Shown: piece after piece, positions 1 to 64,000 of the stretch
Position numbering within the stretch: the first letter of the stretch is position 1
Layout of the letters: each line of letters begins with the position of its first letter
NCBI RefSeq assembly: GCF_947077775.1
Contig: NZ_CAMTTE010000001.1
Coordinates: forward strand, 1,116,001-1,180,000
Reading direction: 5' to 3'
Source of the DNA: Salinibacter pepae
GTDB taxonomy: Bacteria > Bacteroidota > Rhodothermia > Rhodothermales > Salinibacteraceae
Length of the DNA: 64,000 nucleotides
Translations under genes and position numbers: made by a program
The notes under the pieces: model-generated
The model's database searches: none
Told to the model about the DNA's origin: nothing
The model's input: the letters and a program-made list of their open reading frames with translations, nothing else

Positions 1-475
1 AGGCAAGACCGAAGGCCTGCACCACCGCATCGTACCCGTTCCTGATTCGGCATCCGGCTGGCTCCGAGAAAAATCTCGACGCGAACGACTCGGGGAGCGC
101 GCCCGAGACCGGGTCGAGATCGTGGACGAGGTGCGCCGCACGGTGCTCTACCCGGCCATCGGCACGCTGCTGGGCGGCGGCGACACCGAGGCCATTGAGT
201 TTGACGATGTATCGCCCTGGCTCGACGCCTTCGACCGCACCGTGGATGCCCGCTTCTTCGAGGCGCTCTGGGCGTCGGTCGACATGAGCGACCGCGAGGC
301 CCGCGAGCACTGGGAATCGCTGCTCTGGAAGGAGGCCCAAACCCAGTTCAACGACGCCGAAGACCACGCCCCCAACTCCTCCACCCGCTACTGGCGGGCC
401 CGCAGCAGCGCCCGCTCCATCTTCCACGGCGCCGCCCGCGACACCCTCAAGTACGCCTTTTCTGATACATCGTAG
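1..475 (+). CDS. casA: CRISPR type I-E Cascade large subunit Cse1/CasA, C-terminal part
   Basis: The reading frame is already open at base 2 and ends at the TAG at 473-475, giving about 157 residues of the C-terminus. The piece begins with GKTEGLHHR, which matches the conserved GKTEG segment of Cse1. The rest is the helical C-terminal bundle of this family. Cse1 is the large subunit of Cascade, which recognises the PAM on target DNA and recruits Cas3. The gene is cut by the window edge, so its start and any upstream cas3 cannot be seen. It is followed by an unusual 230-base gap holding an inverted-repeat element before casB, whereas the other Cascade genes are close together. Identification rests on the motif and on the order of the following Cse2, Cas7, Cas5 and Cas6e genes. 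Confidence 0.9.
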   Translation, partial: GKTEGLHHRIVPVPDSASGWLREKSRRERLGERARDRVEIVDEVRRTVLYPAIGTLLGGGDTEAIEFDDVSPWLDAFDRTVDARFFEALWASVDMSDREAREHWESLLWKEAQTQFNDAEDHAPNSSTRYWRARSSARSIFHGAARDTLKYAFSDTS

Positions 476-492
476 AAGTTGCCATCCGGCTT

Positions 493-627
493 TGAAGAAA
501 TCGGTGTCTTGGAGGCGCCGAGGGCGCAACGATCGAAATTCGCCCTGTTCGAGCGCTCTGACCGATGGGAAGAGCGCGAGTTTGGCGAATTTCAGTGCAG
601 CCTGAGAAGCCTCAACCGATTTCTTCA
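493..627. repeat. Nested inverted-repeat (foldback) element between casA and casB
   Basis: Three pairs of arms are nested around one centre: 493-505 with 615-627 (TGAAGAAATCGGT), 535-544 with 584-593 (GAAATTCGCC) and 553-559 with 571-577 (GCGCTCT). The loop is 560-570. Left and right flanks between the arms differ in length (8 against 6 bases and 29 against 21 bases), so the whole would form a long imperfect hairpin of about 135 bases. It has no convincing gene. It could be a small non-autonomous foldback element or a structured RNA inside the cas transcript. No target-site duplication could be assigned by eye. Confidence 0.6.
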
Positions 628-643
628 CAGCCTTGACCTTTTC

Positions 644-671
644 GTCCATTTTGGGTCAAGCCAAAATGGAC
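644..671 (+). promoter_or_regulatory. Perfect 11-bp hairpin just upstream of casB
   Basis: GTCCATTTTGG at 644-654 is followed by a six-base loop and by its exact reverse complement at 661-671. No U-tract follows, so it is not a standard intrinsic terminator. The right arm contains an in-frame ATG (666) for casB, 14 codons before the preferred ATG at 708. In RNA this start would be buried in the stem, which favours 708. The hairpin might mark an mRNA processing site or protect the casB-cas2 message. That role is inferred. Confidence 0.5.
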
Positions 672-707
672 ACCTCCTTTCGATCTAGTGGTAATCCCTT
701 CAGACTC

Positions 708-1277
708 ATGCCCCCTTCTGCCGATACAGACAGTCCCCCCGAGACTGACATCAGCACCGACGAGTCAACCTCCCCCTCCCAGGCCGTCGGCCGCGCCGCC
801 GGCATGCTCCACCCCGAAACCGGACGCCTGCCCAACGGCGACCGCGCCGCCCTCCGCCGCATCGACCTGGATACGCCCGTCACGCCCACCCTCTGGAAAG
901 TGCTATTCGACCTGGAGCAGGACGAATCCAGGGGAATGTCCCAAACGAAATGGGAGCAACGCTGGGCCACACTCCTGATGGGCATGGCCCACTGCGCGGG
1001 CCTGCACGACTACGATATGCCCCTTGGGCAGGCGCTGGCCGAGGCCGGCTGGGCCGAAACCCGATTCGTGCGCCTGATGGAGGCCGACGACGAGACGCTG
1101 CCGGTCCTCCTCCGCCGCATGGCCCAGTACCTCGCCAGCAAACAGCAACCCGCCAACTGGGAGCACGTGCGAGAGCTTCTTTTCTCTCGGGAAAACCTGT
1201 TTGAGGACGCAGAAAACGTACGACTCAAAATCGCACGCACCTACTACCGCACCCTCCACGCTCAGGACGACGACTGA
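708..1277 (+). CDS. casB: CRISPR type I-E Cascade small subunit Cse2/CasB
   Basis: The product is 189 residues, usual for Cse2. After a low-complexity Pro/Ser/Thr/Asp N-terminus it shows the family pattern of an early LRR segment (ALRRID), a central tryptophan-rich helix (KWEQRWATLL) and a C-terminal region around RMAQYLASKQQPANW. Cse2 forms the two-copy belly of Cascade and stabilises the R-loop. It sits between casA and cas7 as in other type I-E loci. The ATG at 708 is preferred; the same frame is open further upstream, with an ATG at 666, but that region lies in the hairpin and inverted-repeat element. Identification is by context plus weak sequence pattern, since Cse2 is poorly conserved. 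Confidence 0.85.
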   Translation: MPPSADTDSPPETDISTDESTSPSQAVGRAAGMLHPETGRLPNGDRAALRRIDLDTPVTPTLWKVLFDLEQDESRGMSQTKWEQRWATLLMGMAHCAGLHDYDMPLGQALAEAGWAETRFVRLMEADDETLPVLLRRMAQYLASKQQPANWEHVRELLFSRENLFEDAENVRLKIARTYYRTLHAQDDD

Positions 1278-1296
1278 GCCCCACGGTCAACCCTCT

Positions 1297-1325
1297 TCAC
1301 GCATCACGTATCACGCCTCACTCAG
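1297..1325. repeat. Short intergenic TCACGC-type repeat
   Basis: The gap between casB and cas7 consists of degenerate tandem copies of a motif like TCACGCA (CTTCACGCATCACGTATCACG). The same low-complexity sequence, or its complement GTGATGCGTGA, recurs in several other gaps of the window, at about 4197-4228, 5111-5187, 11732-11805, 16237-16262 and 57180-57233. Confidence 0.6.
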
Positions 1326-1328
1326 CCT

Positions 1329-2594
1329 ATGTTCATCCAGCTCCACGCGCTGACCTCCTATCCGAGTACCCTCTTGAATCGCGATGACGCCGGTTTCGCC
1401 AAACAACTCCCCTTCGGCGGCGCCACGCGGACGCGCGTCTCCTCCCAGTGCCTGAAATACCACTGGCGGAATTTCGACGGCGAGAACGCCCTCTACGACA
1501 TGGACGTCCCGAAATCCCTGCGCTCGCGGGAAACGTTCTGGCGCCGCCTCGCCCAGCCGCTCATCGACGACGGCTATCCGGCCCCGCTCGTCCGCGCCGT
1601 CACGTTCGCCCTTAAGGAACGCCTGCTGTCCGACGACAAGGCCGGGAAGCGGGACCTGAAAACGCTCATCGATCCCGACGAGGACGACGACCCGCGGGAC
1701 ATGATCGACACCAGCCAGGTCACCATCTTCGGGGTGCCGGAAATGCGGTACCTCCGCGACCTCGCCGCCGGCATGATCGAAGAGGCAAAAGAGGACTTTC
1801 CGGTGTTCTGGGACGAGGACGGGGAGCCGGACAGCGACGCCGTGAAGGACGCGGCGGACGCCATGCGCGACATCTCCAAGCGCGACCTCAAGAAGAACCT
1901 GAAGGGCCTGGAGCTCGCTAGCGGCCTGGACGCCGCCATGTTTGGGCGCATGGCGACGAGCGACGTCCTGGCCCGGGGCGACGCCGCCGTCCACGTGGCC
2001 CACGCCTTCACCACGCACGCCCAGGAGAGCGAGAGCGACTACTTCTCGGCCGTCGACGAGCTGCGGCGCGACGAGCCCGAAGAAAGCGGCGAGCTCGGCG
2101 CCGGGCACATCAATACACAGGAGCTCACGAGCGGCCTCTTCTACAGCTACGTGGTCGTGGACGTGCCCCTGCTCGTGTCCAACCTCTCCGGCGTCGAGCA
2201 GGACGAATGGACCGACGGAAACACTGCCCTCGCCGCCGAGGTGATGGAGCGATTTGCCCAGCTCATGGCCACCGTCTCCCCCGGCGCCAAACTCGGCTCC
2301 ACCGCGCCGTACTCCTACGCGCAGTGCCTCTTCGCCGAGGCCGGAACCGCCCAGCCCCGCACATTGGCCAACGCGTTCCAGACGCCCGCCCCGACCCAGA
2401 ACGTGCTGCAGAACAGCTACGAGAAGCTGGGGCAGTACGTGGACGAGATCGACCAGATGTACGGCGTGCAGACCGACCGCCGGCTGGCCGCGATGGGGCC
2501 GACCGACGGGCTCACGGACCGCCTCAAGGTGGACGACACCACCACGGTGCCCGCCCTCGCCGAATGGACCGCGAACCAGATCCAGACTGCATAA
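1329..2594 (+). CDS. casC: CRISPR type I-E Cascade backbone Cas7/Cse4 (CasC)
   Basis: The 421-residue product opens with MFIQLHALTSYPSTLLNRDD and GGATRTRVSSQCLKYHWR, the hallmark N-terminus of Cas7e (hypothetical RNA-binding RRM fold). Later it has LTSGLFYSYVVVDVPLL and the conserved SPGAKLGSTAPYSYA segment. Six copies normally form the Cascade backbone that holds the crRNA. It is slightly longer than the E. coli protein (363), with the extra residues mainly in a charged Asp/Glu/Lys insertion at about 155-205. Its stop codon overlaps the cas5 start by one base (TAATG), implying translational coupling. Confidence 0.95.
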   Translation: MFIQLHALTSYPSTLLNRDDAGFAKQLPFGGATRTRVSSQCLKYHWRNFDGENALYDMDVPKSLRSRETFWRRLAQPLIDDGYPAPLVRAVTFALKERLLSDDKAGKRDLKTLIDPDEDDDPRDMIDTSQVTIFGVPEMRYLRDLAAGMIEEAKEDFPVFWDEDGEPDSDAVKDAADAMRDISKRDLKKNLKGLELASGLDAAMFGRMATSDVLARGDAAVHVAHAFTTHAQESESDYFSAVDELRRDEPEESGELGAGHINTQELTSGLFYSYVVVDVPLLVSNLSGVEQDEWTDGNTALAAEVMERFAQLMATVSPGAKLGSTAPYSYAQCLFAEAGTAQPRTLANAFQTPAPTQNVLQNSYEKLGQYVDEIDQMYGVQTDRRLAAMGPTDGLTDRLKVDDTTTVPALAEWTANQIQTA

Positions 2595-3334
2595 TGGATG
2601 TTCTCCTCCTTTGCTTCGACGCGCCGCTGATGAGCTTCGGCGCCCCCATCGTCGACAACCAGGGCGAGATCCAGCCCTACCCGGCGCTGTCGATGATGAC
2701 GGGCCTGCTGGGCAACGCGCTGGGGGTCGACCACAGCGAGTTCGACCGCCTGGAGCGCCTTCAGGAACGGCTCCGCTACGCCTCGCGCCAGGACCGGCGC
2801 GGCCGCCGGATTGAGGACTACCAGACGGTGGACCTCTCCAAGCCCTACATGGACGACGACCGGGCGTGGACCACGTACGGCCATACGGAGAGCCGGGCGG
2901 GCGGCTCCGCCAGCGACGGCACGCACATTCGGCACCGCGACTACTGGGCCGACGCCATTCACACCGTCGCCGTCACGCTGGACGCCCCGGACGAGCCCCC
3001 GACGCTCGACGACCTGACGGCCGCCGTCCAGCACCCGGCCCGGCCCCTCTTCCTAGGCCGCAAGCCGTGCCTGCCCGCCGATGCCCTTTTTGCGGATCGC
3101 CTGCAGGCGGATTCGCTCCCGGAGGCCCTCGTGCAGGCGCCCCTCCACGCCCGTGCCGACGACGGCCCTACGTTCTCCGCGTGGTGGCCCACCCATCCGG
3201 ACGCCGACACCCCGTCCGAGGAGGCGCTCGACGTGGACCTGCGCGAGCCCGTCACCGACCGGCGCGACTGGAAAAACCAGATCCACGTCGGCGAACGATG
3301 GATCGTGAACGGCACCGTCCGCCCCCAGGCGTAA
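2594..3334 (+). CDS. casD: CRISPR type I-E Cascade subunit Cas5 (CasD)
   Basis: The product is 246 residues and begins MDVLLLCFDAPLMSFGAP, the typical Cas5e N-terminal strand. This is followed by the Cas5 patterns YPALSMMTGLLGNALG and, near the middle, HIRHRDYWADA. The second half has the PLFLGRKPCLPA segment found across Cas5 proteins. Cas5 binds the 5' handle of the crRNA. The ATG at 2594 is chosen because it overlaps the cas7 stop and starts exactly at the conserved N-terminus; the same frame is open further upstream but out of family. Confidence 0.95.
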   Translation: MDVLLLCFDAPLMSFGAPIVDNQGEIQPYPALSMMTGLLGNALGVDHSEFDRLERLQERLRYASRQDRRGRRIEDYQTVDLSKPYMDDDRAWTTYGHTESRAGGSASDGTHIRHRDYWADAIHTVAVTLDAPDEPPTLDDLTAAVQHPARPLFLGRKPCLPADALFADRLQADSLPEALVQAPLHARADDGPTFSAWWPTHPDADTPSEEALDVDLREPVTDRRDWKNQIHVGERWIVNGTVRPQA

Positions 3335-3361
3335 CCTCCTCTCACTTCCCCCTCCTCTCCT

Positions 3362-4144
3362 ATGCCCGACTCGGAGTTTTACATGGTGCAGCTCGGCCTC
3401 GACGCCAAAGGGCTCACCACCCTCGGCAAGATGCTGCACCTCCCCCTCGACCGCACCGACACCGGCTACCTCGTCCACTGCGCCCTCGGCGAGCTCTTCG
3501 GCGACGACGCCCCGCAGCCGTTCTCCATTGACCACGACGCGCAGAACGGCCGGCAGGTGCGCGTCCTCGGCTACACCGCGGCGGACGCCGACACCCTGCA
3601 ATCGCACGCCCAGCTCGACGCCAGCCCGACCGTCTACGAGATCGGCGACTGGGACGGGCTGGCCGCCAAGCCGATGCCGCAGACCTTCCCCGACGGCATG
3701 GCCCTCCAGTTCGAGCTCCGCGCCTGCCCGGTCGTCCGCAAGGCCTCCGCGGGCGAGGGCGTCAACCACAACGGGGACAAACGCACCTGGACGGAGGGCC
3801 AGGAACTGGACGCCTACCTCGCCGAGGCCTGGACCCGGCCCGCGGACGACGACGTGAGCCGCGAGGAGGTGTACCGCGAGTGGCTCCGCCGACAGTTCGA
3901 GATCCGCGGCGGCGCCGAGCCGCAATCCATCGGCATGGACCGCTTCTCCATCGAGCGCATGACGCGCCGCGTGCCCAAAAACGGCACCGGCGAGCGCAAA
4001 GCCGACACCCTCAAGCGCCCCGACGTGACGCTCACCGGCACGCTCCGGGTCACCGACGGCGATGCGTTCGTCGACCTCCTCCGCTCCGGCCTCGGGCGGC
4101 ACAAGAGCTTCGGCTACGGGATGCTGAAGGTGCGCCGGGCATGA
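3362..4144 (+). CDS. casE: CRISPR type I-E crRNA endonuclease Cas6e (CasE)
   Basis: The product is 260 residues. Near the N-terminus YLVHCALGELF aligns with the family segment holding the catalytic histidine (here His39). The C-terminus has the glycine-rich loop GLGRHKSFGYGML typical of Cas6 RAMP proteins. It cuts pre-crRNA at the 3' base of the repeat hairpin. Both arrays downstream encode a six-pair stem (CCCCGC/GCGGGG with loop ACCC), so one Cas6e could process both. It lies 27 bases after cas5. Confidence 0.95.
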   Translation: MPDSEFYMVQLGLDAKGLTTLGKMLHLPLDRTDTGYLVHCALGELFGDDAPQPFSIDHDAQNGRQVRVLGYTAADADTLQSHAQLDASPTVYEIGDWDGLAAKPMPQTFPDGMALQFELRACPVVRKASAGEGVNHNGDKRTWTEGQELDAYLAEAWTRPADDDVSREEVYREWLRRQFEIRGGAEPQSIGMDRFSIERMTRRVPKNGTGERKADTLKRPDVTLTGTLRVTDGDAFVDLLRSGLGRHKSFGYGMLKVRRA

Positions 4145-4231
4145 GCACACGGGGACAGGCAAAAAGCTCGTGAACGGAGCGTGCGCATCCCGTCCTCCTG
4201 CATCACGCAATACGCAACACGCAATTGACCC

Positions 4232-5110
4232 ATGCCGCTCAAAGGACGCCTCGGCCTCGAAACCGCCCGCGTGCCCCACGCCGACCGCCACGGGCTCCTG
4301 TGGCTGGAGCGCGGCCGCCTGGCCGTGGAGGACGGCAACCTCGTCTTTACCACCGCTGGGTTCGACGACCTGGAGGCCGGGGCCTACGACATTCCGTACC
4401 AGCAGGTCTCCAACATCCTGCTCGGCCCCGGCGGGGTGGTGAGCCACGACGCCCTCCGCATCCTCGCGCGGCGCGACACGGGCCTGCTCGCCGTCGGCTC
4501 CAAGGGCGTCCGCCTCTACGCGACGAGCATGCCCTTCGGCCCCGACAGCGCGGACCGTGCCCGCACTCACGCCGAGCTGTGGGCCGACGAGGACACGCGT
4601 GTGGACGTGGCCCGTAAGATGTACCGGATCCGCCTCGGCGAGGAGCTCCCCCCGCACCAGCGCGATCTCGACTCCCTACGTGGCATCGAGGGGCGGCGCG
4701 TCAAGAAGGTGTACCAGAACCTCGCCGACCAGCACGGGGTGGCGTGGAACGGGCGCCGCTACGACCGCAACGATCCCGACTCGAACGACACCGTCAACAA
4801 GGCCATCAACCACGCCGTGACGGCCGTCTATGCGGCGGCGCGCATCGCCGTGGCCGTCACCGGGGCGGTGCCCGAACTCGGCTTTATCCACGAATCGTCC
4901 GGCCACGCCTTTGCGCTGGACATTGCCGACCTCTTCCGAAGCTCCACGACGCTTCCCATTGCGTTTCGCGCCGCGAAGAAGGTACAGCGGCAGCCCGGGC
5001 GCGACATTGAGCCGACGGCCCGAAAGATGGCTGGATCTACCCTCCGGGATGAAGACGTGATTCCCCACATGATTGACCGCATCAAAGACCTACTGGAGCG
5101 GGATATGTGA
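4232..5110 (+). CDS. cas1: CRISPR integrase Cas1, type I-E
   Basis: The product is 292 residues. The three metal ligands of Cas1e are visible: Glu153 in LRGIEGRRVKK, His220 in GFIHESSGHAF and Asp233 in LDIADLF, with Asp230 beside it. Cas1 with Cas2 inserts new spacers at the leader end of the array. The gap to cas6e (87 bases) contains TCACGC-type repeats. The length is normal and the active site intact, so adaptation is probably possible. Confidence 0.97.
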   Translation: MPLKGRLGLETARVPHADRHGLLWLERGRLAVEDGNLVFTTAGFDDLEAGAYDIPYQQVSNILLGPGGVVSHDALRILARRDTGLLAVGSKGVRLYATSMPFGPDSADRARTHAELWADEDTRVDVARKMYRIRLGEELPPHQRDLDSLRGIEGRRVKKVYQNLADQHGVAWNGRRYDRNDPDSNDTVNKAINHAVTAVYAAARIAVAVTGAVPELGFIHESSGHAFALDIADLFRSSTTLPIAFRAAKKVQRQPGRDIEPTARKMAGSTLRDEDVIPHMIDRIKDLLERDM

Positions 5111-5187
5111 TCACGTGATGCGTGACTCGCTCCTGCGACCACTTTCCTCACTCCTCACGCTTCACTCTTCACGCTTCACGGCTCACT
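5111..5187. repeat. Intergenic TCACGC/TTCAC repeat block between cas1 and cas2
   Basis: The 78-base gap contains GTGATGCGTGA followed by CTCACGCTTCACTCTTCACG and related units, that is, degenerate 7-9 base repeats of TTCACGC in both orientations. It separates two genes that are nearly always adjacent or overlapping in type I-E loci. The repeat family is dispersed through the window. Confidence 0.6.
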
Positions 5188-5188
5188 C

Positions 5189-5590
5189 ATGACCATCGGC
5201 GTCACCCGCAACACCCCAGGCCGGTTCGACGGCTTTCTGGCCTCGTGCATGCAGGAGATCGCCCCCGGCGTGTACGTGGCGCCCACGATGAAGAAGGCCG
5301 TGCGAGAACGAATCTGGCGCGTGATGATGGACTGGAGCGAGCTGCTGCCCGACAATGCGGGCGTGGTCCTCTTCTGGCGCAACCCCGACGCCCCCTCGAA
5401 GCTGAGCATCCGCCTCCTAGGCTGGCCGAAGAAGGAGTTCATCGAGCACGAGGGCCTGTGGCTCACGCACCGCGACCTCACGGAGGCCCATGACGTAGAG
5501 GAGCTCCTGGAGCAGGCAGAGGTGGAGGAGCCGGAGATCGACGAAGACGATCCCACGCTGCCGATGAAGTTCCTGGCAGAGATTGAGTGA
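5189..5590 (+). CDS. cas2: CRISPR adaptation protein Cas2, type I-E (CasB-eta/ygbF type)
   Basis: The product is 133 residues. The core pattern is that of Cas2e: VTRNTPGRFDGFLASCMQEI, the stretch ending GVYVAP and the segment LSIRLLGWPKKEF. The last 40 residues form an acidic tail (HDVEELLEQAEVEEPEIDED). Cas2 dimerises and bridges two Cas1 dimers in the spacer integrase. A degraded copy of the acidic-tail coding sequence lies at 7281-7380, downstream of array 1. The gene is followed immediately by leader 1. Confidence 0.95.
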   Translation: MTIGVTRNTPGRFDGFLASCMQEIAPGVYVAPTMKKAVRERIWRVMMDWSELLPDNAGVVLFWRNPDAPSKLSIRLLGWPKKEFIEHEGLWLTHRDLTEAHDVEELLEQAEVEEPEIDEDDPTLPMKFLAEIE

Positions 5591-5768
5591 CAGGGGGGGT
5601 TTGCTCTTTGACATTGCGGTTTCCCCGAATGCCCCCTATGCTTCGAACGCGGTAGGCGGCGCTGTAGCCCGCCACGCATTGATCCTCCTGCGACAGACTG
5701 GCGCGTTTTCGGCGCGATACACGGAGCGACGGGCCCGTAGCGCCCTGGTCCTGACAAACTGTAGCAGG
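5591..5768 (+). promoter_or_regulatory. CRISPR array 1 leader
   Basis: This 178-base non-coding stretch lies between cas2 and the first repeat. Its last 79 bases (5690-5768) are almost identical to the 79 bases before array 2 (8211-8289), including GCGACAGACTGGCGCGTTTT and the palindrome ACGGGCCCGT. The conserved part is therefore the likely promoter plus integration leader, with new spacers added at its right-hand edge. The first 100 bases are not shared with leader 2. Confidence 0.85.
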
Positions 5769-7262
5769 GGTAGCCCCGCACCCGCGGGGATAGACCCTCG
5801 TTGATGTAGGTGCTGCTCCGGGCGTGCTTGGTAGCCCCGCACCCGCGGGGATAGACCTATAAGGGTGGCCACGTCTTCCGGGCTCATCGTGGTAGCCCCG
5901 CACCCGCGGGGATAGACCTCTCGTGGAAGTCTTCCAAGAGGTGCGGCGCGTGGGTAGCCCCGCACCCGCGGGGATAGACCCCCGTGCGCCTTGATGAGGG
6001 CCGCAGGGATCCAGGTAGCCCCGCACCCGCGGGGATAGACCCGCCGCAGCAGGAGAGGCGCGCGCCACCCTCATGGTAGCCCCGCACCCGCGGGGATAGA
6101 CCCGTGGCCGGGGTCTTTGGTAAGGGGAGAAAGGGGGTAGCCCCGCACCCGCGGGGATAGACCGTCAGCTCGGGTGCCGCGGCTCGGCGAGGCCCGGGTA
6201 GCCCCGCACCCGCGGGGATAGACCCATCCTTACACCGTCAAGACGGAAGTGACCGAGGGTAGCCCCGCACCCGCGGGGATAGACCCCGCCATTTAGACGA
6301 CGCGCAAGAGCAGAAAATGGTAGCCCCGCACCCGCGGGGATAGACCTTTCCGGGGCTTTAGTCCCGACGCGTTAGACGCGGTAGCCCCGCACCCGCGGGG
6401 ATAGACCTCAGATTACGCTCAACGGGCGTATCCAATTGGTGGTAGCCCCGCACCCGCGGGGATAGACCCCTGCCCAAAGTGCTCTACGGCGAAGAAGTCT
6501 CGGTAGCCCCGCACCCGCGGGGATAGACCCACCGCCCTTCTTTATCCTTTACCTGAGAAACGGGTAGCCCCGCACCCGCGGGGATAGACCTCAGATTACG
6601 CTCAACGGGCGTATCCAATTGGTGGTAGCCCCGCACCCGCGGGGATAGACCCCTCTAACTCTTTTCAAAAAATGACTACCTAGCGGTAGCCCCGCACCCG
6701 CGGGGATAGACCTCCCCCGGGATCTTATTCTCGCAGTCGTGTGGCGGTAGCCCCGCACCCGCGGGGATAGACCCGAGCCCGACAGCGTGCCCGGCCCGGT
6801 GGAGATGGTAGCCCCGCACCCGCGGGGATAGACCTTTTCTGAAATGGCTCTCTTTCTTATCCACCATGGTAGCCCCGCACCCGCGGGGATAGACCCTTTC
6901 CCGGCGAGGAGGCGGGCGGCAAGACCTTCGGTAGCCCCGCACCCGCGGGGATAGACCTCCGGCCCGGGACTATCGTTCGAGGACCTCCCGGGTAGCCCCG
7001 CACCCGCGGGGATAGACCGTGCAGCCCCGACACGGCTCTCCCTCGACGCTAGGTAGCCCCGCACCCGCGGGGATAGACCCGCCACGATCTGAGCCGTGCC
7101 GACCTGGTTGGAGGTAGCCCCGCACCCGCGGGGATAGACCCTGCACCCGGTCCCGCTCAGTTTGCCCATCGAGGGTAGCCCCGCACCCGCGGGGATAGAC
7201 CTTGCGCAGAAGGTAGAGGCGGCAGGGCTTTCCAGGTAGCCCCGCACCCGCGGGGATAGCCC
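5769..7262 (+). CRISPR. CRISPR array 1, 25 repeats and 24 spacers
   Basis: Repeats of 28 bases start at 5769, 5830, 5891, 5953, 6014 and then every 61 bases to 6868, then 6930 and every 61 bases to 7235. All begin GGTAGCCCCGCACCCGCGGG and end GATAGACC. Spacers are 33 bases except two of 34 (5919-5952 and 6896-6929). The repeat folds as CCCCGC-ACCC-GCGGGG, as expected for Cas6e processing. The last repeat (7235-7262) is altered near its 3' end (GATAGCCC), marking the old, leader-distal end. Spacers 6408-6440 and 6591-6623 are identical. The leader lies upstream next to cas2. Confidence 0.98.
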
Positions 7263-7287
7263 CGGACGCACCGCCCCGGACGCACCG
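7260..7287. repeat. 14-bp tandem duplication at the end of array 1
   Basis: CCCCGGACGCACCG occurs twice back to back, at 7260-7273 and 7274-7287. The first copy starts inside the degenerate terminal repeat and the second runs into the cas2-like relic. It marks the junction where the array meets the duplicated cas2 end. Confidence 0.75.
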
Positions 7288-7380
7288 CGGCCTCACGGAA
7301 TCGCATGACGTGGAGGAGCCCTTGGAGCAGCCCGGGGTGGAGGCCCCGACGATCGCCAGGCACGATCCACTGCTTGTCAA
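7281..7380 (+). pseudogene. Relic of the cas2 3' end
   Basis: In the frame containing 7304-7306 the sequence reads LTESHDVEEPLEQPGVEAPT, compared with LTEAHDVEELLEQAEVEEPE near the end of the intact cas2. The DNA is clearly homologous over about 100 bases (around 5470-5570 of the intact copy), but there is no start, no Cas2 core and several changes. It lies directly after array 1 and before the Uma2-family gene. It suggests a former second cas2-leader-array unit whose cas2 was lost except for this tail. Confidence 0.75.
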
Positions 7381-7419
7381 TCCGGAAGCGCTCGGAGACG
7401 AGACGGCCACAGCCTCCCG

Positions 7420-8037
7420 TCACGCCTCCCTTTCGTCGCTCTCAGGCTCCGGCAGATCGCCGAGAATGTCGCGTACCGGAATGTCGCCGACCGATGTCGG
7501 GCGCTCCGGGGTCACCGTGTCGTCCAGGCCCGCGAGATGCCGGGTGCGGTACACGTCGTCGTCCGGCTCACGGTGTACTTCGATGTGACGGGCCTCCAGA
7601 TCGAGGACCCACACCTCCGGAATTCCGGCGCGTGCGTAGAGGGGCCGCTTCACGTCGCGGTCGTACGCCAGCGTCGTGTCGGACACCTCGACCAGGAGCA
7701 GCACGTCCCCGGGGTGGGGCGCCCCGTCGAGTGCTGTCGACAGTACCACATCCGGCTCCGGCTCGTTGTGCTCGTCGATCCGCACGGGGTTCTGTACGCT
7801 TACGACGACGTTCTCAATGGCATGGGGGACCAGGCGTTTGCTAAAAATAGTGTTCAGCCGGTTGATGCAGGCGATGTGCGGATCGTTGATTGGGGACATC
7901 ACGACGAGCTGGCCGTCGATGAGTTCGAGCGGATCGTCCTCGTGGAGAATGCCGGCCCGGAGCATGACCTGCACCTCGTCGGACGTGAAGCGTCGCGGAC
8001 GCACCTCGGTCGCCGCGGGAGAGGCGAGTTCAGTCAT
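7420..8037 (-). CDS. Uma2-family (DUF820) PD-(D/E)XK nuclease-like protein
   Basis: The product is 205 residues. The family pattern is complete: an N-terminal helix with LELIDGQLVVMSP, then HIACINRLNTIF, the putative active-site strands EPDVVL and LLVEVSDTTL, then YARAGIPEVWVLDLE. Uma2 proteins have a restriction-endonuclease-like fold and are often present in many copies per genome; their function is not established. It is read against the two CRISPR arrays and lies exactly between the cas2 relic and leader 2. This suggests insertion into, or capture by, the locus. A role in defence is only inferred from position and fold. Confidence 0.85.
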   Translation of the reverse strand: MTELASPAATEVRPRRFTSDEVQVMLRAGILHEDDPLELIDGQLVVMSPINDPHIACINRLNTIFSKRLVPHAIENVVVSVQNPVRIDEHNEPEPDVVLSTALDGAPHPGDVLLLVEVSDTTLAYDRDVKRPLYARAGIPEVWVLDLEARHIEVHREPDDDVYRTRHLAGLDDTVTPERPTSVGDIPVRDILGDLPEPESDEREA

Positions 8038-8210
8038 GGGAGCGGTGTCCTGTGGGCACAGTTCGGAACAGGACGTGCTGCAACGAGGGGAAGCCGCGAT
8101 CAGTTCAGCTCAACCCGCTGTGTTCGGGGAGGCACACAGGCACACGGCCCAGCTGGACGGGTTGCAATTGGAAGGACGTGTCCTCAGGTTGATGCACCGC
8201 GACCCGCCCC
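8038..8210. other. Gap between the Uma2-family gene and leader 2
   Basis: This 173-base stretch lies upstream of the - strand Uma2-family gene and must hold its promoter. I see no gene and no clear promoter boxes. It does not resemble the variable part of leader 1. Confidence 0.4.
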
Positions 8211-8289
8211 GCGACAGACTGGCGCGTTTTCGGCGCGATACACGGAGCGACGGGCCCGTAGCGCCCGGCTCCTGACAAACTGTACCAGG
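8211..8289 (+). promoter_or_regulatory. CRISPR array 2 leader (copy of leader 1 core)
   Basis: These 79 bases match 5690-5768 nearly base for base, with a handful of substitutions near the repeat (for example CTGTACCAGG against CTGTAGCAGG). Conservation stops abruptly at 8211, which defines the functional leader core. It contains the palindrome ACGGGCCCGT. It should allow array 2 to be transcribed and to receive spacers from the single Cas1-Cas2 pair. Confidence 0.85.
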
Positions 8290-8927
8290 GGTGACCCCGC
8301 ACCCGCGGGGATAGACCCCTAAGCCGACGTTTGAGATTTGTGCCCGCTGCGGTGACCCCGCACCCGCGGGGATAGACCCCATAGCTCGGCCCACCAGGAC
8401 TCTCCTTCAAGGGTGACCCCGCACCCGCGGGGATAGACCCTGCTTCAGAAACAGGACTACTACATTGTCGATGGTGACCCCGCACCCGCGGGGATAGACC
8501 GTGATCCGCACAGATTGGGAGGAGACAGAAGAAGGTGACCCCGCACCCGCGGGGATAGACCCTTCCGGCTCGCCGGATGCCCCGTCGCCTTGCCGGTGAC
8601 CCCGCACCCGCGGGGATAGACCTCGAACAAGGGATGATAGGAGGACCAGCATGGAGGTGACCCCGCACCCGCGGGGATAGACCTTCTCCGAGCGCTGCCG
8701 CAATGAGTGTCGGAAGGGTGACCCCGCACCCGCGGGGATAGACCTCGCAAGCCTGCCACAATCAAGCTCCGACACAGGGTGACCCCGCACCCGCGGGGAT
8801 AGACCTGCTTTGTGTGCCGCGGCGAGCCGCATCCAGACGGTGACCCCGCACCCGCGGGGATAGACCTACGGGATACACTCGCGATACACCCCGAATACAG
8901 GTGACCCCGCACCCGCGGGGATAGACC
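8290..8927 (+). CRISPR. CRISPR array 2, 11 repeats and 10 spacers
   Basis: Repeats of 28 bases start at 8290 and every 61 bases to 8900; all spacers are 33 bases. Every repeat begins GGTGACCCCGCACCCGCGGG, differing from array 1 only at repeat positions 4-5 (GA for AG). The hairpin stem is unchanged. No spacer is shared with array 1. The last repeat is intact, so the array has either not decayed or has lost its older end. No cas gene is adjacent; Cascade and Cas1-Cas2 from the upstream operon presumably serve both arrays. Confidence 0.98.
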
Positions 8928-8973
8928 CTCTCATGCCGGCACATGCGGGGAGGGACAACGGCTCCTCCAGGGA

Positions 8974-8997
8974 CCAAGCCCCCTCCTCGGGGCTTGG
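8974..8997 (+). terminator. Perfect 9-bp hairpin after array 2
   Basis: CCAAGCCCC (8974-8982), loop of six, GGGGCTTGG (8989-8997). Only a weak T-rich stretch follows. It lies between the end of array 2 and the arginine leader. It could end the array 2 transcript. Confidence 0.45.
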
Positions 8998-9083
8998 AAG
9001 CGCTTCCCTTCACATTTTCATCATCGAATCCGTCGCCCATCGACTTGATCGTTCCGGCGGCGCCCGCTATCGTGAGGAGCACT

Positions 9084-9197
9084 ATGACACGCCAGCCGAC
9101 CCTCATTGCGCCAACGACCCGACGTCGAGCCCGACGTGTGCGACGACTGCACATCTCTTCTACGGCTCGACCGGCGTCCCAGGCGTCAGATGAGTAA
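9084..9197 (+). CDS. Arginine-rich leader peptide of the arg cluster
   Basis: A 37-codon ORF starts at ATG 9084, preceded by GAGGAG at 9074-9079, an excellent ribosome-binding site. It ends with TAA at 9195-9197. Codons 13-21 (9120-9146) encode RRRARRVRR, seven Arg in nine. These seven use only CGA and CGT, while genes here favour CGC and CGG. The peptide has no recognisable domain. An intrinsic-terminator hairpin follows 46 bases after the stop and argG starts 107 bases after it. This is the layout of a ribosome-mediated attenuator: stalling at Arg codons when charged tRNA-Arg is scarce would favour read-through into argG. The role is inferred; no transcript data are available. Confidence 0.65.
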   Translation: MTRQPTLIAPTTRRRARRVRRLHISSTARPASQASDE

Positions 9198-9242
9198 GGC
9201 TTAGCCCCTCCCATTTGACGCGGCATCGCCGCCTTCCCCTGC

Positions 9243-9276
9243 AAAGGCGCTGGTTCTCACGAGCCAGCGCCTTTTT
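9243..9276 (+). terminator. Intrinsic terminator / putative arginine attenuator before argG
   Basis: AAAGGCGCTGG (9243-9253) pairs perfectly with CCAGCGCCTTT (9264-9274) around a ten-base loop, followed by TTTTTTGTG. It is in the correct orientation to stop transcription before argG (ATG 9304). A competing stem, CGCCTT (9230-9235) with AAGGCG (9244-9249), would sequester the left arm. This alternative pairing could be the antiterminator, possibly gated through GCGTC (9183-9187) pairing with GACGC (9217-9221) near the leader-peptide stop. Confidence 0.7.
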
Positions 9277-9303
9277 TGTGTTTGTGCCTAGTGTTCCAGT
9301 CTC

Positions 9304-10545
9304 ATGCCCATCGCGCTCGCCTTTAGCGGAGGCCTCGACACCTCCTTCTGCGTTCCGTACCTGCAAGAAACCCACGACACGCCGGTCCACACCGTGACGG
9401 TCGACACCGGCGGCCTGACCGACGCCGATCGTGCGGCGGTGGCGGCCCGAGCAGACGCGCTGGGCGCCGACGCCCATCACCTCGTGGACGGCCGGGCGCG
9501 GCTCTACGACGACCACCTTTCGTACCTTATCGAGGGCAACGTTCTGAAGGGCGGCGTCTACCCACTGTGCGTGGGGCCGGAGCGCATCGTGCAGGCGCGG
9601 GCCGTGGCGGAGGTGGCGCAGGCAGTCGGGGCCGCTACGGTCGCCCACGGCTCCACCGGGGCCGGCAACGACCAGGTGCGGTTCGACGTGGCCCTGCAGC
9701 TCGTGGGCGACGCCCTCGACGTGATTGCCCCGATTCGCGAGCTCGGCCTAAGCCGGGATGCCTCGACGGCCTACCTCGAGGCGCGCGGCTTTTCGGTGCC
9801 GGACGACACGACCGACTATTCCATCAACCGGGGCCTCTGGGGCACCACGATCGGCGGCAAGGAGACGCTCACGGCGAAGGCCCCGCTGCCGGCGGACGCC
9901 TACCCGGACACGACGGCCCCCGCCGACGCGCCGGACGCGCCGCGCACCCTCACGGTCACGTTTGCGAACGGGCTCCCCGTGGCCGTCGACGACGCGTCCC
10001 TCTCGGGGGTCGAGGTCGTCGAGACGCTCAACGAGATCGGCGGACGGCATGGCGTGGGGCGGGACGTCCACGTGGGGGACACCATCCTCGGCATCAAGGG
10101 GCGGATCGGGGTCGAGGCGCCCGCGGCCCAGATTCTGATTACGGCCCACCGCGAGCTCGAAAAGGTCGTGCTTTCGGAGCAGCAGCAGGTGCAGAAGCAA
10201 AAGCTCGGCGACGTCTACGGCCGCCTGCTCCACGAGGGCCAGTACTTCGACCCGGTGATGCGGGACGTGGAGGCGTTCCTCGACCACAGTCAGGACGTCG
10301 TCGCCGGCACCGTCACGGTGAAGCTCTTCAAAGGCCGCGCCACGGTGCAGGGCGTCGACAGCCGCCACTCCCTGTTCGACGCCGGCACGGCCACCTACGG
10401 CGAGGACAATGCACTGTGGGACGGGCGCGACGCGGCGGGCTACACCACGCTCGCCGCCGTCCCGTCCCTCCTCGCCAAAAAGGCCCGCGCCGACGCGGAT
10501 CCCCCGGGCTCCAAGCCGATGATCGCCGAATCGAACACGGGATAG
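9304..10545 (+). CDS. argG: Argininosuccinate synthase
   Basis: The product is 413 residues, normal for ArgG. The ATP pyrophosphatase loop SGGLDTS is at residues 8-14. It also shows VYPLCVGPERIVQ, the substrate region VAHGSTGAGNDQVRFD and INRGLWGTTIGGKE. It joins citrulline and aspartate with ATP to give argininosuccinate in the cytoplasm, the next-to-last step of arginine synthesis. Its partner argH is the last gene of the cluster. The ATG at 9304 directly precedes the first conserved strand. It is the first structural gene behind the Arg-rich leader peptide and terminator, so it is the likely main target of attenuation. Confidence 0.96.
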   Translation: MPIALAFSGGLDTSFCVPYLQETHDTPVHTVTVDTGGLTDADRAAVAARADALGADAHHLVDGRARLYDDHLSYLIEGNVLKGGVYPLCVGPERIVQARAVAEVAQAVGAATVAHGSTGAGNDQVRFDVALQLVGDALDVIAPIRELGLSRDASTAYLEARGFSVPDDTTDYSINRGLWGTTIGGKETLTAKAPLPADAYPDTTAPADAPDAPRTLTVTFANGLPVAVDDASLSGVEVVETLNEIGGRHGVGRDVHVGDTILGIKGRIGVEAPAAQILITAHRELEKVVLSEQQQVQKQKLGDVYGRLLHEGQYFDPVMRDVEAFLDHSQDVVAGTVTVKLFKGRATVQGVDSRHSLFDAGTATYGEDNALWDGRDAAGYTTLAAVPSLLAKKARADADPPGSKPMIAESNTG

Positions 10546-10597
10546 CACATCTCCCGTCCCCTCTGCCCCCGCCCTCTCCCTCCCATCCCCCACGCCC

Positions 10598-11731
10598 ATG
10601 ACCGACGACGCCTTCCAGACGGGTCCCGTCGACAAAATCGCCTCTAGCACCGCCCCCTGCGGCATCGACTCGCCGATCACGCTCTCCCCCTACGTCGTGG
10701 CCCAGCACGGCTACGTGGTCGTGGTGCGCGCGCTCGACGAAAAGGACCAGTACGACGAGGTCGAGTGCAGCGACGGCGCCTTTCGCCACATCCGGGAGGG
10801 AGACGTGCTCGTGGGGACGCTCGGCGGACGACAGGCGCTCAAAGGGTATAGCGGACGGGTCCCCCGCCACATTGCCCCCGGCGATACGCTGCACGTGCTC
10901 AACCTGGGCGGGCTCGTCGGCGAGTGCACCGCGGCCCACCCCAACCTTGGGCCGGCCCTGCCGGTGGAGGTGCTCGGCGCCGTGATGGTAAAGCGGAACG
11001 ACCAGTGGACACACGCCCGGATCCAGGAGGACGCGCTGGAGATGCGGCACCGCCTGGCGACGTCGGTCCCGCTCGTCACGGTCAGCGGCACGGCCATGGA
11101 GACGGGCAAGACCGAGGCGGCCTGCCGCATCGTGGAGGGGCTGTCGGCGCGCGGGCTTCGGGTGGGCGCCGCCAAGCTGACGGGGGCGTCGCTCATGCGC
11201 GACGTGCGCCGGATGCGGGCGCACGGGGCCACGGCCGTCTCCACCTTCACCGACGCGGGGATTGCCTGCACCGTGGAGGACGCGATCACCCCGATCGCGA
11301 AGGGCGTGATCCATCACCTCAACGAGACGGAGGACCTGGACGTGATCGTGGCGGAGATGGGCGACGGGTTCGTCGGCTACTACGGCGTCGACGACCTCCT
11401 GACGGACATGGAGCTGCAGTCCTTCATCGAGGCGCACGTCGTGGCGGCGACCGACCTGGCCGGAGCGTGGGCCGCCGAGCGCACCTTCCGCGAACGCTAC
11501 CGCACCGGTATCACCGCACTCACCGGCCCCGTCACCGACAACGACGTGGGGCGCCGCTACATCACACAGCGGCTCGGCGTCACCGCGCTCAACGCCCGCC
11601 GGCAGGGCACCGCGCTCGTGGACGAGGTCGTAAAGGCTCTCCCGGCGTTGGCTTTTCCGGAGGAAATCGAAGCGACGGCCCCCGCAGCACCGCCGTCTTC
11701 CGACGAAAAACTCACAGTCGCGGCGGAATGA
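10598..11731 (+). CDS. Uncharacterised P-loop NTPase in the arginine cluster
   Basis: The product is 377 residues. The N-terminal half (about 25-130) looks like a beta-rich domain (PYVVAQHGYVVVVRALDE, then GDTLHVLNLGGLVGEC). At 163-172 a Walker A motif, SGTAMETGKT, starts a nucleotide-binding domain with a later acidic strand, LDVIVAEMGDGF. The fold resembles the deviant P-loop enzymes of the dethiobiotin synthetase/MobB/DUF1611 type. I do not recognise a named family. It lies 52 bases after argG and about 90 before argC on the same strand, so it is probably co-transcribed. An arginine-related or regulatory role is guilt by association. No N-acetylglutamate synthase motif is seen. Confidence 0.75.
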   Translation: MTDDAFQTGPVDKIASSTAPCGIDSPITLSPYVVAQHGYVVVVRALDEKDQYDEVECSDGAFRHIREGDVLVGTLGGRQALKGYSGRVPRHIAPGDTLHVLNLGGLVGECTAAHPNLGPALPVEVLGAVMVKRNDQWTHARIQEDALEMRHRLATSVPLVTVSGTAMETGKTEAACRIVEGLSARGLRVGAAKLTGASLMRDVRRMRAHGATAVSTFTDAGIACTVEDAITPIAKGVIHHLNETEDLDVIVAEMGDGFVGYYGVDDLLTDMELQSFIEAHVVAATDLAGAWAAERTFRERYRTGITALTGPVTDNDVGRRYITQRLGVTALNARRQGTALVDEVVKALPALAFPEEIEATAPAAPPSSDEKLTVAAE

Positions 11732-11805
11732 CGCGTGATTCGTGATGCGTGAAGAGTGGCACTGGCAGCTGAGCTCTCGCCTCACATTTCACGCCTTCCC
11801 CCCTC
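11732..11805. repeat. Intergenic GTGATGC/TTCACGC repeats before argC
   Basis: The gap holds CGTGATTCGTGATGCGTGAA and, 40 bases later, CCTCACATTTCACGCC, its approximate complement. It belongs to the dispersed degenerate family seen in the cas region. Together the two halves could form a weak hairpin. Confidence 0.55.
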
Positions 11806-11824
11806 CCCAATTTTACTGCATCCT

Positions 11825-12889
11825 ATGCCACAACCTGCGCACTCTTTTCCGGCGTCCCCAACAACGATTTCCCACATCGGAGTTCTCCACGGCGCCGGCT
11901 ACGTCGGCGGCGCACTGATTCGCCTGCTCGCCGCACATCCCCACGCCGCCCTCCACACGGTGACCAGCCGGACGTTCGCCGATCGGCCCGTCGGCGCGGC
12001 GCATCCGTCCCTCCGCGGGCAGGTCGATCATACGTTCACCGCTCCGGACGAGGTTGCCTTCGGCTCACTCGACGCCCTTCTCGTGGCGGCGGAGCACGGC
12101 CGCAGCATGCAGGTGGTGCCCGGCATCCTGGAAGACGGCTTCGACGGCCCCATCATCGACCTGAGCGCCGACTTTCGGTTCCGGGACCCGGCGGTCTACC
12201 CCGAGTGGTTCGATACGGCGCACCCGGCCCCCGGCCTGCTGGCCGACGCCGTGTACGGACTGCCGGAGTGGAGCGACGAGATCGGGGGGGCGTCGCTCGT
12301 GGCCACGCCCGGCTGCTACGCCACCGGCATCGCACTGGCGCTGGCCCCGCTCGCGCAGCGGGACGTCCCCTTCACCGCCCACGTGACCGCCCTCACCGGC
12401 GCATCCGGGGCGGGCGCCACGCCCTCGTCGGCCACCCACTTCCCCGACCGCGACGGCAACGTGCGCCCCTACAAGGTGCTTCAGCACCAGCACGGCCCCG
12501 AAATCCGGCAGACGCTCGGCCGCCACGTGACGCTCGATTTCGTCCCCGCCTCCGGCCCGTGGACGCGTGGCATCTGGGGCACGGCCCACATCGAGTGGCC
12601 GAAGGCGATCGATCCAAACACGGCATCCCCGTGGTACGAGGAGGCGTACGCCGACGCGCCGTGCGTCCGCTGCTCGTCAGACAGACTGCCTTCGCTCCAG
12701 CCCGCGGTGGGCACCCCGTTCTGCGACCTCGGGTGGAAAATGGACGGCTCGACCCTCGTCGTCGGCTTTGCCCTCGACAACCTGCTGAAGGGCGCCGCGA
12801 GCCAGGCCGTCCAGATCCTAAACCGCACGCTCGGCCTCCCCGACACCGCCGGCCTCCTTCCCGAGCCCACCCCCGCTCCGGCCGCCTGA
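11825..12889 (+). CDS. argC: N-acetyl-gamma-glutamyl-phosphate reductase
   Basis: The product is 354 residues from ATG 11825. The NADP-binding loop GAGYVGG is at 23-29 and the catalytic cysteine is Cys164 in ATPGCYATG. Later come GASGAGATPS and the HQHGPEI segment typical of the ArgC family. It reduces N-acyl-glutamyl phosphate to the semialdehyde. The ATG at 11825 is preferred over an upstream in-frame start because the earlier codons fall in the repeat region and do not match the family. Confidence 0.93.
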   Translation: MPQPAHSFPASPTTISHIGVLHGAGYVGGALIRLLAAHPHAALHTVTSRTFADRPVGAAHPSLRGQVDHTFTAPDEVAFGSLDALLVAAEHGRSMQVVPGILEDGFDGPIIDLSADFRFRDPAVYPEWFDTAHPAPGLLADAVYGLPEWSDEIGGASLVATPGCYATGIALALAPLAQRDVPFTAHVTALTGASGAGATPSSATHFPDRDGNVRPYKVLQHQHGPEIRQTLGRHVTLDFVPASGPWTRGIWGTAHIEWPKAIDPNTASPWYEEAYADAPCVRCSSDRLPSLQPAVGTPFCDLGWKMDGSTLVVGFALDNLLKGAASQAVQILNRTLGLPDTAGLLPEPTPAPAA

Positions 12890-12983
12890 AGAGCGCGACA
12901 CACGGGGGGAGACGCCTCCCCTCCCTCCCCCACGCTCTTGCGCCCCCACAGTCCAACGCACACTCACAATTCAGGCATCTCCG
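12890..12983. other. C-rich gap between argC and argD
   Basis: The gap contains runs such as GGGGGGAGACGCCTCCCCTCCC, in which the purine run pairs with the following pyrimidine run to give a short stem near 12905-12925. Similar purine/pyrimidine-skewed sequence is found after argF' and near 32.5 and 46.8 kb. No gene is seen. Confidence 0.4.
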
Positions 12984-14171
12984 ATGGATTCTGCAGAGAC
13001 GATTGCCCTTGAGCAGCAGCTTGAGATTCCCACGTACGACAAGATGCCGATGGCGCTCGTGCGGGGGAAAGGGCCCTACGTGTGGGACGCCGAGGGCACC
13101 CGGTACCTCGACTTCTACGGGGGGCACTGCGTGTCGCTGCTCGGCCACTGCCACCCGACCGTCGTGGCGGCCGTGCAGGCCCAGGCCGAGCAGCTCCTGT
13201 TCTACTCGAACGTTGCGCACAGCCCGGTCCGCGCCCGGGCCGCCCGGCGGCTGGCGGACCTGGCCCCCGACGGCCTCGGCAACGTCTTCTTCGCCAACTC
13301 CGGCTCGGAGGCCAACGAGACGGCCCTCAAGCTGGCCCGGAAATACACGGGCCGGTCCGGCGTCGTGGCGATGAAGCAGGGCTGGCACGGACGCACCCTC
13401 GGCAGCCTCGCCACCACGCACGACGAGACGTACCGCGCCCCCTACGCGGACGTGCTTCCGGAGACGACCTGGGTCCCGGTGGGCGACCTGGACGCCGCGG
13501 AGGCGGTGCTGTCCTGCGAGGACATCGCCGCCGTCCTCCTGGAGCCGATCCAGAGCATCGCCGGCATGCGGGCGATGCCCGCCGACTACGTGCAGGGCCT
13601 CCGTGCCCTCTGTGACGAGCACGGCACGCTTCTGATTTTCGACGAGGTGCAGACGGGCGTGGGGCGGACCGGCACCTTCTCCATGAGCGCCCCCCTCGGC
13701 GCCACACCGGACCTCATTGCCCTCGCCAAGAGCCTCGGGGCCGGGGTGCCCGTGAGCGCCGTCCTCGTGGACGACGCCGTGGCCGCGACCGTCGAGCCCG
13801 GCGACCAGGGCTCCACGTTCGGCGGGGGGATGCTCGCGATGGCGGCCGTGGAGGCCACCCTCCGGACGCTGGTGGAGGACGACCTGATGGCCCGGGCGAC
13901 CGACGTCCACGCACAGGTGGCCGAGGCCGTGGGGCCGGTCGTCGAGGCGGTGCGCGGGCGCGGCTGCCTGATGGGGCTCAAGCTGGACCGGCCGGCCGAG
14001 CCCGTGATCGATGCGCTTCGCGACCAGAATGTGCTCGTCGGCGGCTCGTCGGCCCCGCACGTGATGCGCCTGATGCCGCCGCTCGTCGTCTCGGACGACG
14101 ACGTGACCGCCTTCGCGGCGGCGCTCCACGCCGCCCTCGACGCCACCTCGGCCCCTGCCAGAGCACACTGA
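12984..14171 (+). CDS. argD: Acetylornithine-type aminotransferase (class III, PLP)
   Basis: The product is 395 residues. Class III transaminase features are present in order: DFYGGHCVSLLGHCHP near the N-terminus, ANSGSEANETALKLAR, the WHGRTLGSLATT segment, LLIFDEVQTGVGRTG and the PLP-lysine region LIALAKSLGAGVP. It converts N-acyl-glutamate semialdehyde to N-acyl-ornithine using glutamate. Placement between argC and the carbamoyltransferase supports ArgD rather than other class III enzymes. The ATG at 12984 fits the usual N-terminal length. Confidence 0.92.
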   Translation: MDSAETIALEQQLEIPTYDKMPMALVRGKGPYVWDAEGTRYLDFYGGHCVSLLGHCHPTVVAAVQAQAEQLLFYSNVAHSPVRARAARRLADLAPDGLGNVFFANSGSEANETALKLARKYTGRSGVVAMKQGWHGRTLGSLATTHDETYRAPYADVLPETTWVPVGDLDAAEAVLSCEDIAAVLLEPIQSIAGMRAMPADYVQGLRALCDEHGTLLIFDEVQTGVGRTGTFSMSAPLGATPDLIALAKSLGAGVPVSAVLVDDAVAATVEPGDQGSTFGGGMLAMAAVEATLRTLVEDDLMARATDVHAQVAEAVGPVVEAVRGRGCLMGLKLDRPAEPVIDALRDQNVLVGGSSAPHVMRLMPPLVVSDDDVTAFAAALHAALDATSAPARAH

Positions 14172-14240
14172 CGTGACAACCCCGACGCGTGGCGCCCCGT
14201 CGATCTTTCCCCTTTCTCCCTGCGATTGACCTCCTCCGCG

Positions 14241-15299
14241 ATGCCAACGTCACCGCCCTCCACAACCTCGTCCTCCTCCAGCACGGACGGCCTGCAGCAC
14301 ATCCTCCGCGTCGACGCGGTTTCGGACGCCACCTGGGACGCGCTCCGTCACACCGCCGTGCGGCATCGACACGACGACACCCTGCACGCCGGGGCCGCGT
14401 CGGGCTCGTCGCTCGGGCTCGTCTTCATGAACCCCTCGCTCCGCACCCGCACCTCGATGGAGGGCGCCGCCGCGCACCTGGGCGCCCGCCACACGACCCT
14501 GGTGCCGGGCAACGGCAGCTGGGCGCTCGAATGGGAGCCGGGCGCCGTGATGGACGGCGCGGCGGCCGAGCACGCGAAGGACGCGATCGGCGTGCTATCG
14601 CGCTACCACGACGCCCTGGGCGTCCGCGTCTTCGCGTCCGGCACCGATTACGGCGCCGACGCGCAGGACGCGCTCATTCACGCCATTGCGGAGCACGCCA
14701 CCGTGCCGGTCATCAACCTGGAGTCCGCCTGGGCGCATCCGTGTCAGGGCCTCGCCGACGCGGCCCTGCTCACCGAGCGGTACGGGGACGCCCTTGCGGA
14801 CAAAACCTTCGTCCTCTCGTGGGCGCCGCACCCGAAGCCCCTGCCGATGGCCGTGCCGAACACGGCGCTCCGCACGGCGGCCCGCTGCGGGATGGACGTG
14901 ACCGTGGCCCGCCCCGACACGCACGCCCTCGACCCGGGGGTGATGGCCGAGGCGGAGGCGCTGGCCGAGACGCAGGGCGGATCGGTCTCGGCGACGAGCG
15001 ACCAGGCGGCCGCGGCGGAAGGGGCCGACGTGGTCTACGCCAAGTCGTGGGGCGGCCCGCTCGTGTACGAGAACCCGGAGGCCGAGTCCGAGGCCCGGGC
15101 GGCCCGTTCCGACTGGCGCATCACCGCGGACCTGATGGCACGCACCCGAAACGGCGCGTTCCTGCACTGCCTCCCCGTCCGCCGTAACGTGGTGGTGGAC
15201 GACGCGGTGCTCGATGGGCCCCACGCCGCCCACCTCGATCAGGCCGAATACCGCCTCCACGCGCAGAAGGCGCTTCTCCAGTACGTGTGGACCCTCTGA
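14241..15299 (+). CDS. argF': N-acetyl- or N-succinyl-ornithine carbamoyltransferase (ArgF')
   Basis: The product is 352 residues from ATG 14241. The carbamoyl-phosphate loop SLRTRT is at 66-71. It also has WAHPCQGLAD, WAPHPKPLPMAVPN, VVYAKSWG and HCLPVRRN. HPKPL plus CLPVRRN are features of acetyl- and succinyl-ornithine transcarbamylases rather than ordinary ornithine transcarbamylase. HPCQ and AKSWG recall the Xanthomonas acetylornithine enzyme; WAPHP recalls the Bacteroides succinylornithine enzyme. The acyl group therefore cannot be settled by eye. It would make N-acyl-citrulline, which needs the deacylase encoded downstream. A TTG five codons upstream is less likely as the start. Confidence 0.9.
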   Translation: MPTSPPSTTSSSSSTDGLQHILRVDAVSDATWDALRHTAVRHRHDDTLHAGAASGSSLGLVFMNPSLRTRTSMEGAAAHLGARHTTLVPGNGSWALEWEPGAVMDGAAAEHAKDAIGVLSRYHDALGVRVFASGTDYGADAQDALIHAIAEHATVPVINLESAWAHPCQGLADAALLTERYGDALADKTFVLSWAPHPKPLPMAVPNTALRTAARCGMDVTVARPDTHALDPGVMAEAEALAETQGGSVSATSDQAAAAEGADVVYAKSWGGPLVYENPEAESEARAARSDWRITADLMARTRNGAFLHCLPVRRNVVVDDAVLDGPHAAHLDQAEYRLHAQKALLQYVWTL

Positions 15300-15310
15300 G
15301 CGCGGGGGAA

Positions 15311-15391
15311 TGAGAGCGCGGGAGCATGGGCGTACTCCTCTACACTCTTGGGAAAGACCCCAATCCCCCGCGCCCCCACGCTCCCGTGCTC
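15311..15391. repeat. 19-bp imperfect inverted repeat between argF' and argB
   Basis: GAGAGCGCGGGAGCATGGG (15311-15329) is matched by CCCACGCTCCCGTGCTCTC (15373-15391) with two mismatches. The 43-base middle contains CCCCAATCCCCCGCG, which complements the region just before the left arm. No U-tract follows. It could be a dispersed palindromic element, an mRNA stability or processing hairpin, or a partial terminator inside the arg operon. Confidence 0.65.
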
Positions 15392-15432
15392 TCTTCTTGC
15401 TACTTAAACGACGCGAAGCAGTATCAATCCTG

Positions 15433-16236
15433 ATGACCAGTAAGACGAAAGCGCCGACGGTAATCAAGGTCAGCGGATCGCTCCTCGACGAGCCGAACGC
15501 ACTGGCCGACCTCTGGCCCGGCGTCCAGGCGCTGCACGAGGACGCCCCGGTGGTCCTCGTCCACGGTGGCGGCACGCAGATGACGGCCCTCGCGGATCGG
15601 CTCGGCCACACGCCGGAGCGGGTCCAGGGCCGTCGCATCACGACCGACCTCGACCTCAAGATCGCGCAGTGGGCCATGCGGGGCTCGCTCAACACGACCC
15701 TCGTGTCGGAGGCCCAGCAGCACGACCTCACCGCGGTGGGGGTGTCGGGGGCCGACGCCGCCCTGGTCCAGGTGTCCAAACGCCCGGCGTGGGACGTCGA
15801 CGGGCGGACCGTCGACTTCGGATGGGTCGGCGACATCGAGCACGTCGACCCCTCCCTTCTGGAGGGATTGATGGCCCGGTCGCTGGTGCCCGTCGTGGCC
15901 CCCCTCGGCATTGACGACGAGGGGCAGGTCTACAACGTGAACGCCGACACGGTTGCCCGTGCGCTGGCCGAGGCCCTCACGGCCGACCCGTTGCTCTACG
16001 TCACCGAGGCGGGGGCCGTGCGCCGGGACGCCGAGAATCCCGCGTCCCGCCTGGCCACCTGTCCCCCGGGCACCGCCCGGCAGGGAATCGCGGAGGGGTG
16101 GATCGCAGGCGGCATGCGCGTCAAGGTCGAAACGGCGCTCGACGCCCTCGACGGTTCCGTTGGCGCAGTGTATATCTGCGGCCCGAGCGACCTCCTGTCT
16201 CGGTCGCAGGCCACGGAGGTCGTACCGGAGGCGTGA
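15433..16236 (+). CDS. argB: Acetylglutamate kinase-like amino acid kinase
   Basis: The product is 267 residues from ATG 15433. The amino-acid kinase fold is seen in VIKVSGSLLDE (phosphate-binding lysine and glycines), LVHGGGTQM, VGVSGADAALV, VNADTVARALAEAL and the C-terminal GGMRVKVETALDAL. It phosphorylates N-acyl-glutamate. It lacks an added acetyltransferase domain, unlike the fused synthase-kinase found in some bacteria that use the acetylcitrulline route. The length is typical. Upstream in-frame codons run through the inverted repeat and are not expected to be translated. Confidence 0.9.
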   Translation: MTSKTKAPTVIKVSGSLLDEPNALADLWPGVQALHEDAPVVLVHGGGTQMTALADRLGHTPERVQGRRITTDLDLKIAQWAMRGSLNTTLVSEAQQHDLTAVGVSGADAALVQVSKRPAWDVDGRTVDFGWVGDIEHVDPSLLEGLMARSLVPVVAPLGIDDEGQVYNVNADTVARALAEALTADPLLYVTEAGAVRRDAENPASRLATCPPGTARQGIAEGWIAGGMRVKVETALDALDGSVGAVYICGPSDLLSRSQATEVVPEA

Positions 16237-16262
16237 TGCGTGAATTGTGATGCGTGAATCGT
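16237..16262. repeat. Intergenic GTGATGCGTGAA tandem repeat
   Basis: Directly after the argB stop the sequence reads TGCGTGAATTGTGATGCGTG and continues with AATCG, two degenerate copies of a 13-14 base unit. It is a member of the dispersed family also present in the cas genes region and before argC. Confidence 0.55.
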
Positions 16263-16357
16263 GCCCGGTGCCTCTGCTCCCCCACGACATGCGTTTCACG
16301 TTTCGAGAGGCGAGAATCGGGCAACGACGTGATACATCAACCGACTTCCCGGGTGCA

Positions 16358-17440
16358 ATGGCACTTTCTTCGACGAACACAGCCGCCGTCGACTTCCTCA
16401 AGGCCCTCGTTCGCATCCCCTCCCTCACGGGCGAGGAGGCGGCGATCGCCGGCTTCGTAGAGCAGCACGTCCGCCGCGCCGGGGTCGATGTGCTCCGGCA
16501 CGAGGACAACGTGGCGTTTGGGATCGGCGAGGGCGACGACACGCTGCTCCTCAACTCGCACCTCGACGTCGTGCCGCCCTCCGACGACCATCCGTACGAC
16601 CCGTTCGAGCCGGTCGAGACAGACGGCGTCCTCTACGGCCGGGGCGCCGTGGACGCGAAGGCCAGCGGCGCCGCGATGACGACGGCGCTGCTCTCCCTGG
16701 CGGCGGACGGCTGGGCCCCGAATGGCCGGCTCCTGGTCGGCCTCACGACCCACGAGGAGTCCGGGGGCACGAAGAACGGGCTGCAGGACCTTCGCCCCAA
16801 CCTTCCGTCCCTGTCCGCCGCCGTTGTCGGGGAGCCCACCACGCTCCGCCCCTGCGTCGCCCAGAAGGGCCTTCTCATCCTGAAGATCCACGCCCGGGGG
16901 ACGGCCGCACACGCCGGACGGTCGCACCTCGGCGACAATGCGATCCCCGCGGCGATGACGGCGATTCAACAGCTCGAGGATCTTTCCCTCGACCGGGCGG
17001 ACCCGCACCTCGGTGCGCCGACCGCAACCGTCACCACCATCGAGGGGGGCGAGGCGCACAACGTGGTGCCCGAGCACTGCGTCTTCACCGTTGACCTCCG
17101 CACCACGCCCGCCTACACGCACGACGAGATTGCGGGGCTGGTGTCCGAAGCGGTAGACGCGGACTTGGAGGTCTACAGCGACCGCCTCGTGCCCTGCGCC
17201 ACGCCCGAGGACGCGCGGATCGTCCGGGCCGCCCGGGCCGCCCGCCCCGACGCCGAGCCCTTCGGCTCCCCGACCTCCTCGGATTGGGTCTTCCTCCACG
17301 ATGTGCCCACCGTCAAGATGGGACCGGGCCCGAGCAACCGCTCCCACACCGCCGAAGAGCGGATCGACGTGGACGAGGTGAAGCGGGCCGTCACCGTCTA
17401 TCGGGACCTAATCCGGGCCTACTTTTCGCGGGCCGCGTAG
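16358..17440 (+). CDS. argE': M20-family deacylase, likely N-acyl-citrulline/ornithine deacetylase (ArgE/DapE-like)
   Basis: The product is 360 residues from ATG 16358. M20 metallopeptidase motifs are present: LLNSHLDVVPPSD (first metal His and active Asp), YGRGAVDAKA (bridging Asp), THEESGG (catalytic Glu pair) and a C-terminal SNRSHTAEERI with the last metal His. The dimerisation domain includes RGTAAHAGRSHLGDNAI. In a cluster with an ArgF' enzyme the natural substrate is N-acyl-citrulline, giving citrulline for ArgG. An upstream in-frame start at 16247 is less likely because that region is repeat-like and has no homologous sequence. Confidence 0.88.
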   Translation: MALSSTNTAAVDFLKALVRIPSLTGEEAAIAGFVEQHVRRAGVDVLRHEDNVAFGIGEGDDTLLLNSHLDVVPPSDDHPYDPFEPVETDGVLYGRGAVDAKASGAAMTTALLSLAADGWAPNGRLLVGLTTHEESGGTKNGLQDLRPNLPSLSAAVVGEPTTLRPCVAQKGLLILKIHARGTAAHAGRSHLGDNAIPAAMTAIQQLEDLSLDRADPHLGAPTATVTTIEGGEAHNVVPEHCVFTVDLRTTPAYTHDEIAGLVSEAVDADLEVYSDRLVPCATPEDARIVRAARAARPDAEPFGSPTSSDWVFLHDVPTVKMGPGPSNRSHTAEERIDVDEVKRAVTVYRDLIRAYFSRAA

Positions 17441-17507
17441 GGCCGAACGGGAGGCCCCCGGAAACGCAGCCCCCCACCCTCTCCACTCTCACACCCCCGC
17501 ACCCCAA

Positions 17508-18821
17508 ATGACTGCCCCTCTCTGGCAAAAAGACGCCACGCCCGCGACCGACGACTGGGCCCACCGCTTCACGGTCGGGGACGACTACGAATGGGACCGC
17601 CTGCTGCTGCCCTACGACGTGCGGGCGAGCCGCGCCCACGCCTGGGGCCTCCGCCAGATCGACGTGCTTTCGGAAACGGAGTGGACGCGGATCGGCGACG
17701 CCCTAGACGCCCTGCTCGACGCGTTTGAGGCGGGCGACGTGACCGTGACGCCCGAGGACGAAGACTGCCACACCGTGATCGAGCGGTTCGTGACCGAGCG
17801 CGCCGGGGCGGCCGGCGAAAAGCTGCACACGGGGCGCTCCCGCAACGACCAGGTGCTCGCGGCGCTCCGGCTCTACCTCCGCGACGCCCTCGCCGCGATC
17901 GGGGGCCGGGCCGCCGCCCTCGCCGACGCGCTGTGCGATCTCGCGACCCGACACCCGGACGTTCTCATGCCGGGCTACACCCACCTGCAGCGGGCCATGC
18001 CGTCCACCGCCGCCCTCTGGGCCCTGGGGTACGCGGAGACGCTGGCGGGCGACCTCGATGCCCTCCGCCATGCCCGCCGCCGGATTAACGTGTCCCCCCT
18101 CGGCAGCGCCGCGGGCTACGGCGTGCCCGTGATCGACCTGCCGCGCGAGGCCGTGGCCGACCGCCTCGGCTTCCGCGCCGTGCAGACCCACGCCACGGCC
18201 GTGCAGCTGAGCCGGGGCAAGCATGCACTCGCCGTGGGCCACGCCTGCACGCAGGTCGGTGCCACCTGCAACCGCCTCGCGTCCGACCTCGTCCTCTTCG
18301 CCACCGCCGAGTTCGACTTCGTGGACCTACCGCCGGAGCACTGCACCGGCAGCAGCATCATGCCGCAGAAGCAGAACCCGGACGTGCTGGAGCTGGCGCG
18401 GGCCTACCACCACCGCCTCGCCGCCCAGATGCAATCCCTCGCCACCGGCCCGTCGAACCTGCCGGGCGGCTACCACCGCGACCTCCAGCTCACGAAAGCG
18501 GCGGTCCTGCGCAGCGTGGAGATGACATCCGATGTCCTCACCGCGCTCGCCGAAGTGGTGCGGGGCGTCACGTTCAATCCCGACCGGACGCGGGCCGCGT
18601 GTGCCCCCGACATTCTCGCCACCCAGCGGGCGCTGGAGCAGGTCGCCGAGGGCGTGCCCTTCCGCTCTGCCTACCAGCAGGCCGCGGATGCGGAGCCGGG
18701 CCCTGTCGATCCCGGTGCCGTTCTCGACGCGTACGAGACCGACGGAACGCCCGGCCAGGAGCGGCCCGACCGCGTCCGGAGCCGGCTCGACGCCCACGGC
18801 GACTGGGTCGTGACGCCGTAG
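17508..18821 (+). CDS. argH: Argininosuccinate lyase
   Basis: The product is 437 residues. It carries the fumarase/aspartase superfamily signature GSSIMPQKQNPD, the catalytic segment MPGYTHLQRAMPS, and near the front HTGRSRNDQVLAALRLY. It splits argininosuccinate to arginine and fumarate, completing the pathway started by argG at the other end of the cluster. It is the last gene of the run. The next gene, terC, converges on it with a gap of only 13 bases, and no clear terminator hairpin is visible. Confidence 0.96.
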   Translation: MTAPLWQKDATPATDDWAHRFTVGDDYEWDRLLLPYDVRASRAHAWGLRQIDVLSETEWTRIGDALDALLDAFEAGDVTVTPEDEDCHTVIERFVTERAGAAGEKLHTGRSRNDQVLAALRLYLRDALAAIGGRAAALADALCDLATRHPDVLMPGYTHLQRAMPSTAALWALGYAETLAGDLDALRHARRRINVSPLGSAAGYGVPVIDLPREAVADRLGFRAVQTHATAVQLSRGKHALAVGHACTQVGATCNRLASDLVLFATAEFDFVDLPPEHCTGSSIMPQKQNPDVLELARAYHHRLAAQMQSLATGPSNLPGGYHRDLQLTKAAVLRSVEMTSDVLTALAEVVRGVTFNPDRTRAACAPDILATQRALEQVAEGVPFRSAYQQAADAEPGPVDPGAVLDAYETDGTPGQERPDRVRSRLDAHGDWVVTP

Positions 18822-18834
18822 CCTCTCCGCCCCC

Positions 18835-19632
18835 CTACGAGGAGCCCTCTCTCTCCACCGCACGCTCCACCGCCCGCCGCAGCCGGGGCCGGTGGAGGCG
18901 GACGGGCTCGTCCACCTTTTCTTTCTCATCGCCCTCCCGGACGGCGCTCAGGTTGAGCACCTCCACCAGCACCGAGAAGGCCATCGCCGAGTAGATGTAG
19001 CCCTTCGGAATGTGCTGCCCCAGCCCCTCCGCCACGAGCGTGACCCCGATCAGCAGCAGGAAGCTCAGCGCCAACATCTTCAGAGTGGGGTGCGCCTGGA
19101 TGAAGGACGAGATCGTCTCCGCCGAGGCCATCATGATGAAGATGGCAATGGTCACGGCGGTGATCATAACCTCGACGTGCTCGGCCATCCCCACCGCCGT
19201 GATCACGGAGTCGAGGGAGAAAACGAGGTCGAGCAGAAAGATTTGGGCGATGACGCTCGTGAAGGTCACCTCGGCCTGGGCCTCCGTCTCGCCGTCTTCC
19301 CCTTCCAGTTTGTCGTGGATCTCCGTCGTCGCCTTGCCGATGAGAAAGAACCCGCCGATCAGCAGAATCAGGTCGCGCCCGCTGAAGGCGTGCGCCAGCA
19401 CCGAAAAGAGCGGCGCGGTGAGGGACATCACCCAGCTGATCGAGAGCAGAAGCACGATGCGCCCGGCGAGGGCCAGTCCCAGCCCCACACGCCGCGCGAG
19501 CGGCTGCTGCTTCGCCGGCAGCTTGTTCGACAGGATTGAGATGAACACGATGTTGTCGATGCCCAGGACGATCTCAAGGACCGTCAGTGCACCGAGCGCA
19601 ATCCACGCTTCGGGGGAGGCAATCCACTCCAT
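18835..19632 (-). CDS. TerC-family integral membrane protein
   Basis: The product is 265 residues from ATG at 19632. The two acidic membrane motifs of TerC are present: EIVLGIDNIVF at about 20-30 and LLDLVFSLDSVITAVG at about 133-147. There are seven or so hydrophobic segments and an acidic loop (LEGEDGETEAQAE) between them. TerC and Alx/MeeY relatives are implicated in tellurium resistance or Mn2+ export and metal loading of exported proteins; the substrate here is not shown. An upstream in-frame extension to 19851 was rejected because it is Arg/Pro-rich and not family-like. Confidence 0.92.
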   Translation of the reverse strand: MEWIASPEAWIALGALTVLEIVLGIDNIVFISILSNKLPAKQQPLARRVGLGLALAGRIVLLLSISWVMSLTAPLFSVLAHAFSGRDLILLIGGFFLIGKATTEIHDKLEGEDGETEAQAEVTFTSVIAQIFLLDLVFSLDSVITAVGMAEHVEVMITAVTIAIFIMMASAETISSFIQAHPTLKMLALSFLLLIGVTLVAEGLGQHIPKGYIYSAMAFSVLVEVLNLSAVREGDEKEKVDEPVRLHRPRLRRAVERAVEREGSS

Positions 19633-19819
19633 GGGGCTGAGGCGTTGTGTCAAATCTGCGTCGAGGGCACACACGCCCCCACTCGGGTTCGAGGGGGCTA
19701 CAACGGCGCAGAATGTAGAAAAGGGCGCCCCCGCTTCGCAACGGGCGCCCCCTCGACGGAGCGGATCTAAACCAGATTCTCCCAAAATCTTCGATGGAGC
19801 CGGTGGCCTGCCGGGTCGG

Positions 19820-20263
19820 TCAGCTGAGCGGCTCGGCCAAAAAGGACGCAAGGTTCTGCACGTGCTCCCGGCTGAGAAGCGGTTCCAGGGTCTGCACGAT
19901 GAGGCTCACGCAGGTCGCACGATAGATGAGCGGCTCGTCGGGACGGCCATTTTGCGCCGTCTGATGCTGTATGCGTGTGTTAAGCATCGTCCAGTGGCAT
20001 TTCATCTCGGCGTACCCGAGGGCGAGCCCCCGCTTGAGCTCATCGGCGGTGTCGGCCGCCAGCAGGCTGTTGAGCACCCGATCGCGGAGTTCAGTTACGT
20101 ACTGGCGCACGGCCTGACGCTCAGAGGGAGACGCCTCCGGCCACTGCTCCAGCACCTCCGTCCACTGCTCTTCTAGTGGATCGCGCAGGTCTGTCCTGAC
20201 ACGCTGTTTGAGTTTTTCAAATTCAGAGTCGACGCCCGTCGACTCACCTACGTCTTGTGCCAT
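19820..20263 (-). CDS. Hypothetical helical protein
   Basis: The product is 147 residues from ATG at 20263 (a TTG at 20290 is also possible). It is strongly acidic and helical, without signal peptide or membrane segment. It contains two Trp-rich stretches (EEQWTEVLEQWPEASPSERQ) and ends with a leucine-rich helix. I do not recognise the family. Codon use is like the neighbours. It lies head to head with the pyp gene, with a 350-base gap between, but a link to light sensing is not supported by sequence. Confidence 0.6.
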   Translation of the reverse strand: MAQDVGESTGVDSEFEKLKQRVRTDLRDPLEEQWTEVLEQWPEASPSERQAVRQYVTELRDRVLNSLLAADTADELKRGLALGYAEMKCHWTMLNTRIQHQTAQNGRPDEPLIYRATCVSLIVQTLEPLLSREHVQNLASFLAEPLS

Positions 20264-20617
20264 TCGCCTCTGCCTCAGATTCGACGACAATCGTTGCGCG
20301 CTCCCACCTCAGCGGCGACTTCGAAAAGTCACTCCCAATGCATAGGTTGGGGACTCCAGTGAGATGATATAGAGGGCATCAACCGAGGATTCTTGGCACT
20401 TATTCTCGCTCTTGTTCATAGCGACTTGGTTACATCCAATTCCGTCCCCCAAACCAAGCCCGATGTCCGACACGACGGATCGATGCCCCGCATGACGAAT
20501 ACGAGAGTACCGCACTGAGGTTGAGAATCCGCATGCTGAGGCCTCCGGGCCTCGGTTGCTCACAGGCGTGACCGTGGTCGCGTCCTGATCGCCCGTCTCT
20601 TCACTGCGTCCGTCCTC
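20264..20617. other. Divergent intergenic region with a possible beta-barrel remnant
   Basis: On the - strand a frame from about 20590 to the stop at 20309 reads like the end of an outer-membrane barrel, with alternating strands (GFSTSVRYSRI, SDIGLGLGDGIG) and a final TYALGVTFRSRR. It has no credible start, because its upstream extension is antisense to pyp. It may be a truncated gene. A GAGGCC-TCCG-GGCCTC hairpin lies at about 20538-20553. The promoter of pyp must lie here, but no clear boxes are seen. Confidence 0.3.
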
Positions 20618-21088
20618 ATGGCTGACTCTCAGAATCCGTACTCGTACCTGCGTGAAGACGACCCGGACTCCGCCCCCGGCGACTCGGGCGACGCCGACGA
20701 GCCTGAGCCGCCGGCAACGGACCTCGCGTTCGACGACGAGGGGGTGGGGGAGGAGCTGCGTCACGTCGACGAGGACGAGCTGAATGCGGCCCCGTTCGGC
20801 ATCATTCAGATTGACGACGCGGGGGTCGTGCAGTTCTATAACCGCTACGAGTCGAACCTAAGCGGCATCGATCCGGCAGACGCCGTCGGGGCCAACTTCT
20901 TCACGGAGCTGGCGCCGTGCAGCAACAACCCGCTGTTCTTCGGCCGCTTCAAGGACGGGGTTCGAGAGGGGGGGCTCGACGAGTACTTCACGTACACGTT
21001 TACCTACCAGATGCGCCCCACCCTCGTCGACGTGCGGCTCTACCGCGACGAGGCGGAGAACAACTGGATCCTGATTCAGAAGCGGTGA
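20618..21088 (+). CDS. pyp: Photoactive yellow protein (PYP), PAS-fold blue-light receptor
   Basis: The product is 156 residues: a 30-40 residue acidic N-terminal extension, then the PYP domain. Aligning with Halorhodospira halophila PYP, the chromophore cysteine is Cys101 in LAPCSNNPLFFGRFK. Tyr74 and Glu78, which hydrogen-bond the p-coumaric acid, are conserved in FYNRYES. Ser82 replaces Thr50 and Ile84 replaces Arg52. The C-terminal TYTFTYQMRPTLVDV matches the family. PYP carries a p-coumaroyl thioester and signals blue light. No tyrosine ammonia-lyase or p-coumarate ligase gene is in the window, so the chromophore must be made elsewhere. A PYP has been described from Salinibacter ruber. 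Confidence 0.93.
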   Translation: MADSQNPYSYLREDDPDSAPGDSGDADEPEPPATDLAFDDEGVGEELRHVDEDELNAAPFGIIQIDDAGVVQFYNRYESNLSGIDPADAVGANFFTELAPCSNNPLFFGRFKDGVREGGLDEYFTYTFTYQMRPTLVDVRLYRDEAENNWILIQKR

Positions 21089-21100
21089 GGCGGAGTGGCC

Positions 21101-23959
21101 CTACGACCCGCCGCGCACCGCCGACACGTCCCCCGTCGGGGCCGTCATGGTGCCGGTCGTGTCGGAGGACGTCGGGGGCGGGACGGCACCGGTGGTGTCG
21201 GGGAGCGGCACGTCGTTGAGCACCTGCTGTAGCTCGTCGAACCGATCGCCGAAGGCGGCGAAGTCGCCGCCCTGAAGGGCGTCTCGCGCCTCCTGAATCA
21301 GCTCTTTGGCCCGCTCTAGGCCCTCCACCTGCTCCGGCGACGCGGCCTGTGCCGACCGTGCGGCCCGTTGCATCTGGGCCAACGCCTGGTCGCGCGTCTC
21401 CACGACCTGCTCCCCCAGCACGCTGTTGAGCGACTGGCGCAGGGTCCGCTTCATCGCAACATCCTGGTCGGTCGCCGCAATGACGCGTTGCATCTCCGGA
21501 ATTTGAATCTCGTCGGCGATCAGGTAAATCGGCTCGACGTAGAGGAACGATTCCTCGATGGGCACCACAATCAGGTTGCCGCGGATGACGCTCGACCCCC
21601 GCTGGTCCCAGAGCGACAGCTGCCGGGAGATCTCGGTGTCCTGGTCGATGCGCGACTCAATCTGATTGGGGCCGCGAATCAGCCGGTCCTTCGGGAGCTC
21701 GTAGACGACCACCTCCCCGTAGTTTGGCGGGTCGGACCGGGCGGCCACCCAGCCGATCATGTTGTCCCGCCCGTCGGGCGTCATCGGCAGCATGAGCATG
21801 AACTCCAGCCCGGCATCGTCCTTGCCCGGCAGGTCCGTAAGGATGTAGTACGGCTCCATCTTGCGCTGCTGGTTCGCGTATTGCTCCTGCGGCCGCGTCC
21901 AGAGGTCCTCGTTGTTGTAGAACACCTGCGGCTGCGTCTGGTGGTAGCGCCGGTACCGCTCCATCTGGATCTCAAAGAAGTCCTGCGGGTACCGGATGTG
22001 ATTTTGCAGCAGCTCCGGCATCGCGTCGAGCGGCTGGAAGAGGTCCGGGAAGATTCGCTGGTACGTCTGGATGATCGGGTCCTCCCGGTTCGAGACGTAC
22101 AGGGACACGTCCCCGTTGTACGCATCCACCACGACCTTCACCGAGTTTCGGATGTAGCGTGTGCCCTGATAGCCCTGTTGCCCCCGGATGGGCTCCGAGT
22201 AGGGGAACGAGTTGCTGGTCGTGTAGGCGTCCACGATGTAGTAGTGACGGTCGTCGCCGTGAACCAGGTAGGGGTCCTTGTCGAGCTTCAGGAAGGGGGC
22301 GACGTGACGCACTCGCTCTTCCACCTGATTCCAGAACTGGATCTGGCTGTCGTCCTGGATGTAGTCGGTGAGAAGAATGTTAAAGTCGCCCATGTAGTAG
22401 GAGAAGAGCAGCTGCTTCCAGAAGCTGCCGACGGAAACGCCCCCCTCCCCGCCGTACCGGGTGTACTTGTTTTCGCCGGAGCGGGGGTAGTCCAGCTCCA
22501 ACGAGTCGCCCGGGACGCCCGCGGGCACGATGCGGTAGGTGGGCGTGCGCTCCCCGTAGTAGAGCGCCGGGTTGTCCACGTCGAGCGACTCGTACTTCGA
22601 CTGGGGCGGAATGTCCTGCGTGAGAAATTCCGGACTGCCTTCCGAGCCCTCCCGCGCCACGAGGTTAGAGACCGAGCCGTACCCGTGCGTGAAGCGGACG
22701 TGCCGGTTGTCCCAGGTGTCCTCCGGGAGCTGCTGGGTGAGCTCGCGGGGCGACACCATTACCTGCCGGTAGTCGCCGTCGAGCATGTAGCGGTCGACGT
22801 CCACGCTGTAGAACTCGTAGTAGAGGCGAATCTCCTGGAGCTGGCGGTAGGTGTCGATCAGGAGGCGGGGGTCCCAGAGCCGCACGTTGTCGATGGTCTC
22901 CTCGTTTTGCTCCACGGCGTTCGCCGGCAGCTCCGGCTGGGCCGGGTACGAGCGCTCTTTGAAGTCCCCGAGCGCGTACGCCTCGCGGGTCATGTCGATG
23001 TTGTTCTCCAGGTAGGGGCGCTCCACCTGCAGCTCGCTGGGCAGCACGGTGAGCTGCGTCACGAGCGACGGCGCCAGCACGAGCCCACCGACCAGAAGGA
23101 CGAGGTACCCGGCCCCTCCGATGCCCAGCAGGCGGAGGCGCCGCCGGTACAGGTTGAGGCCGATCAGCCCCGCAAGCGCCAGTGTGGCGGCGACCATGAC
23201 GTAGAGGGCCGGAATCACGACGTTCACGTCCGTGTAGCCCGCGCCGTACACCGCGCCGCCGCCCTCCTGCAGAAGCTCGTACAGGTCCAGGTAGAAGCCC
23301 CATGCCCACCCCAACAGGAGGAAGATCAGGTTCGCCCCAAGGTGCCGGAGGGCCCCGGAATCCGCCTCGAACCCGCCGTCCTGGATGCCGATCTGCCCGG
23401 CGATGACGTATCCGGTTACGAGGGCCAGGAGGCCGAGGAAGGCCAGTCCGACGACGGCACTCTGCAGCGACTGCAGGAACGGAAGCTCCAGCATGTAGAA
23501 CGCCAGGTCCACCCCGTAGACGGGATCGGCCTGTCCGTAGGACCCCGCGTACCAGAACCGGAGCAGGTCATTCCACCGCCCCGAGAACCCGGCGGCGAAG
23601 AGCAGGCTGAGCACGCCCGCGACGACGTAGCCCAGGCGCTGCAGTCGATCGCGGGTGAGGGGCTCCCCCCCCACCTCGGGCGCCTCGCCCTCCTGGGCCC
23701 AGCGCGAGGCCCAGAGGGGCGGGATGTTGCCAATCAGGACACGGAAGTTGCCCCCGAAGTACAGCCCCGCGACCAGAAAGACGAGCACGAACAGCAGTAC
23801 CTGCGCGCCCCGGATTGTCCAGAACACGCTCGAGTAGTCCAGCTCGCTCAGCCAGAAGTACTCGACGACCAGCCCCGGGGTGACGAGCAGCACGGTGAAC
23901 ACGACCCCGATGATGCCGAGCAGGATCTGGAGGAGACGACTCGACCGGAGAATCGACAT
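21101..23959 (-). CDS. UPF0182-family large membrane protein
   Basis: The product is 952 residues from ATG at 23959. The first third has about seven transmembrane segments (for example LLQILLGIIGVVFTVLLV). A large soluble, Tyr-rich domain follows with the family segments PYLENNIDMTREAY, YYGERTPTYRIVP and YVSNREDPIIQTYQRIFP. A Pro/Thr/Ala-rich tail ends the protein. UPF0182 proteins are found in many bacteria and archaea; their function is unknown. It converges on pyp with 12 bases between the stops. Length and order of segments agree with the family. Confidence 0.9.
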   Translation of the reverse strand: MSILRSSRLLQILLGIIGVVFTVLLVTPGLVVEYFWLSELDYSSVFWTIRGAQVLLFVLVFLVAGLYFGGNFRVLIGNIPPLWASRWAQEGEAPEVGGEPLTRDRLQRLGYVVAGVLSLLFAAGFSGRWNDLLRFWYAGSYGQADPVYGVDLAFYMLELPFLQSLQSAVVGLAFLGLLALVTGYVIAGQIGIQDGGFEADSGALRHLGANLIFLLLGWAWGFYLDLYELLQEGGGAVYGAGYTDVNVVIPALYVMVAATLALAGLIGLNLYRRRLRLLGIGGAGYLVLLVGGLVLAPSLVTQLTVLPSELQVERPYLENNIDMTREAYALGDFKERSYPAQPELPANAVEQNEETIDNVRLWDPRLLIDTYRQLQEIRLYYEFYSVDVDRYMLDGDYRQVMVSPRELTQQLPEDTWDNRHVRFTHGYGSVSNLVAREGSEGSPEFLTQDIPPQSKYESLDVDNPALYYGERTPTYRIVPAGVPGDSLELDYPRSGENKYTRYGGEGGVSVGSFWKQLLFSYYMGDFNILLTDYIQDDSQIQFWNQVEERVRHVAPFLKLDKDPYLVHGDDRHYYIVDAYTTSNSFPYSEPIRGQQGYQGTRYIRNSVKVVVDAYNGDVSLYVSNREDPIIQTYQRIFPDLFQPLDAMPELLQNHIRYPQDFFEIQMERYRRYHQTQPQVFYNNEDLWTRPQEQYANQQRKMEPYYILTDLPGKDDAGLEFMLMLPMTPDGRDNMIGWVAARSDPPNYGEVVVYELPKDRLIRGPNQIESRIDQDTEISRQLSLWDQRGSSVIRGNLIVVPIEESFLYVEPIYLIADEIQIPEMQRVIAATDQDVAMKRTLRQSLNSVLGEQVVETRDQALAQMQRAARSAQAASPEQVEGLERAKELIQEARDALQGGDFAAFGDRFDELQQVLNDVPLPDTTGAVPPPTSSDTTGTMTAPTGDVSAVRGGS

Positions 23960-24578
23960 AAGGCGACGGGAAAGTATGAGGAGCGCAAATGCCCGGGCCG
24001 ACGGGAGACGCTTCGGCCGGCAATACGGATGGATTCAAGTGCAATGCACGCAGACGAGTGGGGTTCGATTCGACGCCCCAGATCCATCTGGTCTCCGCAT
24101 TCCGCACGCCTCGGCGTGGGCGACCGAGAGGGACGCCATCGGTCGGCCTTAATGGGACGTGAAGTCCGTGCCTCTCAGGCAGGCCCCCAGTCCATTCGTT
24201 CCTCGTGATCGCCGTGACGGATGCGGTCTTCAAGATGCAGGCCCAAGGCCCATCGGCGCTTTCTCCAGAACCGGAGCGCACCGCCTACACGTCCTGGCTT
24301 TGAGTAAGAGCCCATACACTTCTGTACACGTTTCTTCATCCCTCCACAACAATGTGGACCCCCCTCCTTCATCTGATGATCGTCGTCGTAAAGATCTGTA
24401 TGTCACAAAACTGCCGTGCCTCCCTTCCGTACGAACTGTCCCGGTTTTAAGGAGACAAAATGACACAAACCGGCTTACAAACCACATTGTCTCCACTGAT
24501 GGCGTCCCCGCAGACTTTTCCTTCGGGTGGACCCGTCGCGAAAAACCATACCTTCCAATCAACTTATATAAGCTTCAT
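23960..24578. other. Long intergenic region, less G+C-rich than its surroundings
   Basis: These 619 bases lie upstream of both the UPF0182 gene (-) and a small membrane-protein gene (+). From about 24300 the base composition shifts to lower G+C, unlike the rest of the window, with TTATATAAG at 24564-24572 just before the small gene. On the - strand 24175-24372 a 65-codon frame ends GLHLEDRIRHGDHEERMDWG, which looks protein-like, but its start is uncertain. No RNA gene is recognised. Confidence 0.35.
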
Positions 24579-24830
24579 ATGGCTGTATATCTCACACTCG
24601 CTTTTCTTTGGACTGCGTATATCGGACTTGAGACCTACATTTTTGGGCGCCCCCAGTCGCGTCCGTACATTGTGGGGTTCTTGCTCCTCAACACGCTGCT
24701 TGCCCCCGTCTCGTTCGCGCTTTCCGCGACGGGCGGTGTGCTTCGGGAACGCGTCGAGACGGCCTACCGGGCCGCGTGGGCGTCGAAGCAACGGTTCGCC
24801 CGAACCGACCGCAAGAAGCTGATTGGGTAG
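24579..24830 (+). CDS. Small membrane protein, hypothetical
   Basis: The product is 83 residues from ATG 24579. There are two hydrophobic segments: AVYLTLAFLWTAYIGLETYIF (about 2-22) and YIVGFLLLNTLLAPVSFAL (about 31-49). A basic, cytoplasmic-looking tail follows, ending RKKLIG. I do not recognise a family. The in-frame upstream sequence is low in G+C and not protein-like, so the ATG just after the TTATATAAG box is chosen. It is followed by two hairpins (24838-24872 and 24899-24927). Confidence 0.6.
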   Translation: MAVYLTLAFLWTAYIGLETYIFGRPQSRPYIVGFLLLNTLLAPVSFALSATGGVLRERVETAYRAAWASKQRFARTDRKKLIG

Positions 24831-24898
24831 GGCCCTTCCGGGGCTGCGTCTGGCACCCCGGAACGACATTGTAAGAAGGCTGATACGCCCGTCCATCT

Positions 24899-24927
24899 GG
24901 CCGCTGTGGGGACAACCCCCAGCGGCC
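24899..24927 (+). terminator. Strong GC hairpin after the small membrane-protein gene
   Basis: GGCCGCT-GTGGGG pairs with CCCCC-AGCGGCC around a short ACAA loop. Only ATTTGCATT follows, so the U-tract is poor. A second stem, TTCCGGGG/CCCCGGAA, lies about 50 bases before it. They probably end the 24579 transcript. Confidence 0.5.
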
Positions 24928-24979
24928 ATTTGCATTCGGGCGGGTCCACGGATTCTTCTCATCGGCATCCCGGTCTCTC

Positions 24980-25756
24980 ATGTCCAGGTCCTTGGCATTC
25001 GGAACTGCAGGCCTCGCGCTTCTGCTCGCAGCCGGCGGGCTGCTGTATTCGTTCGGTCCGGACGAGCGCCGTGCGCGGGCGGCCCCCGCCCCGCCGGACA
25101 CGACCGATACCGCCGGCGTCTACAGCCAGCGCGCCCCGACCCGAAACGGCATCGGCAAGGTGTACATGGGCCGCGAGATCTCGAAGGTGATGGGCCACCG
25201 CGGGGCCAACTGGTTGGAGCGGCCCGCACGGGAAGAGAAAGAGCGTCCCGGCCTGCTCGTCGACAGCCTGCCGCTCGGCCCGTCCGACACGGTGGCCGAC
25301 ATTGGGGCCGGGACGGGGTACCTCTCGTTCCGCGTGGCCCCACGGGTGCCGCAGGGCAACATCCTCGCGGTCGACATTCAACCGGAGATGCTGGACATGA
25401 TCCGGTCGCGCATCGATGAGCGGGGGGTAGACAACGTGACCCCGATCCGCGGCACGGTCACGGACCCCCAGCTTCCGACCGACTCCGTCGACCTCGCCTA
25501 CATGGTGGACGCCTACCACGAGTTCTCGCATCCCTACGAGATGATGACGGCCCTCAGGGAGGACCTGACGCCCGGCGGCCGCGTCGTCCTCGTCGAGTAC
25601 CCCCGGGAGGACCCGAGCATCCCCATCAAGACGCTCCACAAGATGACGGAGGCCCAGGCCAAGAAGGAGATGCGGGCGGTGGGCCTGGAATGGGTGGAGA
25701 CCAAAGACATGCTTCCCCGCCAGCACTTCATGGTCTTCCGGAAGCCGGCCGAGTAG
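24980..25756 (+). CDS. SAM-dependent methyltransferase with an N-terminal signal or anchor
   Basis: The product is 258 residues. A signal-peptide-like start (LAFGTAGLALLLAAGGLLYSFG) is followed by a linker. The family segment YMGREISKVMGHRGANWLERP comes next, then a class I methyltransferase core: VADIGAGTGYLSFRVAP (SAM loop), AVDIQPEMLDMI, and VDLAYMVDAYHEFSHP. It most resembles UbiE/Methyltransf_11-like proteins whose substrate is unknown. An N-terminal export signal on a SAM enzyme is unusual, so the hydrophobic segment may instead be a membrane anchor with the enzyme facing the cytoplasm. The ATG at 24980 gives the whole signal. Confidence 0.82.
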   Translation: MSRSLAFGTAGLALLLAAGGLLYSFGPDERRARAAPAPPDTTDTAGVYSQRAPTRNGIGKVYMGREISKVMGHRGANWLERPAREEKERPGLLVDSLPLGPSDTVADIGAGTGYLSFRVAPRVPQGNILAVDIQPEMLDMIRSRIDERGVDNVTPIRGTVTDPQLPTDSVDLAYMVDAYHEFSHPYEMMTALREDLTPGGRVVLVEYPREDPSIPIKTLHKMTEAQAKKEMRAVGLEWVETKDMLPRQHFMVFRKPAE

Positions 25757-25787
25757 TCGCCTCCCTCTTTTCGGCCTCGACACGGTG

Positions 25788-26798
25788 CTAGTCGTCCTGT
25801 GGTCGGCTCTCCCCTGCCGCCCCGTCCCCGGACGGCCGGGGCGTCTCGCCGTCGGGCCGGAGCGTGAATTCGTCGAGCGAGAGGCCGTCGATCACCGACT
25901 CGTACTTTGTGAGGTCCGCCGGCAGGAGCACCTCGTTTTCCTCCTTGCCCAGCTTGGCAATGGTGTCGAGGTACTGCTCCGCGAGTCGTAGCTTCACCGC
26001 CTCCTCGCCCCCCGGTGCGGAGACGGACGCGGCCACCCGCTCAATTGCCTCCGCCGTCGCCTCGGCCAGGGCCTCGATTTCCTGCGCGCGCCCTTCGGCT
26101 TCGTTGATGCGGCGCTGCTTCTCGCCCTCCGACTGGTTGATCAGCTCCTGCTTCTCGCCCTCGGCGTCGTTGACCGTGGACTGCTGCTTGCCCTCCGACC
26201 GGGCCACCGTGGCGCGGCGCTCCCGCTCCGCCGTCATCTGCCGCTCCATCGCCTGCTGCACCGTGCGCGGCGTGTCGATGTTTTTGATCTCGTAGCGGTG
26301 CACCTTGATGCCCCACGCCTGTTCCACTTCGCTGAGCACCTCCACGACCGCCTGGCTGATGGCCGCCCGCTCCTGAAAGGTGGTGTCCAGCTCCATGCGC
26401 CCAATCACCGAGCGGGTGGTGGTCTGCGCCAGCTGAATGGCCCCACGGCGGTAGTCGGTCACGCCGTAGGCCGCGTTTTCGGGGTTGGTCACGCTCAGGT
26501 AGATGATGCCGTCCACCTCCACCCGCACGTTGTCCTCCGTAAAGCACTCCTGCGGCTCCACCGGGATGGCCTGCTCGCGGAGGTCGAGCGTGTAGGCCAC
26601 GCGGTCGATGAACGGCACCATCGCGTGGAAGCCGGCGTGCAGGGTCTTGTGGTAGTTGCCGAGCCGCTCCACCACGTAGGCGTTCTGCTGCGGCACGAAC
26701 CGGATGGCCCGCAGGAACTTGTAGGCCACGTAGAGGGCCAGCAGCGACAGAATGCCGAGGCTGAGGGTGTTGAGAAATTCGACGGGGGAGGCATCCAT
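25788..26798 (-). CDS. SPFH/Band 7 (stomatin/QmcA-like) membrane protein 1
   Basis: The product is 336 residues from ATG at 26798. One N-terminal membrane segment (LSLGILSLLALYVAY) is followed by the Band 7 domain (NAYVVERLGNYHKTLHAGFH, then DNVRVEVDGIIYLSV and TTRSVIGRMELD). After that comes a long charged coiled coil rich in Ala/Glu/Arg, and a last acidic tail. SPFH proteins form oligomeric membrane cages linked to protease control and membrane microdomains. It is the third gene of a - strand run with a second SPFH gene and an NfeD gene, with 47 bases between the two SPFH genes. Confidence 0.92.
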   Translation of the reverse strand: MDASPVEFLNTLSLGILSLLALYVAYKFLRAIRFVPQQNAYVVERLGNYHKTLHAGFHAMVPFIDRVAYTLDLREQAIPVEPQECFTEDNVRVEVDGIIYLSVTNPENAAYGVTDYRRGAIQLAQTTTRSVIGRMELDTTFQERAAISQAVVEVLSEVEQAWGIKVHRYEIKNIDTPRTVQQAMERQMTAERERRATVARSEGKQQSTVNDAEGEKQELINQSEGEKQRRINEAEGRAQEIEALAEATAEAIERVAASVSAPGGEEAVKLRLAEQYLDTIAKLGKEENEVLLPADLTKYESVIDGLSLDEFTLRPDGETPRPSGDGAAGESRPQDD

Positions 26799-26845
26799 GG
26801 AATTCAGGTAACTTGGCGTGATGAGCGCGTGGGCAGGAAGGACGG

Positions 26846-27760
26846 CTACTTATTCTGGATCGGATTCGTAACTTCGGATGCGCCTTCGAAGAACGACTTC
26901 AAGTTCGCCGCCTCCATCGGGAGCACGCTCACGTTGGCGCCGTCCACAATCTCGCCGAGGCGGTCGATGAACTGCTCGGTGAGCCGCATCTTGACGGCCA
27001 GGGAGCCGCCGGGCTGGGCGATGGCGTCCGCAATGCGCTCGATGCCGTTGGCCGTCGCCTCCGCGATGAGTTCCATCTCGCGGGCCTCCCCTTCCGCCTC
27101 GTTCACGCGGGCCTCCCGCTGGCCCTCCGACATCAGGATCGACTTCTGCCGGTTCCCCTCCGACACGTTGATCCGGGCGTCCCGCTCCCCGCTGGATTCG
27201 GTAATCTCGGCCCGCTTCTCGCGCTCGGCCTCCATCTGCTTCTCCATCGTGAGCACGATGTCCTGCGACGGCTGGATGTCCTTCAGCTCGTAGCGCATCA
27301 CCTTCACGCCCCACGGGTCGGAGGCCTTGTCCAGCTCCTCCACAATGGCCTCGTTCATCGAGTCCCGTTCGCTGAACGTGTCGTCGAGCGTAATCTTGCC
27401 CACCTCGCTCCGCATGGTCGTCTGCGCCAGGTTGACGGCGGCCAGGCGGTAGTCGTTGATGCCGTAGCTGGCCTTGTAGGCGTCCATTACTTTCAGGTAG
27501 ACGATGCCGTCCACGTCCACCTCAATGTTGTCCTGCGTGATGCACTTCTGGTGCGGGACGTCGAGCACCTGCTCGCGCGTCTCCTGCCGATAGGCCACGC
27601 GGTCGACCAGCGGAATGGTGAAGTGGAGCCCGGGATGCAACGTGTCGTGGTACTTGCCGAAGCGCTCCAGGATGACCTCCTCGCGCATCTCGACAATCAC
27701 GAACGTGTTGTAGAAGATAAACAGCCCAAGGGCGATGAGGGCGAGCAGAAGCGTCCACAT
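26846..27760 (-). CDS. SPFH/Band 7 (stomatin-like) membrane protein 2
   Basis: The product is 304 residues from ATG at 27760. It has an N-terminal membrane segment (LLLALIALGLFIFYNTFVIV), a Band 7 domain (EEVILERFGKYHDTLHPGLHF, DNIEVDVDGIVYLKV, QTTMRSEVGKITLDD) and a C-terminal helix with GNRQKSILMSEGQREARVNE. It is a paralogue of the neighbouring SPFH gene and shares its architecture. It lies 42 bases downstream of the NfeD gene. Pairing of NfeD with SPFH genes is a widely conserved arrangement. Confidence 0.92.
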   Translation of the reverse strand: MWTLLLALIALGLFIFYNTFVIVEMREEVILERFGKYHDTLHPGLHFTIPLVDRVAYRQETREQVLDVPHQKCITQDNIEVDVDGIVYLKVMDAYKASYGINDYRLAAVNLAQTTMRSEVGKITLDDTFSERDSMNEAIVEELDKASDPWGVKVMRYELKDIQPSQDIVLTMEKQMEAEREKRAEITESSGERDARINVSEGNRQKSILMSEGQREARVNEAEGEAREMELIAEATANGIERIADAIAQPGGSLAVKMRLTEQFIDRLGEIVDGANVSVLPMEAANLKSFFEGASEVTNPIQNK

Positions 27761-27802
27761 GGGAGCGGAGGGAGCGGGTGAAGGAAGCGAACGGGAAGCG
27801 GG

Positions 27803-28399
27803 CTAGCTGGACGAGCGGGCCGACGGGTCGTAGCCCAGCCCGGAGTCGTCCGCCCTCGTGTCGTCGCGGCTTGGGGGGCGGTCTGCGTCCCCGTCGGTCA
27901 CGTCGGAGCCGAGGGCCGCCGACAGCTCCGCGTCGAGGTCGGCGTGGTCGGCGGACTCCACGATCCACGTCAGGTTGTCGCGGTAGAGCAGCTGGGCCTC
28001 GGCACCTTCTGGAAGTTGCCCCTCGAGGGTGCGGGCGTCCCAGGCAGCCCCCCGAAAGCGAATGCGCCCCGGGCTCTCGGGCCCCACCGCCTCCACAACC
28101 GTTACGGTCTCCCCCATCGCCTCCGCGTCTTCGTCGGTCATGGCCAACGACACGTCGCCCTGCACGAAGCGCAGCATAAGGGGCCGCAGCGCAATCGTGA
28201 GGCCGGTCGACAGGAAGACCCACGTCACGACCGACGACAGGGGGTCGATCAGAAGGCCCAGCGCACGGAGCCCCCCCACCACCACGCCCCCAATGCCGAG
28301 GAAGAACGCGATGCCGCCCGGCACCACCGCCTCAATCAACATGAGGAGCGTGCCGCCGACGACGAAAGCCCAGGTGAGAAGGGTTGGGTCCAGGTCCAT
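27803..28399 (-). CDS. NfeD-like membrane protein
   Basis: The product is 198 residues from ATG at 28399. Three or so membrane segments (TWAFVVGGTLLMLIEAVVPGG, FFLGIGGVVVGGLRALGLL, TWVFLSTGLTIAL) are followed by the small beta-barrel (OB-like) NfeD domain with GETVTVVEAVGPESPGRIRF and RDNLTWIVES. An acidic low-complexity tail ends it. It lacks the ClpP-class serine protease domain of long NfeD proteins, so it is the short form that partners SPFH proteins. The in-frame codons upstream of 28399 are antisense to the neighbouring gene and were excluded. Confidence 0.88.
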   Translation of the reverse strand: MDLDPTLLTWAFVVGGTLLMLIEAVVPGGIAFFLGIGGVVVGGLRALGLLIDPLSSVVTWVFLSTGLTIALRPLMLRFVQGDVSLAMTDEDAEAMGETVTVVEAVGPESPGRIRFRGAAWDARTLEGQLPEGAEAQLLYRDNLTWIVESADHADLDAELSAALGSDVTDGDADRPPSRDDTRADDSGLGYDPSARSSS

Positions 28400-28603
28400 G
28401 GAGCAAGAAAGACCGTGTCTGTGAGTGCCCGCCCTTTGAAGCAATTGGAGACGTTGTGTCCCACGCGCGACGGGAACAGAGGTTGCATCGGGAGCCCCCC
28501 TCCGCACTTGCAGTGCGCGACCCGACTCCATTGGGCGAACCGATTCGCGTGCTTTCGGTTGATTGGACCGATTGGTTTCTTTCCTGTCTACCGCCCCCGC
28601 ATC

Positions 28604-29374
28604 GTGCCCCCGCCGGCCCCTGGCACCAACCGGTCGCCCCTTCTGCGCCCCCGTATCTTTGCCCACGTGCCGTCCGTGACGGCCGGCATGAGCACCCGAC
28701 ACGGGGGCGTGAGCGGCCCGCCCTACGACACCCTCAACCTGGGACGCCACGTGGGCGATACGGCCAGCTGCGTCGAAGAGAACCGGCGCCGGTTCTGTGC
28801 CTCCCTCCAGACCGATCCCGCCTGGCTGGCCACGGCCGGGCAGGTGCACGGGTCGACGGTTCGTGTGATCGACGCGCCGCGACACGAGCCCTTCTGCGAC
28901 GGCCTCGTCACGACCACCCCTGGCCTCCTCCTCGCCATCGCCGTGGCCGACTGTGCGCCCGTGCTCCTGGCCGACCCCACGCACGAGGTCGTGGGGGCCT
29001 GCCACGCCGGGTGGCGGGGCACGGCCCGGCGCGTCGCCGCCAAAACGGTCGCGGCCATGGCGGACTGCGGCGCGGTCCCGGCCCAGATCCGAGCGTACGT
29101 GGGGCCGTGTCTGTCCCGGGCGGCCTTCGAAGTGGGGCCGGAGGTCGCGGCCGAGTTTGACGACGCCGTGGTGGCGCGCCCCCAAGGCGCCGATCGGCCG
29201 CACGTGGACCTCAAGGCCGCCCTCCACCGCCAACTCGAAGCGGCAGGCGTACCGGGCGGCGCCATCGAGGCGTCGCCGCGCTGCACGCTGCGGGACACGG
29301 ACGACTTCTTCTCCTACCGCGCCACCGACGGCCCCACCGGGCGCATGTTCGGGGCCCTCGTGCTCCGGCATTGA
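28604..29374 (+). CDS. pgeF: PgeF/YfiH-type polyphenol oxidase (laccase-domain, purine nucleoside phosphorylase-like)
   Basis: The product is 256 residues from GTG 28604; a start inside the following 20 codons cannot be excluded, and the first ATG (28687 region, MSTRHGG) would cut the domain. The conserved metal/catalytic residues are seen in ATAGQVHGSTV (His), VADCAPVLLAD (Cys) and GACHAGWRG (His). The last segment RDTDDFFSYRATDGPTGRM is typical. Members oxidise phenolics in vitro, act on adenosine or inosine, or edit peptidoglycan precursors. The biological role here is open. It overlaps the upstream frame of the YheT-like gene by only a few bases if that gene starts early. Confidence 0.88.
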   Translation: MPPPAPGTNRSPLLRPRIFAHVPSVTAGMSTRHGGVSGPPYDTLNLGRHVGDTASCVEENRRRFCASLQTDPAWLATAGQVHGSTVRVIDAPRHEPFCDGLVTTTPGLLLAIAVADCAPVLLADPTHEVVGACHAGWRGTARRVAAKTVAAMADCGAVPAQIRAYVGPCLSRAAFEVGPEVAAEFDDAVVARPQGADRPHVDLKAALHRQLEAAGVPGGAIEASPRCTLRDTDDFFSYRATDGPTGRMFGALVLRH

Positions 29375-29535
29375 CGCTCCGGATTCTTCAGACCCGGCGC
29401 TACGTTCTGTGCCGCACGTCGGGACGCCAGAGAGCGTGTTGCGCAACGTGCATTGCGTGTGTGCCGACTGCCGCCGCCCTGCATCTCCGTGTCCCCCATC
29501 CCTCCACGCCTCCACCAAGACGCCCTCTCGCAAAC

Positions 29536-30504
29536 GTGCCCGTCCGCCCCTCCAGCTACACCGCCCCGACAGGCCTCGGCGGGGGCCACCGACAGACCCT
29601 GTACGCGTCGTTGCTACGGCGCGTCGACTTTGAGTACGACTACCGCGAACGCATCGACACCCCGGACGACGACTTTCTCGACCTCGACTGGGCGCAGCCC
29701 CGCGCGGCTCCGTCGGATCGTGCCGTCATCCTGACGCATGGACTGGAGGGCAGTGCCGGACGCGGATACATGCGGGGGATGGCCCGGGCCTTCGTCCGGC
29801 GCGGGTGGGACGCCTGTGCCCTCAACCTGCGCGGCTGCAGCGGCACGCCGAACCGGCAGGTGGCCACCTACCACAGCGGCAAGACCGACGACCTCGCCCT
29901 CGTCGTCGACCACGTGCTCGACCACGGATACACGTCCGTGGCCCTGATCGGCTTCAGCCTCGGCGGCAACCTCACGCTCAAATACCTCGGCGAGCGCGGC
30001 ACGGCGGCCGACGACCGCATTCGGGGCGCCGTGGCCCTCTCCGCCCCCGTCGACCTCAATGCCTCCGCCGACCGGATCGACCGGTGGTCGAACGGGCACT
30101 ACGTGCAGTACTTCCTCCGGTCGCTCCGGCACAAGATGCGCGTGAAGGCGAAGCAACACCCCACCCGCGTGTCGGTCGCCCCCCTCAGCCGCATCCGCTC
30201 GCTTCGGGAATTCGACGACGCCTACACCGCCCCCCTCCACGGCTTCGACGGGGCCGCCGACTACTACCGGCGCGCCAGCAGCAAGCCGTCGCTTTCCGCG
30301 TTGGCCGTGCCGACGCTCCTCCTCAACGCCGCCAACGACCCGTTCCTGCCCGCCTCGTGCTACCCATACTCCATCGCCCGCCCCCACGAGTGGCTGACCC
30401 TGGAGGTCCCGGACAGCGGCGGCCACGTCGGCTTCGTCTCCTTCGGCGACGCGGGGGCGTACTGGTCCGAGCGCCGCGCCGCGTCGTTTCTGTCCCCGTC
30501 GTGA
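29536..30504 (+). CDS. YheT-family alpha/beta hydrolase
   Basis: The product is 322 residues from GTG 29536. The family order is clear: GLGGGHRQTLYASLLRR, ILTHGLEGSAGRGYMRGMA (oxyanion region), ALNLRGCSGTPNR, then the nucleophile elbow GFSLGGN, and near the end LLLNAANDPFLP (Asp) and SGGHVGFV (His). It is about the length of E. coli YheT (340). Substrates are esters, possibly lipid, but undefined. An ATG at 29371 would add an Arg/Cys-rich stretch unlike the family and overlap pgeF, so GTG 29536 is preferred. Confidence 0.85.
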   Translation: MPVRPSSYTAPTGLGGGHRQTLYASLLRRVDFEYDYRERIDTPDDDFLDLDWAQPRAAPSDRAVILTHGLEGSAGRGYMRGMARAFVRRGWDACALNLRGCSGTPNRQVATYHSGKTDDLALVVDHVLDHGYTSVALIGFSLGGNLTLKYLGERGTAADDRIRGAVALSAPVDLNASADRIDRWSNGHYVQYFLRSLRHKMRVKAKQHPTRVSVAPLSRIRSLREFDDAYTAPLHGFDGAADYYRRASSKPSLSALAVPTLLLNAANDPFLPASCYPYSIARPHEWLTLEVPDSGGHVGFVSFGDAGAYWSERRAASFLSPS

Positions 30505-30551
30505 TGTCGGGCGCCCTCCCTGTCGCTCTTTGATCGCGCCCCGGCGCCCGC

Positions 30552-32300
30552 TCACGCCTCGTCCAGGCGCACGTCTCGTGCCTTCAGCTGCAGGGTCGTG
30601 CGGCCGTTCCAGGTGTTCTCCTCCAGGGAAAAGAGCAGCTCTACGGGCGTCCCGGTGTCCTGACTCTCCCGGAGCACCGACAGCTTCTCGCCCATCCCGA
30701 ACCCGATCGCGTCGTACGTCCCGCCGGCCGAGCCCCCTCGCTGCCGCACCTCAAACTTGAGGTGCGAATCGTCGCTCCCCACCGTGCGGGCGGAGACCAC
30801 GGCCAGGTCCTCGGCGTGAAAGACGGGCGTCGGGTTGGCGGGCCCGAACGGGCCGAACTGCTTGAGCACCGCCCAGAAGCGGTCCGCGACCGATCCGATC
30901 GTATCGAGGTCGACCGGCGCGTCCACCTTGATCGACGGGGTGAGCAGCTCCGGCGTCACCCGCTCGCCCACGGCGTCGTCGAAGCGATCGCGGAAGGCGT
31001 CGATGTCGTCGGCCGCCAGCGACATGCCGGCCGCGTGGTCGTGTCCCCCAAACTGCGTGAGCACGTCTTCGCAGTCCGCGAGGGCCTCGTAGATGTTGAT
31101 GCCCTCGATGGAGCGGGCCGAGCCCTTGACCGCCTCCCCGTTGTGGGTTAGCAGAATGGTCGGCTTGTGGAAGCGCTCGACGATGCTGCTGGCCACAATG
31201 CCGATCACGCCGAGGTGCCAGTCCGGGTCGTACAGCACCAGCGCGTGCGGGCTGCGAGACGTGATCTGGCGCTCCGCCCGTTCGATCGCCTCCTCCTCGA
31301 TGGTGTCGTCGATGCGGCGCCGCTCGCGGTTCAGCTGTTCCAGCTCGTCGGCGTGGGGCTCGGCCTCCTCGTCGCTCCGGGCGAGGAGCAGCTCGACCGC
31401 CGAGGAGGCGTGCTCCATGCGTCCCGCGGCGTTGATGCGGGGGCCGAGGGTGAAGACGATGTTGCCGGTGGAGGTGACGGTCTGTAGATCGAGGTCGGCG
31501 GCGTCCGCCAGGGCCTGGACGCCCGGGCGCGTGCTCTGCTGCAGGGCCTCCAGCCCCTCGGCCATCAGGACCCGGTTTTCGCCGTAGAGCGGAACGATGT
31601 CGCTCGCCGTAGAGAGGGCCAGAAGGTCGAGGTACTCGTAGGCCGCGTCGGGGGCCGCGTCGCGGTGCGCGAGGACCGCCTGGACGAGCTTGAAGGCCAG
31701 CCCGCACCCGGGCAGCTCCTCGAACGGGTAGTCGTCGTCCGGCCGCTTCGGATCAAGCACGGCCAGTGCCTCCGGCAGCGTCTCCTTCGGCGTGTGGTGG
31801 TCCGCAATGATGAGGTCGAGCCCCAATTCCTGGGCGTAGGCCGCCTCCTCGTGGGCCGTGATGCCACAGTCGAGGGCGACGACCAGCGAGGCGCCGCGCT
31901 CGGCCGCCGCGTCGAGGCCCCGCCGGCAGAGCCCGTACCCGTCCTCGTATCGGTCCGGGATAAAGAAGGACACGTCCACGCCCCGGTCGCGGAGAAAGTC
32001 TACGAAGAGCGCCGTGCCCGTCGTCCCGTCCACGTCGTAGTCGCCGTACACCAGCACGGACGCCCCGTCGTCGATGGCGTCGGACAGGCGGGCCGCCGCC
32101 GCATCCATCCCCGCCATCCCAAACGGGTCGTGCAGGGCCGAGCGGTCGGCCCGGAAGAAGTGCTTCGCTTCCTCAAGGGTTGTGACCTCGCGCAGGGCGA
32201 GGGCACGGGCGAGGGGCGCGGGCAGGTCGTTGAGCTCGCGCTGCAGACGAGGCACCACGTCGGGCTCGTCGAGGGCACGCGGGGTCCATCGGTAGGTCAT
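30552..32300 (-). CDS. recJ: Single-stranded-DNA-specific exonuclease RecJ
   Basis: The product is 582 residues from ATG at 32300. DHH-family motifs are present: VYGDYDVDGTTG at about 84-95, LDCGITAHEEA, LIIADHHTPKE, and the DHHA1 motif GGHDHAAGMSL. The C-terminal OB-like domain follows. It degrades single-stranded DNA 5' to 3' in recombination and repair. The length matches the family. A start nine codons earlier (32327) is possible, but the ATG at 32300 begins the usual TYRWTPR sequence. Confidence 0.95.
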   Translation of the reverse strand: MTYRWTPRALDEPDVVPRLQRELNDLPAPLARALALREVTTLEEAKHFFRADRSALHDPFGMAGMDAAAARLSDAIDDGASVLVYGDYDVDGTTGTALFVDFLRDRGVDVSFFIPDRYEDGYGLCRRGLDAAAERGASLVVALDCGITAHEEAAYAQELGLDLIIADHHTPKETLPEALAVLDPKRPDDDYPFEELPGCGLAFKLVQAVLAHRDAAPDAAYEYLDLLALSTASDIVPLYGENRVLMAEGLEALQQSTRPGVQALADAADLDLQTVTSTGNIVFTLGPRINAAGRMEHASSAVELLLARSDEEAEPHADELEQLNRERRRIDDTIEEEAIERAERQITSRSPHALVLYDPDWHLGVIGIVASSIVERFHKPTILLTHNGEAVKGSARSIEGINIYEALADCEDVLTQFGGHDHAAGMSLAADDIDAFRDRFDDAVGERVTPELLTPSIKVDAPVDLDTIGSVADRFWAVLKQFGPFGPANPTPVFHAEDLAVVSARTVGSDDSHLKFEVRQRGGSAGGTYDAIGFGMGEKLSVLRESQDTGTPVELLFSLEENTWNGRTTLQLKARDVRLDEA

Positions 32301-32882
32301 CAACAGCAGGTTAAAGTGGCCGAACAAGACGCGTAACGGGGTTGGAATATATAAGACACACCAGAGCCCCCGTTGTAACGCGACGGACTGATTCCTCTTA
32401 AAAACAAGCGGACATGGAGAAATGGTGACATTTGGCGCTCAGCCCCGGACGACGGTCAGCACGCATGGCCCCCTTCGCCCGTCCCGGACGGCCCGCGACG
32501 CACCTCTCATTCTCCCGTCCCAGGCCTCATGCTCCCGTGAACCAACTGGGGAACCCGCCCGTAGCAGCGAGTCCGATTTGCCGCACGTACCGCCTTGAGC
32601 AGGCCTCTTCTGCCTTCCGGGGCCGCGGCCGCATCGCGTTGAACGGACAGGCGTCCCACTTCCTGTCCGAGCACTGACGGTCCGGATCGTCTGTTTCACA
32701 CCGGGCCCAACTGATTTATCTTCCTCGCCACCATGCCCCTCCCTTACGACGGCCCCTGCCATTGCCGCCCTTGCAAGCGCCCGACTCGTCGCGCTGTTCT
32801 CTCCCCCGGCAGGTCGTTTTCACCTCGGTCCCTTCGATAACCCATCGGGCCCGAGCGGCCCTTTTGACCCGTGAGCAACTCA
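32301..32882. other. Divergent promoter region between recJ and rho
   Basis: This 582-base non-coding region has an AT-rich part near recJ (GGAATATATAAGACACACC at about 32345-32363, a likely recJ promoter region). A middle part contains purine/pyrimidine-skewed sequence like other gaps (CTCATTCTCCCGTCCCAGG), and a long stretch leads into rho. No gene with family-like sequence is visible in either strand. Confidence 0.4.
32694..32722 (+). promoter_or_regulatory. Possible promoter of rho with a long untranslated leader
   Basis: TTTCAC (32694-32699), a 17-base spacer and TATCTT (32717-32722) match -35/-10 boxes at four of six positions each. Transcription from here would give a 150-base leader before rho, long enough for the autogenous Rho-dependent control known for rho in other bacteria. 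By eye only. Confidence 0.35.
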
Positions 32883-34289
32883 ATGAAAATCTCCACCCTG
32901 CAGGACAAGAAGCTCGATGAACTCCGCGAGATCGCGCGGGAGCTGGACCTCACCGGCTACTCCGACCTGCGAAAACAAGACCTCATCTACCGCATCCTCG
33001 AGGCGCAGGCCGAGGGGGCCGCGTCGGGGGAGGAGCCCGACCTCAACGAGACGGATCCGTCTTCTACGCCGGACAACGACGCCGGGGAGGCCGACCACAC
33101 GTCCGCCGACGCGTCCCAGACCCGGGGCTCCGGGAAGCCGGACTACATGCGCCGATACGACCCCAACCAGACGGAGCTCCGGGGCATGATCAAGAAGGCC
33201 GGTGTGCTCGAGGTGCTCCCGGACGGCTACGGCTTTCTCCGCTCCGACGAGTACAGCTACCAGTCGAGCCCCGACGACATTTACGTCTCGCCGTCTCAGA
33301 TCAAGCGCTTCGGCCTGCAGGAGGGCGACACGGTGGAGGGCCGCGTGCGTCCCCCGAAGGAAGGCGAAAAGTTCTTCGCCCTCATTCAGGTCGCGTCGAT
33401 CAACGGCTGCGACCCGGGCGAGCTCGGCGAACGGGCCGACTTCGAGTTTCTAACCCCAATTTTCCCCGATGAGCGCTTTACGCTCGAGGTGGAAGCGGAC
33501 AGCTACGGCCCGCGTATTCTCGACCTGTTCGCCCCGATCGGGAAGGGGCAGCGCGGCCTCATCGTCTCGCCCCCCAAGGCGGGCAAGACGGTGCTCCTGC
33601 AGAAGATCGCCCACGGCATCGCGACGAACCACCCCGACACCCACCTCTTGACCCTCCTCATCGACGAGCGTCCGGAGGAGGTCACCGACATGGACCGGAC
33701 CGTGGAAGGGGAGGTCGTCGCCTCCACCTTCGACGAGGAGCCGGAGCGCCACGTGGAGGTGGCGGACACGGTGCTTCTGAAGGTGCGTCGCCTCGTGGAA
33801 TCGGGGCAGGACGTGTGCGTGCTGCTCGACTCGATTACACGCCTGGCGCGGGCCCACAACGCCGTGACGCCGGAGAAGGGGCGCACGCTGTCCGGCGGCA
33901 TCGAGGCCGGGGCGCTGCGCGGCCCGAAACGGTTCTTCGGCGCGGCCCGAAACGTCGAGGAGAGCGGGTCCCTCACCATCATCGGCACCGCCCTCATCGA
34001 CACGGGCAGCCGCATGGACCAGGTCATCTTCGAGGAGTTTAAGGGCACCGGCAACATGGAGCTCGTCCTGGACCGCGAGATGGCCGACCGGCGCCTCTAC
34101 CCGGCCATCGACCTCATTCTGTCCGGCACCCGTCGGGAGGAGGAACTGCTGCCCAAGCCGATGCTGAAGCGCGTCTGGGTCATGCGCAAAATTCTGGCCG
34201 ACATGGAGCCGATCGAGGCCATGGAATTCCTGCTCGACAAGATGAAGGACACAGCGGACAACGAGGAGTTCCTGGAGATGATGAATTAG
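32883..34289 (+). CDS. rho: Transcription termination factor Rho
   Basis: The product is 468 residues from ATG 32883 (GTG 32871 would add four). The N-terminal helical domain ([19 protein letters not shown]) leads to an acidic insertion of about 45 residues. The cold-shock-like RNA-binding fold follows ([24 protein letters not shown]), then the ATPase with Walker A SPPKAGKT at about 229-236. The Q/R-loop region ([20 protein letters not shown], then [14 protein letters not shown]) comes next. It is an RNA-dependent hexameric helicase that ends transcription. The acidic insertion is consistent with a salt-in proteome. Length is slightly above E. coli Rho (419). Confidence 0.97.
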
Positions 34290-34377
34290 AAATTCTGTTC
34301 GGCCGCCTCTTTCTTACCGAACGGAGTTCTTCCCGATTCTGCGCGTCGTTCCGTTTCCAGCCCCCTTCTACGCCCCC

Positions 34378-37300
34378 ATGCGAGCCGCCCTGCGCACCCT
34401 TGGACTCTCGCTTCTCTGGCTTCTCTTCGTCGTCGTGCCGACCTCGGCCCAGGACGCCGATCCGTTCGTGCGCCACCCGGCCGTGCACCCGGACGGCGAC
34501 CGGATCGCCTTTTCCTATCAGGGGGACCTCTGGACCGTCCCCGTCGACGGCGGGGCGCCCGAGCGCCTCACGATCCATGAGGCCTACGAGGGGGAGCCCC
34601 GTTGGGGCCCCGACGGCGACCGGATCGCCTTCACGAGCGACCGCTTCGGCAACGACGACCTGTACGTGATGGACGCCGCCGGCAGCACGCCGACGCGCCT
34701 CACGCACCACTCCACGGGCGACGCCATCGGCGGCTGGACGCCGGACGGCCGGCTCTTGTTCACCACTCGCCGCACGTACGCCCAGGCCGAGTGGTCGGAC
34801 GAGATCTACGCGGTGGACGGGAGCGGCGGCACCCCGGACCGGCGGCTCGACGCCGTGGGCAGCGCGCCGCGCATGTCGCCCGACGGCCGCTTCATCGCCT
34901 TCGAGCGCGGGTACAACGACATCACCAAGAAGGGCTACGAGGGCCCTGCCGACCGCAACGTATGGGTCTACGACACCGAAAACGACACGTACACGCAGGT
35001 GACCACCTATGCGGGCAACGACCACACGCCGGTCTGGACCGGCCCGCGCACGCTGCTGTACGTGAGCGAGCAGAGCGGCACCTACAACGTTCACCGGCTC
35101 GCCCTCACCGACCAGGGCGCGGCCGACGGGGCGCCCGAGGCCGTCACCACGTTCGACGACCACGACGTGCGGAGCCTCAGCGCGAGCCAGGACGGGTCGG
35201 TCGTCGCCGTCCAGCGGCAGACCGACGTCTACCTGATTGAAAACGGCGGCGAGCCGCGCCCGCTGGACGTTGCCGTTCCGGCCGACTACCGGTTCGACCC
35301 CACCGAAAAGATGCAGATGACCGACGGCCTCCGCGACTACGCCGTCTCGCCCGACGGCGAACAGGTGGCCCTCGTGCTCCGCGGAGAGATCTTCCTGATG
35401 CAGAACGAACCGGAGGAGCCCCGCACCACGCGCCTCACCGACCACACCCACCGCGATCGGGGCGTGGCCTGGATGAGCGACTCCACCCTCGTCTTTTCCT
35501 CGGACCGGGGGGGGAATCAGTACGACCTCTACATGCTCGCGTCCGCCGACCCCGAGCACCCGGGCGACCTGTACGACGCCCTGCAGCACCGCGTGACCCA
35601 GCTTACGGACACGCCGGAGGATGAGCGGGTGCTGGCCATGGATCCCGACCGCTCGCACGTCGCCCTCCGGCGGGGCGCCATGACGCCCTACGGGGCCGGC
35701 CAGCTCCTCACGGCCGCCGTGGCGGACGGGACGATCGAGGACGCGACCGTGCTCGCAGAGGGCTGGAACGCCCCCACCGACGTGGCCTGGAGCCCCGACG
35801 GCGACTGGCTCGCCTATAGCCGGAACAACCTCAACTTCAACGCCGACGTCTACGTCCACGCCGCCGACGGCTCCACCGGCCCGGTCAACGTAAGCCAGCA
35901 TCCCAAGAGCGACGCCGAACCGGTGTGGAGCCCCGACGGCTCGAAGCTGGGCTTCGTCTCCGACCGCAGCGGCAACGACGCGGACATCTGGTTCGTGTGG
36001 CTGGAGGAGGAGGACTGGGAGAGGACACAGCGCGACTGGGAGGCACTTGAAGACGAGGACGAGTCCGGTGCGGAACGCCCCGAGGACGACGCGCCCCCCG
36101 AGGTGAACATCGACCTCGCAAACATCCACGACCGCCTCGAGCGCGTCACGGCCCTGCCCGGGGGCGAGGGCGATCCCGTCATCGCCGCGGACGGCGACAC
36201 CTTCTACTTCGTGGGCGGCCGGGACGCCGGCCCGGCCGACTACAATTCCGAGGTCGACCTCTACCGCATCCAGTGGGACGGCTCCGAGCGGACGCGCGTC
36301 ACGGAGCGCGACGTCGGCCCCTCCGACGTCCGCCTCTCGCCGGACGACTCCCAGATCCTCTTCACCCACTCCGGCGGCCGGCTGGCCCGCGTGCCCGTCG
36401 CGCAGAACGAGCTGGAGCGCCTCTCCTTCACCGCCTCGATGACGGTGGACCACGAGGCGGAACGGACCCAGATCTTCGACGAGGTGGGCCGGGCCCTGAA
36501 CCAGGGCTTCTACGACCCCGACTTCCACGGCGACGACTGGGACGCACTGCTCGAAGAATACCGGCCGCGCGCCCTGGAGGCCTCCACCGCCCAGGACTTT
36601 CAGGCCGTCGTCAACCGCATGCTCGGTGAGCTCAACGCCAGCCACATGGGGTATTACGCCGGCGACCGGGCCGAGACGCAGGACGAGCGCACCGGCCGCC
36701 TCGGCGTGGAGCTTGATCCGGTCGAGGCCGGCGTGGAGGTGCAACGGGTGGTGCCCCGTTCCCCCGCCGACCGGGAGGTCAGCACGCTTCGGGAGGGGGA
36801 CGTGATTACCACCGTGGACGGACAGTCCGTGGCGGAGGCCAATAACTTTTACGGGCTGCTGGAAGGGACCGTCGAGGAGAAAATCCTCCTGGGCGTCACG
36901 AGCCCCGACGGGGAGACGCGCACGGTGCGCATCCGCCCCACCGGGAGCCTCGACGATGCACTGTACCGCGAGTGGGTGGAGGACCGCAAGGCACTCGTCG
37001 ACGAGTATTCCGACGGGCGCCTCGGCTACGTCCACGTGGAGGGGATGAACTGGGAGAGCTTCGAGCACTTCGAGCGGGAGCTGTACGCCAGCGGCCACGA
37101 CAAAGAGGGGCTCATCATCGACGTGCGCTACAACGGCGGCGGCTGGACGACCGACTACCTCATGACGGTGCTCAACGTGCGCCGGCACGCCTACACCGTG
37201 CCCCGCGGCGCCACGGACAACCTCGACCAGAACCACGAGCAGTTCCGCGGGCACTATCCGTTTGGCGAGCGCCTCCCCTACGCGGCCTGGACGAAGCCGG

Positions 37301-37620
37301 TGGCCGCCCTCGCCAACGAAAACAGCTACTCCAACGCCGAGATTTTCTCCCACGCCTTCAAGAACCTCGACCACGGCACGCTCGTGGGGCAGCCCACCTT
37401 CGGGGCCGTCATCTCGACCGGCGGGGCGGGCCTGCTCGACGGCTCCTACGTGCGCATGCCCTTCCGGGCGTGGTATGTCTACCAGACCGACAAGAACATG
37501 GAGCACGGCCCCGCCCGGCCCGACATTCAGGTCGAAAACCCGCCGGGCATCAAGGCGGAGGGCGAGGACCCCCAGCTGCGCCGCTCCGTGGAGGCCCTCC
37601 TGAACGAGAACAGCGAGTAG
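34378..37620 (+). CDS. Secreted Tricorn-like protease (beta-propeller, PDZ, S41 peptidase)
   Basis: The product is 1080 residues. A signal peptide (LGLSLLWLLFVVVPTSAQ) is followed by TolB/WD40-like propeller repeats with the recurring HPDGDRIAF, SPDGRFIAF and SPDGDWLAYS units (about 30-670). The tail-specific-protease helical region comes next (ELNASHMGYYAG, likely active-site Ser-His area). Then come a PDZ domain (LGVELDPVEAGVEVQRVVPRS) and the S41 catalytic part with RYNGGGWTTDYLM and NENSYSNAEIFSHAFK, whose Ser is the likely nucleophile. Tricorn enzymes process peptides into smaller ones; this one is exported. A charged, acidic insertion lies at about 545-580. Gene borders and start are clear. 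Confidence 0.93.
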   Translation: MRAALRTLGLSLLWLLFVVVPTSAQDADPFVRHPAVHPDGDRIAFSYQGDLWTVPVDGGAPERLTIHEAYEGEPRWGPDGDRIAFTSDRFGNDDLYVMDAAGSTPTRLTHHSTGDAIGGWTPDGRLLFTTRRTYAQAEWSDEIYAVDGSGGTPDRRLDAVGSAPRMSPDGRFIAFERGYNDITKKGYEGPADRNVWVYDTENDTYTQVTTYAGNDHTPVWTGPRTLLYVSEQSGTYNVHRLALTDQGAADGAPEAVTTFDDHDVRSLSASQDGSVVAVQRQTDVYLIENGGEPRPLDVAVPADYRFDPTEKMQMTDGLRDYAVSPDGEQVALVLRGEIFLMQNEPEEPRTTRLTDHTHRDRGVAWMSDSTLVFSSDRGGNQYDLYMLASADPEHPGDLYDALQHRVTQLTDTPEDERVLAMDPDRSHVALRRGAMTPYGAGQLLTAAVADGTIEDATVLAEGWNAPTDVAWSPDGDWLAYSRNNLNFNADVYVHAADGSTGPVNVSQHPKSDAEPVWSPDGSKLGFVSDRSGNDADIWFVWLEEEDWERTQRDWEALEDEDESGAERPEDDAPPEVNIDLANIHDRLERVTALPGGEGDPVIAADGDTFYFVGGRDAGPADYNSEVDLYRIQWDGSERTRVTERDVGPSDVRLSPDDSQILFTHSGGRLARVPVAQNELERLSFTASMTVDHEAERTQIFDEVGRALNQGFYDPDFHGDDWDALLEEYRPRALEASTAQDFQAVVNRMLGELNASHMGYYAGDRAETQDERTGRLGVELDPVEAGVEVQRVVPRSPADREVSTLREGDVITTVDGQSVAEANNFYGLLEGTVEEKILLGVTSPDGETRTVRIRPTGSLDDALYREWVEDRKALVDEYSDGRLGYVHVEGMNWESFEHFERELYASGHDKEGLIIDVRYNGGGWTTDYLMTVLNVRRHAYTVPRGATDNLDQNHEQFRGHYPFGERLPYAAWTKPVAALANENSYSNAEIFSHAFKNLDHGTLVGQPTFGAVISTGGAGLLDGSYVRMPFRAWYVYQTDKNMEHGPARPDIQVENPPGIKAEGEDPQLRRSVEALLNENSE

Positions 37621-37798
37621 GCAGGCGGGCCCTCCCCTTTTCCCGGACGGATTTTTCCTGCTGGACGCCACGTCCCTGGGCGAGACGGCCTCCGGGCCGT
37701 GACGCCCGCCCCGATGGGCAACTCCGGAACCGAACGGCCAGCGTGCTGTGTAGAAAAATTGGTCGCAATTGCCTTACCCACACCCACACCCCCGCTCC

Positions 37799-38545
37799 AT
37801 GCCCGAGAACGTAGACCTCAATGCGTTGCTGTTCGACATGGATGGCGTCCTGGTGGACGTCTCCCGCTCGTACCGGCGCGCGATCGAGGAGACCGTCGAG
37901 CACTTCACCGGCCGCCAGATCGGTGAGAATGCCATCCAGCGGTACAAAAACTACGGCGGCTTCGAGGACGACTGGAAGCTGACCCACGCCATCGTCACCG
38001 ACACGGCGATGGAGGTCCCCATCAGCCGCGTGATCGACGAGTTTCAGGACCGCTATCGCGGCGACAATTGGGACGGCTTTATCACAGAAGAGCCCCCGCT
38101 GATCGACGATCAGACCCTCGACCGGCTCAATCAGAGCCACATCTTGGGCATCGTCACCGGACGGCCCGAGGAGGAGGCCCAGTGGACCCTCGACCACCAG
38201 AACTGGACGGACTACTTTCCCCTTCTCGTGGGCAAAGAGAAGCAGGGCGACCGGGCAAAGCCCAATCCCTTCCCCCTCGAACACTCCCTCACCATGCTGG
38301 CCGCCGCCGGCTGCCCCATCGATCCGGAAGAGGCAGTCTACGTCGGCGACTCGGTCGACGACATGGACGCGGCCCAGAAGGCCGGCATGTGGCGCATCGG
38401 GGTCGTCCCCCCGTACGTGGAGACCGACGAGCACAAGCCGTTGTTGGAGGAGCACGGGGCGCACGTCGTCATCGACGACCTCAACACCCTGCCCGATGTC
38501 TTGGCCACCCTGGGCGAGCGCACGCCCGCCCGGTCGACGCGGTAG
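37799..38545 (+). CDS. HAD-superfamily phosphatase (subfamily IA)
   Basis: The product is 248 residues from ATG 37799. HAD motifs are complete: LLFDMDGVLVD (nucleophile Asp13 and Asp15), GIVTGRP (motif II Thr), AKPNPFPLE (motif III Lys) and VYVGDSVDDMDAA (motif IV). It resembles the phosphoglycolate-phosphatase-like IA group, one branch of which is linked to histidine synthesis in archaea and cyanobacteria. No his gene is near, so the substrate is open. A strong intrinsic terminator follows at 38584. Confidence 0.9.
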   Translation: MPENVDLNALLFDMDGVLVDVSRSYRRAIEETVEHFTGRQIGENAIQRYKNYGGFEDDWKLTHAIVTDTAMEVPISRVIDEFQDRYRGDNWDGFITEEPPLIDDQTLDRLNQSHILGIVTGRPEEEAQWTLDHQNWTDYFPLLVGKEKQGDRAKPNPFPLEHSLTMLAAAGCPIDPEEAVYVGDSVDDMDAAQKAGMWRIGVVPPYVETDEHKPLLEEHGAHVVIDDLNTLPDVLATLGERTPARSTR

Positions 38546-38583
38546 GCCCTGCCACGTTCCCGGGGCTCAGGCCCGCACAGATG

Positions 38584-38619
38584 CGGCAGACCGGGGATGC
38601 CCCGGGTCTGCCGTTTTTT
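38584..38619 (+). terminator. Intrinsic terminator after the HAD gene
   Basis: CGGCAGACCGGGG and CCCCGGGTCTGCCG form a 13-bp stem with one bulge and a three-base loop, followed by TTTTTT. It lies between the HAD gene (+) and the OmpA-like gene (-). The T-run is on the + strand only, so it serves mainly the HAD transcript. Confidence 0.85.
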
Positions 38620-38649
38620 GGTGCCCGCAGCCATACAGGCCTGGAGCGG

Positions 38650-39195
38650 CTACGGGCCGTCCTCCACGACAATCTCCACCCGGCGGTCTTCGCGGCGTCG
38701 CTCCGGCGTCTCGTCCGGCCCCACCGTCGTCCGCGGCCCGAACGCCTCGATCTCGAGGCTCGCCGTCCGGATGTCGTGGGTCGTGTCGAGGTAGTGGGCC
38801 ACCGCCGCGGCCCGCTGGGCCGATAGGTACCAGTTGCTCGGGTACGTGTCCTGAAGACTGGGCCCGATGGGCACGGGGTCGGTGTACCCCTGTATGCGAA
38901 AGTCCGCGTTCGGGGACTCGTCCTTGATCGTGGCGGCGTGCTCGTCGAGCCGCCGGCGCCCGCGGTCCGGAATCCAGGCGCTGCCCGAGGGGAAATAGAT
39001 CGGCGGTTGGAGCGGGGTGCCCGCCTCCCGGGCCCGCAACGAATCACGAAGCGCCTGCACCTGACGGGTCAGGTTCTGGTTGGCCGTCCGGAAGGAGTCG
39101 ATCCGTCCCTGCAGCGCCGGCGGCCTGGTGTCCTGGTTGCCCTGCTGGCACCCCACGAGAACGACCGCCGAAAGAAGCCCGAACAAGAAGCGCAT
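38650..39195 (-). CDS. OmpA-family peptidoglycan-binding lipoprotein
   Basis: The product is 181 residues from ATG at 39195. The lipoprotein signal MRFLFGLLSAVVLVGC ends in a lipobox with Cys at about 16. A coiled region rich in Gln and Arg follows (TANQNLTRQVQALRDSLRAR), then an OmpA C-terminal domain with DFRIQGYTDPVP and the terminal RRREDRRVEIVV, which contains the Asp and Arg that bind diaminopimelate. It would tether the outer membrane to peptidoglycan. A start at 39282 would put the signal in the middle and was rejected. Confidence 0.9.
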   Translation of the reverse strand: MRFLFGLLSAVVLVGCQQGNQDTRPPALQGRIDSFRTANQNLTRQVQALRDSLRAREAGTPLQPPIYFPSGSAWIPDRGRRRLDEHAATIKDESPNADFRIQGYTDPVPIGPSLQDTYPSNWYLSAQRAAAVAHYLDTTHDIRTASLEIEAFGPRTTVGPDETPERRREDRRVEIVVEDGP

Positions 39196-39350
39196 GGCCC
39201 CGACGAGACATTGGGCATAGAATGATGAGGGGTCTCTAAAGTCCCCACTGGGCAACTCGAATGCAACATGCGACACGGCCACCGCCGTGCAGTCAGCCTC
39301 CGGATCGTGTGGGTCCGCCCGCGGCCTGCCCGTCGGAGGGGCCGCGCGGA

Positions 39351-40049
39351 CTACGTTCCCAACGCCGCACGGACCGTTCCCTCAACCCGGTCCATGTGTT
39401 GCCGGAGCGTGTCGTAGCCCATGTGCGCCCGGGCCACCGCCCATCGGCCCCGCGTCACCCGTCGGATGCCCTCGCGCCGGTCCGGCTCAAAGGCGCGCTC
39501 CGGCGTCCGCATCAGGTACCAGTGCGTCGTCTTTACGGCGTAGCGCGTCCCGTCCGGATAGCCGTGCTGGGTGGTGCCGAGCCCGCGGACGACGCGAAGG
39601 CTTTTGACCCCCACCTCCTCCTGCACCTCGCGCCGGGCACAGGCCTCGATGGACTCGCCGGGGTCTTGCGTCCCCTTCGGCAGGTCCCACACGCCGCGCC
39701 GAAAGATCACCAGCAGCGCCACGTCGTTCGGCAGCGGGCAGCTCACATAGCCGCCGCCGGCGGCCACCGGTGCAGGGGGACGATAGGGGGCGACGTTGCG
39801 GAGGGCAGCCGGCGGCACGAACGGCACGCGCACCGCGGCCGCCGTCTCCGCACTGGGGGCGGGAAGCGCCTGCGGGTCCACCACGAGCACGGGATCCGTG
39901 CCATCGGGCACCGCCCCCAGGGTTTTCCACACCCGTACGCCCCCGTCGGACGGAAAGAGCCCACGCTCCGCCACGGCAGACACCGGGGCGTCGGGGGTCG
40001 AGACGGACGCAAACAGGAGCATGTACACGACACACAGTGAACGAGCCAT
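39351..40049 (-). CDS. Nudix hydrolase
   Basis: The product is 232 residues from ATG at 40049. The Nudix box is complete at residues 126-148: Gly126, Glu132, Arg140-Glu141, Glu144-Glu145 and Gly147 in the GX5EX7REUXEEXGU pattern. WDLPKGTQDPGES precedes it. The N-terminal 100 residues, with VRVWKTLGAVPDGTDPVLVV, form a separate domain seen in some Bacteroidota Nudix proteins. Such enzymes cleave nucleoside diphosphate-linked compounds; the substrate is not evident. The start could also be ATG at 40022. Confidence 0.88.
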   Translation of the reverse strand: MARSLCVVYMLLFASVSTPDAPVSAVAERGLFPSDGGVRVWKTLGAVPDGTDPVLVVDPQALPAPSAETAAAVRVPFVPPAALRNVAPYRPPAPVAAGGGYVSCPLPNDVALLVIFRRGVWDLPKGTQDPGESIEACARREVQEEVGVKSLRVVRGLGTTQHGYPDGTRYAVKTTHWYLMRTPERAFEPDRREGIRRVTRGRWAVARAHMGYDTLRQHMDRVEGTVRAALGT

Positions 40050-40109
40050 CGTGCCGTGCCCGCCGCCCGGCCCCTCTGGTGTAGTTTCAAGCAATCCCTT
40101 TTGCACTGA

Positions 40110-40218
40110 GGTCATCCTGAGCGTAGCGAAGCGGAGTCGAAGGATCTCTCCAAATCCGGCGGAAACGCTGAATTCGAAGAGATTCTTCGGTCGCCTGTTG
40201 GCTCCCTCAGAATGACGA
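40110..40218. repeat. Dispersed palindromic (REP-like) element
   Basis: GGTCATCCTGAG at the left (about 40110-40121) is complementary at 10 of 12 positions to CTCAGAATGACG at the right (40207-40218). Inner arms GAAGGATCTC (40139-40148) and GAGATTCTTC (40179-40188) pair at nine of ten. The combination TCATCCTGAGCGTAGCGAAG with AGATTCTTCGG and CTCAGAATGAC is, from general experience, a widespread intergenic palindrome in diverse bacterial genomes. It contains no gene. Confidence 0.75.
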
Positions 40219-40593
40219 GCCCTCTACGAAGCACAAGGAATCCCTTGATCGTGCACTAGGGTCGTGTGTACGTGCCTTCGGGGGTACGGGACCGCGGGCC
40301 AATTCGGCAGTACGTAGACGCATGCCGTAGGGCCTTGTTTGGCCCCGGACACGAATTCCGCTGCCCTTTCCGCCCCAATTCCCCCACGAACACGAGGGAG
40401 CGTCCTCTGGGGCCCGGTAGGCATGCGGTTTGCTTGGTCAGGGGATTGCATTCTTGTATTCACTTCACAATCGGCCCGGATCAACAGCCGCTGCGCCTCT
40501 TTCCGGTGGTCTGCATTCGTCCCGGTTCTCAGCCGGGCCCGTCCGGCTGCACTCGTTTCCCTCCGAGACTAGGTCGCCCGCAAGGCGCACACC
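40219..40593. other. Intergenic region upstream of the SulP gene
   Basis: This 375-base stretch has no family-like ORF. A CAGCCGG-GCCCGT-CCGGCTG hairpin lies about 60 bases before the SulP start (about 40532-40551). A less G+C-rich segment with GGGATTGCATTCTTGTATTC (about 40442-40461) is a possible promoter region. The 5' half has no recognisable feature. Confidence 0.35.
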
Positions 40594-42372
40594 ATGTGGC
40601 ATCAAGCCTGGGCGTGGCTTCGCGATACGCTTCCGCTGCTTCAGTGGCTCCCGGACTATACGACGGAGGCCCTGCGCGGGGACGCGACGGCGGGGCTCAC
40701 GGTGGGCGTCATGCTCATCCCGCAGGGCATGGCCTACGCCGTCATCGCGGGGGTCCCGCCGATCTACGGGCTGTATGCCGGCCTCGTGCCGCTGCTCGTC
40801 TACCCGCTGATCGGGAGCTCGCGGCACCTTGCGCTCGGGCCCGTGTCGATCGACATGCTGATCATCGCGGCGGGCGTGGGGGCGATCGCCCAGGCCGGGA
40901 CGGAGCGCTACGTGGCCCTCGCCATTCTGCTCACCGCGATGGTGGGGCTGCTGCAGATGGCGATGGGGGCCATGAAGCTCGGGTTTGTGGCCAACCTGTT
41001 GTCCCGACCGGTCATCGCCGGCCTCACGACGGCCGCCTCGTTCATTATCGCCATCAGCCAGATTGGAAGCCTGCTCGGGGTGGAGCTGGGGCGCTCCCAG
41101 TACATTCACGTGTTGCTCATTGAGGCCGTTCAGAATGCGGGCAACACCCACCTGCTCACACTGGGCATCGGAACCGCAAGCATCGTGCTGCTCATGGGCC
41201 TCCCCCGCTGGCTTCCCAAGGTCCCTGAGGCCCTGATCGTGGTCGTCGCCGGCACGCTCGCCGGGTGGGGCTTTGGGCTTCGGGAGAAGGGCGTCTCGGT
41301 CGTCGGGTCCATTCCGCAGGGCCTCCCCGCTCCCGAACTGTGGGCGCTCAGCTTCTCGGACCTCAACACGCTCCTGCCGGCGGCCATTACCCTCGCGCTC
41401 GTGCAGTTTATGAAGGACATTTCGCTGGACCGCATCTTTGCGGCCCGGCACGGCTACACGATCGACGCCAACCGGGAGCTCATCGGGGTCGGGGCCGGCA
41501 ACTTCTTCGGCAGCCTGTTCCAGAGCATTCCCGCGTCGGGCAGCTTCTCCCGGTCGGCCGTGAACGAGCAGTCGGGCGCCCGGACGGCCCTCGCCAACGT
41601 CTTTGCGGCCGGGGTGATCGCGCTCACCCTGCTCTTCCTCACACCGCTGTTCTACCACCTCCCCACGCCGGTGCTCGCGGCCATCATTATCGTCTCGGGC
41701 TTCGGGCTGTTCGACCTGCGGGAGCTGCGCAGCCTGTTCAAGGCGCGGCGGCGGGACGGATACATCGCCCTCTTTACGGCGGGCTGCACCCTTTTTATCG
41801 GGATTCAGGAGGGCATTCTGCTCGGCATCGGCACGTCCGTCGTCGCCATGCTCTACCGCATCAGCCGCCCCAACGTGGCCGAGCTCGGGCACGTCCCGGG
41901 CACTCGCCTCTTCCGCGACCTGGACCGGTTCGAGCAGGCCGCCCGCCTGCGGGACATCATGGTGCTGCGGGTGGACGCGGCCTTCTCGTTCGCGAACGCC
42001 GAGTACTTCAAGGACTTCATTCTGGAGAAAAGCGAGCGCGAAGGACGCCCCGTGAAGGTCGTGATCGTGGACGGGAGCAGCATCAACGGCCTCGACACGA
42101 CGGCCATCGATGCCCTGTTTTCGGTCACCGAGTCGCTGGAGGAGGAGGGCATCGAGCTCCACCTGACTGGGCTCATTGGCCCGGTGCGCGAGGTGGTGCG
42201 GCGCTCGGGGCTGCACGCCCTGCTCGGCGAGAACAAGTTTCACCTCGATCCGCACCAGGCCGTCGTGAGCGTGCTGGAGCGCTGGGACGCCGCGGAGGGG
42301 ACCGACCGCGTCACGCACTACTTCAACATGGCGGACTCGGAGGAGACGGAGGCCACGCCCGCGGCGTCGTAG
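40594..42372 (+). CDS. SulP-family anion transporter with STAS domain
   Basis: The product is 592 residues. The N-terminal signature LRGDATAGLTVGVMLIPQGMAYAVIAGVPPIYGLYA is that of SLC26/SulP proteins. About eleven to thirteen hydrophobic segments follow, with the conserved FFGSLFQSIPASGSFSRSAVN loop, then a cytoplasmic STAS domain from about 440 (VLRVDAAFSFANAEYFKDFI, VIVDGSSINGLDTTAID). It would carry sulfate, bicarbonate or another anion across the inner membrane. No sulfate or carbonic anhydrase gene is next to it. The start at 40594 precedes the first helix by a normal distance. Confidence 0.93.
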   Translation: MWHQAWAWLRDTLPLLQWLPDYTTEALRGDATAGLTVGVMLIPQGMAYAVIAGVPPIYGLYAGLVPLLVYPLIGSSRHLALGPVSIDMLIIAAGVGAIAQAGTERYVALAILLTAMVGLLQMAMGAMKLGFVANLLSRPVIAGLTTAASFIIAISQIGSLLGVELGRSQYIHVLLIEAVQNAGNTHLLTLGIGTASIVLLMGLPRWLPKVPEALIVVVAGTLAGWGFGLREKGVSVVGSIPQGLPAPELWALSFSDLNTLLPAAITLALVQFMKDISLDRIFAARHGYTIDANRELIGVGAGNFFGSLFQSIPASGSFSRSAVNEQSGARTALANVFAAGVIALTLLFLTPLFYHLPTPVLAAIIIVSGFGLFDLRELRSLFKARRRDGYIALFTAGCTLFIGIQEGILLGIGTSVVAMLYRISRPNVAELGHVPGTRLFRDLDRFEQAARLRDIMVLRVDAAFSFANAEYFKDFILEKSEREGRPVKVVIVDGSSINGLDTTAIDALFSVTESLEEEGIELHLTGLIGPVREVVRRSGLHALLGENKFHLDPHQAVVSVLERWDAAEGTDRVTHYFNMADSEETEATPAAS

Positions 42373-42413
42373 CACGCGCAGTGATCGCGGTGGGCACGAG
42401 GCCTCGCCTGGTC

Positions 42414-43097
42414 CTACCCCTCCCCCTGAACGAGCGTCCCGCACGCCTTCGCCCTGGAGATGACCTGCCCGACGGTGAAGGCCCAGCGCGGGGATGCGTC
42501 GCACCCGGCCGCTTCGAGCGCCGCCGCGGCCCAGTGGTTGCAGTTGTTGAAGACGTGGTACGGGAGCGGCGACGCGTAGAACCGACTGTCGGCGTAGTAT
42601 CCCGGCGCCGCCGTGGGCACTCGTCCCGTGGAGTCGACGGCGAACGACGCCGCCACGAACGTAGTGAAGGCGTCCAGCTCGGCGGGCGATACTGGCACCC
42701 GGACGACGGTCCGCGCCGGAAACCGGTCGGGCACGGGCCGGTCGATGGGCACGACGTGCACCACGCTGCCCGTGGGCCAGGCGCCGGCCCGGAGCGCCCC
42801 CCACACGCCCCGCGACGCGCCGGGGTAGTACTGCGCCTCCCCCCAGCCCACCTCCACGTACTGCGCGTCGGCGACATCGTCCAGGACGGGCCACCGGCCG
42901 GCGGGCACATCGGCGCGGCGGACGGCGATGCCGGCGTGCCAGCCGTGCTGCACGACATAGATGACACCCGTGCTGTCGGGCCCTCCCCCCGCCGAGACGG
43001 ACCGCCGCGGCAGGTGACAGCGGGCCGCCAGCACGACGAGCCAGACGGCCCCCGCGCCGAGGAGAAGACTGCGCCACCACTGCATGTGCCCGGACAC
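42414..43097 (-). CDS. DUF2459 (TIGR02117) family protein
   Basis: The product is 227 residues from ATG at 43097 (or 43085). A hydrophobic N-terminus (SLLLGAGAVWLVVLAARC) is followed by the family motifs VVQHGWHAGIAVRR, YVEVGWGEAQYY and YHVFNNCNHWAA, the last with a Cys/His reminiscent of papain-like folds. Homologues are predicted membrane-anchored proteins of unknown function, often near polyhydroxyalkanoate genes. A PHA-system-type gene lies about 700 bases away (43778-44062). Confidence 0.82.
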   Translation of the reverse strand: MSGHMQWWRSLLLGAGAVWLVVLAARCHLPRRSVSAGGGPDSTGVIYVVQHGWHAGIAVRRADVPAGRWPVLDDVADAQYVEVGWGEAQYYPGASRGVWGALRAGAWPTGSVVHVVPIDRPVPDRFPARTVVRVPVSPAELDAFTTFVAASFAVDSTGRVPTAAPGYYADSRFYASPLPYHVFNNCNHWAAAALEAAGCDASPRWAFTVGQVISRAKACGTLVQGEG

Positions 43098-43272
43098 GCG
43101 AGGGGAAAAGAACAGCGAGGGCCTCCTTCAATCAGCGACGCCGTTCTCAAGGTCCAAAATATTTTCCAAGGCATTCCGCCAAGGCGTCGCCCCCCATCCT
43201 GCATTCGCGCCGCCCAGTGGCTATGCTGAGGCTGTACGACGTTCCTGAAATCAGCGAGCAGTTTCCCACCTC

Positions 43273-43767
43273 ATGGATTCGAACGCCGCCCTCCGCTCCC
43301 ACCTCACGGACCTCCTCACCGCCCGACAGGCCCACTGCACGTTCGCGGACGCCGTGGCCCACACGCCCACGGAGCGTCGCGGCGACCGTCCCGAATCCCT
43401 GCCGTACTCGGTGTGGGAGCTCGCCGAGCACATCCGGCGCGCCCAGCGCGACATTCTCGACTACTGCCGCGCGCCGGACTATCAGGCGCGCGACTGGCCC
43501 CACGACTACTGGCCCGATGCGCCGGCCCCCTCCACCCCCACAGCGTGGGACGCGTCCGTGGCCCAGGTGCAGGCGGACCAGGAGGCCCTGTGCGATCTCG
43601 TCACCGACGAGACGATCGACCTCTACGAGACGGTCCCGTCCAGCGACGAGCACACGTACCTCCGAGAGGTCATGCTCGTGGCCGACCACACCGCCTACCA
43701 CGTCGGACAGATTGTGGCCGTACGCCGCGAGCTCGGCCTCTGGCCCCCGAGCGGGGACGCCGAATGA
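43273..43767 (+). CDS. DinB/YfiT-like four-helix-bundle protein
   Basis: The product is 164 residues. It shows the DinB-like helix pattern with PYSVWELAEHIRRAQRDIL in the first half and HTYLREVMLVADHTAYHVGQIV at the end. Histidines in these two segments form the usual three-His metal site. DinB superfamily members include thiol transferases such as bacillithiol transferase; the substrate here is unknown. Confidence 0.85.
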   Translation: MDSNAALRSHLTDLLTARQAHCTFADAVAHTPTERRGDRPESLPYSVWELAEHIRRAQRDILDYCRAPDYQARDWPHDYWPDAPAPSTPTAWDASVAQVQADQEALCDLVTDETIDLYETVPSSDEHTYLREVMLVADHTAYHVGQIVAVRRELGLWPPSGDAE

Positions 43768-43777
43768 CCGGCGGCCC

Positions 43778-44062
43778 CTACGCCTGCGACTGCAGGGACT
43801 GGTCCAGGTAGTCCTCGGCCTCCGCCTGGACCCGACTGCGCATCGGCTGCAGGAAGGCACTGAGGTTGATGGCAACGTGCACCGCGTCGGCCTCCACCTC
43901 AATGTGGCCGTCGGCCCCCTGCCCGCTGAACTGCAGCGTGTCGCCCGTCCACTCGGCGTCGACCCCGAGCTCCGTTTCGAGCTTGTCGGCGACGCGCCCG
44001 ACGGCCGCGCGGCCGTCGTCGCGCCCCAGAGAATGCGAGCGGGTGATGTCGATGTCGGCCAT
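43778..44062 (-). CDS. Polyhydroxyalkanoate-system-like small protein
   Basis: The product is 94 residues from ATG at 44062. The sequence MADIDITRSHSLGRDDGRAAV, with a later TLQFSGQGADGHIEVEADAVHV, matches the pattern of the polyhydroxyalkanoic acid system/granule-associated small proteins (TIGR02610-like), which begin with an I..HSLG motif. Function is not established. The DinB-like gene converges on it with a gap of ten bases. A larger in-frame extension to 44350 is Arg/Thr-rich and was rejected. Confidence 0.7.
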   Translation of the reverse strand: MADIDITRSHSLGRDDGRAAVGRVADKLETELGVDAEWTGDTLQFSGQGADGHIEVEADAVHVAINLSAFLQPMRSRVQAEAEDYLDQSLQSQA

Positions 44063-44243
44063 TGTCGGGGATGTTTTTCGAGGAGTTGGATTCGAAAAAA
44101 CGATACGGGGAGCCACGGGGTCCGTTCGCTCCGCCTGCGACTCGTTCGTGTCCGTCCCCCTTGTCCGTCCCCCTTGTAAGTGCCCTGCCGTCGTCGTTTG
44201 TTGTGGGGGCGCACCGCCCGTTCTTCTTATCGCTCCCCCCACC

Positions 44244-46787
44244 ATGCGCCCTGCCGTTCGCCCCCGCCTCGGCCTCGCGGTTTGTGCCCTTCTGGTTCTC
44301 CCCGTCACGGCCCTGGCCCAGCCGTCGGACGCCCTGCAGTCCCCTGCCACCTTCCTGGGCTACGCGCTCGGGGAGCAGTTTACGCCGCACCACCGGGTCG
44401 TGGACTACGTGCGGCACGTGGCCGAGCACTCGCCCCGGGTGGCCCACCGCCGGTACGGGACGTCGGTGGAGGGCCGTCCCCTCCTTCTCGCCACTGTGAC
44501 CGCCCCCGAGAACCACGACCGCATCGAGACGCTTCGTCGGGACAACCGGAGGCGCGCCGGGCTGGCCGACGGCCCCCCTCAGGCCGAGCCCACCGCCGTC
44601 GTCTGGCTCAGCTACGGGGTGCACGGCAACGAGTCCGTCTCCACCGAGGCGGCGCTCCGCACCCTCTACGCCCTCGGCAATCCCCAAAACGAGCGGACGG
44701 GCACCTGGCTCGGCAACACGGTGGTGTTGCTTGATCCGCTCCTGAATCCGGACGGCCGCGCCCGGTACGTGCAGTGGTACAAGCGCATGACCGGGGACCA
44801 GCCCAACGCCCGTCCCGCCGCCCGGGAGCACCACGAGCCCTGGCCCGGCGGCCGCACGAACCACTACTACTTCGACCTCAACCGCGACTGGGCCTGGGGC
44901 ACGCAACCGGAGACGCGCCACCGGCTCGACGCCTACCACCGCTGGATGCCGCACGTGCACGTCGACTTCCACGAGATGGGCGTGAACGAGCCGTACTACT
45001 TCGCCCCCGGCGCCGCCCCCTACCACGAAAACCTGACCGAGTGGCAGCGCGACTTTCAGTTTACCATCGGCCGCAACCACGCCGACTACTTCGACGAGAA
45101 CGGCTGGCTCTACTTCACCGAGGAGGTCTTCGACCTGTTCTATCCCGGCTACGGCGACACGTGGCCCCTCTTCAACGGCGCCATCGGCATGACCTACGAG
45201 CAGGGCGGCTCCGGCCGGGCCGGGCGCGCCATTGTGACCGCCGAGGGCGATACGCTCACGCTGCTCGACCGCCTCCGCCGCCACCACACCACCGGCCTCT
45301 CCACCGTGGAGGCCACGGCCGAGCACCACGAGCGGGTGGTCCAGCAGTTTGCGGACTACTACGCGTCGGCCCAGGAGGCCCCGCCCGGCGAGTACCGGAC
45401 CTACGTCGTGCGACGGGACGCGCAGGGGCACCGGCTCGCGGCCCTCGCCGACCACCTCGACCGACAACGCATCCGCTACGGCTACGTCACGGACCCGCAA
45501 ACGGTGCGCGGGCGCAGCTACCGCCGCGGCGAGACCGAGCAGGCGCGTCTCCAGGAGGGCGACCTCCTCGTGAATGCGGCCCAGCCGAAGGCCCGCCTCG
45601 CGAAAGTGCTCCTGGAACCGACGACCACCATCGTCGACTCCCTGACGTACGACATCACCGCCTGGAGCCTGCCGTACGCCTACGGCCTGGAGGCCCTCGC
45701 GCTTCCGGAGTCGATTGCCCCCGACACCAACGCCGCCCCGGCCTCGCCCGCGTCGATGACCGGCGACACGGACGCCCCCTACGCCTACGTCACCCCCTGG
45801 ACGAGCCGGGCCGACGCCCGCTTCGCGGCGGCGCTGCTCGACGAGGGCCTTCGCCTCCGGTTCGCCACGGAGTCGTTCACGGTGGACGATCGTTCCTTCG
45901 AACCAGGCGCCCTCATCCTCACCCGTGCCGGAAATACGAACCGGACCGGCCGCTTCGACGCGGCGGTGCGCCGGCTGGCCGAGGCCCACGACCAGTCGCT
46001 CCACGGCGCCTCGACCGGGTTTACCGCACAGGGGCCGGACTTCGGGTCCGACAACGTCGGGTTCGTGGAGGCCCCGCACGTGGCCGCCCTCTCGGGCGCC
46101 CCCACGAGCCCGTCCCGCGCTGGGGAGGTGTGGCACTTCTTCGACCGGCAGCTCGACTATCCCGTCACGCTCCTGCCGGCCGACGACTTTGAGGCCTCGA
46201 TGCTGGACAACGTGGACGTGCTGGTGCTCCCGGACGGGCGGTACGGCGAGTGGTTCACCGACGCGCGGGCGGAGGCCCTCACGGGCTGGGTGCGGCAGGG
46301 TGGGCGCCTCATCGCCATGGGCGCCGCCACCGACGCCCTCGCGGACCAGGGCGCGTACGCCCTCACCCGAAAAACGGCCGACGCCACGGACGCGGCCGGG
46401 GACGACGCGCTCACGTCCTACGACGCCCAGACGCGGCGGCGCCTGTCCGGCGCCACCCCCGGCAGCATTCATCGCGTGCGGCTGGACGACTCCCATCCGC
46501 TCGGGTTCGGCCTTGAGCCTCCGTACTTCACGCTCAAGCGCAACGACGACGCGTTCGCGTACCTCGATTCCGGCCACACCGTGGGCGCCCTTGAGGCCCC
46601 GGCTCCCGTCGACGGCTTCATGGGCCACGAGGCGCAGCGGGCCATTGACGACACGTTCCTCTTCGGCACGCAGCCACTCGGGGACGGCCAGGTGACCTAC
46701 TTCGTCGACAACCCCCTCTTCCGGGGCTTCTGGTACAACGGGCAGATGCTCTTCGCCAACGCCGTCTTCTTCGTGGGAAACGGGTAA
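44244..46787 (+). CDS. Secreted M14-family zinc carboxypeptidase
   Basis: The product is 847 residues from ATG 44244. A signal peptide (GLAVCALLVLPVTALAQ) leads to the M14 domain, with zinc ligands in GVHGNES (HxxE) and a later His in HVHVDFHEMG. The FDLNRDWAWGTQPET loop is the substrate arginine/asparagine region. Beyond about residue 330 a long C-terminal region contains a glutamine-amidotransferase-like fold (NVDVLVLPDGRYG, GWVRQGGRLIAMG). The architecture is common in Bacteroidota. It probably trims peptides outside the cytoplasm, as does the Tricorn-like protease at 34378. Confidence 0.9.
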   Translation: MRPAVRPRLGLAVCALLVLPVTALAQPSDALQSPATFLGYALGEQFTPHHRVVDYVRHVAEHSPRVAHRRYGTSVEGRPLLLATVTAPENHDRIETLRRDNRRRAGLADGPPQAEPTAVVWLSYGVHGNESVSTEAALRTLYALGNPQNERTGTWLGNTVVLLDPLLNPDGRARYVQWYKRMTGDQPNARPAAREHHEPWPGGRTNHYYFDLNRDWAWGTQPETRHRLDAYHRWMPHVHVDFHEMGVNEPYYFAPGAAPYHENLTEWQRDFQFTIGRNHADYFDENGWLYFTEEVFDLFYPGYGDTWPLFNGAIGMTYEQGGSGRAGRAIVTAEGDTLTLLDRLRRHHTTGLSTVEATAEHHERVVQQFADYYASAQEAPPGEYRTYVVRRDAQGHRLAALADHLDRQRIRYGYVTDPQTVRGRSYRRGETEQARLQEGDLLVNAAQPKARLAKVLLEPTTTIVDSLTYDITAWSLPYAYGLEALALPESIAPDTNAAPASPASMTGDTDAPYAYVTPWTSRADARFAAALLDEGLRLRFATESFTVDDRSFEPGALILTRAGNTNRTGRFDAAVRRLAEAHDQSLHGASTGFTAQGPDFGSDNVGFVEAPHVAALSGAPTSPSRAGEVWHFFDRQLDYPVTLLPADDFEASMLDNVDVLVLPDGRYGEWFTDARAEALTGWVRQGGRLIAMGAATDALADQGAYALTRKTADATDAAGDDALTSYDAQTRRRLSGATPGSIHRVRLDDSHPLGFGLEPPYFTLKRNDDAFAYLDSGHTVGALEAPAPVDGFMGHEAQRAIDDTFLFGTQPLGDGQVTYFVDNPLFRGFWYNGQMLFANAVFFVGNG

Positions 46788-46862
46788 GAGGTAAGAGGGG
46801 GATGGGGAGTCGACGATCCCGATTCCTCCCCGCGCCCTCTCCCCCATTCGCCCATTTCCAAA

Positions 46863-47141
46863 TTAGTCCATCCCGACCCCGAACATGTTTTCCAGGTCGT
46901 GGCTGGAGTGCACGCGGAAGCCGATGAGCGTCTCGGTGTCGGTGATGCCCTCCACCTGACGAATCTCGTTCGTCACGAGGTCGGCGAGCGCCTCGTTCTC
47001 GGCGACGCGCAACATGGCGACGAGGTCGACGCGCCCCGCCACGGAATGGACCTCCGTGATGCCGTCGAGGGCCGCGAGCGCGTCGGCCACCTCGTTGACT
47101 TTGCCGCGCTTGGTGTCGAGCAGAACGATTGCGGTGACCAT
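46863..47141 (-). CDS. Stand-alone Lrp/AsnC ligand-binding (RAM) domain protein
   Basis: The product is 92 residues from ATG at 47141. It begins MVTAIVLLDTKRGKVNEVAD, followed by LDGITEVHSVAGRVDLVAML and a final VEGITDTETLIGF, the beta-alpha-beta-beta-alpha-beta pattern of the RAM domain. It has no helix-turn-helix. Such small proteins form octamers that bind amino acids, or modulate full-length Lrp proteins. An upstream extension to 47237 has a Cys/Trp-rich start and is not part of the domain. Confidence 0.88.
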   Translation of the reverse strand: MVTAIVLLDTKRGKVNEVADALAALDGITEVHSVAGRVDLVAMLRVAENEALADLVTNEIRQVEGITDTETLIGFRVHSSHDLENMFGVGMD

Positions 47142-47248
47142 GTTGCGTCGGAGCTTTGTGGAGGAGGTGACACTAGATTTACACGGCCAACATACATCAG
47201 AATTCCTGGACGACCAAACGCGCCCCCCCAAGATCATAGTTCGCTCCC

Positions 47249-47545
47249 ATGTCCCCTTTGTCCTCGACGAATGAAGCGTCCGCCGGCGGGCACTACGTGT
47301 ACGTCATCGAGTGCAGCGACGGCACCTACTACACCGGCTACACGACGGACGTGGAGCGGCGGGTGGACGAACACAACGACGGCACCGCGGCCAAGTACAC
47401 CCGCGGACGACGACCAGTGACGCTCGTGCACGTCGAGTCGTACGACAGCCAGTCCGCCGCCATGCAGCGGGAGTACGCGATCAAGCAGTTGCGGCGGGCC
47501 GCGAAAGAGGAGCTCGTACAAACGGATGCGAACCCGGCCCCCTGA
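47249..47545 (+). CDS. GIY-YIG nuclease family protein (UPF0213/YhbQ-like)
   Basis: The product is 98 residues. The core motifs are HYVYVIECSDGTYYTGYT (GIY-YIG region), then ERRVDEHN with the catalytic Arg, and REYAIKQLRR with the metal-binding Glu. It is a single-domain protein like E. coli YhbQ, linked to DNA repair or structure-specific cleavage. It is divergent from the Lrp-domain gene (-) with about a 107-base gap. Confidence 0.92.
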   Translation: MSPLSSTNEASAGGHYVYVIECSDGTYYTGYTTDVERRVDEHNDGTAAKYTRGRRPVTLVHVESYDSQSAAMQREYAIKQLRRAAKEELVQTDANPAP

Positions 47546-47586
47546 TCCCTCTGGACCAGGGGGGACAATGCCAGCCGCACTGCTTG

Positions 47587-49191
47587 TTACAGCGGCATGT
47601 TGCCGTGCTTCTTGCGCGGGTTGTTGACCACCTTGTTCTCCAGCATGTCGAACCCGCGGACGAGGCGCTCGCGGGTCTCACTGGGCTTGATGACGTCGTC
47701 GACGTAGCCGTACTCCGCCGCCACGTAGGGGGTGGCGAAGCGGCCGCGGTACTGCTCCACGAAGTCGTCCTTTGCCGCCTCCGCGTCGTCCGCATCGTCC
47801 AGCTCGTCGCGGTAGATGATCTCGACGGCGCTCTTCGGCCCCATCACGGCCACTTCGGCGGTGGGCCAGGCAAAGTTGAGGTCGCCGCCGATGTGCTTCG
47901 AGTTCATTACGTCGTAGGCCCCGCCGTACGCCTTGCGCGTGATGACGGTGATGCGGGGGACGGTGGCCTCGCAGAAGGCGTAGAGCAGCTTCGCCCCGTG
48001 CTTGATGATGCCGTTCCACTCCTGGTCGGTGCCGGGAAGAAAGCCGGGCACGTCCTCCATCACGAGCAGCGGCACGTTGAAGGCGTCGCAGGTGCGGACG
48101 AAGCGGGCGCCCTTGATCGAGGCGTCGATGTCGAGCGTCCCGGCCAGCACGGCGGGCTGGTTGGCCACGATGCCCACCGGCCGCCCCCCGATGCGGGAGA
48201 AGCCCGTGATCAGGTTCTCGCCAAAGTCGGGCTGGATCTCAAAAAAGTCGTCCGCGTCCACGAGGTGCCGGATCACATCGCGCATGTCGTAGGGCTGGTT
48301 CGGGTCCTCCGGCACCAGCGCGTCCAGTGCGTCCCCGTCGTGCGCATTCTCCACCTCCTCGCGCGGCACCCGTGGGGGGTCCTCCTCGCAGTTCTGCGGG
48401 AGGTAGCTCATGAGTGTGCGGATGCGGCGGAGGCAGTCCACGTCGTTGCTGCAGGTGAGGTGGCTCACGCCGCTCTTGGTGGCGTGGGTGCGCGCCCCGC
48501 CCAGATCGTTCGCCGTTACCTCCTCCTGCGTGACCGTCTTCACCACGTTCGGCCCCGTCACGAACATGTAGCTGGAGTCCTCCACCATGAGGGTGAAGTC
48601 GGTAATCGCCGGGCTGTAGACCGCCCCCCCAGCGCACGGCCCCATGATGGCCGAGATCTGCGGGACGACGCCCGAGGCCTCCGTGTTGAGCTTGAAGATG
48701 TCCGCGTAGCCCCCGAGGCTCTTCACGCCCTCTTGGATGCGCGCGCCGCCGGAGTCGTTGAGGCCGATGACGGGCGCGCCGTTTTCGAGCGCCTTCTCCA
48801 TCACGTTGACGATCTTGTCTGCGTGCGCCCGGCCCAGCGAGCCGCCGTAGACGGTGAAGTCCTGGCTGAAGACGTAGACGAGGCGGCCGTGGATGGTGCC
48901 GTAGCCGGTGACCACCCCGTCGCCGGCGGGCCGGTTCTCGTCGAGGCCAAAGTTGGTCTCCTGGTGACGCACGAACGTGCCCAGTTCCTCGAACGAGTCG
49001 TCGTCGAGCAAGATGTCGAGCCGCTCGCGGGCCGTCAGCTTGTCCTTCTCGTGCTGGCGCTCGATGCGCGCCTCCCCGCCCCCCTTGGCGGCCTCCTCGC
49101 GGCGGCGCTCCAGGTCTTCGTAGCGGGCGTCACCGGAGGACGAGTCGGCGGGGGCGTCGTCGGGGGCATTCATATGAGGGGGGAGGGTCAT
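47587..49191 (-). CDS. pccB: Acyl-CoA (propionyl/methylcrotonyl type) carboxylase beta subunit
   Basis: The product is 534 residues from ATG at 49191 (ATG at 49173 is also possible). It has the two crotonase-like halves of carboxyltransferases: [53 protein letters not shown] and [14 protein letters not shown] in the first. The second half has [19 protein letters not shown]-type sequence, [13 protein letters not shown], and [18 protein letters not shown]. These agree with PccB. It transfers CO2 from biotin to propionyl-CoA or acetyl-CoA. No biotin carboxylase gene is next to it, so the alpha subunit is elsewhere. Confidence 0.93.
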
Positions 49192-49487
49192 GCAAGAGAG
49201 TTGGGGCAGGGAATTGCTCCATGAAGGTAGGTGGTAGCACGGGATTCGTCAACGCAAGACCGAACGGACGCATTGGCCAACGACCGACGGAAAAAGACTT
49301 GGTCGGTCCTCCTATTACGCTCCTGTTTCATTCTCCGATGGGTATTGGTTGTCTCCTCCGTGTCGTGGGGCTGCAAACAGAAGGTTGGCCTATGTGCAGC
49401 CCTTTGACCGACACGAATCCCGCCACCATGTGATTCACCCTCCCTCAATCTGTTCTTCCAGAGAACCGGTGGACGATCGGTCTCTGG
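49192..49487. other. Intergenic region upstream of pccB
   Basis: This 296-base region contains a GACCGAC/GTCGGTC hairpin at about 49290-49315 and is less G+C-rich than the genes. It must hold the pccB promoter on the - strand. No further gene or RNA is recognised. Confidence 0.35.
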
Positions 49488-49601
49488 ATGGCACTGCTGG
49501 TCTTCGGGCCCGTCCTCGTAGGCTGCAACAGCGAAGGCTCCGGGATGGAGGAGCCTCTTAACACTTTAACCCATGTTCTTTCGGATACACACCAAGTTTA
49601 G
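49488..49601 (+). pseudogene. Remnant of a lipoprotein gene (signal peptide only)
   Basis: A 37-codon frame reads MALLVFGPVLVGCNSEGSGM and stops soon after. The lipobox region LVGCNSEGSGMEEPL resembles LVGCDSSDSGMNADQPL of the next gene (49606). It looks like the leftover 5' end of a duplicated CHRD-type lipoprotein gene. It could instead be a real mini-lipoprotein or leader ORF. The hairpin GGCTCC-GGGATGGA-GGAGCC lies inside it. Confidence 0.5.
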
Positions 49602-49605
49602 TCTC

Positions 49606-50580
49606 ATGGACGTCTTCCGTACTTCCACCCTCCCAATCCTCTGCCTTCTTCCACTGGCCCTCGGGGTGCTGGTCGGCTGTGACAGCAGCGATTCGGGGAT
49701 GAATGCAGATCAGCCTCTCCGCCAAGTGAGCTACGACCTGTCGGCCAACTCCAACGACGGGGCGCTCTCCAACGGCGTGGGCGCCACGGCCACGTTTCGG
49801 GAACTCGGCCCCAACCAGACGCTCGTCACGCTTGAACTCGACGGTGGGATCACAGACACGGACGTCTCGCATCCCGCGCACATCCACAGCGGCGCTGCCG
49901 GATCAGGGGGCAACATTGCGATTTACCTTAGTCCGATTGACGGCACTGGTGGAGGCGGCACGAGCGCCCGGGTCGTGGACCGCCCCTACGACGATTTGAC
50001 GAGCTTCGACGGGTACATCAACATCCACGAGAGCGCTGCGAACCTCGGCAATGTCGTCGCGCAGGGCAACATTGGGGCCAACGCCGACGGCCAGACTAGC
50101 GAAGGCCTCAACGTAGTGGACAACCCTCAATCAAAGACGTACTCACTGTCCGCCAACTCAAACGGTGGCAGCGTCGCTCCGGACGGCATTCCGGGCCAAG
50201 TTACGTTTAACGAGGTGACCAACGGAATGACAATCGTCACCTGGAAGCTCGATGTCGACGGTGACGGGCAGTACGAGGACGATGCAACGGGAGCGAGCGT
50301 ATCCCACCCGGCGCACATCCACAACGGCGCCGCCGGATCGGGAGGGGGCATCGAAATCTACCTCAGCCCTGTTGACGGCACCGACTCTGCGGCTCGGAGC
50401 AGCAAGCTCGTCGACCGCTCTTACGACAATCTGACGAGCTTCGACGGCTACGTTAACGTTCACCAGAGTGCCGCGAAGCTTGGCAATGTCGTCGCCCAAG
50501 GCAACATCGGCGCCAATGCCAGTGGCGGCGACGGGAGCGGCGGGGGCGGCGGTGGAGGTGGGGGCGGCGGCGGATACTAA
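49606..50580 (+). CDS. CHRD-domain lipoprotein, two domains, Gly-rich C-terminus
   Basis: The product is 324 residues from ATG 49606, chosen because it gives a normal lipoprotein signal (LCLLPLALGVLVGC). Two tandem copies of a beta-rich domain follow, each with SHPAHIH(S/N)GAAGSGG, IYLSP(I/V)DGT, and NVVAQGNIGAN, the pattern of CHRD domains. The tail is SGG(D)GSGGGG...GGY, ending in Tyr. The product is probably exposed on the outer membrane. Neighbours include a FAS1-CHRD gene with a similar tail. The ATG at 49573 would give an oddly long n-region. Confidence 0.82.
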   Translation: MDVFRTSTLPILCLLPLALGVLVGCDSSDSGMNADQPLRQVSYDLSANSNDGALSNGVGATATFRELGPNQTLVTLELDGGITDTDVSHPAHIHSGAAGSGGNIAIYLSPIDGTGGGGTSARVVDRPYDDLTSFDGYINIHESAANLGNVVAQGNIGANADGQTSEGLNVVDNPQSKTYSLSANSNGGSVAPDGIPGQVTFNEVTNGMTIVTWKLDVDGDGQYEDDATGASVSHPAHIHNGAAGSGGGIEIYLSPVDGTDSAARSSKLVDRSYDNLTSFDGYVNVHQSAAKLGNVVAQGNIGANASGGDGSGGGGGGGGGGGGY

Positions 50581-50605
50581 GGGATGCTAATACCAAGGGA
50601 TAACA

Positions 50606-51545
50606 GTGCATCCCCGCCTGGCATCATGTACCACACGAACCGGCAAAGGGACCGTCCGACTACGTGTCGGGGGGGCCCTTTGCCTGCTCGTGTTTCTACC
50701 CCGTGCGTCCTCTCGGACCGACGGGCCTGCTTCCGATCACTTTCGTTACTGCATTCCTGTGTCACTGCATTCCTGCGTCCAATGGACGACGAACCCGCAA
50801 TTCTCAATAATCCAGGTTGTCAGTAACGACAACGACCTTGGCACCCTCGCCTCCGCGCTCCAGGCCGCGGGATCTCGCCGAAATCCTTGGCAATGAGAAT
50901 GCCACCTTTACGGTCTTTGCCCCGGCCAATCCGGCGTTCGACAACGTCGACGTGGAAAGCCTGACCAACAACCCGGACCTTCTTCGGGACCTCTTGAACT
51001 TCCACGTCGTGCAGGGGGAGGTGCTCACCGCCAGCGACCTGGAGGGGCGCGAGAGCGTCACGACCGTTGAGGGCCAGAAGCTCCAAATCGGATCTGAGAA
51101 TGGCACACTCGGGGCTGGACTCTCGCTGGTCAATAACCCGACGACGAACACGAAAGAGCTGACCGCCCAGTCCAACAACGGCGCCTTTTCGAACGGCGTG
51201 CCCGGTCAGTTGCAGCTTCTGGAGCTCACAGCCGATCAGACCCTCGTCACTGTCCGGCTCGACCCGGATGGCGACGGCGATTTTGAGGATGGACCGACGC
51301 AGGGATCGCTTCAGGAGGCCACCGTTTCCCACCCGGCCCACATCTACGGCTCAGGGGGAGCCATTCAGGCGTACCTGAGCCCGGTGGACGGGTCCGATCC
51401 CGCGGCGCGAGGCAGCCAAATTGTGCCGAACGACGCTTTCAACAGCGACGGCATCTACGTGAACGTGCACGGGAGTGCCGCCAACCTGCAGAACATCGTC
51501 TCTCAGGGTGACGTGGGCTCCAGCGGGGGAAGCGGCGGCTACTAA
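50606..51545 (+). pseudogene. FAS1-CHRD surface protein gene with a single-base frameshift
   Basis: The beginning of a FAS1 domain (VSNDNDLGTLASALQAAG) is in one frame, ending near 50871. Its continuation (LAEILGNENATFTVFAPANPAF) is in another. Removing one T in GCGGGATCTCGCC around 50872 restores a perfect FAS1 sequence. After FAS1 comes a CHRD domain (NNGAFSNGVPGQLQLLELT, SHPAHIYG, IQAYLSPVDGSD) and the tail SSGGSGGY. A signal-like stretch GGALCLLVFLPRASS lies at the front. It is either a decayed gene or a sequencing error. Lines with the same frame from 50817 to 51545 would give a truncated 242-residue product. Confidence 0.7.
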
Positions 51546-51584
51546 AGGCGCTTTCACGTACATTGACCAATGTTCCACGGGCCT

Positions 51585-51603
51585 TCTTCTCCTTCAAGGA
51601 GAA
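51585..51603 (+). repeat. Perfect small palindrome
   Basis: CTTCTCCTT-C-AAGGAGAAG is a 9+1+9 base perfect palindrome 40 bases after the FAS1-CHRD stop. It may act with the terminator that follows. Confidence 0.5.
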
Positions 51604-51625
51604 GACCCCCATCGACCTGTGGCCA

Positions 51626-51671
51626 CGCCGGATCTCCTCCCTCACGTAGGGGGTGAGATCCGGCGTTTTTT
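51626..51671 (+). terminator. Intrinsic terminator after the CHRD/FAS1 block
   Basis: CGCCGGATCTC (51626-51636) pairs with GAGATCCGGCG (51655-51665), with inner pairing CTCCCTCA/GGGGTGAG-like in the loop, followed by TTTTTT. This is a strong terminator in the + orientation, separating the surface-protein genes from the sigma factor gene. Confidence 0.9.
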
Positions 51672-51888
51672 ATGATCGAAGCTCACGGAGTGGGAGGAGA
51701 ATCGGCGTCTTGGTGTGCTCTCGTCTACGAAGAGAAGTCTTGTTACATTATTTTCATTGCTGTGGGTGGTTGTAATTAAGATCGTACGGGTCTAACGAAT
51801 GCTTATAGACGTGCTTATTGGGTCGGACGATTTGTGATCGACGAGTTCCTCTCGGTGGTTCTTCATCCATTGCTGTTTCGCCCTTCCG
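51672..51888. other. AT-richer upstream region of the ECF sigma factor gene
   Basis: This region is much less G+C-rich than its surroundings, with TTGTTACATTATTTTCATTG near 51740 and TTGTAATTAAG near 51770. A possible promoter is TTGTAA, 17 bases, TAACGA (about 51770-51798), but matches are weak. No ORF is seen. Confidence 0.35.
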
Positions 51889-52539
51889 ATGACGATGCCT
51901 CCCTCCTCGTCTGAGGATTCGACGCCCCGGCCCGGCGCTGCGCCGCGGGCGGGTGCTTCGCCCCCGGAAGACGACGAGCTCTCCTTCGACGTCTTGCGGA
52001 ACCGTCTTGGGACGGGTGACGAGGCGGCCTTCGAGCGCATTTTTCGGCGGCTCTCCGAACCGGTCTTTCGCTTCGTGTGCGGCATGGTGCAGGATGAGGC
52101 TCTCGCCCACGACATCACGCAGGACACATTTGCGAAGCTCTGGTCGATTCGCGACCGGATGGACACGGTCGACTCGCTTCGGGCCTACGTTTTCCAGATG
52201 GCCCGAAATCGCGTGTACAACCATCAGCGCGACGAGGCGGTACGCCGCGATAATGAGCAGGACGTGCGGGACGCCCATCCCGATGCCTCCCCGCCCGCTC
52301 CGGACGAGACCCTCGACGCCGATCTGCTTCGGTCCCTGCTCGAACGATGGATCGCAGAACTGCCCGACCGGCAGCGTGAGGCATTGACGCTGCGCCGGCA
52401 GAAGGACCTCAGTCACGACGAGATCGCCGAGATCATGGACGTGTCGCCAAACACGGTCAACAACCACATCGTCCGGGCCATGCGTACCCTGCGCGAGCGT
52501 CTTGGTGAATACCGTCCAGATGTACGGTCCGAGCCGTGA
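51889..52539 (+). CDS. ECF RNA polymerase sigma factor (FecI/sigma-70 family)
   Basis: The product is 216 residues from ATG 51889 (or 51895). A Ser/Pro/Ala-rich N-terminus precedes sigma region 2 (AFERIFRRLSEPVFRFVCGM, DITQDTFAKLW, LRAYVFQMARNRVYNH). Region 4 is at the C-terminus (LPDRQREALTLRRQKDLSHDEIAEIMDVSP, then TVNNHIVRAMRTLRERL). It is of the Bacteroidota-type FecI group. Its TGA stop overlaps a GTG at 52536 that begins the open frame of the FecR gene. It probably activates the surface-receptor operon. Confidence 0.93.
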   Translation: MTMPPSSSEDSTPRPGAAPRAGASPPEDDELSFDVLRNRLGTGDEAAFERIFRRLSEPVFRFVCGMVQDEALAHDITQDTFAKLWSIRDRMDTVDSLRAYVFQMARNRVYNHQRDEAVRRDNEQDVRDAHPDASPPAPDETLDADLLRSLLERWIAELPDRQREALTLRRQKDLSHDEIAEIMDVSPNTVNNHIVRAMRTLRERLGEYRPDVRSEP

Positions 52540-52589
52540 CTCCGCGCTCTGAACGAGAGACGGACGCAGACGTCACTATTTGCCCCTTG

Positions 52590-53630
52590 ATGGCTTCCCG
52601 ATCGCCCATGGATATGCCCTCGCTTTCTTCCCATTCTGACGACCCGGCCGACGGTGGCGACGAGAAGCAGGACGATGAACGCATCTGGCGCCTCCTACAG
52701 CGCACCGACGATGAGCGGGCCGATGCGTACAACGTAGATGAGGAATGGGACCAGCTTGCCGGCCGCCTCGACCTCAACGCTGCCGACGCGGAGGGGGGGC
52801 CCTCCGACACGTCCTCCCCGTCGCGCCGGGCCCACGACCGCCCCGCTCGGGCTCCGGGCTCCGCAGCCGGTTGGCGCCCGCGCCGGACGCAGGTCCTAAC
52901 GGTCGCGGCGCTCGTGCTCTGTCTCGTCGGGGGCGGTGCCCTGTGGTGGAGCCAGCCGGCCTCCGTAACCGCGGCGGCCGGGGAGCGCACCTCCGTCGCC
53001 CTGCCGGACGGCTCGACCGTCGAGTTGAACGGCGGCACGACGATCGAATATGCGCGGGGCTTCTCCACGCTTCCACTGGTAGAGGCCTCCGCCCGCGAGG
53101 TTCGGCTGGAAGGGGAGGCCTTCTTCTCCGTTGTGGACGGGGACCGGCCCTTCCGGGTCGAGACTCCAAACGCCCAGGTGGAGGTGCTCGGGACCGAATT
53201 TCACGTTCATGCCCGTCCGCAGGACGACACACCGGAGACCCGCGTGGCCGTTGCCAGCGGCGAAGTACGGGTCGCGGGAACCTCCTCGGAGACCGGAGCG
53301 GTCGTGCTCGATGAGCGCGGCGAGGCGAGCCGAGTGTCCGGGCGGAACGCCCCCCCGAGCGCCCCGACCCCCACCGACCTCAAGTACGTGCAGGCCTGGC
53401 GGACCGGCGGCTTCGGACTGGCGGAGGCGTCGCTCCCGGCCATTTTGCGCGAGTTGGAGCTCCGCTTCGGCGTGTCGCTCCGCCTTAGGGTGCCTGCGGC
53501 CAAGACCGACACGATGACGCTCCACTACGCCCGAGATGCTCGCCTGGAGGACGTGCTCCGCGACGTTTGCATCGTACAGGGCCTCACCTACCGCGAGACG
53601 AGCCAGGGATACGAGCTGGTTCGGGACTGA
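52590..53630 (+). CDS. FecR-type anti-sigma factor
   Basis: The product is 346 residues from ATG 52590; GTG 52536, overlapping the sigma stop (GTGA), would add 18 and suggests translational coupling. An N-terminal cytoplasmic part (DDERIWRLLQRTDDERADAY) is followed by a single membrane segment (VLTVAALVLCLVGGGALWW). The periplasmic FecR domain comes next (TSVALPDGSTVELNGGTTIEY, VRLEGEAFFSVVDGDRPF, VEVLGTEFHVHA). The C-terminal DUF4974 domain ends with LHYARDARLEDVLRDVCIVQGL. It should hold the ECF sigma factor until the outer-membrane receptor signals. Confidence 0.93.
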   Translation: MASRSPMDMPSLSSHSDDPADGGDEKQDDERIWRLLQRTDDERADAYNVDEEWDQLAGRLDLNAADAEGGPSDTSSPSRRAHDRPARAPGSAAGWRPRRTQVLTVAALVLCLVGGGALWWSQPASVTAAAGERTSVALPDGSTVELNGGTTIEYARGFSTLPLVEASAREVRLEGEAFFSVVDGDRPFRVETPNAQVEVLGTEFHVHARPQDDTPETRVAVASGEVRVAGTSSETGAVVLDERGEASRVSGRNAPPSAPTPTDLKYVQAWRTGGFGLAEASLPAILRELELRFGVSLRLRVPAAKTDTMTLHYARDARLEDVLRDVCIVQGLTYRETSQGYELVRD

Positions 53631-53675
53631 GTAGCCCCTTCTCGCCCGCCCTTGCGCAACCAGCTAATTCCCATA

Positions 53676-56489
53676 ATGCAAGGTGGCTTCACTTCATTTG
53701 TTACTTCGGGGTTGTCTCCTCCCCCTGCTTGGTGGAGCACACCAGGGCTGTGTCTGGTTCTTGGGCTTCTCTTCGCCGGAGCGGCGCCGGTGCAGGCCCA
53801 GGCGCCAGACTCGACCCATTCGGCCGCCACGTACACGATTGCCCTCCGCGACGTCCCCCTCAAGACCGCCCTGCAGCGGTTCGTGGCCCACACCAACGCC
53901 GACCTCGCCTACTCGACGGACCTCGTCAAGGGCCGCTCGGTCTACTGCCGCTCGCAGCAGGTGCCGGTGGAGACCCTGCTCTCCTGCATCCTTAGCGGGA
54001 CGGGCGTCGATTACCTCCGCACGGCCAGCGGCAGCTACCTTCTCGTCGAGTCGCGCCGGACAGCCCCGCCCGTGGGCCGCGTCGCCGGCCGGGTGGTGGA
54101 CGCGGCCACCGGGGAGCCCCTCCCGAACGCCAACGTCCTCCTCGCCGACGCCGGGACGGGAACAGCCACGAATCAGGCTGGGCGGTTTACTGTGGCTCCC
54201 GTCCTAGCTGGCAAGCACCGCCTCGTCGTGACGTACGTCGGCTACCGCACGGCCGTCGACAGCGTGCGGGTTCCTCCCGACGGTCGTGATACGATCCGAG
54301 TGTCCCTCTCGCGGCGGGTGCTGGACACCGAGCCCATCGTCGTGGACGGCCTGCAGCGGCGCCTGCCCTCCGCCCGCCTCGGCAAGTCCGCCGTAAATGC
54401 GTCTGGGCTCAGGCGCCTTTCCAGTGCGGGCACCCCGGACGTGATTCGTGCCGCCGGCCAACGTGTAGGGGTGTCGCTCAATCGTCCGCTTGCCGAGCTC
54501 AACATTCAGGGCGGCGACGGCGGGGAGCAAGTCACCTTGCTCGATGGGACCCCCGTGCGGGAGCCCGTTAGCTTGGGCGGTCTGTTGGGCGCCTTCAGCC
54601 CACAAGCCCTGGAGCGAATGACGGTTCACAAGACCGGTTTCGGCGTGGCCCAGGGTAGTTACACCGCCGGCGTGCTGGAGGCCACCCACGATCTGTCCCG
54701 CTCCGGTACGGCCTACGCCGCGGCCACCCTCGACCCCGTCAGTGCAAATGGGCGGGCTGAGGCCAGCTGGAATGAGTCGGGGACGAGAACCGGTCGCGCC
54801 ATGGTGGCCGCTCGCCGAAGTCTGTGGGACATTTACCGCACCCCCTCGCTGCGGCGCCTCCTCAACTCGCGCACGGCCCTCGATCCTATTCTCACCGCCA
54901 CGTGGCCCGGAGGCACGAACGGACTCCAATCGTCATCGAACCAGGTTCAGGCGCCGCACGCTCAGTTTTCCGACCTCCACGCGGCGGTCCGGCAGGAACT
55001 GACGCCCTTCCAGGAGCTGTACGTGTCGGGGCATCACGGCTCCACCCGGCTCAGTACAGACGTGGCGACGACGTTGTCGACTCCAGAGGGTCAGGATCGC
55101 CGCTTGCTCTCCCGTGAACGGTACAACTGGACCAATACGGCCCTTCAGGGTCGATACGAGTGGGTCGTGGGGAGTCGTGTCACGGGGAGCGCCCAGCTTT
55201 GGGGAAGCCGCCACGACGCCGAGTCGCTCTACGGATTTCGAGACTCAACCGTGCAGGAGGGAGGCACACTCACCCCTCCGTCATTCGACCTGCGGGCGGG
55301 CCCTCATTCGGGAGAGGGAAACGAAATCGAAGAATGGGGACTTCGGATCGAGGCCGACGCGAGCCTGACCCCGAATGTCCGCCTCCGAGCCGCCTTGGAG
55401 CCTCGTCATCACCGCGGCGCGTTTCGGACACGAAATCAGTTCCTCGGGGCCATCGCGCACGAGACGAGCGCCTGGCAGATGGGGAGCTACCTGGAGGCCG
55501 AGACGTCGCTCGGGCTCCGTTGGACCGCCACTGCCGGCACGCGCCTCACGTACGTCGCACCGCGGCGCACCGTCTACGCCGAGCCGCGGCTCTCCCTGCG
55601 GTACGACCGGGCCTCCACCCCGCTGGGCGGGGTGGCCGTGCGCCTGGCCGGCGGCCTCTACCGGCAGTACATGATGCAGTCCGAAATCAGTGGCACTGGT
55701 CCCACGTCCGTCGTGCCATCGGTGCAGTTCTGGTTGCCCATCGACCGGTCCCTCGCCCCGCCGCGGGCGCTCCACACCGCCGGATCCGTCCTGCTTACGC
55801 CCTCAGACCCGTGGACGGCTCGCCTCGAGTTGTATCACAAGTGGCAACCGCGCACCCTCCACATTGACTACACCGGACTCGTGCACTCTCCGATCGGCAG
55901 CACGTCGGGGGACGTTCGTCGATTCGGGGACCAGTCTGCTTTCATGGCCGCAGGCCGTGGGCGTGCCTACGGCGGGGCCGTTCACGTGCAGCGTCAGGGC
56001 GAACGCGTTTCGGCAAGTGCCAGTGCCGAGTGGAGCCGCGTGACGCGCCGCTACCCGGGCCGATTTGGCGGCCGGTCGGTCCCGGCCCCGTGGTCCCAAC
56101 CGGTCCGTCTCACCACCGACCTCGACGTGTCGCTCGCCGAAGGCCTTGAGGCCCATGCCCACTGGCAGGGCACCTGGGAGCGTCCGTGGGCCCTGCGGCG
56201 CGCCTACTACGATTACCTCGCCCTCGCGGGAGACACCCGTGATCTCTCATACGACCTGACTCGGCCCGGCAACCAGGTCCTTTCACCCTTCTCGCGCCTC
56301 GACCTCGGCCTCTCGGCGGAGACCCGTCTCCGTACCTTCACCCTCGAGGCTCGGCTGAACCTCGTGAACGTATTCGACCGCCACAATGCGTTTGATTGGA
56401 GCCTCGACCCGACCGGTGCGGGCCCCGCCCCGGTCCGACGCACCCTGCCGGGGCGCCGCCTGTTTGTCTCCTTCGGCCTAAAGTATTGA
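53676..56489 (+). CDS. TonB-dependent outer-membrane receptor with STN signalling domain
   Basis: The product is 937 residues from ATG 53676. After a signal peptide (LCLVLGLLFAGAAPVQAQA, about 25-43) come the STN domain (about 53-125), a CarboxypepD_reg-like domain (RVAGRVVDAATGEPLPNANV, about 135-215), a plug with LAELNIQGGDGGEQVTLLDGTPV, and a beta-barrel ending in RLFVSFGLKY. STN domains interact with FecR-type anti-sigma factors, so the three genes 51889-56489 form a FecI-FecR-FecA-like circuit. The plug lacks the usual SusC features, so siderophore, vitamin or other ligands are all possible. The gene follows FecR with 45 bases between. Confidence 0.93.
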   Translation: MQGGFTSFVTSGLSPPPAWWSTPGLCLVLGLLFAGAAPVQAQAPDSTHSAATYTIALRDVPLKTALQRFVAHTNADLAYSTDLVKGRSVYCRSQQVPVETLLSCILSGTGVDYLRTASGSYLLVESRRTAPPVGRVAGRVVDAATGEPLPNANVLLADAGTGTATNQAGRFTVAPVLAGKHRLVVTYVGYRTAVDSVRVPPDGRDTIRVSLSRRVLDTEPIVVDGLQRRLPSARLGKSAVNASGLRRLSSAGTPDVIRAAGQRVGVSLNRPLAELNIQGGDGGEQVTLLDGTPVREPVSLGGLLGAFSPQALERMTVHKTGFGVAQGSYTAGVLEATHDLSRSGTAYAAATLDPVSANGRAEASWNESGTRTGRAMVAARRSLWDIYRTPSLRRLLNSRTALDPILTATWPGGTNGLQSSSNQVQAPHAQFSDLHAAVRQELTPFQELYVSGHHGSTRLSTDVATTLSTPEGQDRRLLSRERYNWTNTALQGRYEWVVGSRVTGSAQLWGSRHDAESLYGFRDSTVQEGGTLTPPSFDLRAGPHSGEGNEIEEWGLRIEADASLTPNVRLRAALEPRHHRGAFRTRNQFLGAIAHETSAWQMGSYLEAETSLGLRWTATAGTRLTYVAPRRTVYAEPRLSLRYDRASTPLGGVAVRLAGGLYRQYMMQSEISGTGPTSVVPSVQFWLPIDRSLAPPRALHTAGSVLLTPSDPWTARLELYHKWQPRTLHIDYTGLVHSPIGSTSGDVRRFGDQSAFMAAGRGRAYGGAVHVQRQGERVSASASAEWSRVTRRYPGRFGGRSVPAPWSQPVRLTTDLDVSLAEGLEAHAHWQGTWERPWALRRAYYDYLALAGDTRDLSYDLTRPGNQVLSPFSRLDLGLSAETRLRTFTLEARLNLVNVFDRHNAFDWSLDPTGAGPAPVRRTLPGRRLFVSFGLKY

Positions 56490-56672
56490 TCCCACCTTGC
56501 CCGTCCCTTTTGGCCAGATGGTCGTCTGGCCGACAGGTGTCCCCCTCCCGCCTCGCTGCCCCGCGGCCCCCTCGGTATTACAACTCGCTCCCCTCCGACT
56601 GGCGACGTCTGCCTCGGGGACGGGGCCGCTTCGGCCTCTCCGTTCGGGCCCCTCCCCTGTCGTGCCGCAACG
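56490..56672. other. Gap between the receptor gene and the coiled-coil gene
   Basis: This 183-base stretch is G+C-rich and holds no terminator hairpin or ORF that I recognise. Whether 56673 belongs to the receptor operon cannot be told from it. Confidence 0.35.
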
Positions 56673-57353
56673 ATGGCCGAGAATCTGCGGGACAGTGTTG
56701 CGCACCGCGACATCGCTTTGCTCAATTTCTGTGCCCTCGTCATGTTGGAGCGACTGCCGTCCTCTTTCGTCAAGCACATCGAACTCTGGCTCAGTGCCGC
56801 GGGCCTCGGCATCATCCTCGGCATCGGGTACGCCTCCGGCCCGTCCGGCCCGGTCTTCTGGCGGTTGATCGCGGTCATTGCCGTCGGCATCGGCGTCGTG
56901 CACGGATTCATTTTCTGGGCCGTGCGGCGGCGCCAGCGCCAGGTGCGCCGACAGTCCATCCGCGAGATTCAGCAGATGCTGTCCGACGTGCTCAAAAACA
57001 AGCTCGCCGCCATCAACATGGACCTGCCCGAGGAGGAAAATCAGGAGATGGTAAAGCAGGAGCTAGACGGCATCCGCTCCTCGATCGAAGACATCGCCAG
57101 CGAGATCGAAAATATTTCCGAGGAGAGCATCGAGGGCTGGAAGGAGCACTACAGCGGCGCGGCAGAACGGACAACGCGTCTGTGGTGCGTATTGCGTGGT
57201 GCGTACTGCGCGACTGTCTTCCCGACGCAATACGAAATCTCCCCTACTCCAGCGCGTCGTACTCTTCCTGCTGGCCCTCCGTCGCGGGCTCTAGGATCAC
57301 CGCCTGCCCCCCGCCCCGCGCCAGATCGGCCTCAATCGTATCGGACGCCGTGA
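56673..57353 (+). CDS. Membrane protein with coiled coil, C-terminus probably out of frame
   Basis: The product as read is 226 residues. Two hydrophobic segments (IELWLSAAGLGIILGIGYASG, and FWRLIAVIAVGIGVVHGFIFW) are followed by a basic turn and a coiled coil of about 70 residues (IREIQQMLSDVLKNKLAAIN, then MVKQELDGIRSSIEDIASEI) that resembles the dimerisation helix of histidine kinases without its kinase domain. After about residue 170 the reading passes into GTGCGTATTGCGTGGTGCGT-type intergenic repeat sequence and then into the antisense of the next gene, overlapping it by 110 bases. The true end is therefore probably near 57170 or the gene is truncated. Confidence 0.55.
   Translation: MAENLRDSVAHRDIALLNFCALVMLERLPSSFVKHIELWLSAAGLGIILGIGYASGPSGPVFWRLIAVIAVGIGVVHGFIFWAVRRRQRQVRRQSIREIQQMLSDVLKNKLAAINMDLPEEENQEMVKQELDGIRSSIEDIASEIENISEESIEGWKEHYSGAAERTTRLWCVLRGAYCATVFPTQYEISPTPARRTLPAGPPSRALGSPPAPRPAPDRPQSYRTP
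57180..57240. repeat. GTGCGTATTGCGTGGTGCGT-type repeat at convergent gene ends
   Basis: Two to three degenerate copies of TGGTGCGTATTGCG are followed by the complementary GACGCAATACG at about 57219-57233. It is related to the TCACGCAATACGC sequence at 4205-4228. It appears to have replaced or overwritten the end of the 56673 gene. Confidence 0.5.
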
Positions 57354-59370
57354 CGAGGCCGCGGCGAATGCGGTAGGCGTGGGGGGTTTCTCGGTAGTCG
57401 GCGTCGGGGGCGTCTTCGAAGACGTGGGCCACGTAGGCCTGTCCGTCATCGAGGACATCGAGCGGGACCTCGACGGTTCGCGCCTCCTCGTTTGTGGTCG
57501 TCCCGATGTACCAGGCCTCCCCCTCCGCCGCCTGGCGGGCGATGGAGATGTGCTCGCCGATGCGGGCGTCGAGGACGTGGCTCTCCGCCCAGTCCGCGGG
57601 GACGCGCTCGATGAACGCGACGGCCTCTTCGCCCTCGTAGTTCTCGACGAGGTCGGCCGCCATCTGCACCGGGCTGTAGAGCACGACCATGTTCGCCAGC
57701 TGCTTCGACAGCGTGGTGAGCACGCGGTGGTCCGGCATCGTCTCCTCGGGGGTGAGGTTGAAGACGCCGGGCGTGTAGTCGAGGGGCCCCGCCAGCATGC
57801 GCGTGAAGGGCAGGGTTACGGTGTGCGACGGCGGGCTCGGCTCGGCCCACGCGTTGTACTCCATGCCGCGCACGCCCTCCCGCGTCATCATGTTGGGCCA
57901 GGTGCGCTCGATGCCCGTGCCCATGACCGGCTCGTGCACGTCCAGCACAATTTCGTGCTCGGCGGCGGTTTTCACGACCCGTCGGTAGTGGTTGACCATC
58001 TGCTGGCCGTGGTGGTGCACGCCCTCGGGCCGGATGGGGCCCGCGTAGCCGGTCTTCACGGCAGGCACGCCCACCGAGTCGTACAGCGCAAAGGCGTCGT
58101 CCAGCTGACGCTCGTAGGCGGGAATGTCGCCCCCGGTCTCGTGGTGGCCCACGAGCGCCACCCCTCGCTCCTCGCCGTAGTCCACGACCTCCTGGAGGTC
58201 GAAGTCGGGGTACGACTCGGTGAAGTTGAACTCGTCGCCCCCAAGCCAGGTCTCCCATCCGAGGTTCCAGCCCTCCACCAGCACGCCGTCGATGTCGTGC
58301 TCGGCGGCGAAGTCCATGTACCGCTTCGTCCGCTCAGTGGTGGCGCCGTGGACGCCGTTGCGGCCCCACGAGTATTTGTCGATGTGCATGCCCCACCAGA
58401 TGCCGACGTACGTCATCGGCTCGATCCAGGAGGGGTCCTCGATCTTCGAGGGCTCGTTGAGGTTCTGCAGAATGTGCGACTCGATCAGCCCGCCGGGTCG
58501 GTCGGCCACCTGAATCACGCGCCAGGGCGTCTGGTGGGGCACGCGCGCCTTCACCTTCACGCCGTCGGGCCAGGGCACGAGGTTGGTGTGCAGGGTGGTG
58601 GGCGTCTCGGCGTCGGCCCGCAGTGTCATGCTCGAGTAGTCGGTGAGGGCGGCCTCGTGGAGGGCAAGGTACCGCGTCTCGTCCGGGCTGCGCAGCGTGA
58701 GCGGCGGGTTGACGGTGCCGGGGGCAGCCTCCTTCTCGCTCGTGTCGGGCGCGCCCCCGTCCACCTCTTCGAGGTACGAGTTGTAGCTGATTTTTGAGGC
58801 ACTGTCGCGGATGGCGCTGAGTGGCGTCTCGCGGTAGACCCACTCGTAGTTGTCGTAGTCGTCGGGAATCCACCAGGCGGTGTGGTCCGCCGTGAGGCGG
58901 AACTGCGTCTCCTCCGACGCGATGCGGAGGGCGTCGAGGGCGGGCTGTTCGGGCCAGCGGTAGCGGAACGCCACCCCGTCGTTGTACGCCCGCAGGACGA
59001 GGGTCAGCCGCCGCTTCGGCGCGTCGGTCTCCCGCAGTCGAATTGTGCGTTCGGAAAAGTGGTTGCGCACCGAGTCCTGTGTGCCCCACACGGGCGTCCA
59101 CGACGTGTCCACCGTGCGCCGGGTCGTCCCGGCCACCTCAAACCCGTCGCGCAGGGGCGCCTCCCCGTCTAGCTCGAAGCCGAGGGGCGAGGCCGCGACG
59201 AGCGAGTCGCCGTCGGCCGCCACGTGGTAGTAAGGACGCCCGTCCTGCAACTCAACGCCAATGGTGAGGCCGCCGTCGGGGGAGGTTGTGGTCATGGGGG
59301 CGTCGGTCGAGCAGGCGGTCAGGGACAGGACGAGTGCGGCGGCAACACTGAGCGCGAGGCGGACGGACAT
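57244..59370 (-). CDS. Glycoside hydrolase family 97 lipoprotein (alpha-glycosidase)
   Basis: The product is 708 residues from ATG at 59370. A lipoprotein signal ends in LSLTACS. The N-terminal beta-sandwich (SPDGGLTIGVELQDGRPYYHV) and the (beta/alpha)8 barrel follow, with YVGIWWGMHIDKYSWG, VLVEGWNLGWETW and LVGHHETGGD. Next come EPVMGTGIERTWPNMMT, with REGVRGMEYNAW containing the Glu pair of inverting GH97 alpha-glucosidases such as SusB. The HETGG and MEYNAW motifs support the inverting group. It would act on alpha-glucans in the periplasm or at the outer membrane. No SusC/SusD genes are nearby; the receptor at 53676 is not SusC-like. Confidence 0.9.
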   Translation of the reverse strand: MSVRLALSVAAALVLSLTACSTDAPMTTTSPDGGLTIGVELQDGRPYYHVAADGDSLVAASPLGFELDGEAPLRDGFEVAGTTRRTVDTSWTPVWGTQDSVRNHFSERTIRLRETDAPKRRLTLVLRAYNDGVAFRYRWPEQPALDALRIASEETQFRLTADHTAWWIPDDYDNYEWVYRETPLSAIRDSASKISYNSYLEEVDGGAPDTSEKEAAPGTVNPPLTLRSPDETRYLALHEAALTDYSSMTLRADAETPTTLHTNLVPWPDGVKVKARVPHQTPWRVIQVADRPGGLIESHILQNLNEPSKIEDPSWIEPMTYVGIWWGMHIDKYSWGRNGVHGATTERTKRYMDFAAEHDIDGVLVEGWNLGWETWLGGDEFNFTESYPDFDLQEVVDYGEERGVALVGHHETGGDIPAYERQLDDAFALYDSVGVPAVKTGYAGPIRPEGVHHHGQQMVNHYRRVVKTAAEHEIVLDVHEPVMGTGIERTWPNMMTREGVRGMEYNAWAEPSPPSHTVTLPFTRMLAGPLDYTPGVFNLTPEETMPDHRVLTTLSKQLANMVVLYSPVQMAADLVENYEGEEAVAFIERVPADWAESHVLDARIGEHISIARQAAEGEAWYIGTTTNEEARTVEVPLDVLDDGQAYVAHVFEDAPDADYRETPHAYRIRRGLVTASDTIEADLARGGGQAVILEPATEGQQEEYDALE

Positions 59371-59689
59371 CACAACGGTCGAAAGCGACGTAGAACACAC
59401 GAACAGAGGGGCGTTCCCCGCCCGAAGCGCTGGATTTTTAGCGGACGCTCCTCAGGATACGGCCTGTGGCGAGAAAACCCCAAAGGCTTCGCCCCGGTGC
59501 CTCCGGGATGCCTCCGACTGCGACGCGCTCCGGCCGAGCCCCCCATCCGCAAGACCGACAAGAGGGTCGGTCCTTGCATCGTAGCGTGCCCTACCGCCCC
59601 TACCGCCCCTACCGGCCCGCCCTTCCTTTCCGAACTGATGGACAGTTACCGGTACGGCCGTTCCCTCGCCTTCCGTCGTGTCGTTTCGA
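59371..59689. other. Intergenic region with minor tandem repeat
   Basis: It holds ACCGCCCCT repeated about 2.7 times at 59591-59615 and a GACCGAC/GTCGGTC stem near 59552-59573. It lies upstream of the GH97 gene (-) and downstream of the broken gene. No intact ORF with family-like sequence is present. Confidence 0.4.
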
Positions 59690-60167
59690 AGCTCGGCCTG
59701 GGCCTGTCTTGGAGCGACCCGCCTCCACACCTCGCGCAGCTTGTCGTCCCCCCTCTCTCCGATGTGGTACCAGGCCCCCCTCCACCCGGGCCTCGAAGCG
59801 AAGGGTGCCCCCATTCACCGAGGGGTCCGAGTGGCACTGAATGTGCTCGACGCACACGCCGCGCTCCGGGTGGTACTCGTAGCGCCCGCCCCCCGCGAGC
59901 ACCGATTCCACATCCTCCGTCTCTCGCCCCCAGGCGAAGTGGGTCGAGTTCAGAATTTTAACGTTGGCCCCCCAGCTGCCGCTCTGGTCCACGACCGAGT
60001 CCGGGTAGACCAGCTCCTGCGGCACCATTCTCCACGTGCCCCCCAGCTCGTTGGACGGGAGCTGGGCCCGGGCCCCCGGTGTACCGACGAGCCCGACCGC
60101 GACGAGGAGACCGACGAGACACCGAACCGTCTGCCTGGCAGGAGACGCCGTGAGGTTGGGAGTCCAT
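59690..60167 (-). pseudogene. Broken gene for a small secreted protein (lipocalin-like superfamily pattern)
   Basis: Read from right to left, a signal-like stretch VRCLVGLLVAVGLVG and TPGARAQLPSNELGGTWRMV is in one frame without any ATG, GTG or TTG after the preceding stop; an ATG at 60167 is in a different frame. The body continues with SGSWGANVKILNSTHFAWGR and AGGGRYEYHPE. At about 59785 the frame breaks: the expected continuation AWYHIGERGDDKLREVWRR lies in another frame, restored by removing one G from a run of six. No stop follows the expected end. Two to three defects in one gene favour true decay over sequencing error. Confidence 0.65.
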
Positions 60168-60267
60168 CGTGGAGGCTATCCCCAATATAGCGCGGTTGTC
60201 ACGATTTACCAAGCAACCCTTAACGGATCTTTCGTCTCCGTCGTGGTGACCGGAATCGTGCCCGGCA

Positions 60268-61728
60268 CTACGGAAAGATGCCCATCTGGTCGTAGGAGCT
60301 CGCAATCTTGTCGATGGCGCTCACGAAAGCTGCCGTGCGCGTGTCGACCCCCTTCTTCTCACGGATGGCCCGGATCTCATCGTAGGCGTGGCTCATGGTG
60401 TCTTCCAGTCCCGAGTGCACGAGGTCCCGCTCGCCGGCCCCGAAGCCGACCTGCTCAATGAGCGACTCCAGGAGGTCTTCGCTGAAGTCCTCCGCGGTCA
60501 GCTCGTCCACGGCCCGGAGGATGCGCTCCGCGTTGCGCTCTTCGAAGCGGCGGCTCATGCGCCCGTGCCGGACGTGAGAGAGATTCCGGAGCCACTCGAA
60601 GTACGACACCGTGACGCCCCCCGCGTTGAGGTAGACGTCCGGAATGATCATGGCGTTCTTCGCCTGAAGAATCTCGTCGGCCTCGGAGGTGACGGGGCCA
60701 TTGGCCGCCTCCGCAATGATGCTCGCCTGGATGTCCGGGGCGTTGTCGGCGGTGATGACTCCCTCCAGCGCCGCGGGAATCAGGATGTCGCAGGGGAGTT
60801 CGAGCGCTGCCGCGGAGGTCTCGATGTTTTCGGCGTCGGCGAAGCCCAGGATCGACCCTGTCTCTTCGCGGTGGGCCACCACGTCGTCCACGTCGAGCCC
60901 GTCCGGGTCGTGAATGGCGCCTTCAATTTCGGCGATGCCTACGATTTTGGCCCCGCCGTCTTCCAGAAACCGGGCGGCGTGGTAGCCGACGTTCCCCAGC
61001 CCCTGAATGACGACGCTCTTCCCCTCCAGCCCCGGCTCCAGACCAAGGCGCGTCATGTCTTCCGGGTACCCGCACGCCTCGCGGATGCCGTAGTAGACCC
61101 CGCGCCCGGTCGCTTCCGTACGGCCCCGCACACCGCCCTGCCCCACCGGCTTTCCGGTGACGCACGCCAGGGCGTTGAGGTCCTCGTCGCCGATCTGGTT
61201 GTAGGTGTCCATGATCCACGCCATCTCCTGCGGCCCCGTGCCGTAGTCGGGGGCCGGCACGTCCGTTCCGGGGCCGATGAAGTCTTTTCGCTCGAGCTCG
61301 AAGGTGTACCGGCGCGTGATGCGTTCCAGCTCCGTCGTCGAGTAGTTGCGCGCGTCGATGCACACCCCGCCCTTGGCCCCGCCAAACGGGACGTCCACGA
61401 TGGCGCACTTGTAGCTCATGAGGGCCGAGAGGGCCATCACCTCGTCCACGTTCACGCTGGGGGCGTAGCGGATGCCGCCCTTCGTGGGCTGCATGTGGTG
61501 GCTGTGCTCTCCCCGGTAGCCCCGGATGACCTGAATGCTGCCGTCGTCCCGCTCGATCGGAAACTCGAACCGGATGATGTTGTCGCAGGCCCGGATCTGG
61601 TGGAGCACGCCGCGTGGATGATCGGTCCGGGCGGCGGCTTCGTCAAACATCTGATTCACCTCGCCGAAGAAGCCGTCGGACGATTCGGCCTGGCCGTTCG
61701 CCTGCGGGGTTGCGTTCGAGCCTTCCAT
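60268..61728 (-). CDS. gdhA: Glutamate dehydrogenase (Glu/Leu/Phe/Val family)
   Basis: The product is 486 residues from ATG at 61728; an ATG at 61773 is possible. The catalytic segment TKGGIRYAPSVNVDEVMALS and the PFGGAKGGVCID lysine loop are present, with the strand before FIGPGTDVPAPDYGTGPQEMAW. The Rossmann fold has VVIQGLGNVGYHAARF. The C-terminal part DEILQAKNAMIIPDVYLNAGG also matches. It interconverts 2-oxoglutarate plus ammonia and glutamate, supplying the precursor for the arginine cluster earlier in the window. Its length is a little above the usual 410-430, mainly from an N-terminal Ser/Gln/Gly-rich extension. Confidence 0.94.
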   Translation of the reverse strand: MEGSNATPQANGQAESSDGFFGEVNQMFDEAAARTDHPRGVLHQIRACDNIIRFEFPIERDDGSIQVIRGYRGEHSHHMQPTKGGIRYAPSVNVDEVMALSALMSYKCAIVDVPFGGAKGGVCIDARNYSTTELERITRRYTFELERKDFIGPGTDVPAPDYGTGPQEMAWIMDTYNQIGDEDLNALACVTGKPVGQGGVRGRTEATGRGVYYGIREACGYPEDMTRLGLEPGLEGKSVVIQGLGNVGYHAARFLEDGGAKIVGIAEIEGAIHDPDGLDVDDVVAHREETGSILGFADAENIETSAAALELPCDILIPAALEGVITADNAPDIQASIIAEAANGPVTSEADEILQAKNAMIIPDVYLNAGGVTVSYFEWLRNLSHVRHGRMSRRFEERNAERILRAVDELTAEDFSEDLLESLIEQVGFGAGERDLVHSGLEDTMSHAYDEIRAIREKKGVDTRTAAFVSAIDKIASSYDQMGIFP

Positions 61729-62077
61729 GGGAAAAGAAGAAACAGCTTGTAAAAAAGGACGCGGTGTGCTCATAAAAGCGGGGACCACGCCGAACCGCAA
61801 GCGCTTCCACGTCCGTTCGCTGCGAAATTTCTTCGGAGGCTCTGTGGCGTTCGCCCGAGCGGCGCCGCCCAATAGGCAGCCCGCGGGCGCGAGGGGACAC
61901 ACACGCGCTTCGTCAGTAGTGTGTACGTCCGTCCCTTTTTGTTTGCACTAGGTCGCCGGCTTTTCCCCCGCTCCGGATGATCGGGGCGCCGGGTTGCGAC
62001 CGGTCAACGAGCTGTGCCAGACCCTACGCTTCCGGACGCTCCGAGCTCGCGTTTTTCTCGCCGACGCCCTCCAGGCC
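61729..62077. other. Divergent region between glutamate dehydrogenase and antiporter genes
   Basis: This 349-base non-coding region contains GCTTGTAAAAAAGGACG near 61744 and GCATCGTC-type G+C-rich sequence toward the antiporter. It must hold both promoters. The antiporter frame is also open to a TTG at about 61994, so the left limit of that gene is uncertain. No RNA gene is seen. Confidence 0.35.
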
Positions 62078-64000
62078 GTGCCTGAATCCATTCTCCTCAA
62101 CATTACCGTCGTCGTCATGCTGGGCATCGGGGCACAGTGGGCCGCGTGGCGGTTTCGGCTGCCCTCCATTCTGCTGCTGCTCCTGGTGGGCTTCCTCGCC
62201 GGCCCGGTGCTGGGGGTGCTCGACCCGCAGTCCCTCCGCGGGGACTGGCTGTTCGCCTTCGTCTCCCTGTCCATCGGAATTATTTTGTTCGAGGGCGGGC
62301 TGAGCCTCCGGCTCTCCGAGCTGCGGGAGGTGGGCAGTACGGTCTTCAACCTCATCACGATCGGGGTGCTGCTCACGTGGGGCCTCGGGGCGGCCGGGGC
62401 CTACTACATCCTGGAGTTCGATGTGGGACTGTCCGTGCTCATCGGGGCCATCCTGACGGTAACGGGGCCGACGGTCGTCGTCCCCCTTCTGCGCCACGTC
62501 CGGCCCAAAGGCCGCGTCGGCACCATTGCCAAATGGGAGGGCATCACGATCGACCCGGTGGGGGCCATTTTGGCCGTGCTGGTCCTCGAGACCCTGATCC
62601 TGATGAACGACCCGGCCCGGGCGGGCGCCGGCACCTCGGCCGCCGCCGAGCACGTCGCGATCGGGCTCGGCCTCGAGATCTTCGTGGCCCTGGGCATCAG
62701 CGTGGTGGCCACCATGCTGCTCGTGGTGATCCTGCGGCGGCGCATGGTGCCGGACTTTCTCCGGAACCCCGTCACCCTGATGGTGGTGGTCGTGGCCTTC
62801 GTCGTCGCCAACGTGCTGCAGCACGAGTCCGGCCTGCTCGCCACGACGCTCATGGGCATCGCCCTGGCCAACCAGCCGTACGTGTCCGTGCAGCGCATCA
62901 TCGAGTTTAAAGAGAACCTGCAGGTGCTGCTCATCGGGTCGCTCTTTGTGCTTCTGAGCGCCCGGTTGGAGATGAGCGCCCTGGAGTACATCGACCTGCG
63001 GGTGCTCATCTTCCTCGGCCTTCTGGTCGTGATCGTACGCCCGCTCGCCGTCTTCGTCTCCTCCTTCGGGTCGAACCTGGAGTGGGAAGAAAAGGCGTTC
63101 CTGTCGTGGCTGGCCCCGCGAGGCATCGTGGCCGCGGCCGTGGCGTCGCTCTTTGCGTATCAGCTGCGCCCTGTCTACCCGGGGGCGGTGGACGGGATGG
63201 TGCCGGTCATCTTTGCCGTGATCGTCGGCACGGTGGCCATCTACGGCCTCACGCTCGCCCCCCTCGCCCGGTGGCTCGACCTGGCCGAGCCGAACCCGAA
63301 CGGCCTCCTCTTCGTGGGGGCGGCGCCCTGGGTGCGCACGGTGGCCCGGCACGTGCAGGAGCTCGGCTACTCTGTCGCCCTGCTCGACAACAACCCGGTT
63401 CACGTCCGGTCGGCCCGCGAGGAGGGCCTCACGGCGCACCAGGGCAACGCGCTGTCGGAAAACATCGTCGACGAGATCACCCTCAGCGGGATTGGGCACC
63501 TGCTCATCACGATCCCGAACGACGAGGTCGCGTCGCTCACGGCCCTCCACTTTTCGGAGGTCTTCGAGAGCACCGACATTTACCAGCTCGCCGCGCAGCC
63601 CGACAGCCGACACGGCGGGGAGGGCGTGATGCCCGGCCACCTTCGCGGCCGCCCACTCTTCGGAGAGGACACCAGCTACCAGTTGCTGAAGGCCTGCCTG
63701 AATCGGGGCGACACCATCGAGGTGCTCACGCTGAGCGACGAGACGTCAGACGAGACGCAGGAGTACTACAGCCACGAGGACCTGTCGAACGAGTACGAGG
63801 ACGAGTCCGTCATCCCGCTCTTCATCCTGCGCGAAAACGACACGTTGGAGATCGTGTCGGAGACGAGCCAGTTTCGGCTGCGCCCCCAAGACCGGCTCCT
63901 CGCCCTCGTCGGGGCGGGCGCAGACACGCGCGACCACAAGACCCCGGAGGTCGAGCAGACGGAGGGCGACGGGATTCTGGAGGTCGAAGAGTCGTCTCCG
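62078..64000 (+). CDS. CPA1-type Na+/H+ antiporter with TrkA-N/RCK domain (cut at window end)
   Basis: The frame runs from GTG 62078 to the last base, 641 codons, without stop. About twelve membrane segments begin ILLNITVVVMLGIGAQWAAW and include the CPA1 features GIILFEGGLSLRLSELR, VTGPTVVVPLL, AKWEGITIDPVGAILAVL, and WLAPRGIVAAAVASLF. From about residue 405 a RCK/TrkA-N domain begins (NGLLFVGAAPWVRTVARH), with GNALSENIVDEITLSGIGHLLI. A TrkA-C-like part follows (PLFILRENDTLEIVSETSQF). It exchanges Na+ or K+ for H+, of obvious use in a halophile. The start may be ATG 62117 or the upstream TTG. Confidence 0.9.
   Translation, partial: MPESILLNITVVVMLGIGAQWAAWRFRLPSILLLLLVGFLAGPVLGVLDPQSLRGDWLFAFVSLSIGIILFEGGLSLRLSELREVGSTVFNLITIGVLLTWGLGAAGAYYILEFDVGLSVLIGAILTVTGPTVVVPLLRHVRPKGRVGTIAKWEGITIDPVGAILAVLVLETLILMNDPARAGAGTSAAAEHVAIGLGLEIFVALGISVVATMLLVVILRRRMVPDFLRNPVTLMVVVVAFVVANVLQHESGLLATTLMGIALANQPYVSVQRIIEFKENLQVLLIGSLFVLLSARLEMSALEYIDLRVLIFLGLLVVIVRPLAVFVSSFGSNLEWEEKAFLSWLAPRGIVAAAVASLFAYQLRPVYPGAVDGMVPVIFAVIVGTVAIYGLTLAPLARWLDLAEPNPNGLLFVGAAPWVRTVARHVQELGYSVALLDNNPVHVRSAREEGLTAHQGNALSENIVDEITLSGIGHLLITIPNDEVASLTALHFSEVFESTDIYQLAAQPDSRHGGEGVMPGHLRGRPLFGEDTSYQLLKACLNRGDTIEVLTLSDETSDETQEYYSHEDLSNEYEDESVIPLFILRENDTLEIVSETSQFRLRPQDRLLALVGAGADTRDHKTPEVEQTEGDGILEVEESSP

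What the first reader, a model, noticed from the sequence alone, without database searches (positions are those of the whole stretch)
9084..9303. Arginine-rich leader peptide plus terminator: a candidate Arg attenuator for the argG cluster
Seen: an ORF with GAGGAG RBS, 37 codons, seven Arg codons in nine (9120-9146), all CGA or CGT. A perfect 11-bp terminator with T-run (9243-9276) lies 46 bases after its stop, and a competing stem would use the left arm of the terminator. Known: ribosome-mediated attenuation uses exactly this layout for his, trp, leu, thr and others, but an Arg version is not among the classic cases. Inferred: stalling at CGA/CGU when charged tRNA-Arg is low allows read-through into argG and the seven genes after it.
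Basis: partly seen in the sequence, partly recalled or inferred. Interest (0 to 1): 0.8.

Follow-up and report, generated by a model that had tools for sequence, protein, structure and literature searches.

The report
Arginine-sensing leader before an arginine operon
A short arginine-rich leader peptide gene followed by a transcription stop signal sits in front of an arginine-making gene cluster and, judging from its preservation in many related bacteria, probably turns the cluster on when arginine runs short; such switches are well known for other amino acids, but I found none described for arginine synthesis.

Summary
Window 9084-9197 encodes a 37-residue peptide with 7 Arg in 9 codons; a 14-bp terminator (9243-9274, -24.7 kcal/mol) lies 45 nt after the stop; argG starts at 9304, followed by seven ORFs, six matching arg genes. 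A competing antiterminator (9169-9178 with 9246-9255) coevolves with the terminator arm: 0 of 20,000 permutations over 30 genera reach the cognate energy. An ArgR match was found in 2 of 103 order genomes, only one convincing. Corrections: GAGGAG is probably no ribosome-binding site; in 45 of 54 loci with a recognisable promoter the -10 box ends 6-11 nt before the leader ATG, so the leader message looks leaderless. Best reading: a ribosome-mediated transcription attenuator for arginine, a known mechanism with an apparently undescribed specificity. Translation, termination and response to arginine are untested.

The parts
9045..9073 (+). candidate promoter: -35 TTGATC (9045-9050), 17-nt spacer, -10 TATCGT (9068-9073), ending 10 nt before the leader ATG
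   Evidence: similar boxes in 54 of 68 loci, 49 of 68 scoring at least 8 of 12 against 32 of 1300 shuffles. Consensus match only, no transcript data
9084..9197 (+). leader ORF, 37 codons plus TAA
   Evidence: Arg-rich leader ORFs before argG in relatives
9120..9146 (+). regulatory Arg codons, 7 of 9 (five CGA, two CGT)
   Evidence: CGA 80 of 187 in leader clusters (one per genus) against 43 of 665 in argG of the same loci
9116..9131 (+). segment 1, pairs with 9164-9178 when no ribosome covers it
   Evidence: MFE folds; 1:2 pairing better than permuted in all but 31 of 20,000 permutations
9169..9178 (+). segment 2 (antiterminator left arm), inside the ORF
   Evidence: 10-bp helix with 9246-9255; coevolution test
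9238..9256 (+). segment 3: 9246-9255 and 9238-9241 pair with segment 2 (9169-9178, 9180-9183); 9243-9256 is also the terminator left arm
9243..9277 (+). intrinsic terminator: 14-bp stem 9243-9256 / 9261-9274, 4-nt loop, T-run to 9277
9304..10545 (+). argG, argininosuccinate synthase
   Evidence: TIGR00032 above its cut-off, E 1.7e-94
10598..18821 (+). seven further ORFs: unidentified 10598-11731, argC, argD-type transaminase, N-acetylornithine carbamoyltransferase, argB, ArgE/DapE-type deacylase, argH
   Evidence: shared transcription with argG is inferred from strand and spacing

Best explanation
A ribosome-mediated transcription attenuator that senses charged tRNA-Arg. Transcription starts at or within a few bases of the leader AUG and a ribosome starts on this nearly leaderless message (inferred). 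With arginine plentiful the ribosome runs through the CGA/CGU cluster and through segment 2; segment 2 is then trapped by the Arg-codon region (1:2), the terminator 3:4 forms and transcription stops at about 9276-9280. With little charged tRNA-Arg the ribosome waits at 9120-9146, covers segment 1 and leaves segment 2 free; 2:3 forms as soon as segment 3 is made, before segment 4 exists, and polymerase goes on into argG and the genes behind it. Shown here: the elements, their conservation, the mutual exclusion of 2:3 and 3:4, their coevolution, and the lack of a detectable ArgR. Inferred: translation, stalling, termination and response to arginine.
For: Arg-rich ORF plus terminator before argG in 56 of 87 order loci against 0 of 870 shuffles; 15 of 19 loci in families f17-f21; in L205 a leader plus terminator stands before a carbamoyltransferase gene upstream of argG. 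Cognate 2:3 duplexes over 30 genera average -16.96 kcal/mol against -13.56 permuted (sd 0.46, 0 of 20,000 reach it) and -12.81 with shuffled spacer; cognate beats the mean non-cognate in 23 of 30; 1:2 reached by 31 of 20,000. 2:3 probability 0.71 with the ribosome on the Arg codons against 0.31 free, higher in 28 of 30 genera; window 0.87-0.92 against 0.00; shuffling the 5' part raises the free value to 0.46 or 0.41. Regulated genes make arginine. ArgR: none in G000, 2 of 103 order genomes match, and the one convincing case (G073) has it 31 nt before an argG that lacks the leader. Strong hits of a leader model (24 with E below 2e-6, 10 outside its training set) all abut argG.
Against: No transcript, ribosome or expression data. 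A cruder fold test was flat (0.61 against 0.58). Three of 30 genera (L020, L022, L028) have no usable 2:3 helix. Once the whole terminator exists it is the MFE even with segment 1 covered, so the decision must be kinetic. The ribosome standing at the stop codon would not cover segment 2 in the window and covers it only partly in most genera. All 16 loci of f15, L021, L049, L164 and L165 show no leader, and f15 has no ArgR match either, so ArgR loss alone does not predict the leader. In f16, 0 of 21 sampled loci have this layout before argG.
Confidence: 0.86

Rival explanations
1. The leader works, but through translation or Rho rather than through the intrinsic terminator: ribosome stalling exposes the argG start or blocks Rho, as described for Arg codons in the Salmonella speF leader.
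For: Arg-codon stalling in orf34 controls Rho-dependent termination and mRNA decay of speF (PMC6386406, abstract and passages). In f16 short Arg-rich ORFs occur without an evident intrinsic terminator.
Against: A strong terminator stands between leader and argG and its left arm coevolves with segment 2.
Confidence: 0.06
2. A protein or a ligand-binding RNA (ArgR-like repressor, T-box, riboswitch) controls the terminator and the ORF is incidental.
For: Arginine genes elsewhere are under ArgR (general knowledge) or T-boxes (stated in PMC1262725, passage). The terminator arm is well conserved in sequence.
Against: No Rfam family reaches its gathering score in the window and at 8990-9400 only three matches far under their cut-offs appear. 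ArgR not found in G000. The Arg codons are conserved in frame with a start and stop, and the arm changes together with segment 2.
Confidence: 0.05
3. Chance: an Arg-rich ORF is common in GC-rich DNA and the hairpin only ends transcription coming from upstream (for example the CRISPR array at about 8290-8928).
For: The detector also fires at five other places in the window with 5 Arg each; the array lies just upstream.
Against: 0 of 870 shuffles against 56 of 87 real loci; coevolving antiterminator; the layout recurs in AT-richer families with other neighbours.
Confidence: 0.02
4. The ORF makes a functional small Arg-rich protein whose gene happens to end at a terminator.
For: Close relatives (L001-L003) share most of the peptide.
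Against: Outside the genus little but the Arg cluster is shared; peptide tails that are conserved within a family (such as CEDCV in f20) coincide with segment 2.
Confidence: 0.01

Closest known systems
[quoted passage not shown]
   Same: Leader ORF rich in codons for the pathway's amino acid, 1:2 / 2:3 alternative pairing, intrinsic terminator 3:4 before the first biosynthetic gene (mechanism as in PMC1183508, abstract and passages).
   Different: Amino acid is arginine; segment 2 lies inside the leader ORF; the terminator is clearly more stable than 2:3, whereas PMC1183508 gives similar stabilities for trp; leader message probably leaderless.
Leaderless trp leader of Sinorhizobium meliloti (rnTrpL / peTrpL)
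   Same: Attenuator whose small RNA starts at the AUG of the leader ORF (PMC10117765, passages).
   Different: Tryptophan, Alphaproteobacteria.
Leaderless polycysteine ORFs of mycobacteria
   Same: Leaderless short ORF with a run of codons for the amino acid that is sensed (described in PMC9031893, passage; the original paper was not seen).
   Different: Cysteine; described there as acting on translation of downstream genes.
Salmonella speF leader (orf34)
   Same: Consecutive Arg codons in a leader ORF sense arginine (PMC6386406, abstract and passages).
   Different: Controls ornithine decarboxylase, with Rho, RNase G and RBS exposure instead of an intrinsic terminator; two Arg codons, not a cluster.
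Pseudomonas carA leader
   Same: A leader peptide is produced in P. aeruginosa, and attenuation of carA was predicted in a P. syringae strain (mentioned in PMC4997734, passage); carA serves arginine and pyrimidine synthesis.
   Different: Only that mention was seen; whether it senses arginine through Arg codons was not seen.

Membership tests
Ribosome-mediated transcription attenuator | Short leader ORF with a run of codons for the amino acid made by the operon | tested here: met
Ribosome-mediated transcription attenuator | Intrinsic terminator between leader ORF and first structural gene | tested here: met
   (sequence and predicted fold)
Ribosome-mediated transcription attenuator | Antiterminator mutually exclusive with the terminator, conserved by coevolution | tested here: met
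   absent or unusable in 3 of 30 genera
Ribosome-mediated transcription attenuator | Protector pairing 1:2 that frees the terminator when no ribosome stalls | tested here: inconclusive
   Clear in the window; 31 of 20,000 permutations reach it; shuffling the 5' part raises 2:3 (p 0.001 by nucleotide, 0.024 by codon order); cruder test flat
Ribosome-mediated transcription attenuator | Leader ORF is translated and the ribosome stalls at the regulatory codons | not testable with these tools
   needs ribosome profiling or reporters
Ribosome-mediated transcription attenuator | Termination level changes with supply of the amino acid | not testable with these tools
   needs RNA data with and without arginine
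Leaderless leader mRNA | Transcription starts at or within a few nt of the leader AUG | tested here: inconclusive
   -10 box ends 6-11 nt before the ATG in 45 of 54 loci with a promoter, 14 of 68 without one found; start site not measured
T-box or other Rfam regulatory RNA | Match to a curated covariance model | tested here: not met
ArgR-controlled arginine operon | ArgR encoded in the genome | tested here: not met
   G000 no match to PF01316 (rings in 9 of 14 controls) or TIGR01529

The most novel reading that the evidence does not exclude
The first ribosome-mediated transcription attenuator of arginine biosynthesis: an element present in the ancestor of the class that holds Rhodothermales and Balneolales, taking the place of ArgR, running on a leaderless leader message and, in Rhodothermales, tuned by CGA codons that in this genome appear to depend on a tRNA-Arg with anticodon UCG.
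Probability: 0.65. Interest if true: 0.75.

Novelty: new variant of a known kind. Interest (0 to 1): 0.64.

Why it matters
Arginine is missing from the usual list of amino acids whose synthesis is under leader-peptide attenuation; the textbook regulator is ArgR (general knowledge). A lineage-wide Arg attenuator in bacteria without a detectable ArgR would fill that gap and place the mechanism in a phylum for which I found no described case. It also gives 67 natural variants in the order alone, with different stems, codons and promoters, for asking which arginine codons make good sensors, and a compact candidate for an arginine biosensor.

Tried and rejected
GAGGAG as ribosome-binding site: rejected as a conserved feature (not in the same place in L002-L004). 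T-box, riboswitch and other Rfam elements: no match. ArgR control: regulator not found. Further copies in the genome: the terminator pattern occurs once in G000.

A fold test that did not discriminate: one search started the stalled RNA too late and counted any upstream pairing (0.61 against 0.58; stalled above free in 20 of 30). One search tested the 2:3 helix itself with the ribosome on the first Arg codons (up to five). That helix was picked by duplex energy in the same sequence and the free RNA is longer, so part of the difference is built in; one search is the control for it.

Rows dropped or set by hand: the 68-leader set is 67 of the 87 order loci plus L087; left out are the 16 f15 loci, L164, L165, L021 and L049, where I saw no leader. 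Terminators of L153, L025, L026, L048, L131 and leader frames of L153, L141, L158 and the six f14 loci were set by hand. The 30-genus tests take the first listed locus of each genus. In one search the start codon is the first in-frame ATG after the -10. One search read minus-strand loci in the wrong orientation and was redone. Pairs were not counted on alignment A1 because segment 2 is shifted by one base in L001 and L002. Alignment A2 used wrong coordinates and was ignored. Papers that appeared only in listings and were not opened: among others PMC9723704 and PMC4046918.

Full report
What is there. On the + strand the window carries an ORF of 37 codons at 9084-9197 with seven Arg codons in nine (9120-9146: five CGA, two CGT), a 14-bp hairpin followed by T's at 9243-9277, and argG from 9304. 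Seven ORFs follow on the same strand: an unidentified one (only a weak MobB match), argC, an argD-type transaminase, N-acetylornithine carbamoyltransferase, argB, an ArgE/DapE-type deacylase and argH. The leader folds much better than its shuffles (z = -4.6). A CRISPR-type repeat array with 61-nt spacing lies just upstream, ending at about 8928.

Conservation. An argG match was found in 87 of 103 genomes of the window's order (some matches are fragments, and G005's is doubtful). Upstream DNA of 87 order loci was read (L001-L050, L131-L167); this is a slightly different 87, since three of them (L027, L043, L044) come from genomes under the completeness limit. A strict detector (at least 5 Arg in 10 codons in an ORF of at most 60 codons, stop 10-75 nt before a hairpin of -12 kcal/mol or better with a T-run) is met by 56 of 87 loci and in 12 of 14 families, against 0 of 870 dinucleotide shuffles. 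The 31 misses: 16 of 16 loci of f15, 6 of 6 of f14 (a sparser Arg leader and the same kind of terminator), 6 of 20 of f5, 2 of 4 of f2, 1 of 16 of f1. With looser and hand-assigned cases the count is 67 of 87. In the wider class I picked 40 loci out of the genomes listed. In families f17-f21, 15 of 19 have an Arg-rich ORF plus terminator within about 400 nt before argG; the misses are L175, L185, L206 and L207, so the single f19 locus has none. In f16, 0 of 21 have it there, but 11 of 21 have a short Arg-containing ORF ending about 85-130 nt before an ORF that precedes argG; the one such ORF that I searched (L186) is a GNAT acetyltransferase. I saw no clear intrinsic terminator in that arrangement, so f16 may work differently. 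In L205 (f16) an Arg-rich leader plus terminator stands before a carbamoyltransferase gene upstream of argG. Named contigs tie some of these to taxa: L051-L053 are Rhodothermales, L087 Balneolales, L076 and L108 Balneolaceae, the contig lengths of L051, L052, L053, L076 and L108 being equal to those of contigs of G049, G070, G063, G140 and G139.

The switch. In the window the fold without ribosome pairs the Arg-codon region with segment 2 (9116-9131 with 9164-9178) and leaves the terminator to form; if the ribosome covers the Arg codons, the MFE of the remaining RNA up to the end of segment 3 pairs segment 2 with the terminator's left arm (9169-9178 with 9246-9255, plus 9180-9183 with 9238-9241). 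The same relation recurs with other letters: GGAACCGGCGC with GCGCCGGTTCC in f3, TGGACTG with CAGTCCA in f4, ACGGATC with GATCCGT in f5, GAAGATT with GGATCTTC in f20. Over 30 genera the cognate 2:3 duplex averages -16.96 kcal/mol; permuting the arms among genera gives -13.56 (sd 0.46, best of 20,000 is -15.53) and shuffling the spacer -12.81 (sd 0.43); the cognate beats the mean of the other families' arms in 23 of 30. The 1:2 pairing also beats permutation, less strongly (31 of 20,000 reach it). The predicted 2:3 probability is 0.71 with the ribosome on the Arg codons and 0.31 free, higher in 28 of 30 genera; for the window 0.87-0.92 against 0.00. Shuffling the 5' part by nucleotide or by codon order raises the free value to 0.46 or 0.41 (Wilcoxon p 0.001 and 0.024; native lower in 22 and 20 of 30), so the native segment 1 does hold segment 2. 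Against this: a cruder test was flat, three genera lack a usable 2:3 helix, and once the whole terminator exists it is the MFE even with segment 1 covered. The decision would have to be made while segment 4 is still being transcribed; PMC1183508 (abstract and passages) treats attenuation as a race between polymerase and ribosome, but gives 2:3 and 3:4 of trp similar stabilities.

Initiation. A TTG-starting -35 and a TANNNT -10, 17 or 18 nt apart in the listed cases, stand before the leader in 54 of 68 loci; 49 of 68 score at least 8 of 12, against 32 of 1300 shuffles. The -10 ends 6-11 nt before the first in-frame ATG in 45 of the 54, and 15-46 nt before it in the other nine. As transcription usually starts about 7 nt after the -10 (general knowledge), most of these messages would begin at or within a few nt of the AUG. 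An SD-like 4-mer stands before the nearest ATG in 2 of 68 loci. This is consensus matching; no start site was measured, and f14 and f13 do not follow the short spacing.

Codons and tRNAs. CGA makes up 80 of 187 Arg codons in leader clusters (one leader per genus), 43 of 665 in argG of the same loci and 8 of 202 in the window's eight ORFs; CGG, common in those genes (176 of 665), is 7 of 187 in leaders. In the other sampled families CGU and CGC prevail except in f21, where CGA does. Of 45 tRNA matches in this genome ARAGORN read four as tRNA-Arg, with anticodons CCG, CCT, TCG and GCG, none with ACG; one match (L250) had no readable anticodon and no tRNA-Ile with GAT turned up, so the set may be incomplete. 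That sensing leans on the tRNA reading CGA is inference.

Regulator. PF01316 gives no match in G000 while ringing in 9 of 14 control genomes. TIGR01529 matches in 2 of 103 order genomes, none over the curated cut-off: five 44-residue matches of equal score in G037 (E 3.3e-5, likely a repeated unrelated element), and one good one in G073 (E 1.9e-30), 31 nt before an argG that is 49 percent identical to ours, in a locus where I found no leader. Family f15 has neither leader nor ArgR match, so missing ArgR alone does not predict the leader.

Known or new. The mechanism is the classic one. In print I saw: Arg-codon sensing in the Salmonella speF leader (PMC6386406, abstract and passages); leaderless Trp and Cys leaders (PMC10117765 and PMC9031893, passages); a statement that arginine genes are under T-boxes in other bacteria and that no conserved RNA structure was seen before arginine operons of Actinobacteria (PMC1262725, passages); a 2010 statement that leader-peptide systems were not known outside Proteobacteria and Actinobacteria, the paper itself adding Firmicutes hisS (PMC2965389, passages, which has no word beginning with 'argin'); no Arg attenuator in passages of PMC8632094; a mention of a carA leader in Pseudomonas (PMC4997734, passage). 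Ten searches of an open-access library listed no leader-peptide attenuator of arginine synthesis that I recognised; most subscription papers are not held, so this does not prove novelty. I rate it a new variant of a known kind: same machine, an amino acid and a lineage for which I found no described case, and probably leaderless.

Noticed in passing
L186, L189, L192, L193, L195, L196, L199-L201, L203, L204 (f16): Short Arg-containing ORFs, several ending in Arg codons right at the stop (such as L195 MQKSLAHRIERTVRRIRRRR), about 85-130 nt before an ORF that precedes argG (GNAT acetyltransferase in L186); a small hairpin follows but no clear T-run. Possibly a different Arg-sensing design.
   Followed up: partly
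L205 (G171), leader ending about 1250 nt before argG: Arg-rich ORF and terminator in front of an ornithine/aspartate carbamoyltransferase-family gene upstream of argG.
   Followed up: partly
window 8290-8928: CRISPR-type repeat array, 61-nt spacing, ending about 120 nt before the candidate argG leader promoter.
   Followed up: no
L037, L039, L138, L140, L143, L154, L166 (f15, genus g23): No Arg leader, but by eye a shared stretch like GATCCAAGATTG..GCATGCGTTGAA shortly before argG; function unknown.
   Followed up: no
G000 tRNA set, L229, L235, L237, L240: tRNA-Arg anticodons CCG, CCT, TCG and GCG, none with ACG, among 45 tRNA matches: an unusual way to read the CGN box.
   Followed up: partly
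genomes G001, G012, G014, G015, G035, G056, G076, G099: Eight genomes of at least 92 percent completeness without an argG match: auxotrophy, a replaced enzyme or missing contigs.
   Followed up: no
window 10598-11731: Second ORF of the arg cluster, 377 aa, with only a weak MobB match; role in arginine synthesis unclear.
   Followed up: no
L165 (G073): An ArgR-family gene sits 31 nt before a divergent argG (49 percent identical) that lacks the leader, suggesting a gene exchange that brought its own regulator.
   Followed up: partly
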